Below are positions 1-64,000 of a stretch of DNA of 64,000 nucleotides, in pieces; the first letter of the stretch is position 1, and each line of letters begins with the position of its first letter. The position numbers were made by a program, and so were the translations under genes. The DNA lies in NCBI RefSeq assembly GCF_003289965.1, contig NZ_QMBQ01000003.1, positions 248,001 to 312,000 of the forward strand. Direction: 5' to 3'. The DNA is from Mesorhizobium atlanticum. GTDB lineage: Bacteria > Pseudomonadota > Alphaproteobacteria > Rhizobiales > Rhizobiaceae. The notes under the pieces were generated by a model that did not search any database, was not told the DNA's origin, and worked only from the letters and a program-made list of their open reading frames with translations.

Positions 1-648
1 GTGCACGGCTTCAAGTTCTTCGACGACCGCGACCTGATCGGCTTCGTCGACGGAACCGAAAATCCAGTAGGGCAGGCGGCCGAGGCGGCTACCCTTGTCG
101 GCGACGAAGACCCTGCCTTTGCCGGCGGCAGCTACGTCATCGTGCAGAAATACCTCCACGACGTGGAGCGCTGGAACAAGGTGCCTGTCGAGGAACAGGA
201 AAACATCATCGGAAGGCACAAGCTCTCCGATATCGAGCAGCTCAATTCCGTGAAGAAGCCCTATGCCCACAATGTCCTGACCAACATCGAAGAGGATGGC
301 GAGCAGCTTCAGATCGTGCGCGACAACATGCCGTTCGGCGAGGTAGGGAAGGCTGAATTCGGCACATATTTCATCGGCTATGCCCGTTCTCCGCACCGCA
401 TCGAGAGGATGCTGGAGAACATGTTCATCGGCAACCCGCCAGGCACTTACGACCATCTGCTGGATTTCAGCCGCGCGGTGACAGGCACGCTGTTCTTCGT
501 GCCGACGGCGACCTTCCTGGACAATGTCGACCCCGAGGCGGGGCCTGACCCCGCCACCGGCCTGAACGTTGCATCGGCGCCTGAAGCGCTCGGGCGAGGC
601 GCTTCTCCCGGCGACGGTTCACTCGGTATCGGATCTCTCAAGAAATGA
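1..648 (+). CDS. DyP-type heme peroxidase, encapsulin cargo (5' end outside window)
   Basis: This is the C-terminal 215 residues of a dye-decolourising peroxidase, which oxidises substrates with H2O2 using heme. The family motif GFVDGT lies at fragment residues 14-19. The candidate proximal heme ligand is the His in PYAHNV (residue 90), and the distal Arg lies in QIVRDNMPFG. The family is usually around 300-350 residues with the GxxDG motif near the middle, so the GTG at base 1 is probably an internal codon and the gene begins upstream. The last residues, DGSLGIGSLKK, match the family 1 encapsulin cargo-loading peptide, and the shell gene starts 7 bp downstream. The enzyme is therefore very probably packaged inside the encapsulin compartment. 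Family assignment is from motifs; packaging is inferred from the tail and the neighbour. Confidence 0.93.
   Translation: MHGFKFFDDRDLIGFVDGTENPVGQAAEAATLVGDEDPAFAGGSYVIVQKYLHDVERWNKVPVEEQENIIGRHKLSDIEQLNSVKKPYAHNVLTNIEEDGEQLQIVRDNMPFGEVGKAEFGTYFIGYARSPHRIERMLENMFIGNPPGTYDHLLDFSRAVTGTLFFVPTATFLDNVDPEAGPDPATGLNVASAPEALGRGASPGDGSLGIGSLKK
613..645 (+). other. Encapsulin cargo-loading peptide coding segment
   Basis: The last eleven codons of the peroxidase encode DGSLGIGSLKK. This corresponds to the known family 1 targeting peptide pattern (GSLxIGSLK), which binds the inner face of the encapsulin shell. It follows a Gly/Ala/Pro-rich linker, as is usual for cargo tails. Confidence 0.9.
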
Positions 649-655
649 GGCGGAC

Positions 656-1468
656 ATGAACAATCTCCATCGGGAACTGGCTCCGATCTCCACCGCGGCT
701 TGGGAGCAAATTGAGGAGGAGGCGTCCCGCACCTTGAAACGTCATCTGGCGGCGCGCCGCGTCGTTGATGTCGTCGGGCCGAAAGGGCTCGACTTCTCGG
801 CAGCCGGGACTGGCCACGCCAGGCAAATTCCGGGATCGGGCGAAGGAATTCAGACGCTATTGCGGGAAGCCAAACCCCTGGTCGAGCTGCGCGTTCCGTT
901 CGAGCTTTCGCGCCAGGCGATCGACGACGTGGAGCGCGGCGCCACGGATTCGGACTGGTCTCCCGTCAAGGAGGCCGCGCGCAAGATCGCCTTTGCCGAG
1001 GACCGCGCCGTGTTCGACGGATATGCGGCGGCCGGCATTCAGGGCATTCGCGACGGCAGCAGCAACGCCCACTTGGCACTGCCGTCGAACGTGAAGTCCT
1101 ATCCGGGCGCCGTCGCGCAAGCGGTGGGCGAGCTGAAGCTTGCCGGCTGCAATGGCCCCTATGCGCTTGTGCTCGGCGCCGATGCATACACGGCGGCAAG
1201 CGGAGGAAGCGATGACGGCTATCCGGTCTTCCACCATATCGAGCGCGTGGTCGACGGCGGCGTGATCTGGGCGCCTGCCATTGCCGGCGCCTTCCTGCTC
1301 ACGACCCGGGGCGGCGATTTCGAGCTCGATATCGGACAGGATTTTTCGATCGGCTATTCGAGCCATTCGGCCACGAGCGTGGAGCTGTATTTCTTCCTGA
1401 GCTTCACGTTCAGACTTCTGACGACCGAGGCCTCCGTGGTCCTCGATCCCGAGAAAATGGAGAAATAG
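656..1468 (+). CDS. Family 1 encapsulin shell protein
   Basis: This 270-residue protein matches the linocin M18/encapsulin family: the N-terminus reads MNNLHRELAPISTAAWEQIE, followed by the HK97-like body. It should self-assemble into a protein nanocompartment loaded with the upstream DyP peroxidase. The length agrees with 60-subunit (T=1) encapsulins of about 265-285 residues. The ATG at 656 is preferred over an in-frame ATG at 569, because the earlier start would overlap the peroxidase and add 29 unrelated residues. It lies 7 bp after the peroxidase stop, so the two are co-transcribed. Role inferred: storage or oxidative-stress compartment. Confidence 0.95.
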   Translation: MNNLHRELAPISTAAWEQIEEEASRTLKRHLAARRVVDVVGPKGLDFSAAGTGHARQIPGSGEGIQTLLREAKPLVELRVPFELSRQAIDDVERGATDSDWSPVKEAARKIAFAEDRAVFDGYAAAGIQGIRDGSSNAHLALPSNVKSYPGAVAQAVGELKLAGCNGPYALVLGADAYTAASGGSDDGYPVFHHIERVVDGGVIWAPAIAGAFLLTTRGGDFELDIGQDFSIGYSSHSATSVELYFFLSFTFRLLTTEASVVLDPEKMEK

Positions 1469-1655
1469 CCGACGAGCAATCCGAGCCCTTGTCGGAGCGG
1501 AACGAAATCAGCCCGCGTTGCTTTGGTATGGTGCGTTCCATCGTTTCTCAGATCGGCGAAACGCGGCCCTGTTTGTCTTGTGCATTCCCGGCGAACGGGT
1601 GACGCTTTCCTTGGAATTGCTTCAGCAGCCAGTGCCGGGGCATCGTCTGCGCCGT

Positions 1656-1668
1656 GGACAACATGTCC
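1656..1668. promoter_or_regulatory. Palindromic upstream activator site A1 (GGACA-N3-TGTCC)
   Basis: The sequence GGACAACATGTCC is a perfect 5+5 palindrome. It pairs with site A2 23 bp downstream and lies upstream of the -24/-12 promoter at 1743-1759. The same motif recurs, always paired, at 7017-7050, 14766-14801 and 32003-32038. Its role as an enhancer-binding protein site is inferred. Confidence 0.7.
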
Positions 1669-1678
1669 GGGCGGGCAC

Positions 1679-1691
1679 TGACAAATTGTCC
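1679..1691. promoter_or_regulatory. Palindromic upstream activator site A2
   Basis: TGACAAATTGTCC matches GGACA-N3-TGTCC with one mismatch. Its centre is about 60 bp upstream of the -24 GG of the promoter, the same spacing as at the fdh and oxalate transporter promoters. Confidence 0.7.
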
Positions 1692-1742
1692 GGAATCATC
1701 AAGATTTTGTCGTGTAACGCATTGATATCGCTGCAATTCGAA

Positions 1743-1759
1743 TTGGCACGTCTGTTGCT
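1743..1759 (+). promoter_or_regulatory. Sigma-54 (-24/-12) promoter
   Basis: TTGGCACG-TCTG-TTGCT matches the RpoN consensus TTGGCACG-N4-TTGCW exactly. The predicted transcription start is near 1770, giving a leader of about 54 nt before the ATG at 1824. It should drive the small ORF and ndh, and probably selA-selB-selC further down. Confidence 0.85.
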
Positions 1760-1823
1760 ACAGATTTGAGGCGGGATAGAGGGCTTTGCTACAGCTGGAG
1801 CGCCGACAGGTAGGAGGAACGTG

Positions 1824-2030
1824 ATGTCCAAGGATCATGACAGAGCATCGCACGGGTCACAGGACGCGCGGCGCCACAAGCTCGATCATCAGACGCGCAA
1901 CGAATGGCTTGGCCGGGACGCCGGCCTTCAGGCCGCATGGCATGCTTCCAAGATGACCCGGGACGAGTTCATCCGCCGCAATGAAGGGTTAATCGATAAG
2001 GTCATCGCCGATAATCGGGACCAAGCATGA
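1824..2030 (+). CDS. Small hypothetical protein, 68 aa
   Basis: This is the first gene after the sigma-54 promoter, with a strong AGGAGG ribosome-binding site. It uses the ATG at 1824; a GTG directly before it at 1821 is an alternative. The product is short, hydrophilic and rich in His, Arg and Asp, with no membrane segment or motif I recognise. It sits 49 bp upstream of the NADH dehydrogenase gene. Position and ribosome-binding site make it a credible gene. Function is unknown. Confidence 0.7.
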   Translation: MSKDHDRASHGSQDARRHKLDHQTRNEWLGRDAGLQAAWHASKMTRDEFIRRNEGLIDKVIADNRDQA

Positions 2031-2079
2031 CCATAGGATTGTTAGACGCCATCCGAACATCGTCGTCGTTGATCCTGGA

Positions 2080-3390
2080 ATGGTGACAGATCAGCCTCAT
2101 CATATCGTGATCGTCGGAGCCGGCTTCGGCGGCTTGGAGGCCGCTCGCGGACTTGCAAGCGCTCCAGTGCGCGTGACGATGATCGATAGACGCAACCATC
2201 ACCTCTTCCAGCCCTTGCTCTACCAGGTCGCGACCGCTTCGCTCGCAACCTCCGAGATCGCCTGGCCGATCCGCTCCCTTCTCAGCAACCATAGGAACGT
2301 CACGACGTTGCTCGGTACGGTCATCGGCATCGATGCGCAGAACAAGAAGGTTCTTTTGGAGGACGAGGAGCCGATCTCCTTCGATACGTTGATTTTGGCG
2401 ACCGGAGCTCGCCACGCCTATTTCGGTCGCGACGAATGGGAACCGTACGCACCGGGCCTGAAGACGCTCGAGGATGCCACCACCATCAGACGGCGGATAC
2501 TGGCTGCGTTCGAGCAGGCGGAGTGGGAAAAGAACGAAGCCGAGCGGGCAGCGTATCTGACATTCGTGGTCGTCGGTGCCGGTCCGACAGGCGTGGAACT
2601 GGCGGGCACGATCGCGGAGCTTGCCCGGGACACGCTGCGCAACGACTTTCGCAATTTCGATACGCGCAGCGTGCGCGTCGTCCTCATCGAAGCAGGGCCC
2701 CGCATCCTTTCTGGTTTCACCGAGGATCTGTCCGCCTACGCCGAGCGTGCGCTCACCCGCCTGGGCGTCGAGATCAAGCTGGGACACGCCGTCTCCCAAT
2801 GCGGGGAGGACGGCGTCGAACTCGGCGGACAGTTTCTTCCCGCAAAAACCATCCTGTGGGCGGCGGGCGTTGCCGCCTCGCCTGCCGCCGATTGGCTCAA
2901 TGTGCGGGCTGACCGCGCCGGCCGGATCCTCGTGCTGCCGGACCTGACCGTGCCGGAACATCCGGATATCTTTGCCGTCGGCGATACGGCCCATGTCGAA
3001 ACCGCGGACGGAAAGCAGGTCCCGGGCGTGGCTCCGGCCGCCAAGCAGGAGGGACGCTACGTTGCCGACGTGATCAAGGCGCGTCTGCGGGGCGACTACA
3101 CGCCACCGCGCTTTGCCTACAAGAACGCCGGCAATCTCGCTACAATCGGGAAGCGAGCCGCCATCGTCGACTTCGGCTGGATCAAGCTCAAGGGCCGGCT
3201 GGCCTGGTGGCTCTGGGGCGTCGCCCACATCTTCTTCCTCATTGGACTACGGAACCGACTTGCCGTCGCGCTGAACTGGGTCTGGATTCATTTCAGCGGC
3301 CATCGCAGCGCCCGCCTGATCACACAAGGCAGGGCAAGGAAGAGCGCACCCAATCCGCGGCAGTCGCCTGCGGCCCCTAAAGCAGAATGA
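2080..3390 (+). CDS. ndh: Type II NADH dehydrogenase (FAD-dependent, NDH-2)
   Basis: This 436-residue flavoprotein should oxidise NADH and reduce quinone at the membrane without pumping protons. An N-terminal FAD-binding Rossmann motif (IVGAGFGGLEAARGL) is followed by a second, NADH-binding one near residue 165 (VVVGAGPTGVELAG). The late FAD motif is near residue 300 (DIFAVGDTA). A hydrophobic C-terminal stretch (LAWWLWGVAHIFFLIG) fits the membrane-anchoring end of NDH-2 enzymes. It lies in a sigma-54-controlled unit upstream of selA. The window also carries a complete-looking proton-pumping nuo operon, so this is a second, uncoupled route for NADH, possibly used when formate oxidation saturates the chain (inference). 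Confidence 0.92.
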   Translation: MVTDQPHHIVIVGAGFGGLEAARGLASAPVRVTMIDRRNHHLFQPLLYQVATASLATSEIAWPIRSLLSNHRNVTTLLGTVIGIDAQNKKVLLEDEEPISFDTLILATGARHAYFGRDEWEPYAPGLKTLEDATTIRRRILAAFEQAEWEKNEAERAAYLTFVVVGAGPTGVELAGTIAELARDTLRNDFRNFDTRSVRVVLIEAGPRILSGFTEDLSAYAERALTRLGVEIKLGHAVSQCGEDGVELGGQFLPAKTILWAAGVAASPAADWLNVRADRAGRILVLPDLTVPEHPDIFAVGDTAHVETADGKQVPGVAPAAKQEGRYVADVIKARLRGDYTPPRFAYKNAGNLATIGKRAAIVDFGWIKLKGRLAWWLWGVAHIFFLIGLRNRLAVALNWVWIHFSGHRSARLITQGRARKSAPNPRQSPAAPKAE

Positions 3391-3486
3391 AATGGGCTGG
3401 CTCAACGTGGTATCGTGGGGCAAAGCTCGACATGCGAGAACGATGAAGTCGATATTGAAGGAAATCCGCGATCGCCTGAGGCGTCC

Positions 3487-4901
3487 ATGACCGAAACCAT
3501 GGCGGGAATGCGCAAGCTGCCCTCTGTCGCGACGCTTCTCGAGCGGACGCCGCCGGATTTGTTCCACCAGTTTGGGCGAACGGCCGTGACGGATGCGATC
3601 CGCGACGCGGTCGATACCGCGCGAAAGCAGATCATAGCCGGCGCACCTGTTCCGTCGGCGGAAGATATCATGATCAACTCGCTCGTCAGCCTGGAGCAGA
3701 AATTCAGTTCAGACCTTCGGCCGCTGTTCAACCTGACCGGCACCGTGCTGCATACCAATCTCGGACGCACCTTGCTTGCCGAAGCGGCGATCGAGGCGGC
3801 AACGGCGGCGATGCGCGACGCCGTGGCGCTGGAATTCGATCTCGAGACCGGCCAGCGCGGCGAGCGCGACGAGCATGTGCGCGGACTCTTGCTCGAGCTG
3901 ACCGGCGCGGAAGACGCAACCGTCGTCAACAACAATGCCGCCGCGGTCCTGCTTGCGCTCAACACGCTGTCGCAAGGCCGCGAGGCGATCGTCTCGCGCG
4001 GCGAACTGATCGAGATCGGCGGGGCTTTTCGCATGCCCGACATCATGACCCGCGCCGGCGCGCTGATGATCGAGGTGGGAACGACCAATCGTACCCATGC
4101 CCGGGACTATCGCGCCGCGCTCGGCGAGCGGACAGGAGCTATCCTCAAGGTTCATACGTCGAATTACCGCATCCAGGGCTTCACTGCCGAAGTCGGCGCT
4201 GCCGAGCTTGCAGCCATAGGCGATGCCGCCGGCGTCCCCCTTATCAACGATCTTGGATCGGGCTCGCTCATCGATCTGTCACGCTACGGGATGCGCGACG
4301 AGCCGACCGTTCGCGGGGCCGTGGAGCAGGGGGCAGGGATCGTGACCTTTTCCGGCGACAAGCTTCTCGGCGGCCCGCAGGCAGGCTTCATCGTCGGACG
4401 CGCGGATCTGATAGAGGCGGTGAACCGCAATCCAATGAAGCGGGCGCTGCGCGTTGACAAGATCAGGCTTGCGGCGATCGAGGCCACCTTGAAACTCTAT
4501 CTCGATCCTGACCGGCTGGCGGAGCGCCTGCCGACACTCAGGCTGCTCGCCCGCCCGAGGGAGGACATCGAGGCACAGGCGCGCCGCCTGCAGCCTGTGC
4601 TGGCGCAAGCGGTGGGCAACGAGTTCGAGGTCTCGCTGTGCGCGTGCGACAGCCAGATCGGATCGGGTGCCTTGCCGCTGGATACGATAGCAAGTGCCGG
4701 GCTTGTGGTTCGGCCGCGATCGGGCAGCGGCGCGCTGAACCGCCTGGCTGCGGCGCTGCGCGGCTTGACCAGGCCGATCATCGGCCGCGCCGCCGATGGC
4801 GGCCTGGTTGTCGATCTTCGCTGCCTCACCGACGAGGACATGTTCGTCTCGACACTGTCCGAATTGGCGGCGAGGGGGCCGGCCGACGCTCGGCGGCATC
4901 C

Positions 4902-4905
<4 letters not shown>
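3487..4905 (+). CDS. selA: L-seryl-tRNA(Sec) selenium transferase
   Basis: SelA is a PLP enzyme that converts seryl-tRNA(Sec) to selenocysteyl-tRNA(Sec) using selenophosphate. The 472-residue product has the family N-terminus (KLPSVATLLERTPPDLF) and the PLP lysine in SGDKLLGGPQ (Lys292). The ATG at 3487, with GAGG just upstream, fits the family N-terminus; a GTG 24 codons earlier (3415) adds unrelated residues. The stop overlaps the selB start (ATGA at 4902-4905), which implies translational coupling. The partners selB, selC and selD are all nearby, as is their likely client fdhG. Confidence 0.97.
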
Positions 4906-6908
<2,003 letters not shown>

Positions 6909-7016
6909 GGCAGCGAGACTGTCTTTGGTGGGTTCGACTCCCGCTCTCTTCCGCCACACCCTCATCCTGGAAGCTGTCTGTCGCGGCCAGATCCCGATGT
7001 CATCTTCCGTGCGGCT

Positions 7017-7029
7017 GGAAATGTTGTCC
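7017..7029. promoter_or_regulatory. Palindromic site B1
   Basis: GGAAATGTTGTCC matches GGACA-N3-TGTCC with one mismatch. It lies 21 bp upstream of site B2. Confidence 0.55.
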
Positions 7030-7037
7030 AGCTCAAT

Positions 7038-7050
7038 GGACAAGTTGTCC
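7038..7050. promoter_or_regulatory. Palindromic site B2 (perfect GGACAAGTTGTCC)
   Basis: This is the most symmetric copy of the motif: six bases on each side pair perfectly. It lies about 110 bp upstream of the small membrane protein gene. No partner sigma-54 promoter is evident, unlike the other three pairs. Confidence 0.65.
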
Positions 7051-7160
7051 ATGTATTTCAAACAGATGTCGTGCTCTATTAGATGTCCCGCAACAACAAA
7101 ATCGCCTCCTCAATGTCGCCCGCGCGTGAGGAGGGCAGCCGACTTCGCAATGAGGACGAG

Positions 7161-7601
7161 ATGACGAATGTCGAACATACGCCGGACCCGCGAATTGAGG
7201 AACGCAAGAAGACGGGGCCACACCTTACCAAGCACGAAAGCGTGGGCCTCAATGGTCGGATAGCCGTAGCCATCACCAACATCGTCGGCACGATGTGGTG
7301 CGCTTACGCCTTTGGAGGAATTGCCCTCATCAGCCTGCCTTCGGCGATCCAGGGCGGGGTGGCGACGCTGATCGCCTGGGTCGCCCAGACATTCCTGCAG
7401 CTGGTACTGCTTTCGGTGATCATGGTGGGGCAGAAGGTTGCAGCCGCGGCCTCCGACAAACAGGCGCTGCAGACCTACAGGGACGCCCAAGCGCTTTTGA
7501 GAATACAGGACGAATTGCAGCGGCTGATCCAGATCAACAACAAGCTGACGGAAGAGATCCACGCGGCGGTTGCCGCAAAGGACGCCTCCGCGCCGGCTTG
7601 A
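7161..7601 (+). CDS. Small predicted membrane protein, 146 aa
   Basis: Two hydrophobic segments near residues 45-65 and 70-95 (WCAYAFGGIALISLPSAI, then an IAWVAQTFLQLVLLSVIMV stretch) are followed by a charged, probably helical tail (KQALQTYRDAQALLRIQDEL). The ATG at 7161 follows GAGG; an upstream in-frame ATG at 7083 is weaker. The segment around LQLVLLSVIMVGQ resembles small uncharacterised membrane proteins seen in soil bacteria, but I cannot name a family with confidence. It lies between selC and the convergent selD. The palindromic pair at 7017-7050 suggests it belongs to the same regulon (inference). Confidence 0.75.
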   Translation: MTNVEHTPDPRIEERKKTGPHLTKHESVGLNGRIAVAITNIVGTMWCAYAFGGIALISLPSAIQGGVATLIAWVAQTFLQLVLLSVIMVGQKVAAAASDKQALQTYRDAQALLRIQDELQRLIQINNKLTEEIHAAVAAKDASAPA

Positions 7602-7611
7602 GGACAGGCCA

Positions 7612-8697
7612 TCAAATCACAACGACCGTGCCTTCGCCGGCCGACACCGTGCCGATGATGCTGGCGCGCGGATAACCCGCCGCCATTATTTTGGCGCGAA
7701 GCACTTGCGCGCGCTCGGCCGCGCAGGCCACCAGCAGGCCGCCGGATGTCTGGGGATCGGTGAACAGGGCACGCAGCCATTGCGGCGTATCGGGCGGCAG
7801 CGCAACTTCATTCCCGTAGCTCGCCCAGTTCCTGCTGGACGCCCCGGTGATGAAGCCCGCCTTGGCAAGCGCCTCAGCCTCGGCGAGATATGGGATATGA
7901 GCGCTCTCGATGGTCACGCGCACATTGCTTCCCCGCGCAAGCTCCAGGGCGTGGCCCAGCAGACCAAAGCCCGTGACGTCGGTGATACCATGCACATCGT
8001 CATCCTGCGCGAGGTCGCTGCCGATCCTGTTCAGCAAGGTCGTCGACGCGATCATTTCGGCATAGGCGGCTTCGGTCAGTTGCATCTTCTTGAACGCCGC
8101 GGAGTAGACACCGACGCCAATCCCCTTGGTCAGGATGAGCGCGTCTCCTGGTCGGGCGCCGGAGTTCCTACGAATGGCGCGCGGGCTGCCGAGACCGATG
8201 ACCGCCAGCCCATAGATAGGTTCGATGGAATCGATCGAGTGGCCACCCGCGACGGGAATGCCCGCCTCGGAGCAGATCGACGCGCCGCCTTCCATGATGG
8301 CGCGGACTGTCTCGATCGGTAACTTGCCGATCGGCATGCCGAGAAGGGCCAGTGCCATGATCGGCTTTCCGCCCATGGCGTAGATATCGGAGATCGCATT
8401 GGTCGCGGCGATGCGGCCAAAATCACGCGGATCGTCGACGACGGGCATGAAGAAATCGGTCGTCGCGATCACGCAGGTTTCGTTGTCGATCTGCCAGACC
8501 GCGGCGTCGTCGCCGGTCTCTGTACCAACAAGGAGCTGGGCGAATGGAGCGGATCCAGGCTGTCCAGCCAGAAGCTTCTGAAGCACCGACGGCGCCAGCT
8601 TGCAGCCGCAGCCGCCGCCATGGGCGAGATCGGTCAGGCGAACGGCCGAGGCCGGCATCAGGGGATCGCTCTCGGATCTCGCGACCTGGCTTGTCAT
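7612..8697 (-). CDS. selD: Selenide, water dikinase (selenophosphate synthetase)
   Basis: SelD makes selenophosphate from selenide and ATP, the selenium donor for SelA. The 361-residue product has the glycine-rich catalytic loop GGGCGCK with Cys30 and Lys33, equivalent to E. coli Cys17 and Lys20. The first position is Cys, so SelD itself is not a selenoprotein here. The ATP-binding AIRS-like body follows ([24 protein letters not shown]). The ATG at 8697 has AGGAGGT seven bases upstream. It is the last gene of the minus-strand fdhG-fdhH-fdhI-fdhE-selD unit, which links selenium supply to the selenoenzyme. Confidence 0.96.
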
Positions 8698-8719
8698 TTG
8701 GCTGACCTCCTGTCGTGCT

Positions 8720-9649
8720 CTAGGCAACCAGTAGCAACGGATTTGGCGCGTGGCGCGACCACCCCGCCTCGGCAACCAGGATATCGATGCCAAGGCTTGC
8801 GAGATCGTCCGCGTACGGATCGGCCTTCATGTCCTGCTTTTGGTAGATTACCTTCGAATAGGTGTGGCAGGCATTGCAGGTCTCGGCCTTTACCAGGCCA
8901 GTGTCGCCTTCGATGCCTTCGAGCGCGACGGAGCGCGTGTCCTCGCAGGTTATGCAGGTTGCTCGAACATGCACCCAGGCCGTCGAGCACAGCGAACAAT
9001 GAAGATAGCGGATACCGGGGGTTTTGCCGGTAGCGGTGACCAGGCCGGCGCTCGGCGTCGAGCCGCAACAGGGGCAAAGGCCGGGCTGCTCGAGAGGGCG
9101 CAGCTTGCCCGCGGGCAGCTTGGCGGCGAGCGTCGTGAAATAGACCTGGAGCGCCGCGGCCACGTAAAGTGCCGGGCCGGCTTCCTCGATCCCGACATCG
9201 CCGCGGAGGAAGTGCTCGGCGAGGGCTTCGATCGCAGCCGGTCCGGCGGCGCGGAGCTCCGCGGTGACGGCGCGCGCCCGCGCCGGCAAGGGGCCGGCCT
9301 CGATTTCATAAAGGATCCTGACGAGCGCCATTCGCCAGGCCGGATCGCGGCGATGCCCGTCGGCGGCAAGCGGCGGCATGCGCGCATCGATGGCCTGGTC
9401 GACGGTCGCCGGCGTTGCGCCCAGGATATCCCAAACGGCTTCGACCGCCTGTTGCTGCGCCAAGGCCAGGCGCGCCATGAACGACAGCCAGTCCTCCATC
9501 GGATTGCCGGGCGCAAGCGATGCGAGCCGTGCGGCGGTTGCGGCAAAGCGTGCGCGGGGATCCGGCAGGACCACGGCGTCGGGCGACGTTACGCCGCCGG
9601 TCGCGGATCCCTGCCATTTCCCGGTGCTTGGGGCGCCGCCTTGCTTCAA
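8720..9649 (-). CDS. fdhE: Formate dehydrogenase accessory protein FdhE
   Basis: FdhE is a cytoplasmic maturation factor for Tat-exported formate dehydrogenases. The C-terminal half carries the four rubredoxin-like cysteine pairs of the family: CPCC, CSLC, CITC and CNAC. The start is chosen as TTG at 9649, with TAGGAG five to six bases upstream, immediately after the fdhI stop. This gives 309 residues, the length of E. coli FdhE. No Met occurs before MEDW, so a non-ATG start is needed. It follows fdhI and precedes selD. Confidence 0.9.
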
Positions 9650-9657
9650 GGAAACTC

Positions 9658-10329
9658 CTACCTGCCGAGGTCGTGGTTGGCGCCCGGGGTCGGCCCGCGC
9701 GAATTTGTCTCGACCAGCCGGCGCAGCCACAACCGGTGATGCCGCCATGCCCAGCCAGGCGTCACATAGCCCTGCGTCATGGCGCGCATCGATCCGCTCA
9801 CCCAGATCGCGGCATAGACGTGGATCATCCACAGAATGATCGCGCCGATAGCGCAAAGGCTGTGGATGAGCAGCGTGACGCGCTGCGTTTCGATCGAGGT
9901 ATAGGCGCCGAAATACACCTCCCAGACGGTCAGGCCGGTGAAGAACAGCACCGGCACCAGGAAGGCCATGCCCCAGAACACGAGTTTCTGGCCGGCGTTG
10001 AAGCGGCTGACCTCGGGAACATCTTCCTCATCGTTGACGATGACGCGGTTGATCTTCGCCAGCCATCTGACGTCGCCCATGCCTGGCAGGTTGTCGCGCC
10101 AGAATTGGATGATGAGGCCGAGATAGCTCACGAACAGCACGCAGCCGATCCATGGGTGAACCGCCCTGGTCCATTGGCCGCCGCCGAACAGGTTCGACAG
10201 CCAGAACAGCAAGGGATGGAACATCGCCAGCCCCGACAGGACGAGCAGGACGAAACATCCTGCGGTCAGCCAATGGTTGATGCGCGTCAGCGCGCTGGCC
10301 CGAACGATCGTTCCCTTCGGATAGGTCAT
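9658..10329 (-). CDS. fdhI: Formate dehydrogenase gamma subunit, cytochrome b
   Basis: This 223-residue integral membrane cytochrome b556 passes electrons from the beta subunit to quinone. Four membrane segments are visible, each with a candidate heme-ligand His: RINHWL, RAVHPW, LLIHSL and WMIHVY. This is the FdnI/FdoI plan. Its start overlaps the fdhH stop by 4 bp. Together with fdhG and fdhH it forms the N/O-type respiratory formate dehydrogenase, with the active site on the periplasmic side. Confidence 0.94.
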
Positions 10330-11240
10330 GCGGACTTCTCCTTCGCCGAACGGATCAGTTCCTCGGCATGATGGTCGTCTTCCGCGTCGACCGTGTTGGG
10401 ACCGACCGTGATCCAGTGGAGAAATGCGGCCGCCGCCGTGAACGCCATGCCCGCCAGCGCGACCGGCTTGATGAGGCCCTTCCAGAAACCTACGAACTCG
10501 CTGATATGCGGGTCTTCTGGCAGGCCCGCGTAGATGGCCGGCTTGTCGGCGTGCTGCAGGACATACATCACATGCGTGCCGCCGACCCCCGGCGGATCAT
10601 AAAGGCCGGCGTTTTCGAAGCCGCGGGACTTCAATTCATCCACGCGTTCGCCCGCCCATTCGGTCATGTCGGCCTTCGAGCCGAACATGATCGCGCCGGT
10701 CGGGCAGGCTTTCACGCAAGCAGGCTCGAGGCCGACCGTCACGCGATCCGAGCACAAGGTGCATTTATACGATTTGTGGTCGACCTTGCTGACGCGCGGG
10801 ATGTTGAATGGGCATCCCTTTTCGCAATAGCCGCAGCCGATGCAGTTCTCGCTGATGAAGTCGACAATGCCGTTGGCGTACTGCACAATGGCGCCCGGAG
10901 CCGGGCAGGCCTTGAGGCAACCCGGATCCTCGCAATGCATGCAGCCGTCCTTGCGGATCAGCCATTCGAGATCGCCCTTTTCATTTTCCCATTCGGCAAA
11001 CCGCATCAGCGTCCAGACGCTCGGCTCAAGATCCATCGGATTGTCGTAGCTGCCTTCGAAGTGCCCGACTTCAGGACGCAGATTGTTCCATTCCATGCAT
11101 GCCGATTGACAGGCCTTGCAGCCGATGCAGCGCGACACGTCGATCAGCTTCGCGACTTCCTGCTCGTGATTGCGAGCGGTCGGCGGGGTCAGCGTCGTGG
11201 CCGAGATGCGGATGAAGTCCTGTGCTTGAAGATCGCTCAT
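10326..11240 (-). CDS. fdhH: Formate dehydrogenase beta subunit, 4Fe-4S ferredoxin type
   Basis: This 304-residue electron-transfer subunit carries four cysteine clusters for [4Fe-4S] centres: [35 protein letters not shown] and CTLC...CVKAC. A single C-terminal membrane helix ([20 protein letters not shown]) anchors it, as in FdnH/FdoH. It has no signal sequence of its own and should be co-exported with FdhG. The gene lies 10 bp after fdhG. The name used here is the N/O-type beta subunit, not E. coli FdhF (formate dehydrogenase H). Confidence 0.95.
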
Positions 11241-11250
11241 GGCCGTCCCC

Positions 11251-14200
11251 TTAGACTTCTGGACCGTTGGACTTCGCGACGTTCACGAGGAACGCCTTGA
11301 ATTCCGGCGTTTGTGTATTGGCGTCCCCAACTGACGGAGTCAGCGTGTTGGCGCCGTAGCCCTTGCGTGCCTGTCCGGTGAAGCCCCAATGGATGGGGCA
11401 CCCGATCACATGCGTCGGCTTCCCGTCGACCATCAAAGGCTTGATGCGTTTGGTCACGTACGCTTTGCAGACGACGTCACCGCGTTTGGACGATACCTTC
11501 ACCCAATCGGCCTGTGCGATGCCCTTTTCCTTCGCGAGCTCCTCGCCGATCTCGACGAATTCCTCCGGCTGGAGGATGGCGTTGATCAGCGCATGCTTGG
11601 TCCAGTAGTGGAAGTGCTCGGTCAGCCGGTAGGTCGTGGCAACATAGGGGAAGTCGGATGCCGCGCCGAAACTCTCGCGGTCGTCCGCAAAAACGCGTGC
11701 TGCCGGATTGGACCGGACCTTGGGGTGCAGCACATTCTCGGCGGGCGATTCGAGCGGTTCGTAATGCTCGGGGAAGGGTCCTTCAGCCATCGTGGCGCGG
11801 GCAAACAGCCGTCCAAGGCCTTCGGCGTTCATGATGAACGGCCCGACGCCCGCTGAAGGCGCCGCCGTTGGCGGCATATCCGGGACGTCGATGCCGACCC
11901 AACGCTCGCCGTTCCATTCGATGATCGGCTTCTTCGGGTTCCAGGCCTTGCCGGCGAGATCCGCACTCGCCCGGTTATAGAGGATGCGCCGATTGGCGGG
12001 CCACGCCCAGGCCCAGCCCGGGGCAATGCCCTGATCGCGGGGGTCGGTGGTTTCCCGCCGCGCCATCTGGTTGCCCTTTTCGGTAAAGCAGCCGGTGAAG
12101 ATCCAGCAGCCGGACACGGTGGTCCCGTCATCCTTGAGCTGCGCGAAGCTGTCGAGCAACTGCCCCGCCTTGAGCGTCGCCGCGCCAGTCGTCGGATCGG
12201 TGATGTCGGCGAGCGTGCGCCCGTTCATCTCCTTGGCCAGTTCCTCGGGGTCGGGCGAGGCCGGATCGGCATAGTTCCAGGACAGGTTCATCAGTGCGTC
12301 CGAGAACGCGCCGCCCTCCTTCTGGTAGAGTTCCTTCAAGCGGCGGAAAATACCGGCCATGATCCAGATGTCGGATCGGGCTTGGCCCGGCGGTTCGGCG
12401 GCTTTCCAGTGCCATTGCAGCCAGCGCGCGGAATTCACCAGGGAGCCGTTCTCCTCTGCGAAGCAGTTGGTCGGAAGCTGGAACACCTCGGTCTGGATCG
12501 CGGCCGCATCGGACGGATTCTGCGGTCCGAAATCCTCCCAGAACCGGGAGGTTTCGGTGTCCAGCGGGTCCATCGTCACCAGGAACTTGAGCTTGCGCAG
12601 GCCGCGTCGGATCTTGCCCCGGTCGGGGAAGGCCTGGAGCGGATTGAAGCCCTGGCAGATGTAGCCGTTGATCTCGCCCTTGTTCATCATCTCGAAGGCC
12701 CGGATGATGTCGTACATCGGCAGATCCAGCTTAGGCAGCCAGTCGTAAGCCCAGTTGTTTTCGGCGCTCGCCGCCTTGCCGTAGATCGACTTCTGGAAAC
12801 TGACGAAGAATTTCCGATAATTCTGCCAGTAGCTGATCTGCCCGGGTCGCAGCGGGGTAAACTGCCGCGTCTTCATGTAATCGTTGAACGTCGCTTCCTT
12901 GTCGCTCGGCAGCGTCATGTAGCCGGGCATCTGGTTGGACAGCAGGCCGATATCCGTAAGGCCCTGGATGTTGGAATGGCCGCGCAGTGCGTTCATGCCG
13001 CCGCCGGCAACGCCGATGTTGCCGAGCAGGAGCTGAACCATGGCCATGGTGCGGATGTTCTGAGCTCCAATCGAGTGCTGCGTCCAGCCCAGCGCAAACA
13101 GCGACGTGAGCGCCTTGTCCGGCTCCGAGGTCGTTGCCAGCAGTTCGCAGACCTGCAGGAATTTGTCCTGAGGTGTGCCGGTGATGCGGGAGACCATCTC
13201 CGGCGTGTAGCGATCGACATGCTTGCGCAGCAGATTGATCACGCAGCGCGGATGCTGCCAGGTGTCGTCCACCTTGGCAAAGCCCTGGTCGTCCAGTTCG
13301 TAGTCCCAACTCGATTTGTCGTAGCTGTGCGTTTCCTCGTTATAGCCGGTGAACAGGCCGTCCTGGAACCCGAACTCCTCCTTCGCGATCAGGCCGGCAT
13401 TGGTGAAGGCGCGCACGTAGTCGTGCTGGATCTTGTCCTTCTCCAGCAGATAGCGGATGAGGCCGCTCAGGAAGGCAATGTCGGTGCCGGGGCGGATTGG
13501 CGCATAGAGATCCGCGACCGATGCGGTGCGCGTGAAGCGCGGGTCGACCACGACGAGCTTGGCGCCGTTCTCGATCTTGGCTTCGATGACCCATTTGAAG
13601 CCGCACGGATGCGCTTCGGCGGCATTGCCACCCATCACGATCACCACGTTGGCATTCTTGATATCCTGCCAGGTGTTTGTCATTGCGCCGCGACCGAATG
13701 TTGGAGCCAGACTGGCCACCGTCGGTCCGTGTCAGACACGCGCCTGGTTGTCGAACACCACCATGCCGAGAGAGCGGGCCACCTTCCAGGTCAGAAAGGC
13801 GGTTTCGCTGGAGGACGCCGATGCTGCCAGCATGCCGACGCTTGTCCAGCGGTTGACGGTCACCCCCTCCTTGTTTTTGGCGATGAAATTCTTGTCTCGG
13901 TCGTCCTTCATCAACCGGGCAATGCGGTCCAGCGCGAAATCCCAGCTGACTTCCTTGAACTCACCGGCCCCTGCTGCTCGATAGCGCGGTGCGGTCAGGC
14001 GAGTCGGCGCGTGGACGATGTCCAGCAGTGCCGACCCCTTCGGGCACAGCGTGCCGCGATTGACCGGATGGTCCGGGTCGCCTTCGATATGGATGATGTT
14101 CGAATGCGCATTCTTGGCACGATCTCCCATGCTGTAGATCAGGATGCCGCAGGCAACGGAGCAATAGGTGCAGGTGTTGCGGGTTTCCTTGGCCGCGGCC

Positions 14201-14325
14201 AGCTTGAAGGCACGCACGGACGAGGCTAGTGCTTCGCCCACATGGCCGAAGCCCAGCGCGCCCATCCCGGAGGCCGCCAGCCCAGCGGCCGTCAGCTTGA
14301 TGAAACCTCGACGATTCACGTTCAT
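11251..14325 (-). CDS. fdhG: Selenocysteine-containing formate dehydrogenase major subunit
   Basis: This 1024-residue molybdenum bis-MGD enzyme oxidises formate to CO2. The N-terminus has a Tat signal (NRRGFIK then a hydrophobic stretch), followed by the [4Fe-4S] site CTYCSVAC...CPKG near residues 50-95. The reading frame crosses one in-frame TGA at 13734-13732 (residue 198) in the context [19 protein letters not shown]. This is the active-site environment of E. coli FdnG (Sec196). A SECIS-like hairpin follows 11 nt later. The ATG at 14325 has GGGAGG upstream; an ATG eight codons earlier is less likely. Automated gene calling would split this into two ORFs (14325-13732 and 13719-11251), but it is one gene. 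Confidence 0.96.
13703..13720 (-). promoter_or_regulatory. Bacterial SECIS hairpin in fdhG mRNA
   Basis: The mRNA GGUGGCCAGUCUGGCUCC folds into a stem of GG/CC, a bulged U and then GGCC paired with GGCU (one G-U wobble), with an apical loop AGUCU. The bulged U and the GU in the loop are the features E. coli SelB recognises. It begins 11 nt after the UGA, the canonical spacing. Confidence 0.85.
13732..13734 (-). other. Selenocysteine codon UGA in fdhG (Sec198)
   Basis: The TGA lies between conserved active-site residues (QARV before, HGPT after), in frame with both halves. All four sel genes are present in the window, and a SECIS hairpin follows. A cysteine codon occupies this place in non-selenium homologues. 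Confidence 0.95.
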
Positions 14326-14345
14326 TGCCTTGCCTCCCAGACCGT

Positions 14346-14651
14346 TCAAAAGAGATCGTGTCCGGCGCTAACCGGGTACGATCCGTCAAATGCCAACCGC
14401 GTCGGTGAGAGATGATCGTCTAACAAGAGCGCTCTCCCATTGGTGTGCGTCGTCTTGTTGCGGCGCTGCCCGCGCCGCCTCGATTGTTCGAACGATAACA
14501 CTCGCCCACTGCAGCGTCCACGCCGAACCGAATTCTCCGCTGCCGCCGGGGCACCGGCCGGTACGCTCCGACCAGGCACGTCTTGTGACTTCAAGCGCCG
14601 CTCAGGCGGATCGCTTGCACCGGCGCGACGAGAAAAACCCGGTCCCACCAT
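14346..14651 (-). CDS. Candidate leader ORF upstream of fdhG, 101 aa
   Basis: The predicted sigma-54 transcript starts near 14685, so fdhG would have a leader of about 360 nt. Inside it, an ATG at 14651 follows an AGGAGGA ribosome-binding site ten bases upstream, opening a 101-codon frame that stops 20 bp before the fdhG ATG. The product is Arg- and Ser-rich with no membrane segment or motif I recognise. It could be a real small gene, or a leader whose translation influences fdhG expression. Composition alone does not prove coding. Confidence 0.4.
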   Translation of the reverse strand: MVGPGFSRRAGASDPPERRLKSQDVPGRSVPAGAPAAAENSVRRGRCSGRVLSFEQSRRRGQRRNKTTHTNGRALLLDDHLSPTRLAFDGSYPVSAGHDLF

Positions 14652-14695
14652 TCTTCGCTTGTCCTCCTGGTGTCTCCTCCTTGTGGAGGTTAGCT

Positions 14696-14712
14696 TGCAA
14701 CGGATGTGCCAA
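14696..14712 (-). promoter_or_regulatory. Sigma-54 promoter of the fdhGHI-fdhE-selD operon
   Basis: Read on the minus strand, TTGGCACA-TCCG-TTGCA differs from the RpoN consensus TTGGCACG-N4-TTGCW at one -24 box position. The invariant GG and GC have the standard spacing. The predicted start is near 14685. Confidence 0.82.
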
Positions 14713-14765
14713 ATTCGACCTTGCAAAAAAATCAAAGGGTTACGGGTCGACTTCCGTCGGTATCC

Positions 14766-14778
14766 GGACAAACTGTCC
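14766..14778. promoter_or_regulatory. Palindromic upstream activator site C1
   Basis: GGACAAACTGTCC is a perfect 5+5 palindrome, centred about 60 bp upstream of the -24 element of the fdh promoter. Confidence 0.72.
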
Positions 14779-14788
14779 TGACAGCCCC

Positions 14789-14801
14789 GGACAAATTATC
14801 C
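14789..14801. promoter_or_regulatory. Palindromic upstream activator site C2
   Basis: GGACAAATTATCC matches GGACA-N3-TGTCC with one mismatch. It is 23 bp from C1, the same spacing as pairs A and D. Confidence 0.68.
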
Positions 14802-14857
14802 GTGCCCAGCCAATCCGGCGGCGCATCTGCCGCCCCTGGCTTGTGCACTGCCGCCCG

Positions 14858-15901
14858 TCATGTCCTGAACAGCCCGCGATTGCCGAACAGCGGCGAGCGC
14901 TCAGCGATGCTGCCGGGCTCGGTATGGTAGCGGGCAATGCGCGCGACCTCGTCGGCAGCGCCAAACACCAACGGCACGCGCTGATGCAGGTCCTCCGGCT
15001 CTATATCCAGAATGCGGTCCACCGCGTCTGTTGCGCTGCCGCCGGCCTGCTCCAGCAGGATTGCGATCGGATTGGCCTCGTAGACGAGGCGCAGGCGGCC
15101 CTTCGCGTAACCGGTCCGCTTGTCGCCTGGATAGAGGAAGACGCCGCCGCGAACCAGAATTCTCCAGGTCTCTGCCACCAGCGACGCGACCCAGCGCATG
15201 TTGAAGTCCCTGCCGCGAGGACCATCCGTGCCCTTGAGGCAGTCGTCGACATACACCCGGACCGCATCGTTCCAGTGGCGATAGTTGGAGGCGTTGATGG
15301 CGAACTCCCGTACCTCGGTCTCGACACTGAAGTTTTCGTAGACCTGGAAGAACGTTCGCGCCGCGGGTGAGAAGACGAAGCCCTGCGTGCCATTGCCGAG
15401 CGTCAGCACCAGCGCGAACTGCGGCCCATAGATGAAGAAGCCGGCGGCAATCTGCCTGCTGCCTGGCTGCAGGAACGACGCGGCCAGATCGGCGTCCGGT
15501 CCGGTGATCGCCGGGAGGATAGAGAATATTGTGCCGATCGAGACGTTGGCATCGATGTTGGACGAACCGTCCAGCGGGTCGATAGCCAGCGCCAGCGGGG
15601 CAGAGGCCTTCAGGCGGATCGGCGCATCCTGTTCCTCGGAGGCGTAGAGCGCCACAGGCGCAAGGCGCGCCGCTTCCAAAAAGGCGTTGTCGGCAAAGAC
15701 GTCGAGGGCACGCTGGACGTCGCCGCCGGCATTGGTATCGCCCTTCGAGGCGAGATCGCCCGCCGCGGCAAAACAGATCTGGCTTTGGATCTTCAGCGCG
15801 GCGGCGGCCAGCGTCCGCACGGTCTCGGCGACCGCTCGAGACCGGTCATCTCCCGTCTTGTCGTAAGCGGAAAGGAATTCATCCAGGGTCGACAGGCTCA
15901 T
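14858..15901 (-). CDS. cbbF: Class I fructose-1,6-bisphosphatase
   Basis: This 347-residue enzyme hydrolyses fructose-1,6-bisphosphate in the Calvin cycle and gluconeogenesis. It has the metal and substrate motif [10 protein letters not shown], the acidic EEQD upstream, and the class I substrate pocket near [14 protein letters not shown]. It is on the minus strand downstream of cbbR. The 136-bp gap holds a copy of the AT-rich CbbR-type operator found before prk, so it is probably transcribed from its own CbbR-controlled promoter. Confidence 0.95.
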
Positions 15902-15970
15902 GTGTCCGCTCCTCCCTTGCGCGGCGCCGACATCGCATCGGACCTGTGGTGAGTAAGCAGAGCGCGGATG

Positions 15971-16016
15971 GCAAAGTAAACTTTAATTAAGTTATGCTCT
16001 CAGTAAAAAAATCTTA
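15971..16016 (-). promoter_or_regulatory. Putative CbbR operator/promoter region of fbp
   Basis: Read on the minus strand, this AT-rich block aligns base for base over most of its length with 16979-17025 upstream of prk. Shared parts include TAAGAT.TTTTTACTG, TAATTAAA and TTTACTTTGC. Each copy has the same orientation relative to the gene it precedes. LysR-type binding is inferred. Confidence 0.7.
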
Positions 16017-16037
16017 TCGGATGTGCACGCGTTTGCG

Positions 16038-16970
16038 TCAGTCGGCGGAATAGAGCTGCCTGACGAGCGGAAGGTAACCCGCACCCTTTCGGCCAAGGAA
16101 CTCTTCGAAGGCAACCATGGCCGGCGTCACTGCGCGGTCGGCGCGGCTGACGGCAAACCATTGGCGGCGGATCGGCAATCCGACGACGTCAAGCAGCGCG
16201 AGTCGGCCGGCGTCGACTTCCCAGGAAACCGTGTGGGCGGAAATGAAGGCAACGCCGAGCCCCGCCATCACGGCTTGCTTGATGGTCTCGTTGGAGTCCA
16301 TTTCCGTGCCTGGATCATCAAGCCGGCCCGGAATCTCTGCCAGGAAATGCTCGAAGGAAATGCGCGTGCCGGAGCCTCGCTCCCGGACGATGAAGTGCTC
16401 GCGCGCGATTTCCTCCTTCGAGATGTCGCGCTTGCCGGCGAGGGGATGGTCGGGAGCGGCGACGACGACCAGCGGATGATCGCCGAACAGCGTCGACCGC
16501 ACCGGCAGATCGCGCGGCGGCCGGCCCATCAGGACCACATCGGCGCGGTGGTTCTTCAGGCTGTCTATGGTTTCGGCCCGGTTGCCGATGATGAGCTTCA
16601 TGTCGACGCCGGGATAGTCGTGCATGAAGCCGGCAAAGAGCCTTGAGGCAAAGTACTTGGCCGTCGAGACGGCGCCGACGACCAGGCTGCCCTTGCGTAC
16701 GCCCCTGATGGCGGCAATGTCGTCGGCAAGCACGCGCAGCCTTTCCTCGATCGTTTGTGCCGCGTCGATGAAGGCGAGGCCTGCGGCGGTCGGCCGCATG
16801 CCTTCCGACGTGCGGTCGAACAGAGCGACGCCGGCCTCGTCCTCGACTTGCTTGAGCTGCAGCGTCACGGCCGGAGCGGTGAGCCGCAACGCCTTGGCGG
16901 CGCTTACGATTTTGCCGTGTTCCTGGATCGCTGTCAGGGCCCTGAGCTGGCGCAGAGTAATGTTCTTCAT
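16038..16970 (-). CDS. cbbR: LysR-type transcriptional regulator of the cbb operon
   Basis: This 310-residue protein has an N-terminal winged helix-turn-helix (RQLRALTAIQEHGKIVSAAK to TLQLKQVEDEAG) and a C-terminal periplasmic-binding-protein-like effector domain. It is divergent from the prk-led operon, and its ATG lies 8 bp from the shared AT-rich operator. This is the classic CbbR arrangement, in which the regulator activates the cbb genes and represses itself. A second operator copy precedes fbp. Confidence 0.92.
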   Translation of the reverse strand: MKNITLRQLRALTAIQEHGKIVSAAKALRLTAPAVTLQLKQVEDEAGVALFDRTSEGMRPTAAGLAFIDAAQTIEERLRVLADDIAAIRGVRKGSLVVGAVSTAKYFASRLFAGFMHDYPGVDMKLIIGNRAETIDSLKNHRADVVLMGRPPRDLPVRSTLFGDHPLVVVAAPDHPLAGKRDISKEEIAREHFIVRERGSGTRISFEHFLAEIPGRLDDPGTEMDSNETIKQAVMAGLGVAFISAHTVSWEVDAGRLALLDVVGLPIRRQWFAVSRADRAVTPAMVAFEEFLGRKGAGYLPLVRQLYSAD

Positions 16971-16978
16971 GCCGCATA

Positions 16979-17025
16979 GTAAGATATTTTTACTGGATAG
17001 GTAAAGTAATTAAATTTTACTTTGC
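16979..17025 (+). promoter_or_regulatory. Putative CbbR operator/promoter region of the cbb operon
   Basis: This AT-rich, partly palindromic block between cbbR and the cbb operon contains overlapping TTTTAC/GTAAAG half-sites in the T-N11-A style of LysR regulators. A near copy precedes fbp at 15971-16016. Confidence 0.72.
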
Positions 17026-17100
17026 TCGCTCGTCGGTGCTTACTCCTGAGCACGAGGACCCGGCACTGCCCGAGCTCCTCGATGGGAGGAGAAATAAACG

Positions 17101-17256
17101 ATGAGCACGCTGCCTCACGACGTCCTGCTTGTCTGCAAGCGGACACTCGCAACCGCGCCAATAGCCAAGGCCTTGTCGGTCCTTGGCCGCTTCGAACGGT
17201 CGAACATCGCCGGGCGCATGTCGCTCGCCGACCATCGCCGCCTGCGCCAAGCTTGA
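17101..17256 (+). CDS. Small ORF at the head of the cbb operon, 51 aa
   Basis: An ATG with a strong GGGAGGAG ribosome-binding site opens a 51-codon frame that ends 9 bp before the prk ATG. The product begins MSTLPHDVLLVCKRTLATAP. I recognise no family. Its position as first translated frame after the CbbR operator, and the good initiation signal, support translation. It could be a small protein, a leader peptide or a remnant of a longer gene. Confidence 0.5.
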   Translation: MSTLPHDVLLVCKRTLATAPIAKALSVLGRFERSNIAGRMSLADHRRLRQA

Positions 17257-17265
17257 GGATTCGTC

Positions 17266-18138
17266 ATGTCGGCCAAGCACCCAGTCATTTCGATCACGGG
17301 ATCGTCCGGAGCAGGGACCACCTCCGTGAAGCGCATCTTCGAGCTGATCTTCCGCCGCGAGGAGATCAAGGCCGCCTTCATCGAGGGCGACGCTTTCCAC
17401 CGCTACGACCGCGAGGCGATGAAGAAGAAGGTCGCCGAGGAGGAGAAGCGGGGGAATCCGAACTACACCCACTTCCACGTCGAAGCGAACGAGCTGGAGA
17501 CGCTGCAGGAGATCTTCGAAGAGTACGGCCGCACAGGCACCGGCAGGACGCGCACCTACGTCCACGACGCAGAGGAGGAGAAGCTCTACGGCAACCCGCC
17601 CGGCACCTTCACCGCCTGGCGCGAATTCGAGCCCAGCGACCTGCTGTTTTACGAGGGCCTGCATGGCTGCGTGGTGACCGAGAAGATCAACCTGGCAAAG
17701 TATGCCGATCTCAAGATTGGGGTCGTGCCGGTGATCAATCTCGAATGGATCCAGAAGATCCATCGCGACCGGGCGACGCGCGGCTACTCCACCGAGGCCG
17801 TCATGGACGTGATCCTGCGGCGGATGCCCGACTACACGCGCTACATCGTGCCGCAGTTCTCGCAGACCAACATCAACTTCCAGCGCGTGCCGATCGTCGA
17901 CACGTCAAATCCGTTCATCGCCCGCTGGATCCCGACGCCGGATGAATCGATGCTGGTGATCCGTTTCGCCAATCCGCGCGGCATCGACTTCCCGTACCTG
18001 CTGTCGATGATCCACGACAGCTTCATGTCGCGGGCCAATTCCATCGTCGTGCCGGGCAACAAGCTCGACCTGGCCATGCAGCTCATTTTAACGCCGCTCA
18101 TCATGCAGCTGATCGAGCGCAAGCGGCGCACATCGTGA
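17266..18138 (+). CDS. cbbP: Phosphoribulokinase
   Basis: This 290-residue proteobacterial class phosphoribulokinase phosphorylates ribulose-5-phosphate to ribulose-1,5-bisphosphate, the RuBisCO substrate. The P-loop variant GSSGAGTTS lies at residues 12-20, followed by the catalytic region [10 protein letters not shown]. The length fits the roughly 290-residue bacterial form. It is the first large gene of the cbb operon; tkt follows 11 bp later. Confidence 0.97.
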
Positions 18139-18149
18139 GGGAGGAAGCC

Positions 18150-20180
18150 ATGAGCAGACAAGCAGCAGTCAAGGACGCAGCAGTCAAGGACGCGGGAACG
18201 GCAGTCGTCTCCGAACGCGATATGGCCAACGCCATCCGGGCGCTGGCGATGGATGCGGTGCAGAAGGCCAATTCCGGCCACCCCGGCATGCCTATGGGCA
18301 TGGCCGACGCCGCAACTGTGCTTTTCGACAGGTTCATCAAGCTCGATCCGTCGAAGCCGGACTGGCCCGACCGCGACCGCTTCGTGCTCTCCGCCGGTCA
18401 TGGCTCGATGCTGCAATACGCACTGCATTACCTCATCGGCTATGACGACATGCCGATCGAGCAGCTGATGCGGTTCCGCCAGCTTGGCAGCCGCACCGCC
18501 GGCCATCCGGAATACGGCCATGCCAAGGGCATCGAGACCACTACCGGCCCGCTCGGCCAGGGCATCTCGACCGCCGTCGGCATGGCGCTCGCCGAGCGCA
18601 TGATGGCGACCCGCTTCGGCGCCGATCTCGTCGACCACTACACCTATGTGATCGCCGGCGACGGGTGCCTGCAGGAAGGCATTTCGCACGAGGCGATCGA
18701 CCTCGCCGGCCATCTCAGGCTGAACCGGCTGATCGTCCTTTGGGACGACAATGCAATCTCGATTGACGGCCCGACGACGCTCTCGACCTCGACGGATCAG
18801 CTGGCGCGCTTTGCCGCCGCCGGCTGGAGCGTCACCCGCGTCGACGGCCACGACATGGAGGCAGTAGCGGACGCGATCGAAAAGGCCCGCCGCTCCGACA
18901 AGCCGTCGCTGATCGCCTGCAAGACCGTGATCGGCAAGGGAGCTCCCAATCTCGGCGGCTCGGAAAAGACGCATGGCGCCCCTTTGGGCGAAGCGGAAAT
19001 CGCCGCCACGCGTGAAAACATTGGTTGGCCCTACAAGCCCTTTGAAGTGCCGCCCGACATCCTCGTTGCCTGGCGCGACATTGCCGAACGGGGACGGGTC
19101 GACCGCTTGGCCTGGGAAAAGCGACTGGCCGCCTCGCCGCAGCGCCAGTCGTTCGAGGCCGCCATCGCCGGCCGGCTGCCGGACGGCGTCTTCGACGCGC
19201 TCGCGGCGTTCCGGAAGGCGCATATCGAGGCTGCCACCAAGGTCGCCACTCGCAAGGCGTCGGAAATGGCGCTGGGGGTCATCAACGAGGCCACCGATCT
19301 GACCATCGGCGGCTCGGCCGATCTCACCCATTCCAACCTGACGATCACCAAAGGCATGGAGCGCATCCTGCCCGGCGACTATGCCGGCGATTACGTGCAC
19401 TACGGCATTCGCGAGCACGGCATGGCAGCCGCCATGAATGGCATCGCGCTGCACGGCGGCTTCGTCCCCTATGGCGGCACGTTCCTCTGTTTCGCCGACT
19501 ATGCGCGCGGCGCCATGCGGCTCTCGGCACTGATGGGGCAGCGCGTCATCTATGTGATGACGCACGATTCCATCGGTCTCGGCGAGGACGGTCCCACGCA
19601 CCAGCCGATCGAGCATCTGGCAATGCTGCGCGCCACGCCGAACCTCAACGTCTTCCGCCCGGCCGATATCATTGAGACGGCGGAATGCTGGGAGCTTGCC
19701 TTGCAGGAGCGGGACCGCCCGAGCGTCCTGGTCCTGTCGCGCCAGAACCTGCCGATGCTGCGGCAGGCCTACACGGTCGACAATCTTTCGGCGCGCGGCG
19801 CCTATGTCCTGCGCGAGCCCGCCGGCCGGCGCGACGTGACGCTGATCGCCACCGGCTCAGAGGTCGAGATCGCGGTGTCCGCCGCCGAAAAGCTCAAGAC
19901 CGAGCACGGCCTGGCCGCGGCGGTCGTCTCCATGCCGTGCTGGGAACTGTTCGAGGAACAGGACTCCGCCTACCGCGCCAAGGTGCTGGGCTCCGCGCCG
20001 CGCGTGGCCGTGGAGGCCGCCGCCCGCCTCGGCTGGGATCGCTGGATCGGCGACAACGGCGCCTTCATCGGCATGACCGGCTTCGGCGCCAGCGCGCCTG
20101 CTCCGGATCTTTACCGCCATTTCGGCATCACACCAGAGGCCGTGGTCGACGCGGCGCTCCAGCTCACCGGGAAGGAATAA
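18150..20180 (+). CDS. cbbT: Transketolase
   Basis: This 676-residue thiamine-diphosphate enzyme interconverts sugar phosphates in the Calvin cycle. The ThDP-binding [13 protein letters not shown] motif lies near residues 170-182, and the pyrimidine domain is recognisable ([14 protein letters not shown]). The ATG at 18150 has GGAGG upstream. The N-terminus contains a small tandem repeat ([11 protein letters not shown]) encoded by a direct DNA repeat. It belongs to the cbb operon; another transketolase may exist elsewhere in the genome. Confidence 0.96.
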
Positions 20181-20185
20181 TTCAC

Positions 20186-21190
20186 ATGGTCCGCGTCGCC
20201 ATCAATGGATTCGGCCGCATCGGCCGCAACGTCGTCCGCGCCATCTACGAGAGCGGCCGCAAGGACATCGACGTGGTCGCGATCAATGATCTCGGGCCGG
20301 TCGAGTTCAACGCGCATCTGCTACGTTACGACAGCGTCCACGGGCGCTTCCCATCCGAGGTCAAGGTCGAGGGCGATACGATCACGGTCGGGTCAGATAC
20401 CTTCAAGGTGTTCGCCGAGCGCGACCCGGCAAACCTGCGCTGGCGCGATCTCGGCGTCGATGTCGTGCTCGAATGCACCGGTATCTTCACCTCGAAGGAG
20501 AAGGCTTCCGCGCATCTGACCGCCGGCGCCAAGCGGGTGCTGGTCTCCGCGCCGGCCGACGGCGCCGACCTTACCGTCGTCTTCGGCGTCAACCACGACA
20601 AAATCACCAGCAACGACATCGTCGTCTCGAACGCGTCGTGCACGACCAACTGCCTTGCGCCGGTGGCCAAGGTTCTCAACGACGCCTTCGGCATCGAACG
20701 CGGCTTCATGACGACGGTACATTCCTATACCGGCGACCAGCCGACGCTGGACACCATGCACAAGGACCTCTATCGCGCCCGCGCCGCCGCCCTATCCATG
20801 ATCCCGACTTCGACGGGCGCGGCCAAGGCGGTGGGTCTGGTGCTGCCGGAGCTGAAAGGCAAGCTCGACGGCGTGGCGATCCGGGTACCCACCCCGAACG
20901 TCTCGGTGGTCGACTTCAAGTTCGTGCCGAAGCGCAAGGTGACCGCGGAAGATGTCAACGCGGCGCTGGTGGCGGCAGCCGATGGCCCGCTGAAGGGCAT
21001 CCTCGCCTACACGAACGACAAGCTGGTTTCGTCCGACCTCAACCACGATCCGCATTCGTCGACCTTCGCGCTCGACCAGACCAAGGTGATCGACGGTCAG
21101 CTCGTGCGCGTCATGTCCTGGTACGACAACGAGTGGGGCTTCTCCAGCCGCATGGCCGACACCGCCGTTGCCATGGGGAGGGTGCTATGA
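20186..21190 (+). CDS. cbbG: Glyceraldehyde-3-phosphate dehydrogenase
   Basis: This 334-residue GAPDH has the NAD(P)-binding [15 protein letters not shown]-terminus and the catalytic Cys in [12 protein letters not shown]. In the Calvin cycle it reduces 1,3-bisphosphoglycerate. Its stop overlaps the pgk start (ATGA at 21187-21190). Asp in INDLG at the end of the second strand is typical of NAD preference, which is common for bacterial enzymes of this type. Confidence 0.96.
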
Positions 21191-22413
21191 GCGCGCTTCC
21201 CGACATCCGCGACGCCGACGTCAATGGCCGCACGGTCCTGGTGCGGGCCGACCTCAACGTTCCGCTGAAGAACGGCAAGGTTTCCGACGCCACGCGCATC
21301 CAGCGCTTCGCGCCCACGGTGCGCGATCTGCTTCAGCGCGGCGCTGCGGTGGTGGTGATGACGCATCTCGGCCGCCCCGGCGGCGAGTTTCATCCGGCCT
21401 ATTCGGTCGAGCCGGTCGCCGAGGCGTTGGCAAGGGAGATCGGCCACGACGTCATCTTCGTCCCGGACTGCGTTGGAGCGGTGGCGGAACGGGCTGCCGG
21501 ACATCTCGGGCAATTCCGGCAGGGCGAAGTGCTGCTTCTGGAGAACCTGCGTTTCCACAAGGGCGAGGAAGAGAACAGCCGCAACTTTGCGCTCAGGCTT
21601 TCGGTCAATGGCGACATCTACGTCAACGATGCCTTCTCATGCGCCCACCGCGCGCATGCCTCCACGCACGCCATCGCCCAGTTGATGCCGTCCTTTGCAG
21701 GGCCGTCCCTGCTGGAGGAGGTCGCCGCGCTGACGGCGGCTCTGGACAAACCGGTGCGTCCGGTCGCAGCTCTCGTCGGCGGCGCCAAGGTCTCGTCGAA
21801 GATTTCCATTCTGAAGAACCTGGCGACACGAATGGACCACCTGATCATCGGCGGCGGCATGGCCAACACCTTCCTTGCCGCGCAAGGGCACGATGTTGGC
21901 CGCTCGCTCCATGAGGCCGATTGCATTCCGATCGCGCTCGACATCCTGGCCGTCGCGGCAGCCAGCAACTGCCATATCCTTCTGCCGGACGATGTCGTCG
22001 TCGCCCGCAAATTCGCGGAGGACGAACCGTCAAGCGTGGTGGGCGTGGGAGAGATCCCGCCCGATATGATGGCGCTCGACGTGGGGCCACGAACCGTGGC
22101 CCGCATCGAGGCCGTGCTTGGCACGTGCCGCACGCTCCTGTGGAACGGACCGCTCGGGGCTTTCGAGACCCGGCCGTTCGGCGAAGCCACCTTCGCGGTG
22201 GCAAACAAGGCGGCGGAACTGACCGAGGCGGGCAAGCTCACCACCATTGCGGGGGGAGGCGATACCGCGGCCGCCCTCGCAGCCGCCGGCGTCGCGGATC
22301 GCATCAGCTATCTGTCGACTGCCGGCGGCGCCTTCCTGGAATGGCTCGAAGGCCGCGCGCTGCCCGGCATCGAGATATTGCGCACCAACACCAAACGACT
22401 GGAGGACGCTTGA
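21187..22413 (+). CDS. cbbK: Phosphoglycerate kinase
   Basis: This 408-residue kinase phosphorylates 3-phosphoglycerate. It has the family N-terminal signature [14 protein letters not shown], substrate-binding HLGRPGG, and the C-terminal nucleotide-site glycine-rich [12 protein letters not shown]. It is translationally coupled to gap through a 4-bp overlap, and fba follows 2 bp later. Confidence 0.96.
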
Positions 22414-22415
22414 CC

Positions 22416-24994
<2,579 letters not shown>

Positions 24995-25018
24995 TCCCAG
25001 CAACAGGAGGACAACGAG

Positions 25019-25405
25019 ATGCGTATCACTCAGGGCTGCTTTTCCTTCCTGCCCGATCTGACCGACGAGCAGGTCACTGCTCAGGTCGAGTACTGCCTCG
25101 GACGCAACTGGGCTATCGGCATCGAGTACACCGACAGTCCGCATCCGCGGAACACCTATTGGGAAATGTGGGGGCATCCCATGTTCGACCTGAAGGACGC
25201 GAAGGGCGTGATGATGGAGCTCGCTGAGGCCCGCAAGGCCCATGGCGACAGCTACATCCGGCTCAACGCCTTCGATTCGACGCGCGGCTTCGAGACGGTG
25301 ACGATGTCCTTCATCGTCAACCGGCCGAAGGTCGAGCCGAAGATCGAGCTGACCCGGACCGACATCCGGGGTCGGAGCCAGCGCTACTCCTGGAAGGTCG
25401 CGTGA
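25019..25405 (+). CDS. cbbS: RuBisCO small subunit
   Basis: This 128-residue subunit begins MRITQGCFSFLPDLTDEQ and contains the conserved WTMW-like core (NTYWEMWGHPMF). The C-terminal extension (residues about 105-128) is the red-type beta-hairpin that fills the solvent channel of form IC/ID enzymes. It lies 24 bp after cbbL with an AGGAGG ribosome-binding site. Confidence 0.97.
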   Translation: MRITQGCFSFLPDLTDEQVTAQVEYCLGRNWAIGIEYTDSPHPRNTYWEMWGHPMFDLKDAKGVMMELAEARKAHGDSYIRLNAFDSTRGFETVTMSFIVNRPKVEPKIELTRTDIRGRSQRYSWKVA

Positions 25406-25533
25406 TGTGATCGACGGCCACCCTGGCAAGGCATTCCCCTGGCTTTGTTTCAGTGGGCGTGCCCAAGGCCGAGATGGCGGCCTCGGCCAGGGTGGGTGAA
25501 CAAGGAACAGCAGACAACAGGGAGCCGCAGATC

Positions 25534-26481
25534 ATGAGCGCCGAAACTCAGGCCGCGATCGACAATGACGGGTCGCCGAAGGTTGTCGACCTTAAGGCCG
25601 AATATGAAAAATCGGGCGTTGCCGAGGTGCTCGACGAGCTCGACCGCGAACTGATCGGGCTCAAGCCGGTCAAGCAACGCATCCGCGAGATCGCCGCGAT
25701 GCTCGTGGTCGAGCGAGCGCGCAAATCGCTGGGCTTGACCCACGACACACCGACGCTGCACATGAACTTCGCGGGCAATCCCGGCACCGGCAAGACCACG
25801 GTGGCCATGCGGATGGCCAACATCCTGCATCGATTGGGCTATGTGCGAAAGGGCCATCTCGTCTCTGTGACGCGCGACGATCTCGTCGGGCAATATATCG
25901 GCCACACGGCGCCGAAGACCAAGGAAGTGCTCAAGCGCGCCATGGGCGGGGTGCTTTTTATCGACGAGGCTTATTACCTCTATCGGCCGGACAATGAACG
26001 CGATTACGGCCAGGAAGCCATCGAGATCCTGCTGCAGGTGATGGAGAACAACCGCGAGGACCTTGTAGTCATCATGGCGGGCTATGCCGACCGCATGGAC
26101 AAGTTCTTCGAGAGCAATCCGGGCTTCCGCTCGCGCATCGCCCACCATATCGATTTTCCCGATTATTCGGACGACGAGTTGCTCGAGATTGCCGATGGCA
26201 TGCTTGCCCAGCAGAACTACCGGTTCGACGAGAAGGCGCACGAACTGATGGCGCGCTACATCGAACTGCGGCGCCAGCAACCGCATTTTGCCAATGCGCG
26301 CTCGATTCGCAACGCGCTCGACCGGGCGCGGCTCAGGCAAGCCAACCGCCTCTTCGAGACTTCGACAGGTCCGCTCGATGCAGTGGCCCTGTCGACGATT
26401 TCGGCCGAGGACATAAGCGTGAGCCGGGTGTTCACCATGCCCGGAAACAAGGCCGCGAGCCCAGGGAGGGCCGACAAATGA
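25534..26481 (+). CDS. cbbX: Red-type RuBisCO activase CbbX
   Basis: This 315-residue AAA+ ATPase removes inhibitory sugar phosphates from red-type RuBisCO. It has Walker [10 protein letters not shown] (near residues 84-92), Walker [11 protein letters not shown], and an arginine-finger region ([17 protein letters not shown]). The ATG at 25534 is preferred; an upstream in-frame extension to 25453 has no family support. Its stop overlaps the rpe start. Confidence 0.96.
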
Positions 26482-27164
26482 GCAAGACCATCATAGCCCC
26501 GTCAATTCTTTCAGCGGACTTTTCGAAACTCGGCGAGGAAGTGGAGAGCGTCGTGCGCGCCGGCGCGGACTGGGTCCATCTCGATGTGATGGACGGTCAC
26601 TTCGTGCCGAACATCACCTTCGGGCCGCCTGTCATCAAGGCGCTGCGCAACCGCACGGACAAAGTGTTCGACTGCCATCTGATGATCGCGCCGGCCGATC
26701 CCTATCTCGCCGCTTTCGCCGACGCTGGCTGCGACTACATCACCGTCCATGCCGAAGCTGGTCCGCATCTCGACCGCTCGCTGCAGGCGATCCGCAATCT
26801 CGGCAAGAAGGCCGGCGTGTCGCTCAATCCCTCGACGGCCGAAAATGTCATCGAATATGTGCTCGACAGGTTGGATCTCGTGCTTCTGATGACGGTCAAT
26901 CCAGGCTTCGGCGGCCAGGCCTTCATCCCGGCGGTGGTGGAGAAGATAAGGCGCGTGAAGGCCCTGATCGGCGATCGGCCGATCGATATCGAGATCGACG
27001 GCGGCGTCACCCCGGAAACGGCTCCTCTGGTGACCGGCGCCGGCGCGAACGTCCTGGTGGCGGGATCCGCGGTGTTCAAGGGAGCGGCCGAGGAAGCCTA
27101 CGCCAGGAACATCAAGGCCATCAGGGAGGCAGCCGACCACAGCGCGGGGGCGCGCGCGGCATGA
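26478..27164 (+). CDS. cbbE: Ribulose-phosphate 3-epimerase
   Basis: This 228-residue TIM-barrel epimerase interconverts xylulose-5-phosphate and ribulose-5-phosphate. It has the family signatures [10 protein letters not shown], the metal-site [14 protein letters not shown] and the phosphate-binding EIDGGV. It overlaps cbbX and gph by 4 bp each, so the three are translationally coupled. Confidence 0.96.
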
Positions 27165-27868
27165 GCGAACCGTCCAAGGCCTGGCGGCGTATCCAGCCCG
27201 CTGCTGTCCTTTTCGACCTCGACGGGACGCTGGTTGATTCCGCGCCCGATATCGCGGCGGCCGTGAATGAACTTCTGACGCAAGACGGGATCGAGCCTCA
27301 TCCGGTCTCGGCGGTGCGCAAGATGATCGGCCACGGACTGGAGAAGCTGGTCGAGCGCGCATTCGAAGCCCGCAGCGTGACGCTTTCGTCGCAAGCGCTT
27401 GCTGGACGGCATGCCGCGATGAACAAAGTTTATGCTCGTCATCTCACTGATCTGACAACCCTGCGTCCCGGCTCGGCGGAGGCGGTACGCGCCGTGCGCG
27501 CCGACGGCATCGGTTGCGCCGTCGTCACCAACAAGCCGGAGGCATTTTCCTACACGATCCTTGCTCATTTCGACCTCTTGCCCGACATCGAAACCGTTGT
27601 CGGCGGCGACAGCGGCTATCCGAAAAAGCCGGCACCCGACATGCTCCTTGCCGCGTGCGATCGCCTAGGTGTGCCGCCCGGCGAAACGGTTCTCGTTGGC
27701 GACAGCGGTGCCGACCTCGCCTCGGCGCGGGCGGCAGGGATCGCCTGCATCCTGGTTCGCGGCGGCTATTGCGACCGGCCGGTGGACGAGCTCGGCGCCG
27801 ACCTCGTGATCGCCGATCTCAACGCGCTGCCGGCGGTGCTCGGCCTGACGGAGGAGGCGAGCCCATGA
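27161..27868 (+). CDS. cbbZ: Phosphoglycolate phosphatase
   Basis: This 235-residue HAD-family phosphatase hydrolyses 2-phosphoglycolate made by the RuBisCO oxygenase reaction. The nucleophile motif [10 protein letters not shown] lies at residues 18-27, motif II TNKP mid-protein, and motif [19 protein letters not shown] near the end. It overlaps rpe and cbbY by 4 bp at each end. Confidence 0.93.
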
Positions 27869-28575
27869 CGATCCGGGCACTCCTCTTCGACGTCGATGGG
27901 ACATTGGCCGAAACCGAGGAGCTCCATCGCGGAGCCTTCAACACCGCCTTCATGGAACGTGGCCTTGGCTGGAAGTGGGACCGCGATCTCTATCGCGACC
28001 TGCTGCGCATCACCGGCGGCCGCGAACGCATCCTGGAATATGCGCGGCGCGTCGGCGCCCATGTTGATGCTGTGGCCATTCATCGACGCAAGACAGAGAT
28101 CTACAACGAGCGGATCCAGGCAGGTTCGATCACGCTGCGGCCAGGCGTTGCCGCTCTCATCGACCATGCCCGTGGCAACGATCTGGCGCTGGCCATAGCG
28201 ACCACGACCAGCCGTCCGAATGTAACAGCCCTGCTGGAGGCGACGCTCGGCCCTGGCTCCAGCGGCTGGTTCGCAAGCATCAGGACCGGCGAGGACGTCG
28301 AGGCCAAGAAGCCCGATCCCGAGGTCTATCGCCTCGTCCTGGCCGATCTCGGTCTCGAGGCGGGCGAATGCCTTGCCTTCGAGGACTCGCGCAACGGCCT
28401 GCTCGCAGCGAAAGAAGTCGGCCTGCGCACTGTCGTAACACCGAGCATCTACAGTGCAGACGACGACTTCGGCGGTGCCGATCTTCTTCTCGACACTGTC
28501 GAGGATCTGCTGAACGACCGGGATTTCCTGCAGTCCGGCAGTGACAAGATTGTGCTGTCGGGCAGCAGGTGGTGA
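27865..28575 (+). CDS. cbbY: HAD-family phosphatase CbbY (xylulose-1,5-bisphosphatase)
   Basis: This 236-residue HAD hydrolase has nucleophile motif FDVDGTLAET, motif II TTTSRPNV and motif IV FEDSRNGLLAA. CbbY proteins linked to red-type RuBisCO operons degrade the inhibitor xylulose-1,5-bisphosphate released by CbbX. It is the last gene of the cbb operon and overlaps cbbZ by 4 bp. Confidence 0.93.
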   Translation: MTIRALLFDVDGTLAETEELHRGAFNTAFMERGLGWKWDRDLYRDLLRITGGRERILEYARRVGAHVDAVAIHRRKTEIYNERIQAGSITLRPGVAALIDHARGNDLALAIATTTSRPNVTALLEATLGPGSSGWFASIRTGEDVEAKKPDPEVYRLVLADLGLEAGECLAFEDSRNGLLAAKEVGLRTVVTPSIYSADDDFGGADLLLDTVEDLLNDRDFLQSGSDKIVLSGSRW

Positions 28576-28579
28576 GTCA

Positions 28580-28800
28580 GCTTGAGCGTCAGAACCTACC
28601 ATGCGGATGCACCTGCGCCGCTTGGCTCGCCTGACCAATGGGCTTGTCAAGGAGGGTGGGGTCTAGGTCAATGCGGTCGCTTTGCAATTACGCCGACCAT
28701 GGCCGCTGGCGTGATCGACAAGCTTTGGAAGATCGCAGACACCGTTGCGCCGATGCAGGCGCGGCAAGTCGCAAAGCCGACCGCGCGCGGCCCTACAGAA
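28580..28800 (+). pseudogene. Degenerate transposase C-terminal remnant
   Basis: Conceptual translation across two frames gives ERQNL, then RMHLRRLARLTNGLVKEGG, a stop, then VNAVALQL, and then in another frame TPTMAAGVIDKLWKIADTV. This resembles the C-terminal end of a common rhizobial transposase (ERQNLT..MRRLTRLTN ... TPAMAAGVTD.LW). Frameshifts and a stop make it non-functional. No ends or target duplications were found. The rest of the 28576-28908 gap holds nothing I recognise. Confidence 0.55.
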
Positions 28801-28908
28801 AATCTATCGCGTAAATGGAATTTTTTCGGTCGAGGGTTGAAATTTGCCAAAAAAAGAGAGGCTCGCACCCGCCAGGGAAGTGTCGAGCCCCCAAAGCCCA
28901 GAAAACAG

Positions 28909-29124
28909 CTAGTGCAACTCGCGCGGCGGATCGTCGCTTTCGCGCTTTTCGATCTCTCGATAGACAAGGATACGCATCACCATTTCGGCGCTGCCGGCAG
29001 GCGACCGTGACGGCAACACACCAAGGAGGTTTTCCAGCTCTTGTTGGTCTATGGTGGCGAGATAGCTCTTTATTGCCTCGATGCTATCACCAAGAATGGC
29101 AAGCAACCCTGTCGCTTTTTGCAT
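28909..29124 (-). CDS. Possible small hypothetical protein, 71 aa
   Basis: This open frame on the minus strand lies 69 bp downstream of the bestrophin-like gene on the same strand. The product (MQKATGLLAILGDSIEAIKS...) reads like an amphipathic helical protein. I see no convincing ribosome-binding site and recognise no family, so it may not be translated. Confidence 0.4.
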   Translation of the reverse strand: MQKATGLLAILGDSIEAIKSYLATIDQQELENLLGVLPSRSPAGSAEMVMRILVYREIEKRESDDPPRELH

Positions 29125-29193
29125 CGTTTTTTGTAACCCGGCGCTAGAATATCGAGTGCCGGGCTGCAGGCCCGACAGCGAAGATTTGCGAGA

Positions 29194-30120
29194 CTAAAGT
29201 AAGATCGTATCCACCGGCTTTGGCACTTCCGGCAAATCGGCTTCACCCAAGGCTTGTCGCAGGCTGATTTCGATCGATTTGGCGATGGCGGCTATCGGCA
29301 GGTCGTTCGGCAATGTTCCAAACGGCGCCTCCAGTTCATCGCCAAGTGCGTCCAGCCCGAAGAATGTGTATGCGACTACGCCGGCAGCGATGGGCGTAAG
29401 AGCACCGAGAACGTCGGCAAGACCGAAGGGCAGCATGAAGCAGAACAGATACGCCGTGCGGTGGAGCAGGAGCGTGTAGCCGAAAGGCACGGGGGTGTTG
29501 CGCAGGCGCTCGCAGCCGGCGAGCACGCCGTTCATTTCACCCAAGGTTCGATCGAAGAGCGAGAACTCTATGTCCGTGATGCTTCCCGTGCAGCGCAATT
29601 GCGCAAACGTTTCTCCCATCAGTTGCAAAATGTAATCAGGTGGATTGCGGGTTGTCGAAAGTAATTCCTTTTCCTCAGGCGAGAGCGTTGCTTCCGCAGT
29701 CTGATTGAGACGGTCATGGTAGCGCAAATGACGTACCAGCTCATCAACGAATACTATATTCAAATGAACAAGGCGGGAACGCGTGCCGGTGGCAATTCCG
29801 CCCTGCCTGGCCAGTACCATGGTCTGGCGGGCGAGATCTCGACTGGCGGCAAGCAGACGGCCCCAGAGCTTGCGGCCTTCCCACCAGCGGTCATAACAGG
29901 CGTTGTTGCGGAAGCCCAGGAAGATGGACAACGCGATCCCGACCAGCGAGAAAGGCGCACCGTCCACCAGCGGTATAAACTGCGGCTCGCGGCTATGTCC
30001 CCAGACGACGAGCGCCGACAGCGCCATGACGATCAGCACCCTGGGGTAGATCCGCCTGATGACGGAGCCTCGAATCTCCAGGAAGAGGGTCAGGAGGCCG
30101 GGCGTTTCGCGAACGATCAT
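29194..30120 (-). CDS. Bestrophin-like (UPF0187) membrane channel protein
   Basis: This 308-residue membrane protein has the bacterial bestrophin plan. An N-terminal helix region leads into FSLVGIALSIFLGFRNNACYDRWWEGRKLWG, whose FRNNxxYDRWWEGR part is the family signature. Further hydrophobic helices lie near residues 230-265 (FCFMLPFGLADVLG, IAAGVVAYTFFGLDALG). Bacterial members form pentameric ion channels in the inner membrane. Its link to the neighbouring oxalate transporter is unclear. Confidence 0.88.
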   Translation of the reverse strand: MIVRETPGLLTLFLEIRGSVIRRIYPRVLIVMALSALVVWGHSREPQFIPLVDGAPFSLVGIALSIFLGFRNNACYDRWWEGRKLWGRLLAASRDLARQTMVLARQGGIATGTRSRLVHLNIVFVDELVRHLRYHDRLNQTAEATLSPEEKELLSTTRNPPDYILQLMGETFAQLRCTGSITDIEFSLFDRTLGEMNGVLAGCERLRNTPVPFGYTLLLHRTAYLFCFMLPFGLADVLGALTPIAAGVVAYTFFGLDALGDELEAPFGTLPNDLPIAAIAKSIEISLRQALGEADLPEVPKPVDTILL

Positions 30121-30183
30121 GCTTCATCCTGGTAATTGCCGGGGCGGCATGGCATCCATCACGGATGCAGCGCCCGCGAGATG

Positions 30184-31839
30184 TCAAAACAAAGCGGCGG
30201 TGCTCTTCAGCGTGTTCCAGACGCCCCAGAGGACCGGGAACCCGACCGCAGTCCAGGCAAGCAGCGCCTTGCCGTCGAGCCCACCCTTGCCGATGCCGAA
30301 GCCGCCGCTGGGGCCGGGCTGCGATACCGCGGATTTGGCTTGCAGGGCGGCGACCTCCTCATCCGACATGTACCATTTGTCGCTGAGCGGTCTCACGAAC
30401 GTGTTGGCGATAAGGCCGAGCAGCAGGATGCCGGCCAGGATGTACATGGTGAAATCGTACACCTGCGCGCGCGGCACGCCCGCCGCGAGCTGAAACTCGC
30501 GGATGTAGTTCACGATGACTGGACCCAGGATGCCGGCCGTGGCCCAGGCCGTCAGCAATCGCCCGTGGATGGCACCGACGAACTGGGTTCCGAAAATATC
30601 CGCCAAGTAGGCGGGTATCGTGGCGAAGCCGCCGCCATACATGGACAGGATGATGCAGAAGATCGCCACGAACAGCACCTGGTTGCCCATATGCGCGGCG
30701 GTTGGAGCCAACGCATAGAGCGCGATGCCGAGGATGAAGAAGGTGTAATAGGTATTCTTGCGCCCGATCTTGTCCGAGAACGTCGCCCAGAAGAAACGCC
30801 CGCCGATGTTGAACAGTGAAAGCAATCCCGCAAATCCGGCCGCGATCGCCGCGATCGCTGCCTTTTGCTCGGCCGACAGGTCATTGAAGGCCAACTCCGG
30901 CTGGCCAAGCAGGCGACCGCCAAAGATTTCCTGGAGCATCGGCGAAGCCATGCCGATAACGCCGATGCCGGCCGATACGTTGAGGCAAAGGACAAGCCAG
31001 ATCATCCAGAACTGCTTTGTTTTGTGCGCGTCGCGCAGATGCACGTTGCGGGTGGTTATCATGGACGTCTTTGTCGCGGATGGAGGCGCCCAGCCTTCGA
31101 GGCGCCATCCGGCCGGGGGGATCCGGTAGCCGAACGCACCGGCGATCATGAAGGTGAAGTAGATCGCGGCCATCACGACGAAGGTCTGCCAGACGCCGGC
31201 GGAATCCACGGTCTTGAAGTGGCTGATCAACAGATTGGCGAGCGGCGCGCCAATCATCGCGCCGCCGCCGAATCCCATGATCGCCATGCCGGTCGCCATC
31301 CCGCGCCGATCTGGGAACCATTTTATGAGCGTCGACACCGGCGAGATGTAGCCGAGGCCGAGACCGATGCCGCCGATCACGCCTGCGCCAAGCCACATCA
31401 GCCAGAGCTGGTGCACGACGATCCCGCTGGCCGCTATCAGCATTCCACCGCACCAGCAGCACGCCGCCACCACGGCGGCCTTGCGCGGCCCGACCCTCTC
31501 GAGCCAGCCGCCCCAGATCGCTGCGGAGCAGCCGAGCAACACGAAAAAGAGCGTGTAGATCCAGCCAAGGTCGGATATGCGCCAGTTACAGCTTGTCGTG
31601 AACAGCGCGGAAAGAAGGTTCAGGTCGGCGCACGCGGCCGGCTGTTGCGCATCGAGGACTTGTGACAAGGGCAGCCAGAAGACGCTGAAGCCGTAAGCCA
31701 TGCCGATGCACAGATGTATCGCCAGCGCTGCAGGCGGCACCAGCCACCGGTTGAACCCGGGCCTGGCCACGATCCTCGCCCGGTCGAGCAGGCCGGCCTG
31801 CATCGGAAAATCCAACTCAATTTTAGCGTCGGTTGTCAC
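30184..31839 (-). CDS. Oxalate/formate antiporter family MFS transporter
   Basis: This 551-residue protein of the OFA branch of the major facilitator superfamily has about 12 membrane helices. The first (AALAIHLCIGMAYGFSVFWL) and the central GSWLERVGPRK-like loop (GGWLERVGPRK) are recognisable. The family exchanges oxalate for formate or moves related monocarboxylates, so the exact substrate is inferred. The GTG at 31839 is chosen as start because GGGGAGGAA lies 7 bases upstream. It has its own sigma-54 promoter and palindrome pair of the same type as the fdh operon, which supports a role in supplying oxalate or formate. Confidence 0.9.
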   Translation of the reverse strand: MTTDAKIELDFPMQAGLLDRARIVARPGFNRWLVPPAALAIHLCIGMAYGFSVFWLPLSQVLDAQQPAACADLNLLSALFTTSCNWRISDLGWIYTLFFVLLGCSAAIWGGWLERVGPRKAAVVAACCWCGGMLIAASGIVVHQLWLMWLGAGVIGGIGLGLGYISPVSTLIKWFPDRRGMATGMAIMGFGGGAMIGAPLANLLISHFKTVDSAGVWQTFVVMAAIYFTFMIAGAFGYRIPPAGWRLEGWAPPSATKTSMITTRNVHLRDAHKTKQFWMIWLVLCLNVSAGIGVIGMASPMLQEIFGGRLLGQPELAFNDLSAEQKAAIAAIAAGFAGLLSLFNIGGRFFWATFSDKIGRKNTYYTFFILGIALYALAPTAAHMGNQVLFVAIFCIILSMYGGGFATIPAYLADIFGTQFVGAIHGRLLTAWATAGILGPVIVNYIREFQLAAGVPRAQVYDFTMYILAGILLLGLIANTFVRPLSDKWYMSDEEVAALQAKSAVSQPGPSGGFGIGKGGLDGKALLAWTAVGFPVLWGVWNTLKSTAALF

Positions 31840-31935
31840 AATGTTCCTCCCCGTTGCATTGGCCGTTCTGTGACGGTCGCTCGCCTTGGTGTTTTCAAGG
31901 CAGATACAGCCCTCGACCATTGACGACACGGACAA

Positions 31936-31952
31936 AGCAACAGGCGTGCCAG
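31936..31952 (-). promoter_or_regulatory. Sigma-54 promoter of the oxalate/formate transporter
   Basis: On the minus strand, CTGGCACG-CCTG-TTGCT matches the RpoN consensus. It shares the CTG just before TTGCT with promoter A. The predicted start near 31925 gives a leader of about 85 nt. Confidence 0.85.
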
Positions 31953-32002
31953 TTCAAATGGTAATATTATCAAGTACTTATTAGGCACCATTCTGCGACC
32001 TT

Positions 32003-32015
32003 GGACAGCCTGTCC
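32003..32015. promoter_or_regulatory. Palindromic upstream activator site D1
   Basis: GGACAGCCTGTCC is a perfect 5+5 palindrome. Its centre is about 60 bp upstream of the -24 GG of the transporter promoter. Confidence 0.72.
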
Positions 32016-32025
32016 ACACTTGGTC

Positions 32026-32038
32026 GGACAAACTGTCT
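32026..32038. promoter_or_regulatory. Palindromic upstream activator site D2
   Basis: GGACAAACTGTCT matches GGACA-N3-TGTCC with one mismatch, 23 bp from D1. It shares GGACAAACTGTC with site C1 of the fdh operon. Confidence 0.68.
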
Positions 32039-32550
32039 TCTGGCCGAGTGCCATCCGTGGGGCGGATCGGATGCAGTAGGGCTTTGGACGCTGAAGATAG
32101 TGTCGACGAACTGGGCGCAATAGTTCGCCGCTGCGGTCGGAGTGACAAAGCCGCGTGTCACCAGGAGCCTTTCCGTTGTCGCAAGAGCACCGTCGGGAAG
32201 TGGATCCTTAGGATCATTTCACCGTCGGGCGTCCTCCGTTGGAAAAGCTCGGAGCGTTTCCCTGTTCCAAGCCCTTTACGCCTGCCGAAAAGGCATCGTC
32301 TTTCCGGATCCTAACATCGGCCTGGAGCCGGGATAAGAAGAGCAAAGCCATCGCCATATTGGAGACCTCGTGGGTATGGACGCCTTCGCTCGTGCGCAAT
32401 ATGGATGGGATGTGGCCTGCGGTGGCGCTGAGATTTTCGCTGCGTCGCGAAGGCAGACGACGAGACTTTCGTTCAATGACGCTGCGCCGGGCGAGTAGGC
32501 CTTTTGATTGACGCCGCCCTGCAAAAGTGTCGATTTCAGGGGAACTGGTC

Positions 32551-33390
32551 ATGACCGACAACAAACCGGCCGCAGACGTCACCAAAGATTGGCAAGCAAC
32601 GCAGGGCCAAAAGTCCGCCGCGACGCGCCTCCGCCTTTTCGCCGCGCTCTCGTGGATTATCGCCATCGGCGGCGAGATTGCCGGGATCGTTTTGTTCTAC
32701 AAGCATAAGTTCGATCAGGGAAACCTGCCGCTGCTGATCGGCATTCTGGTCGGAATCGCGATATTCGCGATCGCCGGCAACCTGCTGTGGAAGGCAGCCA
32801 ACCGGCACGACCCGGCCCGGGCATCCGACACGGCCAGGTTCTTCTTCCAGAACCAGCTCGGCGCGATCATCACGCTGATCGCCTTCCTCCCGTTGATCTT
32901 CCTTATCCTCACCGACAAGAACATGGATCCGCAGACCAAGAAGGTAGCCGGCGGAGTCGGTGCTGCACTGGCCGTGCTTGCGACGGTAATGGGTGTCAGC
33001 TTCAAGCCCCCATCGGTCGAGCAGTACACCCAGGACATGAATGCGTGCGCGGCCCAGATCAGGGCCGGGCAGCCGACCACCGCCTGTTCGCCCGACGTCG
33101 CCGCCCAGGCTCAGGAAATCGCCGCGGATACCTCAGCGGTGACAGCGGCGACGAAGGACGCGAGTCACCCCGCCGGTCAGGATGTCGTTTACTGGATCGC
33201 GCCGGAAAACGGGGCCGCGAAGTCGTCGGAGCCGCATGTTTTCCATCTCTGCGCAGCCGTGAGCCCGCTGAAGGACAAGACCGTCAACAGCGGCTCCGTG
33301 ACGGAGGCCTACGCGCAAAACGCCATCCGCATCACCAAGCAGATCGAGATGGAACAGAAGCAATGCGGGTTCACTGCCTCGTCGCAATGA
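32551..33390 (+). CDS. Hypothetical membrane protein, 279 aa
   Basis: Four hydrophobic segments occupy the N-terminal 160 residues: LFAALSWIIAIGGEIAGIVL, LLIGILVGIAIFAIAGNLLW, IITLIAFLPLIFLIL and VGAALAVLATVMG. A soluble C-terminal domain with three cysteines follows (residues about 165-279). The ATG at 32551 has AGGGGA upstream. I recognise no family. The C-terminal part contains a conserved-looking segment VYWIAPENGAAKSSEPHVFH. It stands alone, convergent with cobT. Confidence 0.8.
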   Translation: MTDNKPAADVTKDWQATQGQKSAATRLRLFAALSWIIAIGGEIAGIVLFYKHKFDQGNLPLLIGILVGIAIFAIAGNLLWKAANRHDPARASDTARFFFQNQLGAIITLIAFLPLIFLILTDKNMDPQTKKVAGGVGAALAVLATVMGVSFKPPSVEQYTQDMNACAAQIRAGQPTTACSPDVAAQAQEIAADTSAVTAATKDASHPAGQDVVYWIAPENGAAKSSEPHVFHLCAAVSPLKDKTVNSGSVTEAYAQNAIRITKQIEMEQKQCGFTASSQ

Positions 33391-33457
33391 GGATGTCCTT
33401 CGGCCGCCTGGATAGCAACCGGGCGGCATTGCACCTTCGATCCTTCGGAAACTGACT

Positions 33458-33495
33458 AGGGCGTTTCGCCGTTTCACGGAAAGGCGAAACGCCCT
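33458..33495. terminator. Inverted repeat between convergent genes, possible bidirectional terminator
   Basis: A perfect 13-bp inverted repeat (AGGGCGTTTCGCC and its complement) is separated by a 12-base loop, midway between the stops at 33390 (+) and 33562 (-). There is no strong T-tract, so termination is inferred from position. Confidence 0.5.
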
Positions 33496-33561
33496 CTGTC
33501 TTGCGCATTGCCGGATGGAAGGCCGCGGCGAAAGCGCCGAGCCCGATCCGGGCGTCGTCGT

Positions 33562-34587
33562 CTACTTCTCCGAAACACCGGCCTCGGCGAAGCTCGCCAT
33601 CTTCGCGTGGCATTCCAGCGCCGAGCGAACGATGTTGACGGCAAGGCAGGCGCCGGAACCTTCACCGAGCCGCATGCCGAGATCGAGCAGCGGCGGCAGG
33701 CCGAGCGCTTCGAGCAGGCGGCGGTGGCCAGCTTCGGCCGAGACATGGGCGGCGATGGTGTGGGCGAGGCCGGTCGGATGCAGCCGTGCCAGGGGTGCCG
33801 CGGCTGCGGTGCACACAAAACCGTCGAGCAGCACCGGCACGTTGTTCTTGCGCGCGGCGAGCGTGGCGCCGAGAATGGCGGCGAGCTCGCGTCCGCCAAG
33901 GGCAGCGGCAATCTTCAGCGGGTCGGAGAGCGAATCGGCGTGGCGCTTGAGGCCCGCCTCGATAGCGACCACCTTGCGCTTCATGCCCGCATCGTCGACG
34001 CCGGTGCCGCGTCCGGTCCATTTTTCCGCACCGCCGCCGAACAACGCCGTCGAGATCGCGGCCGCCGGGGTGGTATTGCCAATGCCCATCTCACCGAAGC
34101 AGACGAGGTCGAGGTCCTTGGTCACGGCGTCGTAGCCGGCTGAGACGGCGGCGAGGAACGCCTTTTCGTCCATCGCCGGAACCTGCGTGAAATCGCCGGT
34201 CGGATGGTCGAGGTCGAGCGGGATGACGTCCAGCTTGGCGCCGGCGATGCGGGCCAACTGGTTGATGGCCGCGCCGCCGCCGGCGAAATTCGCCACCATC
34301 TGGACTGTGACTTCGGAGGGATAGGCCGAGACGCCCTGAGCGGTGACGCCGTGATTGCCGGCAAAGACGAAGACCTTCACATGATCGAGCTTCGGCATGT
34401 CGCGGCCTTGCCAGCGGCCCAGCCAGGCGGCGATCGTCTCCAGCCTGCCAAGGCTGCCCGGCGGCTTGGTCAGTGTGTCCTGGCGGCGGGCGACGGCGCC
34501 GGCAGAGGTGTCGCTGCCGGCGGAGAGATCGAGGCAGGCGGCGCGAAGGTCTTCGAGTGATTTGAAGGACGTTGATTGGGAGGACAT
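33562..34587 (-). CDS. cobT: Nicotinate-nucleotide-dimethylbenzimidazole phosphoribosyltransferase
   Basis: This 341-residue enzyme makes alpha-ribazole phosphate, the lower ligand precursor of cobalamin. Family motifs include KPPGSLGRLE near residue 40, FAGNHGVTAQGVSAYP, and the C-terminal GMRLGEGSGACLA with the catalytic glutamate. It is the last gene of the cob cluster (called cobU in Pseudomonas denitrificans naming). It lies 24 bp after cobS/cobV. Confidence 0.96.
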   Translation of the reverse strand: MSSQSTSFKSLEDLRAACLDLSAGSDTSAGAVARRQDTLTKPPGSLGRLETIAAWLGRWQGRDMPKLDHVKVFVFAGNHGVTAQGVSAYPSEVTVQMVANFAGGGAAINQLARIAGAKLDVIPLDLDHPTGDFTQVPAMDEKAFLAAVSAGYDAVTKDLDLVCFGEMGIGNTTPAAAISTALFGGGAEKWTGRGTGVDDAGMKRKVVAIEAGLKRHADSLSDPLKIAAALGGRELAAILGATLAARKNNVPVLLDGFVCTAAAAPLARLHPTGLAHTIAAHVSAEAGHRRLLEALGLPPLLDLGMRLGEGSGACLAVNIVRSALECHAKMASFAEAGVSEK

Positions 34588-34611
34588 GGGGGCAAGGTCT
34601 CCGAAAGAGAA

Positions 34612-35379
34612 TCAGGAAAGGCAAACGGAAGCGACAAGCAGCACCGCGATCTCGCCGAGCTGCTGCAGTGCGCCTATGGTGTCACCGGTCTGGCCGCCGA
34701 TCTGGCTAAGGCAGAGCGAGCGGAAGGCGGCAAACAGCAAGCCGAGCAAGATGAGCGCCGCGATCGCGCCGCCGAGGCCGAGCGCCAGCAGCGCCACCGC
34801 GCCGAGCGCGGCACCGATGACGGCGGTCTCGGTGGTCACGGAGCCCGCATTGGCGGATAGGCCATCGGCTCGGGCCGGCGGCAGAAGATGCATGAAGACG
34901 CCGAACAGGCCGCGCGAGGCCGCATGCGCGGCAAGCAGCGCCAGGAAGATGTGGCTCGGACCGGCGAGTTCGGACAGCGCGCTCCAGCGGATGAGCAGCG
35001 ACAGCCCAAGCGCGGCGGCGCCGTAGGCGCCGATGCGGCTGTCGCGCATGATCTCCAGTTTCCTGTCGCGCGTCTTGCCACCCCAAAAGCCGTCGGCGAT
35101 GTCGGAAAGCCCGTCCTCGTGCAGGCAGCCGGTAGCGAGCATCGTCGCGGCGAGGGTGAGCGCCGCCGCCGGGCCGCCGGCAAGACCCAGACTGTAGGCG
35201 ATGGCGTAGACGAGCGCGCCGGTGATCGCCACGGCGAGACCGGCGAAGGGCGCCGCCCAGATCGCATCCGCCAGGTTGCGGCCGCCGAAATCGCTCGAGG
35301 GCAGCCTTAGCCGGGTGAAGAAGACGAGGCTGAGGCCAATATCGTCAAGCAATTGCCTTGGTGCGGAAGGGCCGCTCAT
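34612..35379 (-). CDS. cobS: Adenosylcobinamide-GDP ribazoletransferase (cobalamin synthase)
   Basis: This 255-residue integral membrane enzyme joins adenosylcobinamide-GDP to alpha-ribazole. It has the N-terminal FFTRLRLP motif, the catalytic HEDGLSDIADGFWGG region, and DSRIGAYG, then several membrane helices. It overlaps cobB by 4 bp (called cobV in P. denitrificans naming). Confidence 0.95.
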   Translation of the reverse strand: MSGPSAPRQLLDDIGLSLVFFTRLRLPSSDFGGRNLADAIWAAPFAGLAVAITGALVYAIAYSLGLAGGPAAALTLAATMLATGCLHEDGLSDIADGFWGGKTRDRKLEIMRDSRIGAYGAAALGLSLLIRWSALSELAGPSHIFLALLAAHAASRGLFGVFMHLLPPARADGLSANAGSVTTETAVIGAALGAVALLALGLGGAIAALILLGLLFAAFRSLCLSQIGGQTGDTIGALQQLGEIAVLLVASVCLS

Positions 35380-36692
35380 GCGCCCCTCGCAATGGCGTGG
35401 AAGAAGGTCCCGCTGACATGGCCGCGCCGGTAGCCTGAAGCGCCGAGCGGGTTGCCCTGGCCATCGGCAAGGTCGGCCAAGGGCTCGTCATTGCCGGTGG
35501 CGGTCATCTGCGCATAGTGGAATTCATGGCCGCGGATCAACGTGCCCTGCGGCCCTAACGGGCAGTCGGCACGCAGCCGCGCCTCGCGATAGCCAAGGTT
35601 CATCTTGCGCCTGGCGAAGCTGGTCGAATGGCCAAGCAGGCCGAGCATCCTGTGGCTTGTCCCCTCCGCGTCCTCCAGCACTTCGCCCAGCACCATGAAG
35701 CCGCCGCACTCGCCATGAACAGGCTTCGTCGCCGCAAAGCGCGCCATTGCCGCCTGGAAGTTCGTCGCGGCGGCAAGCTTGCCTGCATGCAACTCGGGAT
35801 AGCCGCCAGGCAGCCAGCAGACCTCGCAGTCCTGCGAAGGCCCTTCGTCGGCAAGCGGCGAGAAAGGCACGATCTCGGCGCCGGCCTTGCCCCAATGCGT
35901 GGCGACATGCGGATAGAGGAAGGTGAAGGCGGCGTCCTCGGCCAGCGCGATGCGCTGCCCGGGCGGCTGCAGCGCGTCACCGAAGTCGCCGGCCGCCGGT
36001 TCGAGCGGTGTCGCCAGCGCCAGGATAGCGTCGATGTCGAGCGACTTTTCCACCATATCGGCCAGCCGGTCGAGATGCGCCATCAGGTTCTCGTATTCGC
36101 CGGCCTGGACGAGGCCTAGATGCCGCTCCGGCAGGTTGAGCGTCGGATCGCGCAGGATGGCGCCAACCACCGGCAGGCCGATAGCTTCGATCGCGTCGCC
36201 GGACAGCCGGCGGTGGCGTTCGCTGCCGAGGCGGTTGAGCACGACGCCGGCCATGCGCACATCCGGATCGTAGGTGGCAAAACCCTTGGCGACGGCGGCC
36301 GCTGTGGTCGACTGTCCGGAAACGTCGAGCACCAGCAGCACCGGCAGGCCGTAGAGCCGCGCAAGATCGGCGGCCGATCCCGAGCGGCCTTGCGGCGCGG
36401 GAATGCCGTCGAACAGGCCCATGGCGCTTTCGAGGATGACATATTCGGCGTCGTGCGCGGCCTGGGCCGCCAGCGCGTTGAGGAGGGGAGGCGACATCGC
36501 CCAGCTGTCGAGATTGACGCCGGACAAGCCGGTGGCGGCGGTGTGGAAGCCGGGGTCGATATAGTCCGGTCCGGACTTCGCGCCGCGCACTTTCAGGCCG
36601 CGCCGGGCGAGCGCGCGAAGCAGGCCGATGGTGACGCTGGTCTTGCCCGAGCCGGAGCGCGGCGCACCGATGATGATCGCGCGCGCCGTCAT
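35376..36692 (-). CDS. cobB: Cobyrinate a,c-diamide synthase (hydrogenobyrinate form)
   Basis: This 438-residue ATP-dependent amidase uses glutamine to amidate side chains a and c. The N-terminal P-loop GAPRSGSGKTSVTIG is followed by GPDYIDP, and the C-terminal class I glutaminase-like domain has the nucleophile Cys in HGECGGFMVLGE. The ATG at 36692 overlaps the cobA stop. In this aerobic pathway the substrate is hydrogenobyrinate. Confidence 0.95.
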   Translation of the reverse strand: MTARAIIIGAPRSGSGKTSVTIGLLRALARRGLKVRGAKSGPDYIDPGFHTAATGLSGVNLDSWAMSPPLLNALAAQAAHDAEYVILESAMGLFDGIPAPQGRSGSAADLARLYGLPVLLVLDVSGQSTTAAAVAKGFATYDPDVRMAGVVLNRLGSERHRRLSGDAIEAIGLPVVGAILRDPTLNLPERHLGLVQAGEYENLMAHLDRLADMVEKSLDIDAILALATPLEPAAGDFGDALQPPGQRIALAEDAAFTFLYPHVATHWGKAGAEIVPFSPLADEGPSQDCEVCWLPGGYPELHAGKLAAATNFQAAMARFAATKPVHGECGGFMVLGEVLEDAEGTSHRMLGLLGHSTSFARRKMNLGYREARLRADCPLGPQGTLIRGHEFHYAQMTATGNDEPLADLADGQGNPLGASGYRRGHVSGTFFHAIARGA

Positions 36693-37486
36693 TCTTCGCC
36701 CGCCAATGCCGCGCGCATGGCGACGATGCCGCCGACCACGATCAGCGCCGGGGAGGCGAGTCCGGCCGCTGCGGCTTCGTCCGCTATGGTGGCGAGTGTG
36801 GCGACAACGATCCGCTCCTGTGGGGTGGTCGCAGCGACAATCACCGCGGCGGGTGTCGATGGCGCGAGACCGCCCTCGAGCAGCTTTGCCGCGATCACCG
36901 GCAGATTGGCCATGCCCATATAAACGACGACCGGCTGTCCGGTGCGGGCGATGGCTGCCCAATCGATGTCATCATCGGTGCCTGCGGCGTGGCCGGTCGC
37001 CAGGATGACGGCCTTGTTGATGCCTCGCATGGTGGCGGGAATGCCGGTGGCGGCCAATGCACTGAGGCCCGAGGTCAGGCCGGAAAGCACCCGGAACGGA
37101 ATTTTTTCTCCTGCGAGCGCCAAGGCCTCTTCGCCGCCGCGGCCGAAAATATAGGGATCGCCGCCCTTAAGCCGCACGACGCGGCGACCTTGGCGCGCCA
37201 GCCGCACCAGCAGGGCGTTGATGTCGTCCTGTTTCATCGAGGGCTGGCCGCCGCGCTTTCCGGCGTAGAAGAGCTCGGCGCCCTGGGCTACCGCCACGAC
37301 TTCGGGCGAGACCAGCGCGTCGTAGACCAGCGCGTCGCATTGTCCGAGCGCGGCCAGCACTTCCAGCGTCAGGCAGCCGGGGTCGCCGGGGCCGGCGCCG
37401 GCCAGCCAGACATGGCCGGGTTCCAGCTCACGCGGCTTGAAGTTCAGCCGCGCCAACGCCTGCTCAACCGTAGCCCGTCCGTTCAT
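36689..37486 (-). CDS. cobA: Uroporphyrinogen-III C-methyltransferase
   Basis: This roughly 265-residue SAM-dependent enzyme makes precorrin-2. It has the tetrapyrrole methylase signatures VWLAGAGPGDPGCLTL, LKGGDPYIFGRGGEE and VLSGLTSGLSA. The ATG at 37486 is used, although a GTG at 37504 overlaps the cobM stop as GTGA and would add six residues. Its stop overlaps cobB. Confidence 0.95.
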   Translation of the reverse strand: MNGRATVEQALARLNFKPRELEPGHVWLAGAGPGDPGCLTLEVLAALGQCDALVYDALVSPEVVAVAQGAELFYAGKRGGQPSMKQDDINALLVRLARQGRRVVRLKGGDPYIFGRGGEEALALAGEKIPFRVLSGLTSGLSALAATGIPATMRGINKAVILATGHAAGTDDDIDWAAIARTGQPVVVYMGMANLPVIAAKLLEGGLAPSTPAAVIVAATTPQERIVVATLATIADEAAAAGLASPALIVVGGIVAMRAALAGEE

Positions 37487-37500
37487 GTTGGCGCTGCCGT

Positions 37501-38265
37501 TCACAATCCGTCCCGTCCGCGAAAACGCCGCTGGTAGTGGGCGTCGTAGAGTGAGCTTTCGCCGAAATCCTGCGCCGCGAGCGCGCTGCCGACGAAGATG
37601 ATCGCCGTGCGCTCCATCGGGTTTTCCGCCAATTGCGCTTCGATGGTGCCGAGCGTGCCGGTCAGGATGCGCTCGTCCGGCCAGGAGGCGCGGAAGACGA
37701 CCGCGACCGGACACTCGGCGCCGTAAAGCGGCGTGAGATCGGCGACGATGCGGTCGATGGCATGGATGGCAAGATGGATGGCAAGCGTCGCGCCGGTGCG
37801 GCCGAAGCCGGCCAGCGTCTCGCCTGGCGGCATTTTCGAGGCGCGGCCGGAAACGCGGGTCAGCACCAGGCTTTGCGCGAGCTCGGGAATGGTGAGCTCG
37901 CGGCGCAGTGCCGCCGCCGCCGCCGCGAAGGACGGCACGCCTGGGGTGAGCGTATAGGGGATGCCGTGCTTTTCCAGCCGCCTGATCTGTTCGGCTACCG
38001 CGCTCCAAACGGAGAGGTCGCCGGAATGCAGGCGCGCAACATCCTGGCCGGCCTTGTGGGCGGCGACATATTCAGCCTCGATCTCGTCGAGCGACATCGG
38101 CGCGGTGTCAATCAACTTGGTGCCGGGTGTGCAATGTTCGAGCAGCTCCGGCGCGACGATCGAGCCCGCATGGAGGCAGACCGGGCAACTGGCCAGCAGC
38201 CGCGCGCCGCGAAGCGTGATGAGGTCGGCCGCTCCTGGACCCGCGCCGATGAAATGGACGGTCAT
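37501..38265 (-). CDS. cobM: Precorrin-4 C11-methyltransferase
   Basis: This 254-residue tetrapyrrole methylase has the N-terminal [18 protein letters not shown] motif, [12 protein letters not shown], and [12 protein letters not shown] typical of CobM/CbiF. It overlaps cobE at its start. It methylates C11 in the aerobic corrin pathway. Confidence 0.95.
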
Positions 38266-38648
38266 GGCGCGTCTCCGCTGATGGCGATCGCGCAGGTGAC
38301 CGGACCAAGCACCGTGCGAGGTCCGAGCAGTCTTGCACCGGCTCCGGCAACGGCGAGGGCGGACGCCTCCGAAACCGACGGCGTGCCGGCGCGGCTCTGC
38401 GAGAGATCGCAACGGCTGCGAGCGCCAGGCGAGGCCAGCTGCAGGACCCTGTCATCGGCGATGACCACCGGCAGGTTGAGCGCGCGGCCGGCGGCGGAGA
38501 TCGCCGCCTCATCCTTCTTGAGCGGGGCGGTCGCCAGCGCCGAAAGCGCCGTCATCGCGAGGCCATGCGCCTCAAGCGCGGTCTCAATCGCCGCCAAAAC
38601 TTCTTCGACGCTCACGCCTTTGCGGCTGCCGATGCCCGCGACCATCAT
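38262..38648 (-). CDS. cobE: Cobalamin biosynthesis protein CobE
   Basis: This 128-residue protein, related to the C-terminal domain of CbiG, begins [18 protein letters not shown]. It is commonly encoded between cobL and cobM in aerobic clusters. Its molecular role is uncertain. It overlaps cobL and cobM by 4 bp each. Confidence 0.9.
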
Positions 38649-39883
38649 GGTTTTGTCCAGCTCCACTGGGTGACTGGCATGGCCGGGCGCCAGCCCTGCA
38701 TGGAGCCGACTGGTGCGGCGCGCGACAGGGCGATGCGGGTGAGGTCGCCGCCGCGCCTGTTGTGCTGGTCGAGCAGCAGCGCCTCCATCTCCAGCGTCAC
38801 CGCATTGGCGACCAGCCGACCGCCGGGACGGAGCGCCTTGATCGCCTTCTCCAGCACGCCGGCATCGCTGCCGCCGCCGCCGATTAAGATCGCATCCGGC
38901 GTCTCCAGTTTGGCAAAGGCCTTGGGTGCTGTGCCTTCGACCACGACAAGGCCGGGCACGCCGCAATGCGTGGCATTGCGGGCGATGCGGGCGGCGCGCT
39001 CGCCGTTGGCTTCGATGGCCATGGCGCGCAGCGAGGGATGCGCCAGCATCCATTCGATGCCGATCGAGCCGGAGCCTGCGCCGATGTCCCACAGCAGCTC
39101 GCCGCGCCGTGGCGCCAGCGCCGACAGCGTGATGGCGCGGATCTCGCGCTTGGTGATCTGCCCGTCATGCTCGAACAGATGGTCGGCGAGGCCGACGGTC
39201 AGAGGCAGGATGCGCGCATCCGGCGTCGTTTCAATTTCAAGCGCCAGCACGTTGAGCGGGTTGATATTTTTGAGATCGAAAGCATCTGCGCGAGCGACGC
39301 GGTGCGCCTCATCGGGGCCGCCGAGCGCTTCGAGCACCGTCAGCCGCGACGGGCCGAAGCCGAGTTCGTCGAGCAGTCCGGCGATGGCCTCCGGTGCCTC
39401 GCTGTCGGAGGTCAGCGCCAGGATACGCGCGCCCGGATGGAGCAGTGGCCGGATCAGGTCGATCGAATGGCCGTGCAGCGAGATGGTCTCGACGTCCTGC
39501 AACGCCCAGCCGAGACGGGAGGCGGCCAGCGAGAGCGACGACGGCGCTGGGAGAACGAGCATCTCATCCGGCTTCACCTTGCGCGCGAGCGTGACGCCGA
39601 CGCCGTGAAAGAACGGGTCGCCGGACGCGAGCACGCAGATTTCTTTGCCCTTGAGCGCCAGCACGTCGCGCATTTCGGCATCGAAGGGCGTCGGCCATGA
39701 GCGGGTTTCGCCGTTGGCCAGGGACGAGACGAGGGCGAGATGCCGCTTGCCGCCGAATACCACCTCAGCCTGCGCGATGCGCTGCTTGGCCTCGTCGCCG
39801 AGACCCGCTACACCGTCCTCGCCGATGCCGACGATGGTGAGCCATTTTGAGGCGGGCTTGGCGCGCGGACCCTTAGCAGGCAT
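38645..39883 (-). CDS. cobL: Precorrin-6Y C5,15-methyltransferase (decarboxylating)
   Basis: This 412-residue two-domain enzyme has an N-terminal C5 methylase (LTIVGIGEDGVAGLG, LASGDPFFHGVG). The C-terminal class I methyltransferase decarboxylates and methylates C15 (LLWDIGAGSGSIGIEW). The ATG at 39883 overlaps the divergent cobK start, so the two genes share start-codon bases on opposite strands. A minus-strand gap of about 730 bp, occupied by antisense cobK, separates it from cobJ. Confidence 0.95.
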   Translation of the reverse strand: MPAKGPRAKPASKWLTIVGIGEDGVAGLGDEAKQRIAQAEVVFGGKRHLALVSSLANGETRSWPTPFDAEMRDVLALKGKEICVLASGDPFFHGVGVTLARKVKPDEMLVLPAPSSLSLAASRLGWALQDVETISLHGHSIDLIRPLLHPGARILALTSDSEAPEAIAGLLDELGFGPSRLTVLEALGGPDEAHRVARADAFDLKNINPLNVLALEIETTPDARILPLTVGLADHLFEHDGQITKREIRAITLSALAPRRGELLWDIGAGSGSIGIEWMLAHPSLRAMAIEANGERAARIARNATHCGVPGLVVVEGTAPKAFAKLETPDAILIGGGGSDAGVLEKAIKALRPGGRLVANAVTLEMEALLLDQHNRRGGDLTRIALSRAAPVGSMQGWRPAMPVTQWSWTKP

Positions 39884-39884
39884 G

Positions 39885-40652
39885 ATGACCCACCGCATTC
39901 TGATCCTCGGCGGAACCACGGAAGCCCGGCAACTGGCCGGGATGCTGGCTCGTCGCAAGGATTTTTCCGTCACGCTGTCGCTCGCCGGCCGCACCGAAAG
40001 TCCGGTCGCGCAAGGCGTGCCGGTGCGCGTCGGCGGTTTTGGCGGCGCGGAGGGATTGGCCGCCTATCTTCGCGACGAACAAGTCGATCTGCTGATCGAC
40101 GCCACGCATCCATACGCTGCTCGTATTTCCGCCAATGCCACCGAGGCCGCCGAGCGAGCCGGCGTGCCGATCCTTGCCTTGAGACGGCCCGGCTGGGAGC
40201 CTGTCGCGGGCGATCGTTGGACGGTGGTCGACAGTGTCGCCGAGGCGGCAAGTGCGCTCGGCACGGCGCCGCGCCGCGTTTTCCTCGCGATCGGCCGGCA
40301 GGAGGCCGGCGCCTTCGAGGCCGCGCCGCACCACTGCTACCTGATCCGCAGCGTCGATCCGGTCGAGCCGAAGCTTGCCGTGCCCGATGCGCTCTACCTG
40401 CTGGCGCGCGGGCCCTTCCCGCAGGCGGATGAACGAGCGTTGCTCGAAAAATACGACGTCGACGTTATCGTTTCCAAGAACAGCGGCGGCGAGGCGACCT
40501 ATGGCAAGATCGCCGCCGCGCGGGCGCTCGGTATCGAGGTGGTCATCATCCGCCGACCGCCTTTGCCGGACGTGCCCTCGGCTGAAACCGTCGATGCGCT
40601 GGCGGCAAAGGTCGATCATCTTTTCGACCCCGTTGCCGAACGCGGCGTGTAG
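39885..40652 (+). CDS. cobK: Precorrin-6A reductase
   Basis: This 255-residue NADPH-dependent reductase has the N-terminal ILILGGTTEARQLA motif, DATHPYAARIS and SKNSGGEATYGKI, all CobK/CbiJ signatures. An ATG directly before (39882) is equally possible. It is the only cob gene on the plus strand: its start overlaps cobL's, and its last 37 bp overlap the 3' end of cobJ. No intergenic promoter space exists, so its promoter must lie inside cobL. Confidence 0.95.
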   Translation: MTHRILILGGTTEARQLAGMLARRKDFSVTLSLAGRTESPVAQGVPVRVGGFGGAEGLAAYLRDEQVDLLIDATHPYAARISANATEAAERAGVPILALRRPGWEPVAGDRWTVVDSVAEAASALGTAPRRVFLAIGRQEAGAFEAAPHHCYLIRSVDPVEPKLAVPDALYLLARGPFPQADERALLEKYDVDVIVSKNSGGEATYGKIAAARALGIEVVIIRRPPLPDVPSAETVDALAAKVDHLFDPVAERGV

Positions 40653-41380
40653 ACCAGCGCGGGTTTTTCGCCCCGCTTGATGATCCGGGTTTCGGGCGAG
40701 CCGATGATGATGCAGGTCGACATATCGGCTTTTGCCGCATCGGCGTCCGCGAGCAGGAAAACCTCGATGCGCTCGTCCGGCCGGCCGGCGGCGCGACCGA
40801 AGATCACCGGCGTGGTGCCGGGCAGGATCGCCTTCAGGCATTCGAAGGCGCGGCCAAGCTGCCATGGGCGGGCCTTGCTGATCGGGTTGTAGAGCGCGAT
40901 GACGAAGCCGGCTCCGGCTGCCGCCAGCAGGCGCAACTCGATCAGTTCCCACGGCTTCAGATTGTCGGAGAGCGAGATGGCGCAGAAATCGTGGCCGAGC
41001 GGCGCACCGATGCGGGCCGCGACCGCAAGCATGGCGGTAATGCCGGGGACGACCGAGAGGTCGATGGCGCGCCATTCCACGGGGCCAGCCTCGATCGCCT
41101 CGCAGACGGCAGCCGCCATGGCGAAGACGCCGGGATCGCCGCCGGAGACGACGGCGACGTTGTGGCCCTCGGCAGCCTTGGTCAGTGCCTCGTTCGAGCG
41201 AGCAAGCTCCTCGCGGTTGTCAGAGGCGATGCGCGTCTGGTCCGGCCGCAGGTCCAGCCGGTCGAGATAGGGCTTGTAGCCATAGAAGAAGGAAGCCTCG
41301 GCGACGGCATTGGCAGCCTGCGGCGTAACCTGGTCGGCATTACCGGGTCCGAGACCGATGACGGTAAGGCGTCCGCTCAT
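40616..41380 (-). CDS. cobJ: Precorrin-3B C17-methyltransferase
   Basis: This 254-residue tetrapyrrole methylase performs ring contraction. It has the LTVIGLGPGNADQVTPQA N-terminus, VSGGDPGVFAMA and VVPGITAMLA. It overlaps the cobI stop by 4 bp and convergently overlaps cobK by 37 bp. Confidence 0.95.
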   Translation of the reverse strand: MSGRLTVIGLGPGNADQVTPQAANAVAEASFFYGYKPYLDRLDLRPDQTRIASDNREELARSNEALTKAAEGHNVAVVSGGDPGVFAMAAAVCEAIEAGPVEWRAIDLSVVPGITAMLAVAARIGAPLGHDFCAISLSDNLKPWELIELRLLAAAGAGFVIALYNPISKARPWQLGRAFECLKAILPGTTPVIFGRAAGRPDERIEVFLLADADAAKADMSTCIIIGSPETRIIKRGEKPALVYTPRSATGSKR

Positions 41381-42126
41381 GCTTTGGCTCCGGGCCGGCC
41401 CGACCAGCCGGCGACCAGCACGATGGCGAAGTAGGGCGCCTTGTCGTCCGGCTTGTCGGCGAGCCGCATCGAGACGCTGCCCGGCATGGTGCCGCGCTCG
41501 ACATAGACGGCCTTGGCCAGCTTGCCGGTTGCCTCCAGCGCGCGCCTGATCTTCGGCAGGTTGCGGCCGACCTTCATGATGACGGCGGCATCTGTGTCGG
41601 CGAGGCGGCGGGTCAGCTCGAACTCGCTCATCGTGCCCGGCAGCACGGTCAGCACGTCGTCGCCCTGGACGATCGGCAGACCGGTCTGCGACCAGCAGCC
41701 GGACATGGCGGTGATGCCGGGGATGACTTCGGTCGGGAAACGGTGCGCCAGGCGCACATGCAGATGCATGTAGGAGCCGTAGAAGAGCGGATCGCCCTCC
41801 GACAGCACCGCCACCATCCTGCCGGCGCCGAGATGCTCGGCGACCTGCTCGGCCGACTGCTCATAGAAATCGCTGATCTGCGCGCGGTAGTCGTCGTGAT
41901 CCTTGTCGATCTCGGTCGTCACCGGATAGAGCAGCGGCAGCTCGATCATGTCCGGGCGGAAACGGGCCTCGACGATGGCGCGCGCATTGCTGTTGTTGCC
42001 GCGCTTGGCGAAATAGGCGACGATATCGGCTTCGGCCAACGCCCGCGCGGCCTTCAGCGTGAGCAACTCCGGGTCGCCGGGGCCGGTGCCGACGCCGACA
42101 AGACGGCCTTTCATGATCGCGTTCAC
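41377..42126 (-). CDS. cobI: Precorrin-2 C20-methyltransferase
   Basis: This 249-residue enzyme has LVGVGTGPGDPELLTLKA, LSEGDPLFYGSYMHLH and VIPGITAMSGC. The GTG at 42126 overlaps the cobH stop (GTGA); an ATG four codons later is an alternative. It adds the C20 methyl group to precorrin-2. Confidence 0.95.
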   Translation of the reverse strand: MNAIMKGRLVGVGTGPGDPELLTLKAARALAEADIVAYFAKRGNNSNARAIVEARFRPDMIELPLLYPVTTEIDKDHDDYRAQISDFYEQSAEQVAEHLGAGRMVAVLSEGDPLFYGSYMHLHVRLAHRFPTEVIPGITAMSGCWSQTGLPIVQGDDVLTVLPGTMSEFELTRRLADTDAAVIMKVGRNLPKIRRALEATGKLAKAVYVERGTMPGSVSMRLADKPDDKAPYFAIVLVAGWSGRPGAKA

Positions 42127-42755
42127 AGGCCGGGCCTCGCCAAGGAATTGAGCGCGGCGGCGGTCATGGCGCTGCCGCCCAGCCTGCCGCGCACGATGGC
42201 GTAGGGCACGCCATAGGAATTATCGGCCAGCGCATCTTTCGATTCTGCAGCACCCACGAAGCCAACCGGCATGCCGATGATCGCCGCCGGCTTCGGCGCG
42301 CCGTCGCGCAGTTTTTCGAGCAGATAGAAGAGCGCGGTCGGCGCGTTGCCGATGGCGACGACCGAACCTGCCATGCGCTCGCCCCAGAGGTCGATCGCCG
42401 CGGCCGAGCGGGTGTTGCCGATTTCCTTGGCGATGTCATGCGTGCGCGGATCGCGCAGCGTGCAGATCACCTCATTGCCGGCCGGCAGCCGGGCGCGCGT
42501 GACGCCATGCGCCACCATCTCGGCATCGCAGAAGATCGGCGCGCCGGCGGCCAATGCGGCGCGCGCCGCGGCGACGAAACCGTTCGAGAACACAAAATGG
42601 CTGGCGGCTTCGACCTGGCCGCAAGCATGGATCATGCGGATCGCGACATCGGCTTCGGCCTCGGAGAAGCGCTTGAGGTCAGCCTCGGCTCGGATGATGG
42701 CGAAAGAGCGCTCGTAGATCGCCATCCCGTCGTGGATATAGTCGTAGGCGGCCAT
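42123..42755 (-). CDS. cobH: Precorrin-8X methylmutase
   Basis: This 210-residue mutase moves the C11 methyl to C12, giving hydrogenobyrinate. Family segments are SFAIIRAEADL near residue 17, MIHACGQVEAA with the catalytic His, and IIGMPVGFVGAAESK. It abuts cobG directly. Confidence 0.95.
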   Translation of the reverse strand: MAAYDYIHDGMAIYERSFAIIRAEADLKRFSEAEADVAIRMIHACGQVEAASHFVFSNGFVAAARAALAAGAPIFCDAEMVAHGVTRARLPAGNEVICTLRDPRTHDIAKEIGNTRSAAAIDLWGERMAGSVVAIGNAPTALFYLLEKLRDGAPKPAAIIGMPVGFVGAAESKDALADNSYGVPYAIVRGRLGGSAMTAAALNSLARPGL

Positions 42756-44237
42756 TCAATGGTTCCGTCGATAGAGTTCGGCGATGCCGACAGCGCCAAG
42801 CCTTGTGAGGCAAACGGCGGCGGTTTCGCCTTGATGTCGTTCTCGGCGGACCGCCGCCGCAATGGCGGCGACCCCGCGCGCGGCGTCATAGCCTGGCCTG
42901 TATCCGGCAGGAAGGGCCTTTGCCGTCCCGTCCACGACAAGACCGGCTCCGTTTTCGTCGCCGACCAATGTCAGCGCCGCGGTGCCCGGATGCGCGCAGC
43001 CCTTGGCGCAGCCGGAAATGTGCAGCGTCAGCGAGGTGTCGAACAGTTCGGGGCTTTCAGTTGCGATTGTCTCGGCCATGGCGCGCGTGGCGATGCGGCC
43101 GGAAGCACAGGCCGGCGTGCCGGGACAGGCAGCGATGCGGGTGCGCGGGTCGGTGGGGGAGGTGACGAAGCCGAGGGGGGTGGCGGAGGCGCGGAGCGAG
43201 GCGCTGGTGGTGGGGGAGAGGCCGAGGACAAGCAAGGCACGGCCGGGGGAGAGGCGGATTTCGGTGGTGCCAAGGGTTGAGGCTTGGCTTGCGAGGTCGA
43301 TGAGATTTTGGGCCGGCATGCTGCCGAAAGGTAGGGCGATGCCGAGGGCGTGGCCGGTGTTGAGTTTGAAGGTGCCAATGGGACCTCCCGCAGGCTGGCG
43401 TTCCTGCACCCCCCTCTCTGTCCTGCCGGACATCTCCCCCTCAAGGGGGGAGATTGCCTTGTCACCGCGGCTTTCGCCAATCTCCAACGCTGGAGGTGGA
43501 GAGCTGTCGCGGGAACTGCCAATCTCCCCCCTTGAGGGGGAGATGTCCGGCAGGACAGAGAGGGGGGCAACAGAGTGCCAAGCTGCGAGAGAGGCCAACT
43601 GTCGCTCCGACAAATCCCGTGTGTGAGCCTCTCTGCCTCTCTCGGCAACCATCCTGAGTGCGGCCACAGCAATGTCGCGCGCAGCATCCGCGTTGACCGT
43701 CGCGAGCGGTCTTGCAGTGCGTGCGTCACCCGCAACCGACACGTCCCAACAAACATGCTCGCCGGTCCGCACCGCCTTGAGCCGCACATCGGCTCCCACC
43801 GCATCCAGCGTGAGTTGCCCACCGCCGTCGACAACCACCGACACTTTCGGCCCGAGCCGTGCCGTCACCCCAGCCTCTTCAATCGCCACCCTGATCCGCT
43901 CAGCCAGCGGGCGCGGATCGGCAATCTCCTGCGGATCGACACCCGCCAGCGGCCCGGTCTCGACCGGCACGCCGCTGCGCACCGCAATGCCCATAGCATC
44001 CACCTCTGCCGCGAGCAGCCTTGCGCTTTCCGCGCTCAGCCCGCGGATCTGCAGGCTGCCGCGCGCGGTCACTTCCATGATGCCGTTGCCGTGGCGCAGG
44101 GCGGATTCGCCCAGTCCGATCAGCGACTTGGGCGAAAGTCCTCCATCAACAGGATTGAGCCGCACCAAAAGCCCGTCGCCGGTCTGCATCGGAGCGCTCA
44201 AGGCAGGGCAGGCGCCGCGGCGTGAGAAGGCGTTCAT
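42756..44237 (-). CDS. cobG: Precorrin-3B synthase with an in-frame palindromic insertion
   Basis: This 493-residue iron-sulfur monooxygenase uses O2 to make precorrin-3B and marks the aerobic pathway. It resembles sulfite reductases: the [4Fe-4S] cysteines lie in CPGTPACASGR and SGCAKGCAHPG near the C-terminus. Residues about 224-276 are encoded by a 159-bp palindromic element (43409-43567) that keeps the frame open and reads PLSVLPDISPSRGEI...ISPLEGEMSGRTERG. The surrounding frame is otherwise intact. Its start overlaps the cobN stop. Confidence 0.93.
   Translation of the reverse strand: MNAFSRRGACPALSAPMQTGDGLLVRLNPVDGGLSPKSLIGLGESALRHGNGIMEVTARGSLQIRGLSAESARLLAAEVDAMGIAVRSGVPVETGPLAGVDPQEIADPRPLAERIRVAIEEAGVTARLGPKVSVVVDGGGQLTLDAVGADVRLKAVRTGEHVCWDVSVAGDARTARPLATVNADAARDIAVAALRMVAERGREAHTRDLSERQLASLAAWHSVAPLSVLPDISPSRGEIGSSRDSSPPPALEIGESRGDKAISPLEGEMSGRTERGVQERQPAGGPIGTFKLNTGHALGIALPFGSMPAQNLIDLASQASTLGTTEIRLSPGRALLVLGLSPTTSASLRASATPLGFVTSPTDPRTRIAACPGTPACASGRIATRAMAETIATESPELFDTSLTLHISGCAKGCAHPGTAALTLVGDENGAGLVVDGTAKALPAGYRPGYDAARGVAAIAAAVRRERHQGETAAVCLTRLGAVGIAELYRRNH
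43409..43567. repeat. 159-bp palindromic element inserted in cobG
   Basis: Two perfect 48-bp inverted arms (43409-43456 and 43520-43567) flank a 63-bp variable core. Its length is a multiple of three and it is translated in frame as part of CobG. A close relative lies in cobN. The arms include the shared string TGTCCTGCCGGACATCTCCC. Confidence 0.93.
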
Positions 44238-47200
44238 GCCGCCACCCCGCTTGCCTCGGCCTCGGCGATCAAGGCCGCGAGATCGTCGTCGATGGAATTT
44301 CTGAGCGGATGCCAGAGGCCGCGCCGGCGCGCCGACAGGAACCGTTCGGCGATGACTTTTGCGGCTGCCGGGTTCTCGCGCAACAGGAAGGCGCGGACAT
44401 CCGGGTTACCGACATAGGCGTCGTGCACCGCCTCGATCAGCGTTCCCGATATGGCATGCGTGGTTTCGGCGAAGCCGACGAGACGGTCGACCGTCTCGGC
44501 GAATTCCGAGGCGCCGCGCGGACCGTGGCGCATCTGGCCGGCGATGAAGCGCGGGTTGACGGCGCGGGCGCGGACCACGCGCGAAACCGCTTCGCTGACC
44601 GAGCGCGGCTTCGGCTTCTTCGGATCGGTCGTGTCGAGGACGATGACGTCGGCATTCCGGCCAAGTGCGGCAAGCGCCGCCGAAAACCCGCCGATGAAGG
44701 CGACGTCGGCCGAGCCTTCGAGGATGTCGCGGCCAGGGTCGTCGCCGGTGTGGACGAGGAGGTCGGCCTCGGCAATGCGTCCCTCGAAAGCGCCGGGCGC
44801 CGCGATCGCCTCGCCGTCGGCGCCGCCATAGGCGTGCGAGGTGGCGTCGAGATAGGCGCGGCCGATCTCCTCGCGCGCGCCCCATTCGCCGCGCGACAGC
44901 AGATCCTCGACGCCGGCGCCATAGGTGCCGGGCGAGGTGCCGAAAATGCGCGGGCTGACCTTGCCCTGCGCGCGGGTCGCAGCGGCTAGCGGATTTTCCG
45001 AGTCTTCCTCGTCGCGGCTGGCGACCGCGGTGGCGGCGGCGTCGATCAGCGCAATCTGAGTCGGGAACATGTCGCGGAACAGGCCGGAGATGCGCCATGT
45101 AACGTCGACGCGCGGGCGGCCGAGCGCGGCCGGCGGCAGCACCTCGATGCCGGTGACGCGCCCCGTTGCGGCATCCCACTGCGGCCGGCAGCCCATCAGC
45201 GCCAGGCCTTGGGCGATCTCCTCGCCGCCGGTGCGCAGCGAGGCCGAGCCCCAGAGGTCGATGACCAGCGAGCGCGGCCAGTCGCCATGGCTTTGCATAT
45301 AGCTGCGCACCACCTCTTCCGCTGCCGCCTGGCCGAGATCGTAGGCAGTCGGTGTCGGCATGGTGCGCGGATCGGAGGTGAAGAGGTTGCGGCCGGTGGG
45401 CAGCACGTCGGAACGGCCGCGCGCCGGCGCGCCGGCGGGACCCGCCTTGATGTGGCGGCCGTCGAGCGCGCCAAGCAGGTTCGCTTTTTCGGCTGCCGCG
45501 CTTTGCCGGCGCAGAGGATCTGTCTCGCCTTCCGGCGCGCGGCCGTAGACATGCAGCCCGTCCTTGACGGCGAAATCCTTGAGGTCACAGAGCCAGGCAT
45601 CGATGCGGCGCAGCGCCTCGTCGGGTTGATCGGTCTTGGCGACGCCGGCTTCCGAGGCAAGTCCGGTCTTTCGCGCCGTCTCGACGATCAGCTTTGCAAG
45701 GCGGTCACGGCGGCGACGGTCGAGACCGTCGGCCTGGGCATACTCGTCGACCAGCCGCTCCAGCTTCTGTTGGGCCTCATCGAGGCCGGCGCCGGTCAGC
45801 GGCGGAGGCAGATGGCCGAGGGTCACGGCCGAAATGCGGCGCTTGGCCTGCGCCGCCTCGCCAGGATTGGAGACGATGAAGGGATAGATGACCGGCAGCG
45901 AGCCGGTGACGATCTCGGGGAAGCAGGTGTCGGAGAGCGCGACGGTCTTGCCCGGCAGCCATTCCAGCGTGCCATGCGCGCCGACATGGACGATGGCATG
46001 GACGCCGAGCGATTTCCGCAGCCAGAGGCCGAAGGCGATCAGCTCGTGGCGCGGGGGGAGCGTCGGGTCGTGGTAGTCGGCGCGCCGGTCGGCGGAACGA
46101 CCGCGGTCGGGGGCGAGGGCCACGGTGATGTTGCCAAAGGTCGCGGCGCGGAAGGGGAAGTGCGCTAAGGTTGGCGCCTGAACACCCCTCTCTGTCCTGC
46201 CGGACATCTCCCCCGCAAGGGGGGAGATTGGCAGTTCCGCCGACGGCGCCATTCCTGCAACGCTGGCGATTGGCGAAAGCGGTGGCGACAAATTGATCTC
46301 CCCCCCTGCGGGGGAGATGTCCGGCAGGACAGAGAGGGGGGCCTCGCGCAACCCTATCCGGCCTTCCGCGCTCCCCCAGGCAGCCCTGACTGCGTCATGC
46401 GCGCCTTCCGGCAGTTCCGTGGACATGCGCAGGTAGTCTTCTGAACTCAACCCGTGCCCGCCCACCTCCAACGCATACAGCAATTCCCGAGGCGATTGTG
46501 GAATCCCATCAACCGGATAGCCCTGTTCTTTCAGGTCATGCAGCATGGCGAGCACGCTCGACGGCACGTCCAGCCCAACGGCGTAGCCGGTCCGTCCAGG
46601 CGCGCTCGGATAATCCGGGATCAGGATGGCAAGCTTGCGCTTTGCCCGATCCGTCCGCTGCAGGCGAATGAACGCCGCGATCCGCCTGGCGACCTGCGCG
46701 ACTCGATCCGCCTCCGGCCGGTTGGCGAAAGCGCGAAAAGCCAGCGCCGGGTCTGTCTCGACTTCGCCCTTGAAGGAAATAGCGCCGGCCAGGATGCGGC
46801 CGTCGAGCTCGGGCAGGACGACATGCATGGCGAGATCGGCGGGCGCCAGGCCGCGCTGGTTCTTCTCCCAGACATCGCGTCGCGTCGTGGCGACGATGAC
46901 CTGGAACACCGGCACGCCGGCACGGTCGAACAGGGTTTCGGCGCCGGGTTCGGCGCCCGAGGCAAAGGCCGTGGCGGTGACGATAGCGGCGGGGTTCAGT
47001 GAGGCGAGGGCGGCTTCGACGAAGGCCAGGGATGCCGGGTCCTTGATGCTGGACACGAAGATCGGCACGGGTGCCAAGCCTTGCGCACGCAAGGCGGCGA
47101 CGAGCGCATCAATGGGCGCGACGTCGGCGGCCAGCAGCATCGAGCGGTAGAAGAGGATGGGAATGATGGGGGAGCCGACGTTGTCGGCGTCGCCAACGCT

Positions 47201-47779
47201 CGATAAGACAGGCTTTTCGACAACTCCCAGCCCAGGCTCATAATATCCAGCCTTCGGCACGCCGACCGGTTCGGCAACTGCCGCATCCGACCCCGCAAGC
47301 CTTGCCAGCCTTTGCACCAGCGCCGCCATGTTCGCCGGGCCGCCTTCGCGGAAATAGCCCAGCAGCGCATCCAGCTCAGCGCGCGGCAGGGTCGAGGCTT
47401 CAATCAGCCGCGGGTCCTCGTCATGGCTTTCGCCGGGCAGCAGCGCCAGCTTTATGCCGCGCTCGCGCGCCATCGCTGCCAGCTGGTCGCAGCCGTAGCG
47501 CCACCAGTCGTAACCGCCGAGGATGCGGACGAGGACGACCTTGGCGTGGCGGGCCACGCTGTCGATCCAGAGATCGACCGACATCGGATGGCGCAGGTCG
47601 CGCAGGGCCGCAAGCCGCATCGAGGGCAGCCGCTCCGCATCGGCCTTCCAGGCGGCGGCCACGCCGGCGAGATCGCTGTCGGTGAAGGATAGGGCCACGA
47701 CATCCGCAGGCGTCTGCCTGAGGTCGACCGGCTCGGCGAGATCGTCGAGCGAAGCGGATGTGGTGGCGAGGATATGCAT
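44234..47779 (-). CDS. cobN: Cobaltochelatase large subunit with an in-frame palindromic insertion
   Basis: This 1181-residue subunit inserts cobalt into hydrogenobyrinate a,c-diamide with the AAA+ subunits CobS/CobT of the chelatase, which are not in this window. Typical segments include VHVGAHGTLEWLPGK near the middle and the GGEEIAQGLALMG/GVEDLLSRGEWG parts. Residues about 480-532 come from a second palindromic element (46185-46339), read as PLSVLPDISPAGGEI...ISPLAGEMSGRTERG. The start is the ATG at 47779, 18 bp after cobW. Confidence 0.94.
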   Translation of the reverse strand: MHILATTSASLDDLAEPVDLRQTPADVVALSFTDSDLAGVAAAWKADAERLPSMRLAALRDLRHPMSVDLWIDSVARHAKVVLVRILGGYDWWRYGCDQLAAMARERGIKLALLPGESHDEDPRLIEASTLPRAELDALLGYFREGGPANMAALVQRLARLAGSDAAVAEPVGVPKAGYYEPGLGVVEKPVLSSVGDADNVGSPIIPILFYRSMLLAADVAPIDALVAALRAQGLAPVPIFVSSIKDPASLAFVEAALASLNPAAIVTATAFASGAEPGAETLFDRAGVPVFQVIVATTRRDVWEKNQRGLAPADLAMHVVLPELDGRILAGAISFKGEVETDPALAFRAFANRPEADRVAQVARRIAAFIRLQRTDRAKRKLAILIPDYPSAPGRTGYAVGLDVPSSVLAMLHDLKEQGYPVDGIPQSPRELLYALEVGGHGLSSEDYLRMSTELPEGAHDAVRAAWGSAEGRIGLREAPLSVLPDISPAGGEINLSPPLSPIASVAGMAPSAELPISPLAGEMSGRTERGVQAPTLAHFPFRAATFGNITVALAPDRGRSADRRADYHDPTLPPRHELIAFGLWLRKSLGVHAIVHVGAHGTLEWLPGKTVALSDTCFPEIVTGSLPVIYPFIVSNPGEAAQAKRRISAVTLGHLPPPLTGAGLDEAQQKLERLVDEYAQADGLDRRRRDRLAKLIVETARKTGLASEAGVAKTDQPDEALRRIDAWLCDLKDFAVKDGLHVYGRAPEGETDPLRRQSAAAEKANLLGALDGRHIKAGPAGAPARGRSDVLPTGRNLFTSDPRTMPTPTAYDLGQAAAEEVVRSYMQSHGDWPRSLVIDLWGSASLRTGGEEIAQGLALMGCRPQWDAATGRVTGIEVLPPAALGRPRVDVTWRISGLFRDMFPTQIALIDAAATAVASRDEEDSENPLAAATRAQGKVSPRIFGTSPGTYGAGVEDLLSRGEWGAREEIGRAYLDATSHAYGGADGEAIAAPGAFEGRIAEADLLVHTGDDPGRDILEGSADVAFIGGFSAALAALGRNADVIVLDTTDPKKPKPRSVSEAVSRVVRARAVNPRFIAGQMRHGPRGASEFAETVDRLVGFAETTHAISGTLIEAVHDAYVGNPDVRAFLLRENPAAAKVIAERFLSARRRGLWHPLRNSIDDDLAALIAEAEASGVAA
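46185..46339. repeat. 155-bp palindromic element inserted in cobN
   Basis: 44-bp inverted arms with one mismatch (46185-46228 and 46296-46339) flank a 67-bp core that is unrelated to the cobG core. The arms are nearly identical to those of the cobG element, and it is also translated in frame. Confidence 0.92.
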
Positions 47780-47797
47780 CGCGGTCTGGATTTTGCC

Positions 47798-48835
47798 TCA
47801 GCCGGCGAGGATACGCTCGATCGCCGGGCGGTTCAGCCCCTTGAGGCCGATGACGACGAGCCGCGAGCGGCGATCGTCCTCGGCGGTCCAGGCGCGGTCG
47901 TAATAGTGGTTGACGCGCGGGCCGACAGCCTGGAGCAGGAGCCGCATCGGCTTGCCGCCGACCTCCACGAACCCTTTGACGCGCAACACGTTTTCCTGCT
48001 CGGCGGCAAGCGCGACGCGCTTTGCCAGCTCGTCCGGATTGGCGATCGACGGGATGTCGATGACGAAGGAATCGAAATCGTCGTGCTCATGGTCGAGCTC
48101 GTCGTCGTGATGGGTCTTGCGGTTCTCGATATCGTCCTCGACGGCGAGGCCGAGGCCGAGCAGCACCGACGGATCGACCTTGCCCTGCGCGGTCGGCACG
48201 ACTTTCACGGCGCGCGCCACATGCTCGCCGATAACGGCGTTGGCGCGCTCCGAACCGGCCGCGTCCATCAGATCGCTCTTCGAAAGGATGATCAGGTCGG
48301 CGCAGGCGATCTGGTCCTCGAACACTTCCTCGACCGGATCGTCATGGTCGAGCGTCACGTCCGCGGCGCGCTGCGCCTGCAGCGCATCCATGTCGGAGGC
48401 CACGCGGCCGTCGGCCAGCGCCGGGCCGTCGACCACGGCGACGACGCCGTCGACGGTGACGCGGCTCTTCACCGTCGGCCACTGAAAGGCCTGGACAAGC
48501 GGCTTCGGCAGAGCGAGGCCGGAGGTCTCGATCAGGATGTGGTCGACCCTCGGCGTGCGCGACAGGATCTGGTCGAGCGCCGGCACGAAATCGTCGGCGA
48601 CGGTGCAGCAGATGCAGCCATTGGCGAGCTCGACGATGTTTTCTTCCGGACAGGTGTCGACGCCGCAGCCTTTCAGGATCTCACCGTCGATGCCGACATC
48701 GCCGAACTCGTTGACGATGATCGCCAGCCGCTTGCCCTTGGCATTTTCGAGCAGGTTGCGGATCAGCGTCGTCTTGCCGGCGCCGAGGAAGCCGGTGACG
48801 ACGGTGCAGGGCACGCGGGAAACGGAAGCGTTCAT
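47798..48835 (-). CDS. cobW: Cobalamin biosynthesis GTPase CobW
   Basis: This 345-residue G3E-family GTPase has Walker A TGFLGAGKTTLIRN at residues about 14-27, the metal-binding NGCICCTV motif, and GTP specificity SKSD. A histidine/aspartate-rich stretch (HHDDELDHEHDDFD) near residue 250 fits metal handling. CobW is thought to deliver cobalt to the chelatase CobN, which follows 18 bp later. Confidence 0.95.
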   Translation of the reverse strand: MNASVSRVPCTVVTGFLGAGKTTLIRNLLENAKGKRLAIIVNEFGDVGIDGEILKGCGVDTCPEENIVELANGCICCTVADDFVPALDQILSRTPRVDHILIETSGLALPKPLVQAFQWPTVKSRVTVDGVVAVVDGPALADGRVASDMDALQAQRAADVTLDHDDPVEEVFEDQIACADLIILSKSDLMDAAGSERANAVIGEHVARAVKVVPTAQGKVDPSVLLGLGLAVEDDIENRKTHHDDELDHEHDDFDSFVIDIPSIANPDELAKRVALAAEQENVLRVKGFVEVGGKPMRLLLQAVGPRVNHYYDRAWTAEDDRRSRLVVIGLKGLNRPAIERILAG

Positions 48836-48837
48836 GG

Positions 48838-49263
48838 TCAGTCCTTCAGCATGTCGAGGGGAGGGATGCGGGCAACCAGGCCGCGCTTGAGGGAATCGGG
48901 CCGGCCGCGCCAGGGGATGAGCCCGTCGGTCGAGGTGGCGAAGAGCTTTGCGCCGGCGACGAGATCGGCGCCGCTGGTCGTGTCCAGATCGCCGAAGACA
49001 TAGCTCCAGCAGCCGTCGCGAAGCAACGCCGCGCTCAGGCGGCGCTTGCAGTTGCCGAGGCATTCGACGGTACGGATGCGGATGTTCTCGCCCGATACGG
49101 CGCGGCGCGTGTCTTCGGCAAGCAGGGCGCCGGCGCGCGGATGTGCGTCGGACCCGGTCTCATCGCGGCAGGACGAGCAGACGATCACGGTCACGCCGGC
49201 CAGCGCGTGGGGCTCGGACGAAATGTCCGCGATATTTGCCGGGAAACTGCCGTTGCGATCCAA
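48838..49263 (-). CDS. DUF1636 family protein, cobalamin operon
   Basis: This 141-residue small protein has thioredoxin-like ferredoxin-style cysteines (VCSSC and CLGNCKRR) and is often encoded beside cobW. The start is taken as TTG at 49263, with AAGGAG about 8 bases upstream; a GTG further in (VTVIVCSSC) is an alternative. It is the first gene after the cobalamin riboswitch and ends 2 bp before cobW. A metal-handling role is inferred from cysteines and context. Confidence 0.85.
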   Translation of the reverse strand: MDRNGSFPANIADISSEPHALAGVTVIVCSSCRDETGSDAHPRAGALLAEDTRRAVSGENIRIRTVECLGNCKRRLSAALLRDGCWSYVFGDLDTTSGADLVAGAKLFATSTDGLIPWRGRPDSLKRGLVARIPPLDMLKD

Positions 49264-49315
49264 AACCAGGCTCCTTGCCCGGAAAACCCGCCGGACATTC
49301 GGATACTTAAAGTCT

Positions 49316-49497
49316 CAGACGGCAGGTCTCCTGGCTCGCGGGTCGTCGCCTTGAATGCCGCCTTCCCGGGAACATCCCAGTGGTTTTCGGCCGGGGCTCG
49401 TCGCTTACAGTTGCGGGGACAGCCGCGGATTTGGAATTTTTCAACTCCGCACCGCATTCCCTCTTGGCTCCTCCCTTTGCCGGGAGAAGACCGTCTG
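49316..49497 (-). promoter_or_regulatory. Cobalamin riboswitch
   Basis: The minus-strand RNA contains the AdoCbl aptamer blocks in order: GGGAAtgcGGTG, GCTGTCCCCGCAACTGTAA, the B12-box-like CCACTGGG, and AGCCAGGAGACCTGCC. The ends CAGACGG and CCGTCTG pair as P1. It sits between the promoter and DUF1636-cobW-cobN and should shut the cluster off when cobalamin is abundant. Confidence 0.95.
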
Positions 49498-49503
49498 GGT
49501 CAG

Positions 49504-49533
49504 GATTTAGGCTTACGGCTAGGCGCCTGTCAA
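49504..49533 (-). promoter_or_regulatory. Housekeeping-type promoter of the cob operon
   Basis: On the minus strand, TTGACA (49533-49528), an 18-bp spacer and TAAATC (49509-49504) form a sigma-70-like promoter. The expected start near 49497 coincides with the 5' end of the riboswitch. Confidence 0.7.
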
Positions 49534-49540
49534 CGCGCGG

Positions 49541-50743
49541 CTACGACACCGCGATGTCGGCCAGCGCCGGTCCGAGGTCGCCGGCCGGCGTCACTTCGAT
49601 CGCCTCCAGGTCAAGCCAGCCCTGCATCTGCTTCAACTCGTCGAAAAGCTGGGCGGCGGTTTCAGCGGGAGCACCGGCCTCGCCATAGGCCGCGTAAACG
49701 CGCAAGATGCCGGCCGGCCGGTCGGCGCGCAGATCGACACGAGCGACGATGCGGTCGCCGAGCAGGAAGGGCAGCACATAGTAGCCGTACTGGCGCTTTT
49801 CGGCTGGCGTGTAGATCTCGATCCGATAGCGGAAATTGAAGAGCTTTTCTGTGCGCGTGCGTTCGAAAACCACGGGATCGAACGGGGCGAGCAGGGCGCG
49901 CGCCTCAATCCGGCGCGGGATCCGCGCGTCCTTGTGGAGATAGGCGGGCTTGTCCCAGCCTTCGACCTTCACCGGCAGCAATTCGCCCGCTTCGACCAGT
50001 TCCTCGATGCGGTCCTTCGTGTCGCCGGGGGCCAGCCGGAAATAGTCGCGAAGGTCGCCATAGGTGGCGATGCCGTGGGCGCGGGCCGAAATGCGCAGCA
50101 ATTCGCGATGCGCGTCCTCGACCGAGGGCACGGGCAGGTCGAGCACGGCCTGCGGCAAAACGCGCTCGGGCAGGTCGTAGTAGCGTTCGAAGCCGCGCCG
50201 GTAGGCGGTGGTGATGCGACCGGCCCAGAACAGCCATTCGAAGGCATGCTTGGCCTCGCTCCAGCCCCACCAGCCGCCATTGCCCTTGTGGCCTTCGATA
50301 TCGGAGGCGGCGATCGGCCCGCGATCGGCGACCTCTCTATAGATCTCGTCGATCATTTCCTTGCGCTCGCGGCCCCATTTGGCCAGGCCGAGATACATCT
50401 CGTCGCCCTGCTCGGCGCGCTGCATGCGCCAGCGCAGCAGGGGGTAGGTCTCGACGGGCAGGAACGACGCCTCATGCGCCCAATATTCAAAGACGGCGCG
50501 CTTGCGGGTGACCGCCGCGTTGTCGAGCAGCGACAGCGGGTAGGGGCCGAGGCGCGAATAGAGCGGCATATAATGGGCGCGCACCACGGCGCTCACGGAA
50601 TCGATCTGCAACAGGCCGGTCCGCGAAAGCACACGCGCAAGGTGCCGGCGATCCGGAACCCCTCCGGGACGAGGGTCGTTGAACCCCTGTGATCCAAGCG
50701 CGATGCGCCTCGCCATGGCGAGCGAGATTTTCTCCTTCATCAA
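49541..50743 (-). CDS. YcaQ-like winged-helix DNA glycosylase family protein
   Basis: This 400-residue protein belongs to the winged-helix family that includes E. coli YcaQ, which repairs DNA interstrand crosslinks. The N-terminal signature GLLQIDSVSAVVRAHYMPLYSRLG is present; the Q-x-[DQ] segment belongs to the family's catalytic region. Winged-helix segments follow (GPIAASDIEGHKGNGGWWGWSEAK). It ends just upstream of the cob promoter and is otherwise unrelated to its neighbours. Confidence 0.85.
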   Translation of the reverse strand: MMKEKISLAMARRIALGSQGFNDPRPGGVPDRRHLARVLSRTGLLQIDSVSAVVRAHYMPLYSRLGPYPLSLLDNAAVTRKRAVFEYWAHEASFLPVETYPLLRWRMQRAEQGDEMYLGLAKWGRERKEMIDEIYREVADRGPIAASDIEGHKGNGGWWGWSEAKHAFEWLFWAGRITTAYRRGFERYYDLPERVLPQAVLDLPVPSVEDAHRELLRISARAHGIATYGDLRDYFRLAPGDTKDRIEELVEAGELLPVKVEGWDKPAYLHKDARIPRRIEARALLAPFDPVVFERTRTEKLFNFRYRIEIYTPAEKRQYGYYVLPFLLGDRIVARVDLRADRPAGILRVYAAYGEAGAPAETAAQLFDELKQMQGWLDLEAIEVTPAGDLGPALADIAVS

Positions 50744-51074
50744 GCTGTCCTTGCCCCGATCGTCCGTTGGATTTTTAGCCGGTGATTCCGGCCATGCTAG
50801 CAGGCAAATGGCGGGAGATATGTCAGGAGAGAAAAGTGGAGTAAAAAGTGAAGGAAATCAAACAGGAGCGGATCGGACCAGTTTCTTCCGATAAGGCGTC
50901 CAGGGTCGCGATTTGAACAAGGTTTGACTTGCGTCACCGAAACCGCTGCGCTAACCCTCGCCGCGTTGCAGCATGGGCCTCTTAAAACGATTCAGCGGTT
51001 AAACTGTCACGCTTCCGCATTAGAGTTCGTTGCTGTAATCAAAGTGAACTGCCCCGCCGAAGGAAAGCCGCCGC
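50744..51074. other. Intergenic region upstream of nuoA
   Basis: About 330 bp between the divergent YcaQ-like gene and nuoA. It should hold the nuo promoter. A TTGACT at 50924-50929 could be a -35 box, but no well-spaced -10 box is clear. No gene or terminator was recognised. Confidence 0.5.
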
Positions 51075-51440
51075 ATGAGCGCACTCCTGAGTTCATATCT
51101 GCCCATCGTCCTGTTCATCGCCGTTGCGATGGTCGTGGGTTTGGCGCTCATCATAGCCCCCTTCCTGGTGGCGTATCGCAATCCCGATCCGGAAAAGCTT
51201 TCCGCCTATGAATGCGGGTTCAACTCGTTCGATGACGCCCGCATGAAGTTCGACATCCGCTTCTATTTGGTGTCGATCCTGTTCATCATCTTCGATCTCG
51301 AGGTCGCCTTCCTGTTCCCGTGGGCGGTGTCCTTCTCCAAGCTCGGCATGCTCGGCTTCTGGTCGATGATGGTGTTTTTGGCGGTGCTGACCATCGGCTT
51401 TGCCTATGAATGGAAAAAAGGAGCGCTGGAATGGGATTGA
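51075..51440 (+). CDS. nuoA: NADH-quinone oxidoreductase subunit A
   Basis: This 121-residue membrane subunit of complex I has three helices and the conserved loop [20 protein letters not shown] between the first two. It overlaps nuoB by 10 bp. It starts the nuo operon. Confidence 0.97.
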
Positions 51441-52012
51441 ACGACAGTTCAGGCACCCTCGTCGCGCCGAAGCCCAAGGGCATCATCGACCCCAACACCG
51501 GCAGGCCGGTGGGGGAGGACGATCCCTTCTTCCTCGAAATCAACAATGAACTGGCCGACAAGGGCTTCCTTGTCACCTCGACCGAAGCGCTGATCACCTG
51601 GGCGCGCAGCGGCTCGCTGATGTTCATGACCTTCGGCCTTGCTTGTTGCGCGGTCGAGATGATCCACACCTCGATGCCGCGTTATGACTCCGAGCGTTTC
51701 GGCGTCGCGCCGCGCGCGTCGCCGCGCCAGTCCGACATCATGATCGTCGCCGGCACGCTGACCAACAAGATGGCGCCGGCGCTGCGCAAGGTCTACGACC
51801 AGATGCCGGAGCCGCGCTACGTCATCTCGATGGGCTCCTGCGCCAATGGCGGCGGCTACTACCACTATTCCTACTCGGTGGTGCGCGGCTGCGACCGCGT
51901 CGTGCCGGTCGACATCTATGTGCCCGGCTGCCCGCCGAGCGCCGAAGCGCTGCTCTACGGCATTCTCCTTCTGCAGAAGAAGATCCGCCGCACCGGCACG
52001 ATCGAACGGTGA
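51431..52012 (+). CDS. nuoB: NADH-quinone oxidoreductase subunit B
   Basis: This 193-residue peripheral-arm subunit holds cluster N2, the last iron-sulfur centre before quinone. Cysteines are seen in [19 protein letters not shown] and [14 protein letters not shown]. The ATG at 51431 lies inside the end of nuoA. Confidence 0.97.
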
Positions 52013-52016
52013 GCCG

Positions 52017-52619
52017 ATGACCTTGGCGTTGAACGAACTCTCCACCTATCTCGGCGAGAAGCTCTCCGGCCGCATCGGCGAAGCCGTGCTTGCGTATGGC
52101 GAGTTGACGGTTCCCGTTGAGCCGGGCAATCTGATCGAGGTGGCCACCTTCCTACGCGACGACCCGCGCTGCCAGTTCATCTCGATCATCGACATTTGTG
52201 GCGCCGACTACCCGTCGCGCGCCAGGCGCTTCGACGTCGTCTATCACCTTCTGTCGCCTAAGCAGAATGTGCGCATCCGCCTCAAGGTCCAGGCCGACGA
52301 GGAGACGCTGGTGCCGTCGCTTACCGCCGTCTATCCCGGCGCCGACTGGTACGAACGTGAGACCTACGATCTCTACGGCGTCCTGTTCAGCGGCCATCCG
52401 GATCTGCGCCGCATCCTCACCGATTACGGTTTCGACGGGCACCCGCTCCGCAAGGATTTCCCGCTGACCGGCTTCGTCGAGGTTCGCTATGACGACGAAG
52501 CCAAGCGGGTCATCTACGAGCCGGTCGAGCTCAAGCAGGAATTCCGCAATTTCGATTTTCTTTCTCCTTGGGAAGGGACGGATTACGTCCTGCCGGGGGA
52601 TGAGAAGGCGAAGCAGTGA
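52017..52619 (+). CDS. nuoC: NADH-quinone oxidoreductase subunit C
   Basis: This 200-residue subunit of the peripheral arm has the 30-kDa signature [20 protein letters not shown] followed by [10 protein letters not shown]. It begins 4 bp after nuoB. It is separate from nuoD, unlike the fused NuoCD of E. coli. A repeat-flanked insertion follows it immediately. Confidence 0.97.
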
Positions 52620-52644
52620 ATGGTGAATAGTGAATGGTAAATGG
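52616..52644 (+). repeat. Left GTGAATGG-type repeat flanking the four-helix-bundle gene
   Basis: A degenerate tandem of GTGAATGG/GTGAATAG units starts at the nuoC stop codon and runs into the start codon of the next gene. Its reverse complement resembles the right-hand repeat at 53025-53061. Confidence 0.8.
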
Positions 52645-53024
52645 ACGAGACGCCGGAAAAGATACGCGACTATCGCGATCTCATCGTCTGGCAGGAGGCG
52701 ATGGATATCGCCGAGGCTATTTACGTCGTCACGCGCGGGTTTCCGCGCGAGGAAATGTATGGAATGGCAGCTCAGATGCGGCGATGCTCGGCTTCTATAC
52801 CGGCGAATATTGCGGAAGGGTTCGGCCGAGCTCAGCGGCGACCGTTCATTCAATTCCTTCGTATCGCGCAAGGCTCTTTGAAGGAGTTGGAAACACATCC
52901 AATGCTCTGCGGGCGCGTTGGGCTGCTGACCAGGGAGCAGGCTGCAAGTCTGGAGCCAAGTTATACCAGGCTGGGCAAAAGACTGGTTTCATTCGTTCGA
53001 TCGCTCGAGGCAGAACGCGAATGA
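52641..53024 (+). CDS. Four-helix-bundle protein (S23/IVS-like family) inserted in nuo operon
   Basis: This 127-residue, mostly helical protein has the family core RDLIVWQEAMDIAEAIY near residues 12-28 and MRRCSASIPANIAEGFGR near 47-64. Relatives occur in 23S rRNA intervening sequences and as accessory proteins of some retroelements. It has no known role in complex I. It sits between nuoC and nuoD and is bounded by inverted GTGAATGG-type repeats, which suggests an inserted cassette. Confidence 0.88.
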   Translation: MDETPEKIRDYRDLIVWQEAMDIAEAIYVVTRGFPREEMYGMAAQMRRCSASIPANIAEGFGRAQRRPFIQFLRIAQGSLKELETHPMLCGRVGLLTREQAASLEPSYTRLGKRLVSFVRSLEAERE

Positions 53025-53061
53025 CCATTCACCATTCACCATTCACCATTCACTATTCGCC
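53025..53061 (+). repeat. Right CCATTCAC-type repeat flanking the four-helix-bundle gene
   Basis: Tandem CCATTCAC units (about four, the last ones CACTATTCGCC) follow the stop codon directly. They are the inverted counterpart of the repeat at 52616-52644 and end 11 bp before nuoD. Confidence 0.8.
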
Positions 53062-53072
53062 AAGGGCGACCC

Positions 53073-54263
53073 ATGGCTGAAACCTCCGTCCGTAACTTCA
53101 ACATCAACTTCGGACCGCAGCATCCTGCGGCGCATGGCGTTTTGCGCCTGGTGCTGGAGCTGGACGGCGAGGTGGTCGACCGCGTCGATCCGCATATCGG
53201 CCTGCTTCACCGCGGCACCGAGAAGCTGATCGAGGCAAAGACCTACCTGCAGGCCGTGCCTTATCTCGACCGGCTCGACTATTGCGCGCCGATGAACCAG
53301 GAGCATGCCTTCGCGCTTGCGGCCGAGCGGTTGCTCGGCATCGAGGTGCCGAAGCGCGGCCAGCTGATCCGCGTGCTCTATTCCGAGATGGGCCGCATCA
53401 TGTCGCACATCTTGAATGTGACGACGCAGGCGATGGATGTCGGCGCGCTGACGCCGCCGCTGTGGGGCTTCGTCGAACGCGAAAAGCTGATGGTGTTCTA
53501 CGAGCGCGCGAGCGGCTCGCGCATGCATGCGGCCTATTTCCGGCCGGGCGGCGTGCACCAGGACCTCCCGCAGAAGCTTGTCGAGGACATCGGCAAGTGG
53601 ATCGACCCGTTCCTGAAGTCGATCGACGATCTCGACGCGCTGCTCACGCCCAACCGCATCTTCAAGCAGCGCAATGTCGATATCGGCACCGTGTCGCTGG
53701 CAGATGCCTGGGCCTGGGGTTTTTCGGGCGTGATGGTGCGCGGCTCGGGCGCCGCCTGGGACCTGCGCAAGGCGCAGCCCTACGAATGCTATTCCGAGAT
53801 GGATTTCGACATCCCGATCGGCAAGAACGGCGACTGCTACGACCGTTACCTGGTGCGCATGGAAGAGATGCGCCAGTCGGCGAAGATCATGCGCCAGTGC
53901 GTCGATCTGCTGCTCGGCAAGGAAAGCACTGGACCGGTGTCGAACCTCGACGGCAAGGTGGTGCCGCCGAAGCGCGCGGCGATGAAGCGCTCGATGGAAG
54001 CGCTCATCCATCACTTCAAGCTCTACACCGAGGGCTATCGCGTGCCGGCCGGCGAGGTCTATGCGGCCGTCGAGGCGCCCAAGGGCGAGTTCGGCGTCTA
54101 TCTCGTCTCCGACGGCACCAACAAGCCCTACCGCTGCAAGCTGCGAGCGCCTGGTTTCGCGCATCTGCAAGCCATGGACTTCCTGTGCCGCGGCCACATG
54201 CTGGCCGACGTCACCGCCGTGCTTGGCTCCCTCGACATCGTGTTTGGTGAGGTCGATCGCTAA
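53073..54263 (+). CDS. nuoD: NADH-quinone oxidoreductase subunit D
   Basis: This 396-residue 49-kDa subunit lines the quinone site. Signatures are [15 protein letters not shown] near the N-terminus and HRGTEKLIE, with the C-terminal DIVFGEVDR. It is followed directly by nuoE. Its ribosome-binding site region is set by the right repeat of the inserted cassette. Confidence 0.97.
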
Positions 54264-55592
54264 ATGTCAGTTCGTCGTCTTGCAGATGCTAGCGTCCAAC
54301 CAGCCTCCTTCGCCTTCAACGAGGCGAACGCGGCGGCCGCCCAGCAGTGGATTGCCAAATACCCGAAGGGGCGCGAGCAGTCGGCCATCATCCCGTTGCT
54401 GATGATCGCGCAGGAGCAGGAAGGCTGGGTCACGAAGGCGGCGATCGAGACGATTTCGGACATGCTCGGCATGCCGCGTATCCGCGGCCTGGAGGTCGCG
54501 ACCTTCTACACGCAGTACCAGCTCAATCCGGTCGGCACCCGCGCGCATATTCAGGTCTGCGGCACCACGCCCTGCATGTTGCGCGGCTCGGAAGCGCTGA
54601 TGGATGTGTGCCGCTCGAAGATCCATCACGACCAGTTCCACACCAACGACAAAGGCACGCTGTCGTGGGAGGAGGTCGAATGCCTCGGCGCCTGCGTCAA
54701 CGCGCCGATGGTCATGATTTTCAAGGACACTTTTGAGGACCTGACACCCGAGCGGCTGGCCAAGATCATCGATCTCTACGACGCGGGCAAGGGCGCCGAG
54801 GTCAAGCCGGGACCGCAGAACGGGCGCCACGGCTCCGAGCCGGCAACCGGGCTGACGACGCTGACCAGCGAAAAGGCGATCCTGAAGTCGACGCGCGACA
54901 AGGAAGCAAAAGCTGCCGCGAAGGCTGCCAAGGATGCCGCTGCCGCGGCGCCGGCTGCTGCTCCTGCCGCCGTCGTCTCGCAGGCGGCGCCTGCCGCAGC
55001 CCCGGCACCTGCTGCTCCGGCCGCTTCTGGACCGGTTGCACCGTCCAAGTCCGGGAAGCCGAAGACCGATGCGCCGGAGACCAGCCCGGCCTTGGCGACG
55101 CCGTCGCCGGTCAAGGTCGCTCCGGCCACCGAGAAGGCGGCCAGCGTCAGGGCGCCGCGCCATTCGGCCGCCAATGCCAATCAGGCTTCCCCGGAAGTCG
55201 AGGCGGTTTCCAAGCCGCGCAGCGGGCCCAAGAACAAGGCCGAACCGGCCAGCGCTTTCAAGGCGCCGGAAACCAAGCAGCCGGTCGCCAAGACGCCAAA
55301 ACCATCGCTGGACGACAAGAACCGGCCGGCCGGCATTGAGCGTCCGGCGACGGTCGACGATCTCAAGCTGATCTCCGGCGTCGGGCCGAAGATCGAAGCG
55401 ACCCTGCATTCGCTGGGCATCTACACCTTCGCGCAGGTCGCCTCCTGGAAGAAGGCCGAGCGCGAATGGGCCGACGGCTATCTCAATTTCCGGGGCCGCA
55501 TCGAGCGCGACGACTGGGTGAAGCAGGCCAAGGCGCTCGCCAAGGGCGGTGTCGCCGAATACATCCGCGTCTTCGGCAAGAAGCCGGTCTGA
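54264..55592 (+). CDS. nuoE: NADH-quinone oxidoreductase subunit E with C-terminal extension
   Basis: Residues about 15-190 form the 24-kDa [2Fe-2S] subunit, with cysteines in CGTTPC and CLGAC. The usual protein would end there. A long Ala/Pro/Lys-rich linker (about 190-360) leads to a helix-hairpin-helix-like domain (about 365-442: [21 protein letters not shown] ... [20 protein letters not shown]). The same domain ends the extra protein encoded after nuoF. The function of the tail is unknown. Total length is 442 residues against about 165-200 in many bacteria. Confidence 0.95.
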
Positions 55593-55602
55593 GGGACGAC
55601 AA

Positions 55603-56907
55603 ATGCTTCAGGACAAAGACCGCATCTTCACCAACATCTACGGCCTGTTCGACAAGTCGCTGGCCGGCGCGCAGTCGCGCGGCATCTGGGACGATACCCC
55701 CGGCCTCATCGCCAAGGGGCGCGACTGGATCGTCAACGAGATGAAGGCGTCCGGCCTGCGCGGCCGCGGCGGCGCCGGCTTCCCGACCGGACTGAAATGG
55801 TCGTTCATGCCCAAGCAGAGCGACGGCCGTCCGAGCTATCTCGTCATCAATGCCGACGAATCGGAGCCCGGCACCTGCAAGGACCGCGACATCCTGCGCA
55901 ACGACCCGCACACGCTGGTCGAGGGTGCGCTGGTCGCAGGCTTCGCCATGGGCGCGGTCGCGGCCTACATCTATGTGCGCGGCGAGTTCATCCGCGAGCG
56001 CGAGGCGCTGCAGCGCGCCATCGACGAGGCTTACGCGGCCAAGCTGATCGGCAAGGGCAACACCTCGGGCTACGACTTCGACGTCTATATGCATCATGGC
56101 GCCGGCGCCTATATCTGCGGTGAGGAGACGGCGCTGCTCGAAAGCCTTGAAGGCAAGAAGGGCCAGCCGCGGCTGAAGCCGCCGTTCCCGGCCAATGTCG
56201 GCCTCTATGGCTGCCCGACCACGGTCAACAATGTCGAATCGATCGCCGTGGCGCCGACCATCCTGCGCCGGGGCGCGGCCTGGTTCTCGTCCTTCGGCCG
56301 GCCGAACAATGCCGGCACCAAGCTGTTCTGCGTCTCCGGCCACGTCAACAATCCGTGCACCTTCGAAGAGGCGATGTCGATCCCGTTCCGGGAACTGATC
56401 GAGACGCATTGCGGCGGTATCCGCGGCGGCTGGGACAATCTGCTCGCGGTCATTCCGGGCGGCGCTTCCGTGCCGCTGGTGCCGGCCGAGCAGATCATGG
56501 ACGCGCCGATGGATTTCGACGCGCTGCGCGACCTCAAATCCGGCCTCGGCACGGCGGCCGTCATCGTGATGGACAAGTCGACGGATGTCGTGAAGGCGAT
56601 CGCAAGGCTCTCCTACTTCTACAAGCATGAAAGCTGCGGCCAGTGCACGCCGTGCCGCGAAGGCACCGGCTGGATGTGGCGGGTGATGGAGCGGCTGGTG
56701 CGCGGCGAAGCGCAGAAGCGCGAGATCGACATGCTGCTCGACGTCACCAAGCAGGTCGAGGGGCACACGATCTGCGCGCTGGGCGACGCGGCGGCCTGGC
56801 CGATCCAGGGCCTGATGCGGCATTTCCGCGGCGAGGTGGAACGCCGCATCGACGAGTTTTCGCGCAACGCGCACCGGGTCGAGCCGGTGATGGTGGCGGC
56901 GGAATAA
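55603..56907 (+). CDS. nuoF: NADH-quinone oxidoreductase subunit F
   Basis: This 434-residue subunit holds the FMN and NADH sites and cluster N3. It has [17 protein letters not shown] (NADH site), FMN-site [13 protein letters not shown], and cysteines [12 protein letters not shown] plus a later Cys in TICALGD. The ATG at 55603 is preferred over upstream codons that overlap nuoE. Confidence 0.97.
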
Positions 56908-56982
56908 GACTTCGAAATACGGGCGCAAGCCCGAGACGGAAAACAGGGGCGGGGCATACGAAGAAACGACCAGGAGATTCCT

Positions 56983-57663
56983 ATGGCGCCGTATTCGATA
57001 CCCTATCCGTTCATGCCTGATTTGGACCAGCTCGAGAAGATGAACCAGGACCTGACCAAGATGATGCCGAAGGAGATGGCCAGCGCCGTCAACCTTCTGG
57101 CGCATCCGGTCGCGGGCGCGGCGGCGATGTCGGCGCTCGGCATCGGGTTTGCCAACCATGCCGTCGGCATGTGGATGGGCGCCTTCACCGGCGCGCTGGA
57201 AGCTTCGCAGCGCATGTTCCAGCCCTTCCTCGACGATCTTGAGGCGCAGAGCGAAGCGGCCGCCAACGCGTCCAAGGCGCGCAAGGCGACCGAGACGCTG
57301 ATCGCCGAGGCGCAGACCTTTGCCCGGGACGTGACCGACATCGCGGCGAACGCGACCGAAAAGGCGCTCGACGCGACCGGGGCCGATATTGTCGCCCAAC
57401 CGGCAGCGACCGGGTTGATGCCCGAGGATTTCAGGCAACCGAAGGCCGTCGACAAGCCGGCGAAGCCGTCGGACCTGAAGGCGATTTCGGGTATCGGGCC
57501 GAAACTTGAGAAGGTGCTCAACGGCCTCGGCATCTGGACCTACGAGCAGATCGCGGCCTGGACGTCGCAAGAGATCGCCTGGTTGGAAGATTATCTGTCG
57601 CTTGCCGGCCGCATAGGCCGCGACGACTGGACTGGGCAGGCGGCGGCGCTCGCCGCGAAGTGA
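56983..57663 (+). CDS. NuoE-tail-like helix-hairpin-helix protein in nuo operon
   Basis: The N-terminal two-thirds of this 226-residue protein is helical and Ala/Glu-rich, resembling a phasin-like or coiled region, with a hydrophobic stretch near residues 40-70. Residues about 162-226 (SDLKAISGIGPKLEKVLNGLG ... LAGRIGRDDWTGQAAALAAK) are homologous to the C-terminal tail of NuoE. It lies between nuoF and nuoG with a CAGGAG ribosome-binding site. It may be an accessory complex I protein of alphaproteobacteria; role unknown. Confidence 0.85.
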   Translation: MAPYSIPYPFMPDLDQLEKMNQDLTKMMPKEMASAVNLLAHPVAGAAAMSALGIGFANHAVGMWMGAFTGALEASQRMFQPFLDDLEAQSEAAANASKARKATETLIAEAQTFARDVTDIAANATEKALDATGADIVAQPAATGLMPEDFRQPKAVDKPAKPSDLKAISGIGPKLEKVLNGLGIWTYEQIAAWTSQEIAWLEDYLSLAGRIGRDDWTGQAAALAAK

Positions 57664-57735
57664 TTTGAAAAGCTGGGCGCGGTGCAAACCGCGCCCGGAA
57701 GATAGATTGCGGACATCCGCAGAGGTTTGAGGCGA

Positions 57736-59817
57736 ATGGCAAAGCTAAAGGTCGACGGGAAAGAGATCACGGTACCCGACCATTACACGCTGCTGCAGGC
57801 GGCCGAGGACGCCGGCGCGGAAGTGCCGCGCTTCTGCTTCCATGAGCGGCTGTCGATCGCCGGCAATTGCCGCATGTGCCTGATCGAGGTGAAGGGCGGC
57901 CCGCCCAAGCCGCAGGCGTCCTGCGCCATGGGCGTGCGCGACCTGCGCCCCGGCCCGAATGGCGAGCCGCCGGAAATCTTCACCAACACGCCGATGGTCA
58001 AGAAGGCCCGTGAAGGCGTGATGGAGTTCCTGCTGATCAACCATCCGCTCGATTGCCCGATCTGCGACCAGGGTGGCGAATGCGACCTGCAGGACCAGGC
58101 GATGGCCTTCGGCGTCGATTCCTCGCGCTATCACGAGAACAAGCGCGCAGTCGAAGACAAGTATATCGGCCCGCTGGTCAAGACGGTGATGAACCGCTGC
58201 ATCCACTGCACGCGTTGCGTCCGCTTCACCACCGAAGTCGCCGGCATTTCCGAGCTCGGCCTGATCGGCCGCGGCGAGGATGCCGAGATCACCACCTATC
58301 TCGAACAGGCGATGACGTCGGAGCTGCAGGGCAATGTCATCGATCTGTGCCCGGTCGGCGCGCTGACCTCCAAGCCATTCGCCTTCCAGGCGCGGCCGTG
58401 GGAGCTGACCAAGACGGAATCGATCGACGTCATGGACGCCGTCGGCTCGGCGATCCGCGTCGACTCCAGAGGTCGTGAAGTGATGCGCATCCTGCCGCGC
58501 GTCAACGAGGCGGTGAACGAGGAGTGGATCTCCGACAAGACCCGCTTCATCTGGGACGGCCTGCGCACGCAGCGCCTCGACCGCCCCTATGTGCGCAAGA
58601 ACGGCAGGCTCGCTCCGGCAAGCTGGGCGGAAGCTTTCGCGGCGATCAGGGACGAGGTGTCGAAGACTGCGCCCGAGCGGATCGGCGCGATCGCCGGCGA
58701 CCTCGCGGCTGTCGAGGAGATCTATGCGCTTAAGCTTCTGATGAACGCGCTCGGCTCGAAGAACATCGACTGCCGCCAGGATGGCGCCGCGCTCGATCCG
58801 TCGCTCGGCCGCGCCAGCTACATCTTCAATCCGACCATCGAAGGCATCGAGCAGGCCGATGCGGTGCTGATCATCGGCGCCAATCCGCGCTTCGAGGCCT
58901 CGGTGCTCAACGCCCGCATCCGCAAGCGCTGGCGCGTCGGCAATCTGCCGGTCGGCGTGATCGGCGAGATCGGCGACACGCGTTACGACTACGAGCTAAT
59001 CGGCGCCGGCCCGGAATCGCTGAAGGATCTCGCCGACGGCAACGGCAAGTTCTTCGAGGTGCTGAGCAAGGCCACGCATCCGCTGATCATCGTCGGCCAG
59101 GGCGCGCTGGCGCGCGCGGACGGAGCGGCGGTGCTCGGCCAGGCGGCAAAGCTCGCCACCGCCGTCAACGCGGTTACCGCCGAATGGAACGGCTTTGCGG
59201 TGCTGCATAACGCCGCTGCGCGTGTCGGCGGCCTCGATGTCGGCTTCGTGCCGGGCGAGGGGGGCAAGAACGTCGCCGGCATGCTGGGCGACACCGACGT
59301 GCTCTTCCTGCTCGGCGCCGACGAGATCGACATGGCCAGGACCGGCGGCGCCTTCGTCGTCTATATCGGCACGCATGGCGATGCCGGCGCGCATCGCGCC
59401 AACGTTATCCTGCCGGCCGCCGCCTATACCGAAAAGTCCGGCACCTATGTGAACACGGAAGGCCGTGTGCAGCAGACCAATCGCGCCGGCTTCGCTCCAG
59501 GCGAGGCGCGTGAGGACTGGGCGATCCTGCGGGCGCTGTCGGATGTGCTCGGCAAGAAGCTGCCCTTCGATTCGCTGGCGCAGCTGCGCGCCAAGCTTTA
59601 TGGCGAATTCCCGCATCTCGCCCGCATCGATCAGGTGCAGGCCGGCAGCGGCGACGATATCGCCAAGGTGGCGAAGCTCGGCGGCCGTTTGAACAAGGGC
59701 ACCTTCACCTCGTCGGTGAAGGACTTCTATCTGACCAACCCGATCGCGCGGGCGTCGGCCGTGATGGCTGAATGCTCGGCACTGGCCAAGAGCGGCTTCA
59801 AGCAGGCGGCGGAATAA
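57736..59817 (+). CDS. nuoG: NADH-quinone oxidoreductase subunit G
   Basis: This 693-residue 75-kDa subunit has an N-terminal [2Fe-2S] ferredoxin domain ([15 protein letters not shown]), His/Cys and Cys clusters ([24 protein letters not shown]), and a molybdopterin-oxidoreductase-like C-terminal domain without a cofactor role. The ATG at 57736 is chosen. It gathers electrons from NuoE/F toward NuoI. Confidence 0.97.
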
Positions 59818-59819
59818 GC

Positions 59820-60863
59820 ATGGACACCTTCTTCTCCTTCTACGTGCTGCCGGCGCTGCTGATCCTTCTGAAGTCGGTCGTGCTGATCGTCGTGCTTCTG
59901 GTCTTCGTGGCCTATATTCTCTACGCCGACCGTAAGATCTGGGCGGCGGTGCAACTGCGCCGCGGCCCGAACGTCGTTGGGCCATGGGGCACGCTTCAGG
60001 CCTTCGCCGACCTTCTGAAATTCGTGTTCAAGGAACCGGTGATCCCGTCCGGCGCCAACAAGGGCGTGTTCCTTCTGGCGCCGCTGGTGTCGGCCGTGCT
60101 GGCGATTTCGGCCTGGGCCGTCATTCCGGTCAACGAAGGCTGGGCGGTCGCCAACATCAATGTCGGCATCCTTTACGTCTTCGCCATCTCCTCGCTCGAG
60201 GTCTACGGCGTGATCATGGGCGGCTGGGCGTCCAATTCCAAATATCCGTTCCTCGGCGCGCTGCGGTCGGCCGCGCAGATGGTCTCCTACGAAGTCTCGA
60301 TCGGCTTCGTCATCGTGACCGTGCTGCTCACCGCCGGCTCGCTCAACCTCTCCGACATCGTGCTCTCGCAGCATGATGGGCTTGGCACGCGGCTCGGTCT
60401 GCCCAACTCTTTCCTCGACTGGAACTGGCTGGCGCTGTTCCCGATGTTCGTGGTCTTCTTCATTTCGGCGCTGGCCGAGACGAACCGTCCGCCTTTCGAT
60501 CTGGTGGAGGCCGAATCGGAGCTGGTCGCGGGACACATGGTCGAATACTCGTCGACGCCTTTCCTGCTGTTCTTCCTCGGCGAGTATGTGGCGATCGTGC
60601 TGATGTGCGCTCTGGCGACCATCCTGTTCCTCGGCGGCTGGCTGCCTCCATTCGATTTCGCACCCTTCACCTGGGTGCCCGGTGTCATCTGGTTCGTGCT
60701 GAAGGTCTGCTTTGTGTTTTTCGGCATCTCCATGGTGAAGGCTTTCGTGCCGCGTTACCGCTACGACCAGCTGATGCGGCTGGGCTGGAAAGTGTTCCTG
60801 CCGCTGTCGCTGTTCATGGTCGTGGCCACCGCGGCCTTCCTCAAGATCACGGGGTTTGCGTGA
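59820..60863 (+). CDS. nuoH: NADH-quinone oxidoreductase subunit H
   Basis: This 347-residue membrane subunit at the quinone site has about eight helices. Family motifs are the loops [14 protein letters not shown] and [20 protein letters not shown]. Its TGA overlaps the nuoI ATG (TGATG). Confidence 0.97.
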
Positions 60864-61354
60864 TGTCCGCTCTGGCTCAGGCCGCAAAGTCGCTGCTGCT
60901 GAAGGATTTCGTCAGCGCCTTTTTCCTGTCGATGCGCCAATTCTTCGCGCCGAAGGAAACCATCAACTATCCGCACGAGAAGGGGCCTACCAGCCCGCGC
61001 TTCCGTGGCGAGCATGCGCTGCGCCGCTATCCCAACGGCGAGGAACGCTGCATCGCCTGCAAGCTCTGCGAAGCGATCTGCCCGGCGCAGGCGATCACGA
61101 TCGAGGCCGGCCCGCGCCGCAATGACGGCACGCGCCGCACCGTGCGCTACGACATCGACATGGTGAAGTGCATCTATTGCGGCTTCTGCCAGGAAGCCTG
61201 CCCGGTCGATGCCATCGTCGAAGGGCCGAATTTCGAATTCGCCACCGAGACGCGCGAGGAGCTCTACTACAACAAGGAAAAGCTGCTCGCGAACGGCGAT
61301 CGTTGGGAGCGGGAGCTGGCGCGCAACATCGCGCTCGACTCGCCGTATAGGTGA
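60863..61354 (+). CDS. nuoI: NADH-quinone oxidoreductase subunit I
   Basis: This 163-residue subunit carries two [4Fe-4S] clusters: [16 protein letters not shown] and [16 protein letters not shown]. It has an N-terminal amphipathic helix and passes electrons to NuoB. A palindromic repeat follows before nuoJ. Confidence 0.97.
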
Positions 61355-61362
61355 TTAGCGTG

Positions 61363-61487
61363 CTTCTCCCCGTTTACGGGGAGAAGATGCCGGCAGGCAG
61401 ATGAGGGGCGGCGCCAGCTTCTGGAAACTTGGCGTTACCCCTCATCCGGCCCTTCGGGCCACCTTCTCCGCGTAAACGGGGAGAAGG
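61363..61487. repeat. RIME-like palindromic mosaic repeat between nuoI and nuoJ
   Basis: CTTCTCCCCGTTTACGGGGA at the left and GCGTAAACGGGGAGAAGG at the right form inverted arms of about 125 bp overall, with internal CCCCTCATCCGGC/GATGAGGGGC segments. This resembles the Rhizobium-specific intergenic mosaic elements. It would form a long hairpin in the nuo mRNA. Confidence 0.8.
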
Positions 61488-61584
61488 AACAAGAAAGTGG
61501 ACGGCGCAACGTCGTCCGTCTAAGGAACACGCGGTTTCGAACCGGAGGCGGGTCGGAGTCGGAATTTTGAACCCGGGGGAACCC

Positions 61585-62205
61585 ATGCTGACTGGATTAG
61601 AGGCGGCCTTTTTCTACCTCTTCGCCTTTATCGCCGTGGCGTCGGCCTTCATGGTCATTTCGTCGCGCAACCCCGTGCATTCCGTGCTGTTCCTGATCCT
61701 CACCTTCTTCAATGCCGCCGGCCTGTTCATGCTGACCGGGGCCGAGTTCCTGGCGATGATCCTGCTCGTGGTCTATGTCGGCGCGGTGATGGTGCTGTTC
61801 CTGTTCGTCGTCATGATGCTGGACGTCGACTTCGCCGAGATGAAGCAGGGCGCTCTGCAATATGCGCCGATCGGCGCGATGGTTGGGTTGATCCTGGCGG
61901 CGGAGCTGATTGTCGTGCTCGGGGGCTACACATTCGCGCCGCAGCTTGCCTCGACGGTCGCCAAGGCAACGCCGGATCTCGCTACGCGGTCCAATACGGC
62001 TGCGCTCGGCGACATCCTCTATACGGACTACCTCTATTATTTCCAGATTTCCGGCCTGGTGCTGCTGGTCGCCATGATCGGCGCCATCGTGCTGACGCTG
62101 CGCCACAAGCCAGGCGTCAAGCGGCAGTCGATCGCCGCGCAGGTCGCCCGCACGCCGGCGACGGGCATGGAAATCCGCAAGGTCAAATCGGGCGAGGGCA
62201 TCTGA
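61585..62205 (+). CDS. nuoJ: NADH-quinone oxidoreductase subunit J
   Basis: This 206-residue membrane subunit has five helices, including the conserved [20 protein letters not shown] and [13 protein letters not shown] segments. The ATG at 61585 follows a GGGGGA box. It is separated from nuoI by about 230 bp holding the RIME-like repeat. Confidence 0.97.
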
Positions 62206-62206
62206 G

Positions 62207-62515
62207 ATGGTCGTCGGCATTGCACATTACCTGACCGTATCGGCGATCCTGTTCACGCTCGGCGTGTTCGGCATCTTCCTGAACCGCCGCAACATCATCG
62301 TCATCCTGATGTCGATCGAGCTCATCCTGCTTGCGGTCAACATCAATTTCGTCGCTTTCTCGGCGGCGTTGCATGATCTCGTCGGACAGGTCTTCGCCTT
62401 GTTCGTGCTGACGGTCGCAGCCGCTGAAGCCGCGATCGGTCTTGCCATTCTTGTCGTCTTCTTCCGCAACCGCGGCTCCATCGCGGTCGAAGACGTGAGC
62501 GCGATGAAGGGTTGA
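62207..62515 (+). CDS. nuoK: NADH-quinone oxidoreductase subunit K
   Basis: This 102-residue three-helix subunit has the conserved glutamates in [17 protein letters not shown] and [13 protein letters not shown], which take part in proton transfer. It begins 1 bp after nuoJ ends. Confidence 0.97.
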
Positions 62516-62526
62516 CGGGAACCACC

Positions 62527-64000
62527 ATGTATCAGGCTATCGTCTTCCTTCCGCTGCTTGGCTTCCTGATCGTCGGCCTGTTCGGCAATTCACTCGGCGC
62601 CAAGGCTTCCGAATACATCACCTCCGGCTTCCTGGTGATAGCGGCTATCCTGTCGTGGATCGCCTTCTTCACCGTCGGCTTCGGCCATGGCGAGGTGTTC
62701 ACCGTGCCGGTGCTGCGCTGGATCCAGTCAGGCGGCATCGACGCCTCCTGGGCGCTCAGGATCGACACGCTGACGGTGGTGATGCTGGTCGTCGTCAACA
62801 CGGTGTCGGCGCTGGTTCATATCTATTCGATCGGCTACATGCACCACGATCCGAACCGGCCGCGCTTCTTCGCCTATCTGTCGCTTTTCACCTTCGCCAT
62901 GCTGATGCTGGTGACCGCCGACAACCTCATCCAGATGTTCTTCGGCTGGGAAGGCGTCGGTCTCGCCTCCTATCTGCTGATCGGCTTCTGGTACAAGAAG
63001 CCGTCGGCCAACGCCGCCGCCATCAAGGCCTTCGTCGTCAACCGCGTCGGCGACTTCGGCTTCGCGCTCGGCATCTTCGGCGTGTTCGTGCTGTTCGGAT
63101 CGGTCAATCTGAGCACCGTGTTTGCCAATGCCGCCTCGTTCCTGCCGGCCGAAGGCGCGCCGGCGGGTGCCGCCGTGCTCACCTTCCTCGGCCATGCGCT
63201 CGATAAGCAGACGGCGCTGACGGTGGTCTGCCTGCTGCTCTTCATGGGCGCGATGGGCAAATCGGCGCAGGTGCCGCTGCACACCTGGCTGCCCGACGCC
63301 ATGGAAGGCCCGACCCCGGTCTCCGCGCTCATCCATGCCGCGACCATGGTGACCGCCGGCGTGTTCATGCTGGCGAGGCTCTCGCCGCTGTTCGAGCTGT
63401 CGCACTCGGCGCTGACCGTCGTCACCTTCATCGGCGCCTTCACCGCCTTCTTCGCGGCGACCGTCGGCCTCGTCCAGAACGACATCAAGCGCGTCATCGC
63501 CTATTCGACCTGCTCGCAGCTCGGCTACATGTTCGTGGCGCTCGGCGTCGGCGCCTATGGCGCGGCGATCTTCCATCTATTCACGCACGCCTTCTTCAAG
63601 GCTCTGCTGTTCCTCGGATCCGGCTCTGTCATCCACGCCGTGTCCGACGAGCAGGACATGCGCAAGATGGGCGGGCTGAGGACACTCATCCCGAAGACCT
63701 ACTGGATGATGGTGATCGGCACGCTGGCGCTGACCGGCGTCGGCATCCCGGCAACCGTGATCGGCACCGCCGGCTTCTTCTCGAAGGACGCCATCATCGA
63801 GACGTCCTTCGCCAGCCACAATGCGGTCGCGGGCTTCGCGTTCATCCTGCTCGTGATCGCCGCCTGCTTCACCAGCTTCTATTCCTGGCGGCTGATCTTC
63901 ATGACCTTCCATGGCGAGCCGCGCGCCAGCCATGAGGTCATGCACCATGTCCATGAATCGCCGCCAGTGATGCTGGTGCCGCTCTATGTTCTGGCCGCCG
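62527..64000 (+). CDS. nuoL: NADH-quinone oxidoreductase subunit L (3' end outside window)
   Basis: The first 491 codons of this proton-pumping antiporter-like subunit are present, beginning [17 protein letters not shown]. Family motifs seen are [39 protein letters not shown] with catalytic charged residues, and [10 protein letters not shown]. The frame is open at the window end; nuoM and nuoN would be expected next. Confidence 0.97.

Follow-up and report, generated by a model that had tools for sequence, protein, structure and literature searches.

Rickettsia palindromic elements (RPEs), reportedly described by Ogata et al. in 2000 and 2002, are, together with the palindromes of Wolbachia, among the closest known systems to the repeat considered here. 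Among rhizobia, the Rhizobium-specific intergenic mosaic elements (RIMEs) are said to go back to Osteras et al. in 1995 and are described as intergenic. Excerpts of the literature present RPEs as palindromic repeats of 105-146 bp that lie in frame in conserved genes as well as between genes, form stable hairpins (PMC2229807, PMC10969869) and lose their repeat identity over time (PMC6649704), and RIMEs as repeats of rhizobia (PMC2573895). In similar excerpts, REPs are 20-40 bp long and tagged GTAG or CGTC, and a 2013 study places such repeats within a gene, in recB, at nearly matching positions in two species of Xanthomonas (PMC3733652). Small MITE-like repeats of enterobacteria and Neisseria are outlined as fused in frame to genes (Delihas, 2007; PMC2759123, PMC2229807), and Nematomorpha mitochondria as carrying long, actively maintained inverted repeats in coding genes, for which template switching has been proposed (PMC6649704). 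A 2024 review, again in excerpt, calls RPE-like protein evolution in other prokaryotes 'conceivable' (PMC10969869). Among the literature matches listed, titles and abstract openings contain no description of the Mesorhizobium element reported here.

The element in cobG, cobN and the source genome

The window, a stretch of 64,000 nt from Mesorhizobium atlanticum, carries on its minus strand cobG (42756..44237), an open reading frame for a precorrin-3B synthase of 493 aa that matches the CobG model TIGR02435 (447.4 bits, cut-off 234.8) and Pfam NIR_SIR_ferr and NIR_SIR. A first-pass annotation had noticed in it two exact 48-bp inverted arms around a 63-bp core, inserted without stop or frameshift, and this description holds. 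In the coding sense, the 5' arm (43520..43567, minus strand; APLSVLPDISPSRGEI) is the exact reverse complement of the 3' arm (43409..43456, minus strand; ISPLEGEMSGRTERG), and the 63-bp core between them (43457..43519, minus strand) runs in the direction that we call orientation A, with a profile score of 153.6 against 108.9 for the other strand, from a profile that includes this copy. The 159 bp lie as a low-complexity insert inside the uninterrupted 493-codon frame and supply the predicted peptide of about 53 residues, namely CobG residues 224-277, the first and last of them only partly. Beyond the exact arms, weaker complementarity runs outward to give 72-nt arms at 86%. Many copies of the element, judged by eye, are also capped on the outside by about 12 bp more, taken from a limited repertoire of sequences; here the probable caps, with approximate limits, were placed by eye and from the weak palindromic extension at 43568..43580 (5' side in the coding sense, WHSVA) and 43397..43408 (3' side, VQERQ), both on the minus strand.

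The element is not a product of chance. Motif CCTGCCGGACATCTCCCC, with up to 3 mismatches, occurs four times in the window against 0.11 expected, a count reached in 0 of 100 shuffles. The predicted fold of 43397-43580 has an energy of -149.5 kcal/mol against -77.1 in shuffles (z -16.5; 0 of 200 shuffles as low). In an AlphaFold2 model of CobG (mean pLDDT 83.1, pTM 0.80), pLDDT falls below 50 only at residues 1-7 and 223-283, which makes the insert the sole internal segment of this kind. Inteins have a splicing domain and a length well over 100 residues; an intein was considered and set aside for this 53-residue insert, in which a Pfam scan at E up to 1e-4 found no domain. An Rfam scan of 42000-47800 gave six matches, all below the gathering threshold; the one to MIR8622 (68.4 of 197 bits) probably reflects hairpin structure in general.

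A second in-frame copy, overlooked in the first-pass annotation, lies in the neighbouring gene cobN (44234..47779, minus strand), which encodes a cobaltochelatase subunit of 1181 aa (open reading frame matching NF008973 at 1607.3 bits, cut-off 1235). Found by an inverted-pair search at 46185..46341 (minus strand), around CobN residues 480-532, it is 86% identical to the cobG copy as an inverted pair and has arms of its own of 44 nt at 98%. The arm peptide already read from cobG recurs here, both inserts reading PLSVLPDISP...ISPL.GEMSGRTERG in the coding sense; the core peptides differ (GSSRDSSPPPALEIGESRGDKA in CobG, NLSPPLSPIASVAGMAPSAELP in CobN) because the two cores lie in opposite orientations. 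The region 46170-46352 is again predicted to fold strongly (-133.7 kcal/mol, z -11.9). The AlphaFold2 model of CobN is poor overall (mean pLDDT 61.6, pTM 0.51), and its low score at 476-537 might be taken as a weak sign of disorder.

The element belongs to a multi-copy family, as a genome-wide count suggested by the first-pass annotation makes clear. The 6.53-Mb source genome yields 81 BLAST matches to the element, both strands counted, and a profile run against the window and the fetched loci picks out 45 matched stretches, 26 of them two-armed and a few of them RIME-like relatives. The general form is a multi-copy palindrome of about 100-200 bp, with arms of about 48 bp, a core mostly of 60-95 bp and variable outer caps. 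A peptide-level search found the family in 37 of 41 sampled genomes of the genus, the source genome included, and in 21 records of a plasmid collection; the best match lies outside any annotated gene in 20 of these, by an incomplete gene table, and the remaining record carries no annotation. Copies seem crowded on one 657-kb contig of the source genome (C24), which holds 13 among the matches listed.

Besides CobG and CobN, the element occurs in frame inside two further unrelated conserved genes, those for the pyruvate dehydrogenase (PDH) E2 of the source genome and an ABC ATPase of other species. Outside the window, 18 open reading frames of the source genome that include or reach into a copy were hand-picked; six of them match a Pfam family, and only E2 (TIGR01349, 465.8 bits, cut-off 445) has domains on both sides of its copy: the two arms are in frame, in inside-out order, between the lipoyl and E3-binding domains. 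The ABC ATPase, of oligopeptide type, contains the element, always in frame, at 12 of the 20 loci fetched in other species; these loci were selected for their long open frames in the shared phase, by a search with a frame-P peptide that is biased to frame P. At the other eight loci (L349, L360, L362-L367) the element is absent from that ABC gene, family searches found no match with Pfam (L360, L362, L363, L365) or NCBIfam (L363, L366), and these copies may not be intragenic.

Retention, frame and other repeats in the same linkers

A search of the genus covered 146 genomes, of which 142 have CobG. Both CobG flanks were found in the 123 genomes examined: 98 of those 142, namely the best matches and genomes whose match was split, plus 25 belonging to other genera; one locus cut by a contig end (L111) was left out. 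A full-length element, defined as a score above 60 bits in the CobG linker, occupies the same linker in 94 of the 123 genomes and in 11 genus groups (78 of 98 in the genus; 16 of 25 elsewhere, from 10 other genus groups). The first-pass annotation had named absence from other isolates, together with an inactive cobG, as a point against its reading; the element is present in other species. The remaining 29 genomes have remnants, other repeats or linkers with no recognisable element, and the gene is open in 28 of them. Homologues that lack the DNA repeat and yet carry the same peptide, which would have spoken against an insertion, did not turn up: the peptide is absent from these 29 linkers or partial in them. 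Shortened in-frame remnants are kept in many species. Overall, the cobG frame is open in 119 of 123 genomes; for cobN, 81 of 85 sites have their flanks in frame and four do not.

The hosts that are out of frame or end early are L094, L125, L169 and L209 for cobN and L114, L117, L119 and L169 for cobG; in several, the defect lies near the G/C runs of the arms and could be a sequencing error or a real loss. A second CobN linker, near residue 190, has copies of the element and another repeat in some of 26 aligned proteins. At this second site in L239, L242, L247 and L271, translation passes through the 5' arm in a different frame (giving PPLSCRTSPPQGGR or something close to it) and through the 3' arm in the usual frame; other species have a different repeat there. 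An insert of approximately GGEEWSAQRTESQLLGFPSDERPERQRRAGS lies inside the element's 3' arm in cobG of L118, L125 and L197 and in cobN of L118, L125, L231 and L232, so that sequence has entered a repeat inside a gene; in L125 this insert is read in another frame.

Selection appears to act on the frame and not on the sequence of the insert. The arm-to-arm span is 2 mod 3 in 75 of 75 two-armed cobG copies and 42 of 44 in cobN, against 5 of 24 other copies of the source genome, four of which are RIME-like (Fisher tests, 4e-16 for cobG and 2e-10 for cobN). The 75 cobG copies come from 91 full-length copies with open frames, the other 16 lacking the exact motifs. Median dN/dS of the CobG flanks is 0.178 in 12 pairs with the element and 0.214 in 12 pairs without a full-length copy; by these ratios, the flanks are under similar purifying selection either way. 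Since the gene of L125 stays open with its insert in a shifted frame, the insert peptide itself seems replaceable. An intrinsic preference of the element for frame P was considered and rejected, the three frames of 20 source-genome copies outside the window being open in 20, 22 and 21 of 40 strand readings. Given frames about equally open and a left arm read in another frame in the second CobN linker, the reading phase common to CobG, CobN, E2 and the ABC ATPase is no more than suggestive.

The same linkers also hold other multi-copy repeats. CobN of L122, L219, L220 and L233 has a different family at the same site, the L219 type, with 89 two-strand matches in one searched genome and 69 in the other, and CobG of L185 has another palindrome, with 26 two-strand matches in its own genome. 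The linkers of CobN in L267 and CobG in L190 hold what we take to be RIME-like sequence. Copies of the source genome with arms CCCCTCAT..CTTCTCCCCG are presumably RIMEs and share the CCTGCCGG motif with the element; in the window, 61363-61486 would be a RIME-like example, with two inverted halves (CTTCTCCCCG...) flanking a short spacer. A further side observation in the window is a gene for a 127-aa four helix bundle protein (TIGR02436; 52641-53024, plus strand), flanked by inverted runs of GTGAATG-type heptamers at 52615-52644 and 53025-53062. Together these look like a small inserted unit, and the open reading frame that starts just after it presumably resembles nuoD.

Core orientation, arm covariation and competing explanations

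We consider it probable, at roughly 0.8, that the element is a selfish palindromic repeat tolerated in disordered linkers, selected to remain in frame, and reshaped by inversion, by homogenisation or replacement of its arms, and by deletion. A short non-autonomous palindromic repeat, perhaps moved originally by a transposase acting in trans, would have spread over the chromosome and entered disordered linkers, those of CobG and CobN above all, and would persist there because such a linker accepts nearly any sequence that has a suitable length and no stop codon. When the arms pair in the course of replication or repair, the core could invert, the arms could correct or replace each other, or the middle could be lost, and selection would retain the in-frame products of inversion, arm exchange and deletion. 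A target duplication, for which the first-pass annotation had suggested a search, was not found.

The core is present in both orientations: 56 of the 94 full-length cobG copies are A, 37 are B and one is undecided. The same core occurs inverted at the orthologous cobN site in L092 and L105 (99%) and in L091 and L110 (94%), and at cobG in L205 and L229 (94%); in 5,858 comparisons of cores from different sites, the 99.9th percentile is 0.851 and the maximum 0.925. The immediate flanks are common to L092 and L105, and in L091 and L110 the loop letters of the arms seem to have swapped sides as well. These near-identical inverted pairs favour a change of orientation within a copy over exchange. Exchange between species would also give co-changing arms and differing orientations, and inversion is therefore seen as an outcome rather than as a mechanism.

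The strongest competitor treats the linkers as hot spots where one copy after another gives way to a new insertion or is overwritten through recombination with a different species or a different copy in the genome. Arm covariation and opposite orientations would then stem from replacement and not from events inside one copy. The other multi-copy repeats in the same linkers (the L219 type in CobN, the L185 type in CobG) speak for it, as do the different cores of the close CobG relatives L105 and L107 and the mosaic look of the caps. States are also scattered on the CobG tree, where orientation takes 24 changes and shuffles average 27.5 (as few or fewer in 44 of 500), and the full or not-full state takes 25 against 25.2 (266 of 500); such near-random states fit fast turnover and also mosaic genes. 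Against it, the cobG copy of the window shares 95.4% identity with its counterparts in cobG of L107 and L092 and at most 87.0% with 19 other copies of its own genome, and the cobN copy is 93.1% identical (inverted) to that of L092 and at most 87.8% to copies of its own genome. In 26 of 28 species the cobG copy is nearer to another cobG copy than to the cobN copy of its own genome, a comparison that favours the larger set. With the shared flanks and 99% inverted core of L092 and L105 also against it, repeated replacement remains a tentative reading, at distinctly less than even odds.

The proposed reading could also be taken a step further. Mirror-image arms and a span of 2 mod 3 mean that a flip of the core would replace one stop-free peptide, about 22-28 residues long, by an unrelated one with no frameshift. 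A virtual flip keeps the frame open in 65 of 75 cobG and 40 of 42 cobN copies. That CobG and CobN hold a frame-neutral invertible peptide cassette, with flipping ongoing within populations of rhizobia and two linker sequences made from one gene, is doubtful in our estimate. Selection for a flippable frame was considered when the antisense frame P seemed enriched, and was dropped after core-only counts and an ordinary-codon control gave similar openness in cobG.

Arm covariation bears on a possible role of the hairpin in RNA. Of the 91 copies, 76 could be parsed for arm residues, and in 68 of them a loop residue of the 5' arm and its partner about 31-37 residues further on are T/V (36), S/E (22) or A/A (10), the pairings that DNA complementarity predicts. 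Counting phylogenetically independent pairs on well-supported branches, the two change in the same direction on average in 9.1 of 11, 6.8 of 8 and 6.5 of 7 cases and in the opposite direction in 0 to 0.1. A permutation of whole 36-bp arms gave a weak signal (331 mismatches in total, where shuffles average 350.2 and 284 of 10,000 are as low), because all copies are close to one consensus. If selection favoured the hairpin for a role in the cob mRNA, such as a cleavage site for RNase III or a pause in translation, both the extreme stability of the predicted hairpins (z -16.5 and -11.9) and the compensatory changes at the loop triplet would follow. Arm mismatches that leave G-U should then exceed those that leave A-C, yet the counts are 45 against 51 in 71 cobG copies and 26 against 25 in 41 cobN copies, and 29 of 123 genomes do without a full-length cobG copy. 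RNA-level selection was accordingly set aside as very unlikely; the lack of a G-U bias points instead to what may be a process at the level of DNA or replacement of whole copies.

A regulated, reversible switch, in which a recombinase flips the core within populations and the two peptides differ in function, would agree with both orientations at orthologous sites, with near-identical inverted cores and with the 105 of 117 copies whose core stays open after a virtual flip. In cobG, however, flipping leaves the frame open at about the rate found for that antisense frame in ordinary coding windows (504 of 593), and we regard such a switch as highly improbable. Likewise highly improbable is that opposite orientations are assembly errors: identical inverted arms do make the core ambiguous for short reads and many genomes are drafts, among them L105, L091, L110, L205 and L229 of the three best inverted pairs (L092 being assembled in a single contig), but the 16 single-contig assemblies of the genus that were looked at show eight A, six B and two without a full copy, and orientation B is found in 37 of 94 copies.

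Relation to known repeats

The element can be set against each of the described families. At about 160 bp, with a 48-bp arm that has neither GTAG nor CGTC on either strand, it is unlike the 20-40 bp REPs. RIMEs are described as intergenic, whereas the cobG and cobN copies are intragenic. Terminal inverted repeats, a small size and no room for a transposase gene are features in common with MITEs; no clean empty site was found: the ABC orthologue of the source genome (L369), considered as one, keeps what look like both end caps at its junction and is better read as a deletion remnant. The excerpts on the MITE-like repeats of Delihas (2007) say nothing on long orthologous retention, core inversion or arm covariation (PMC2229807). 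In Nematomorpha, as far as the excerpted account goes, both arms encode conserved host residues and are not described as an inserted repeat family (PMC6649704).

The likeness to the protein-coding palindromes of Rickettsia drawn in the first-pass annotation stands, on the multi-copy palindrome, the codon-compatible length and the host gene under purifying selection. RPEs and the element are both palindromes with stable hairpins, in frame within conserved genes, likened by behaviour and not by sequence. The hosts of RPEs are obligate intracellular bacteria, while those of the element are rhizobia. RPEs are said to lose their repeat identity with time, whereas the arm residues of the element still covary. 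Unlike RPEs, the element fills the same CobG and CobN linkers across many species and genera, with both core orientations at one site.

With 123 orthologous snapshots of one site, the rhizobial case makes it possible to trace how a coding palindrome inverts, homogenises its arms and undergoes in-frame deletion. It suggests a route by which new peptide sequence is fed into the disordered linkers of metabolic enzymes, and, as an evolutionary record, it shows the instability of inverted repeats as filtered by the reading frame. What is new beyond the Rickettsia precedent is the presence of both core orientations at orthologous sites, with three inverted-core species pairs, together with distant arm residues that change in concert, remnants that stay in frame, and further multi-copy repeats sharing those linkers.
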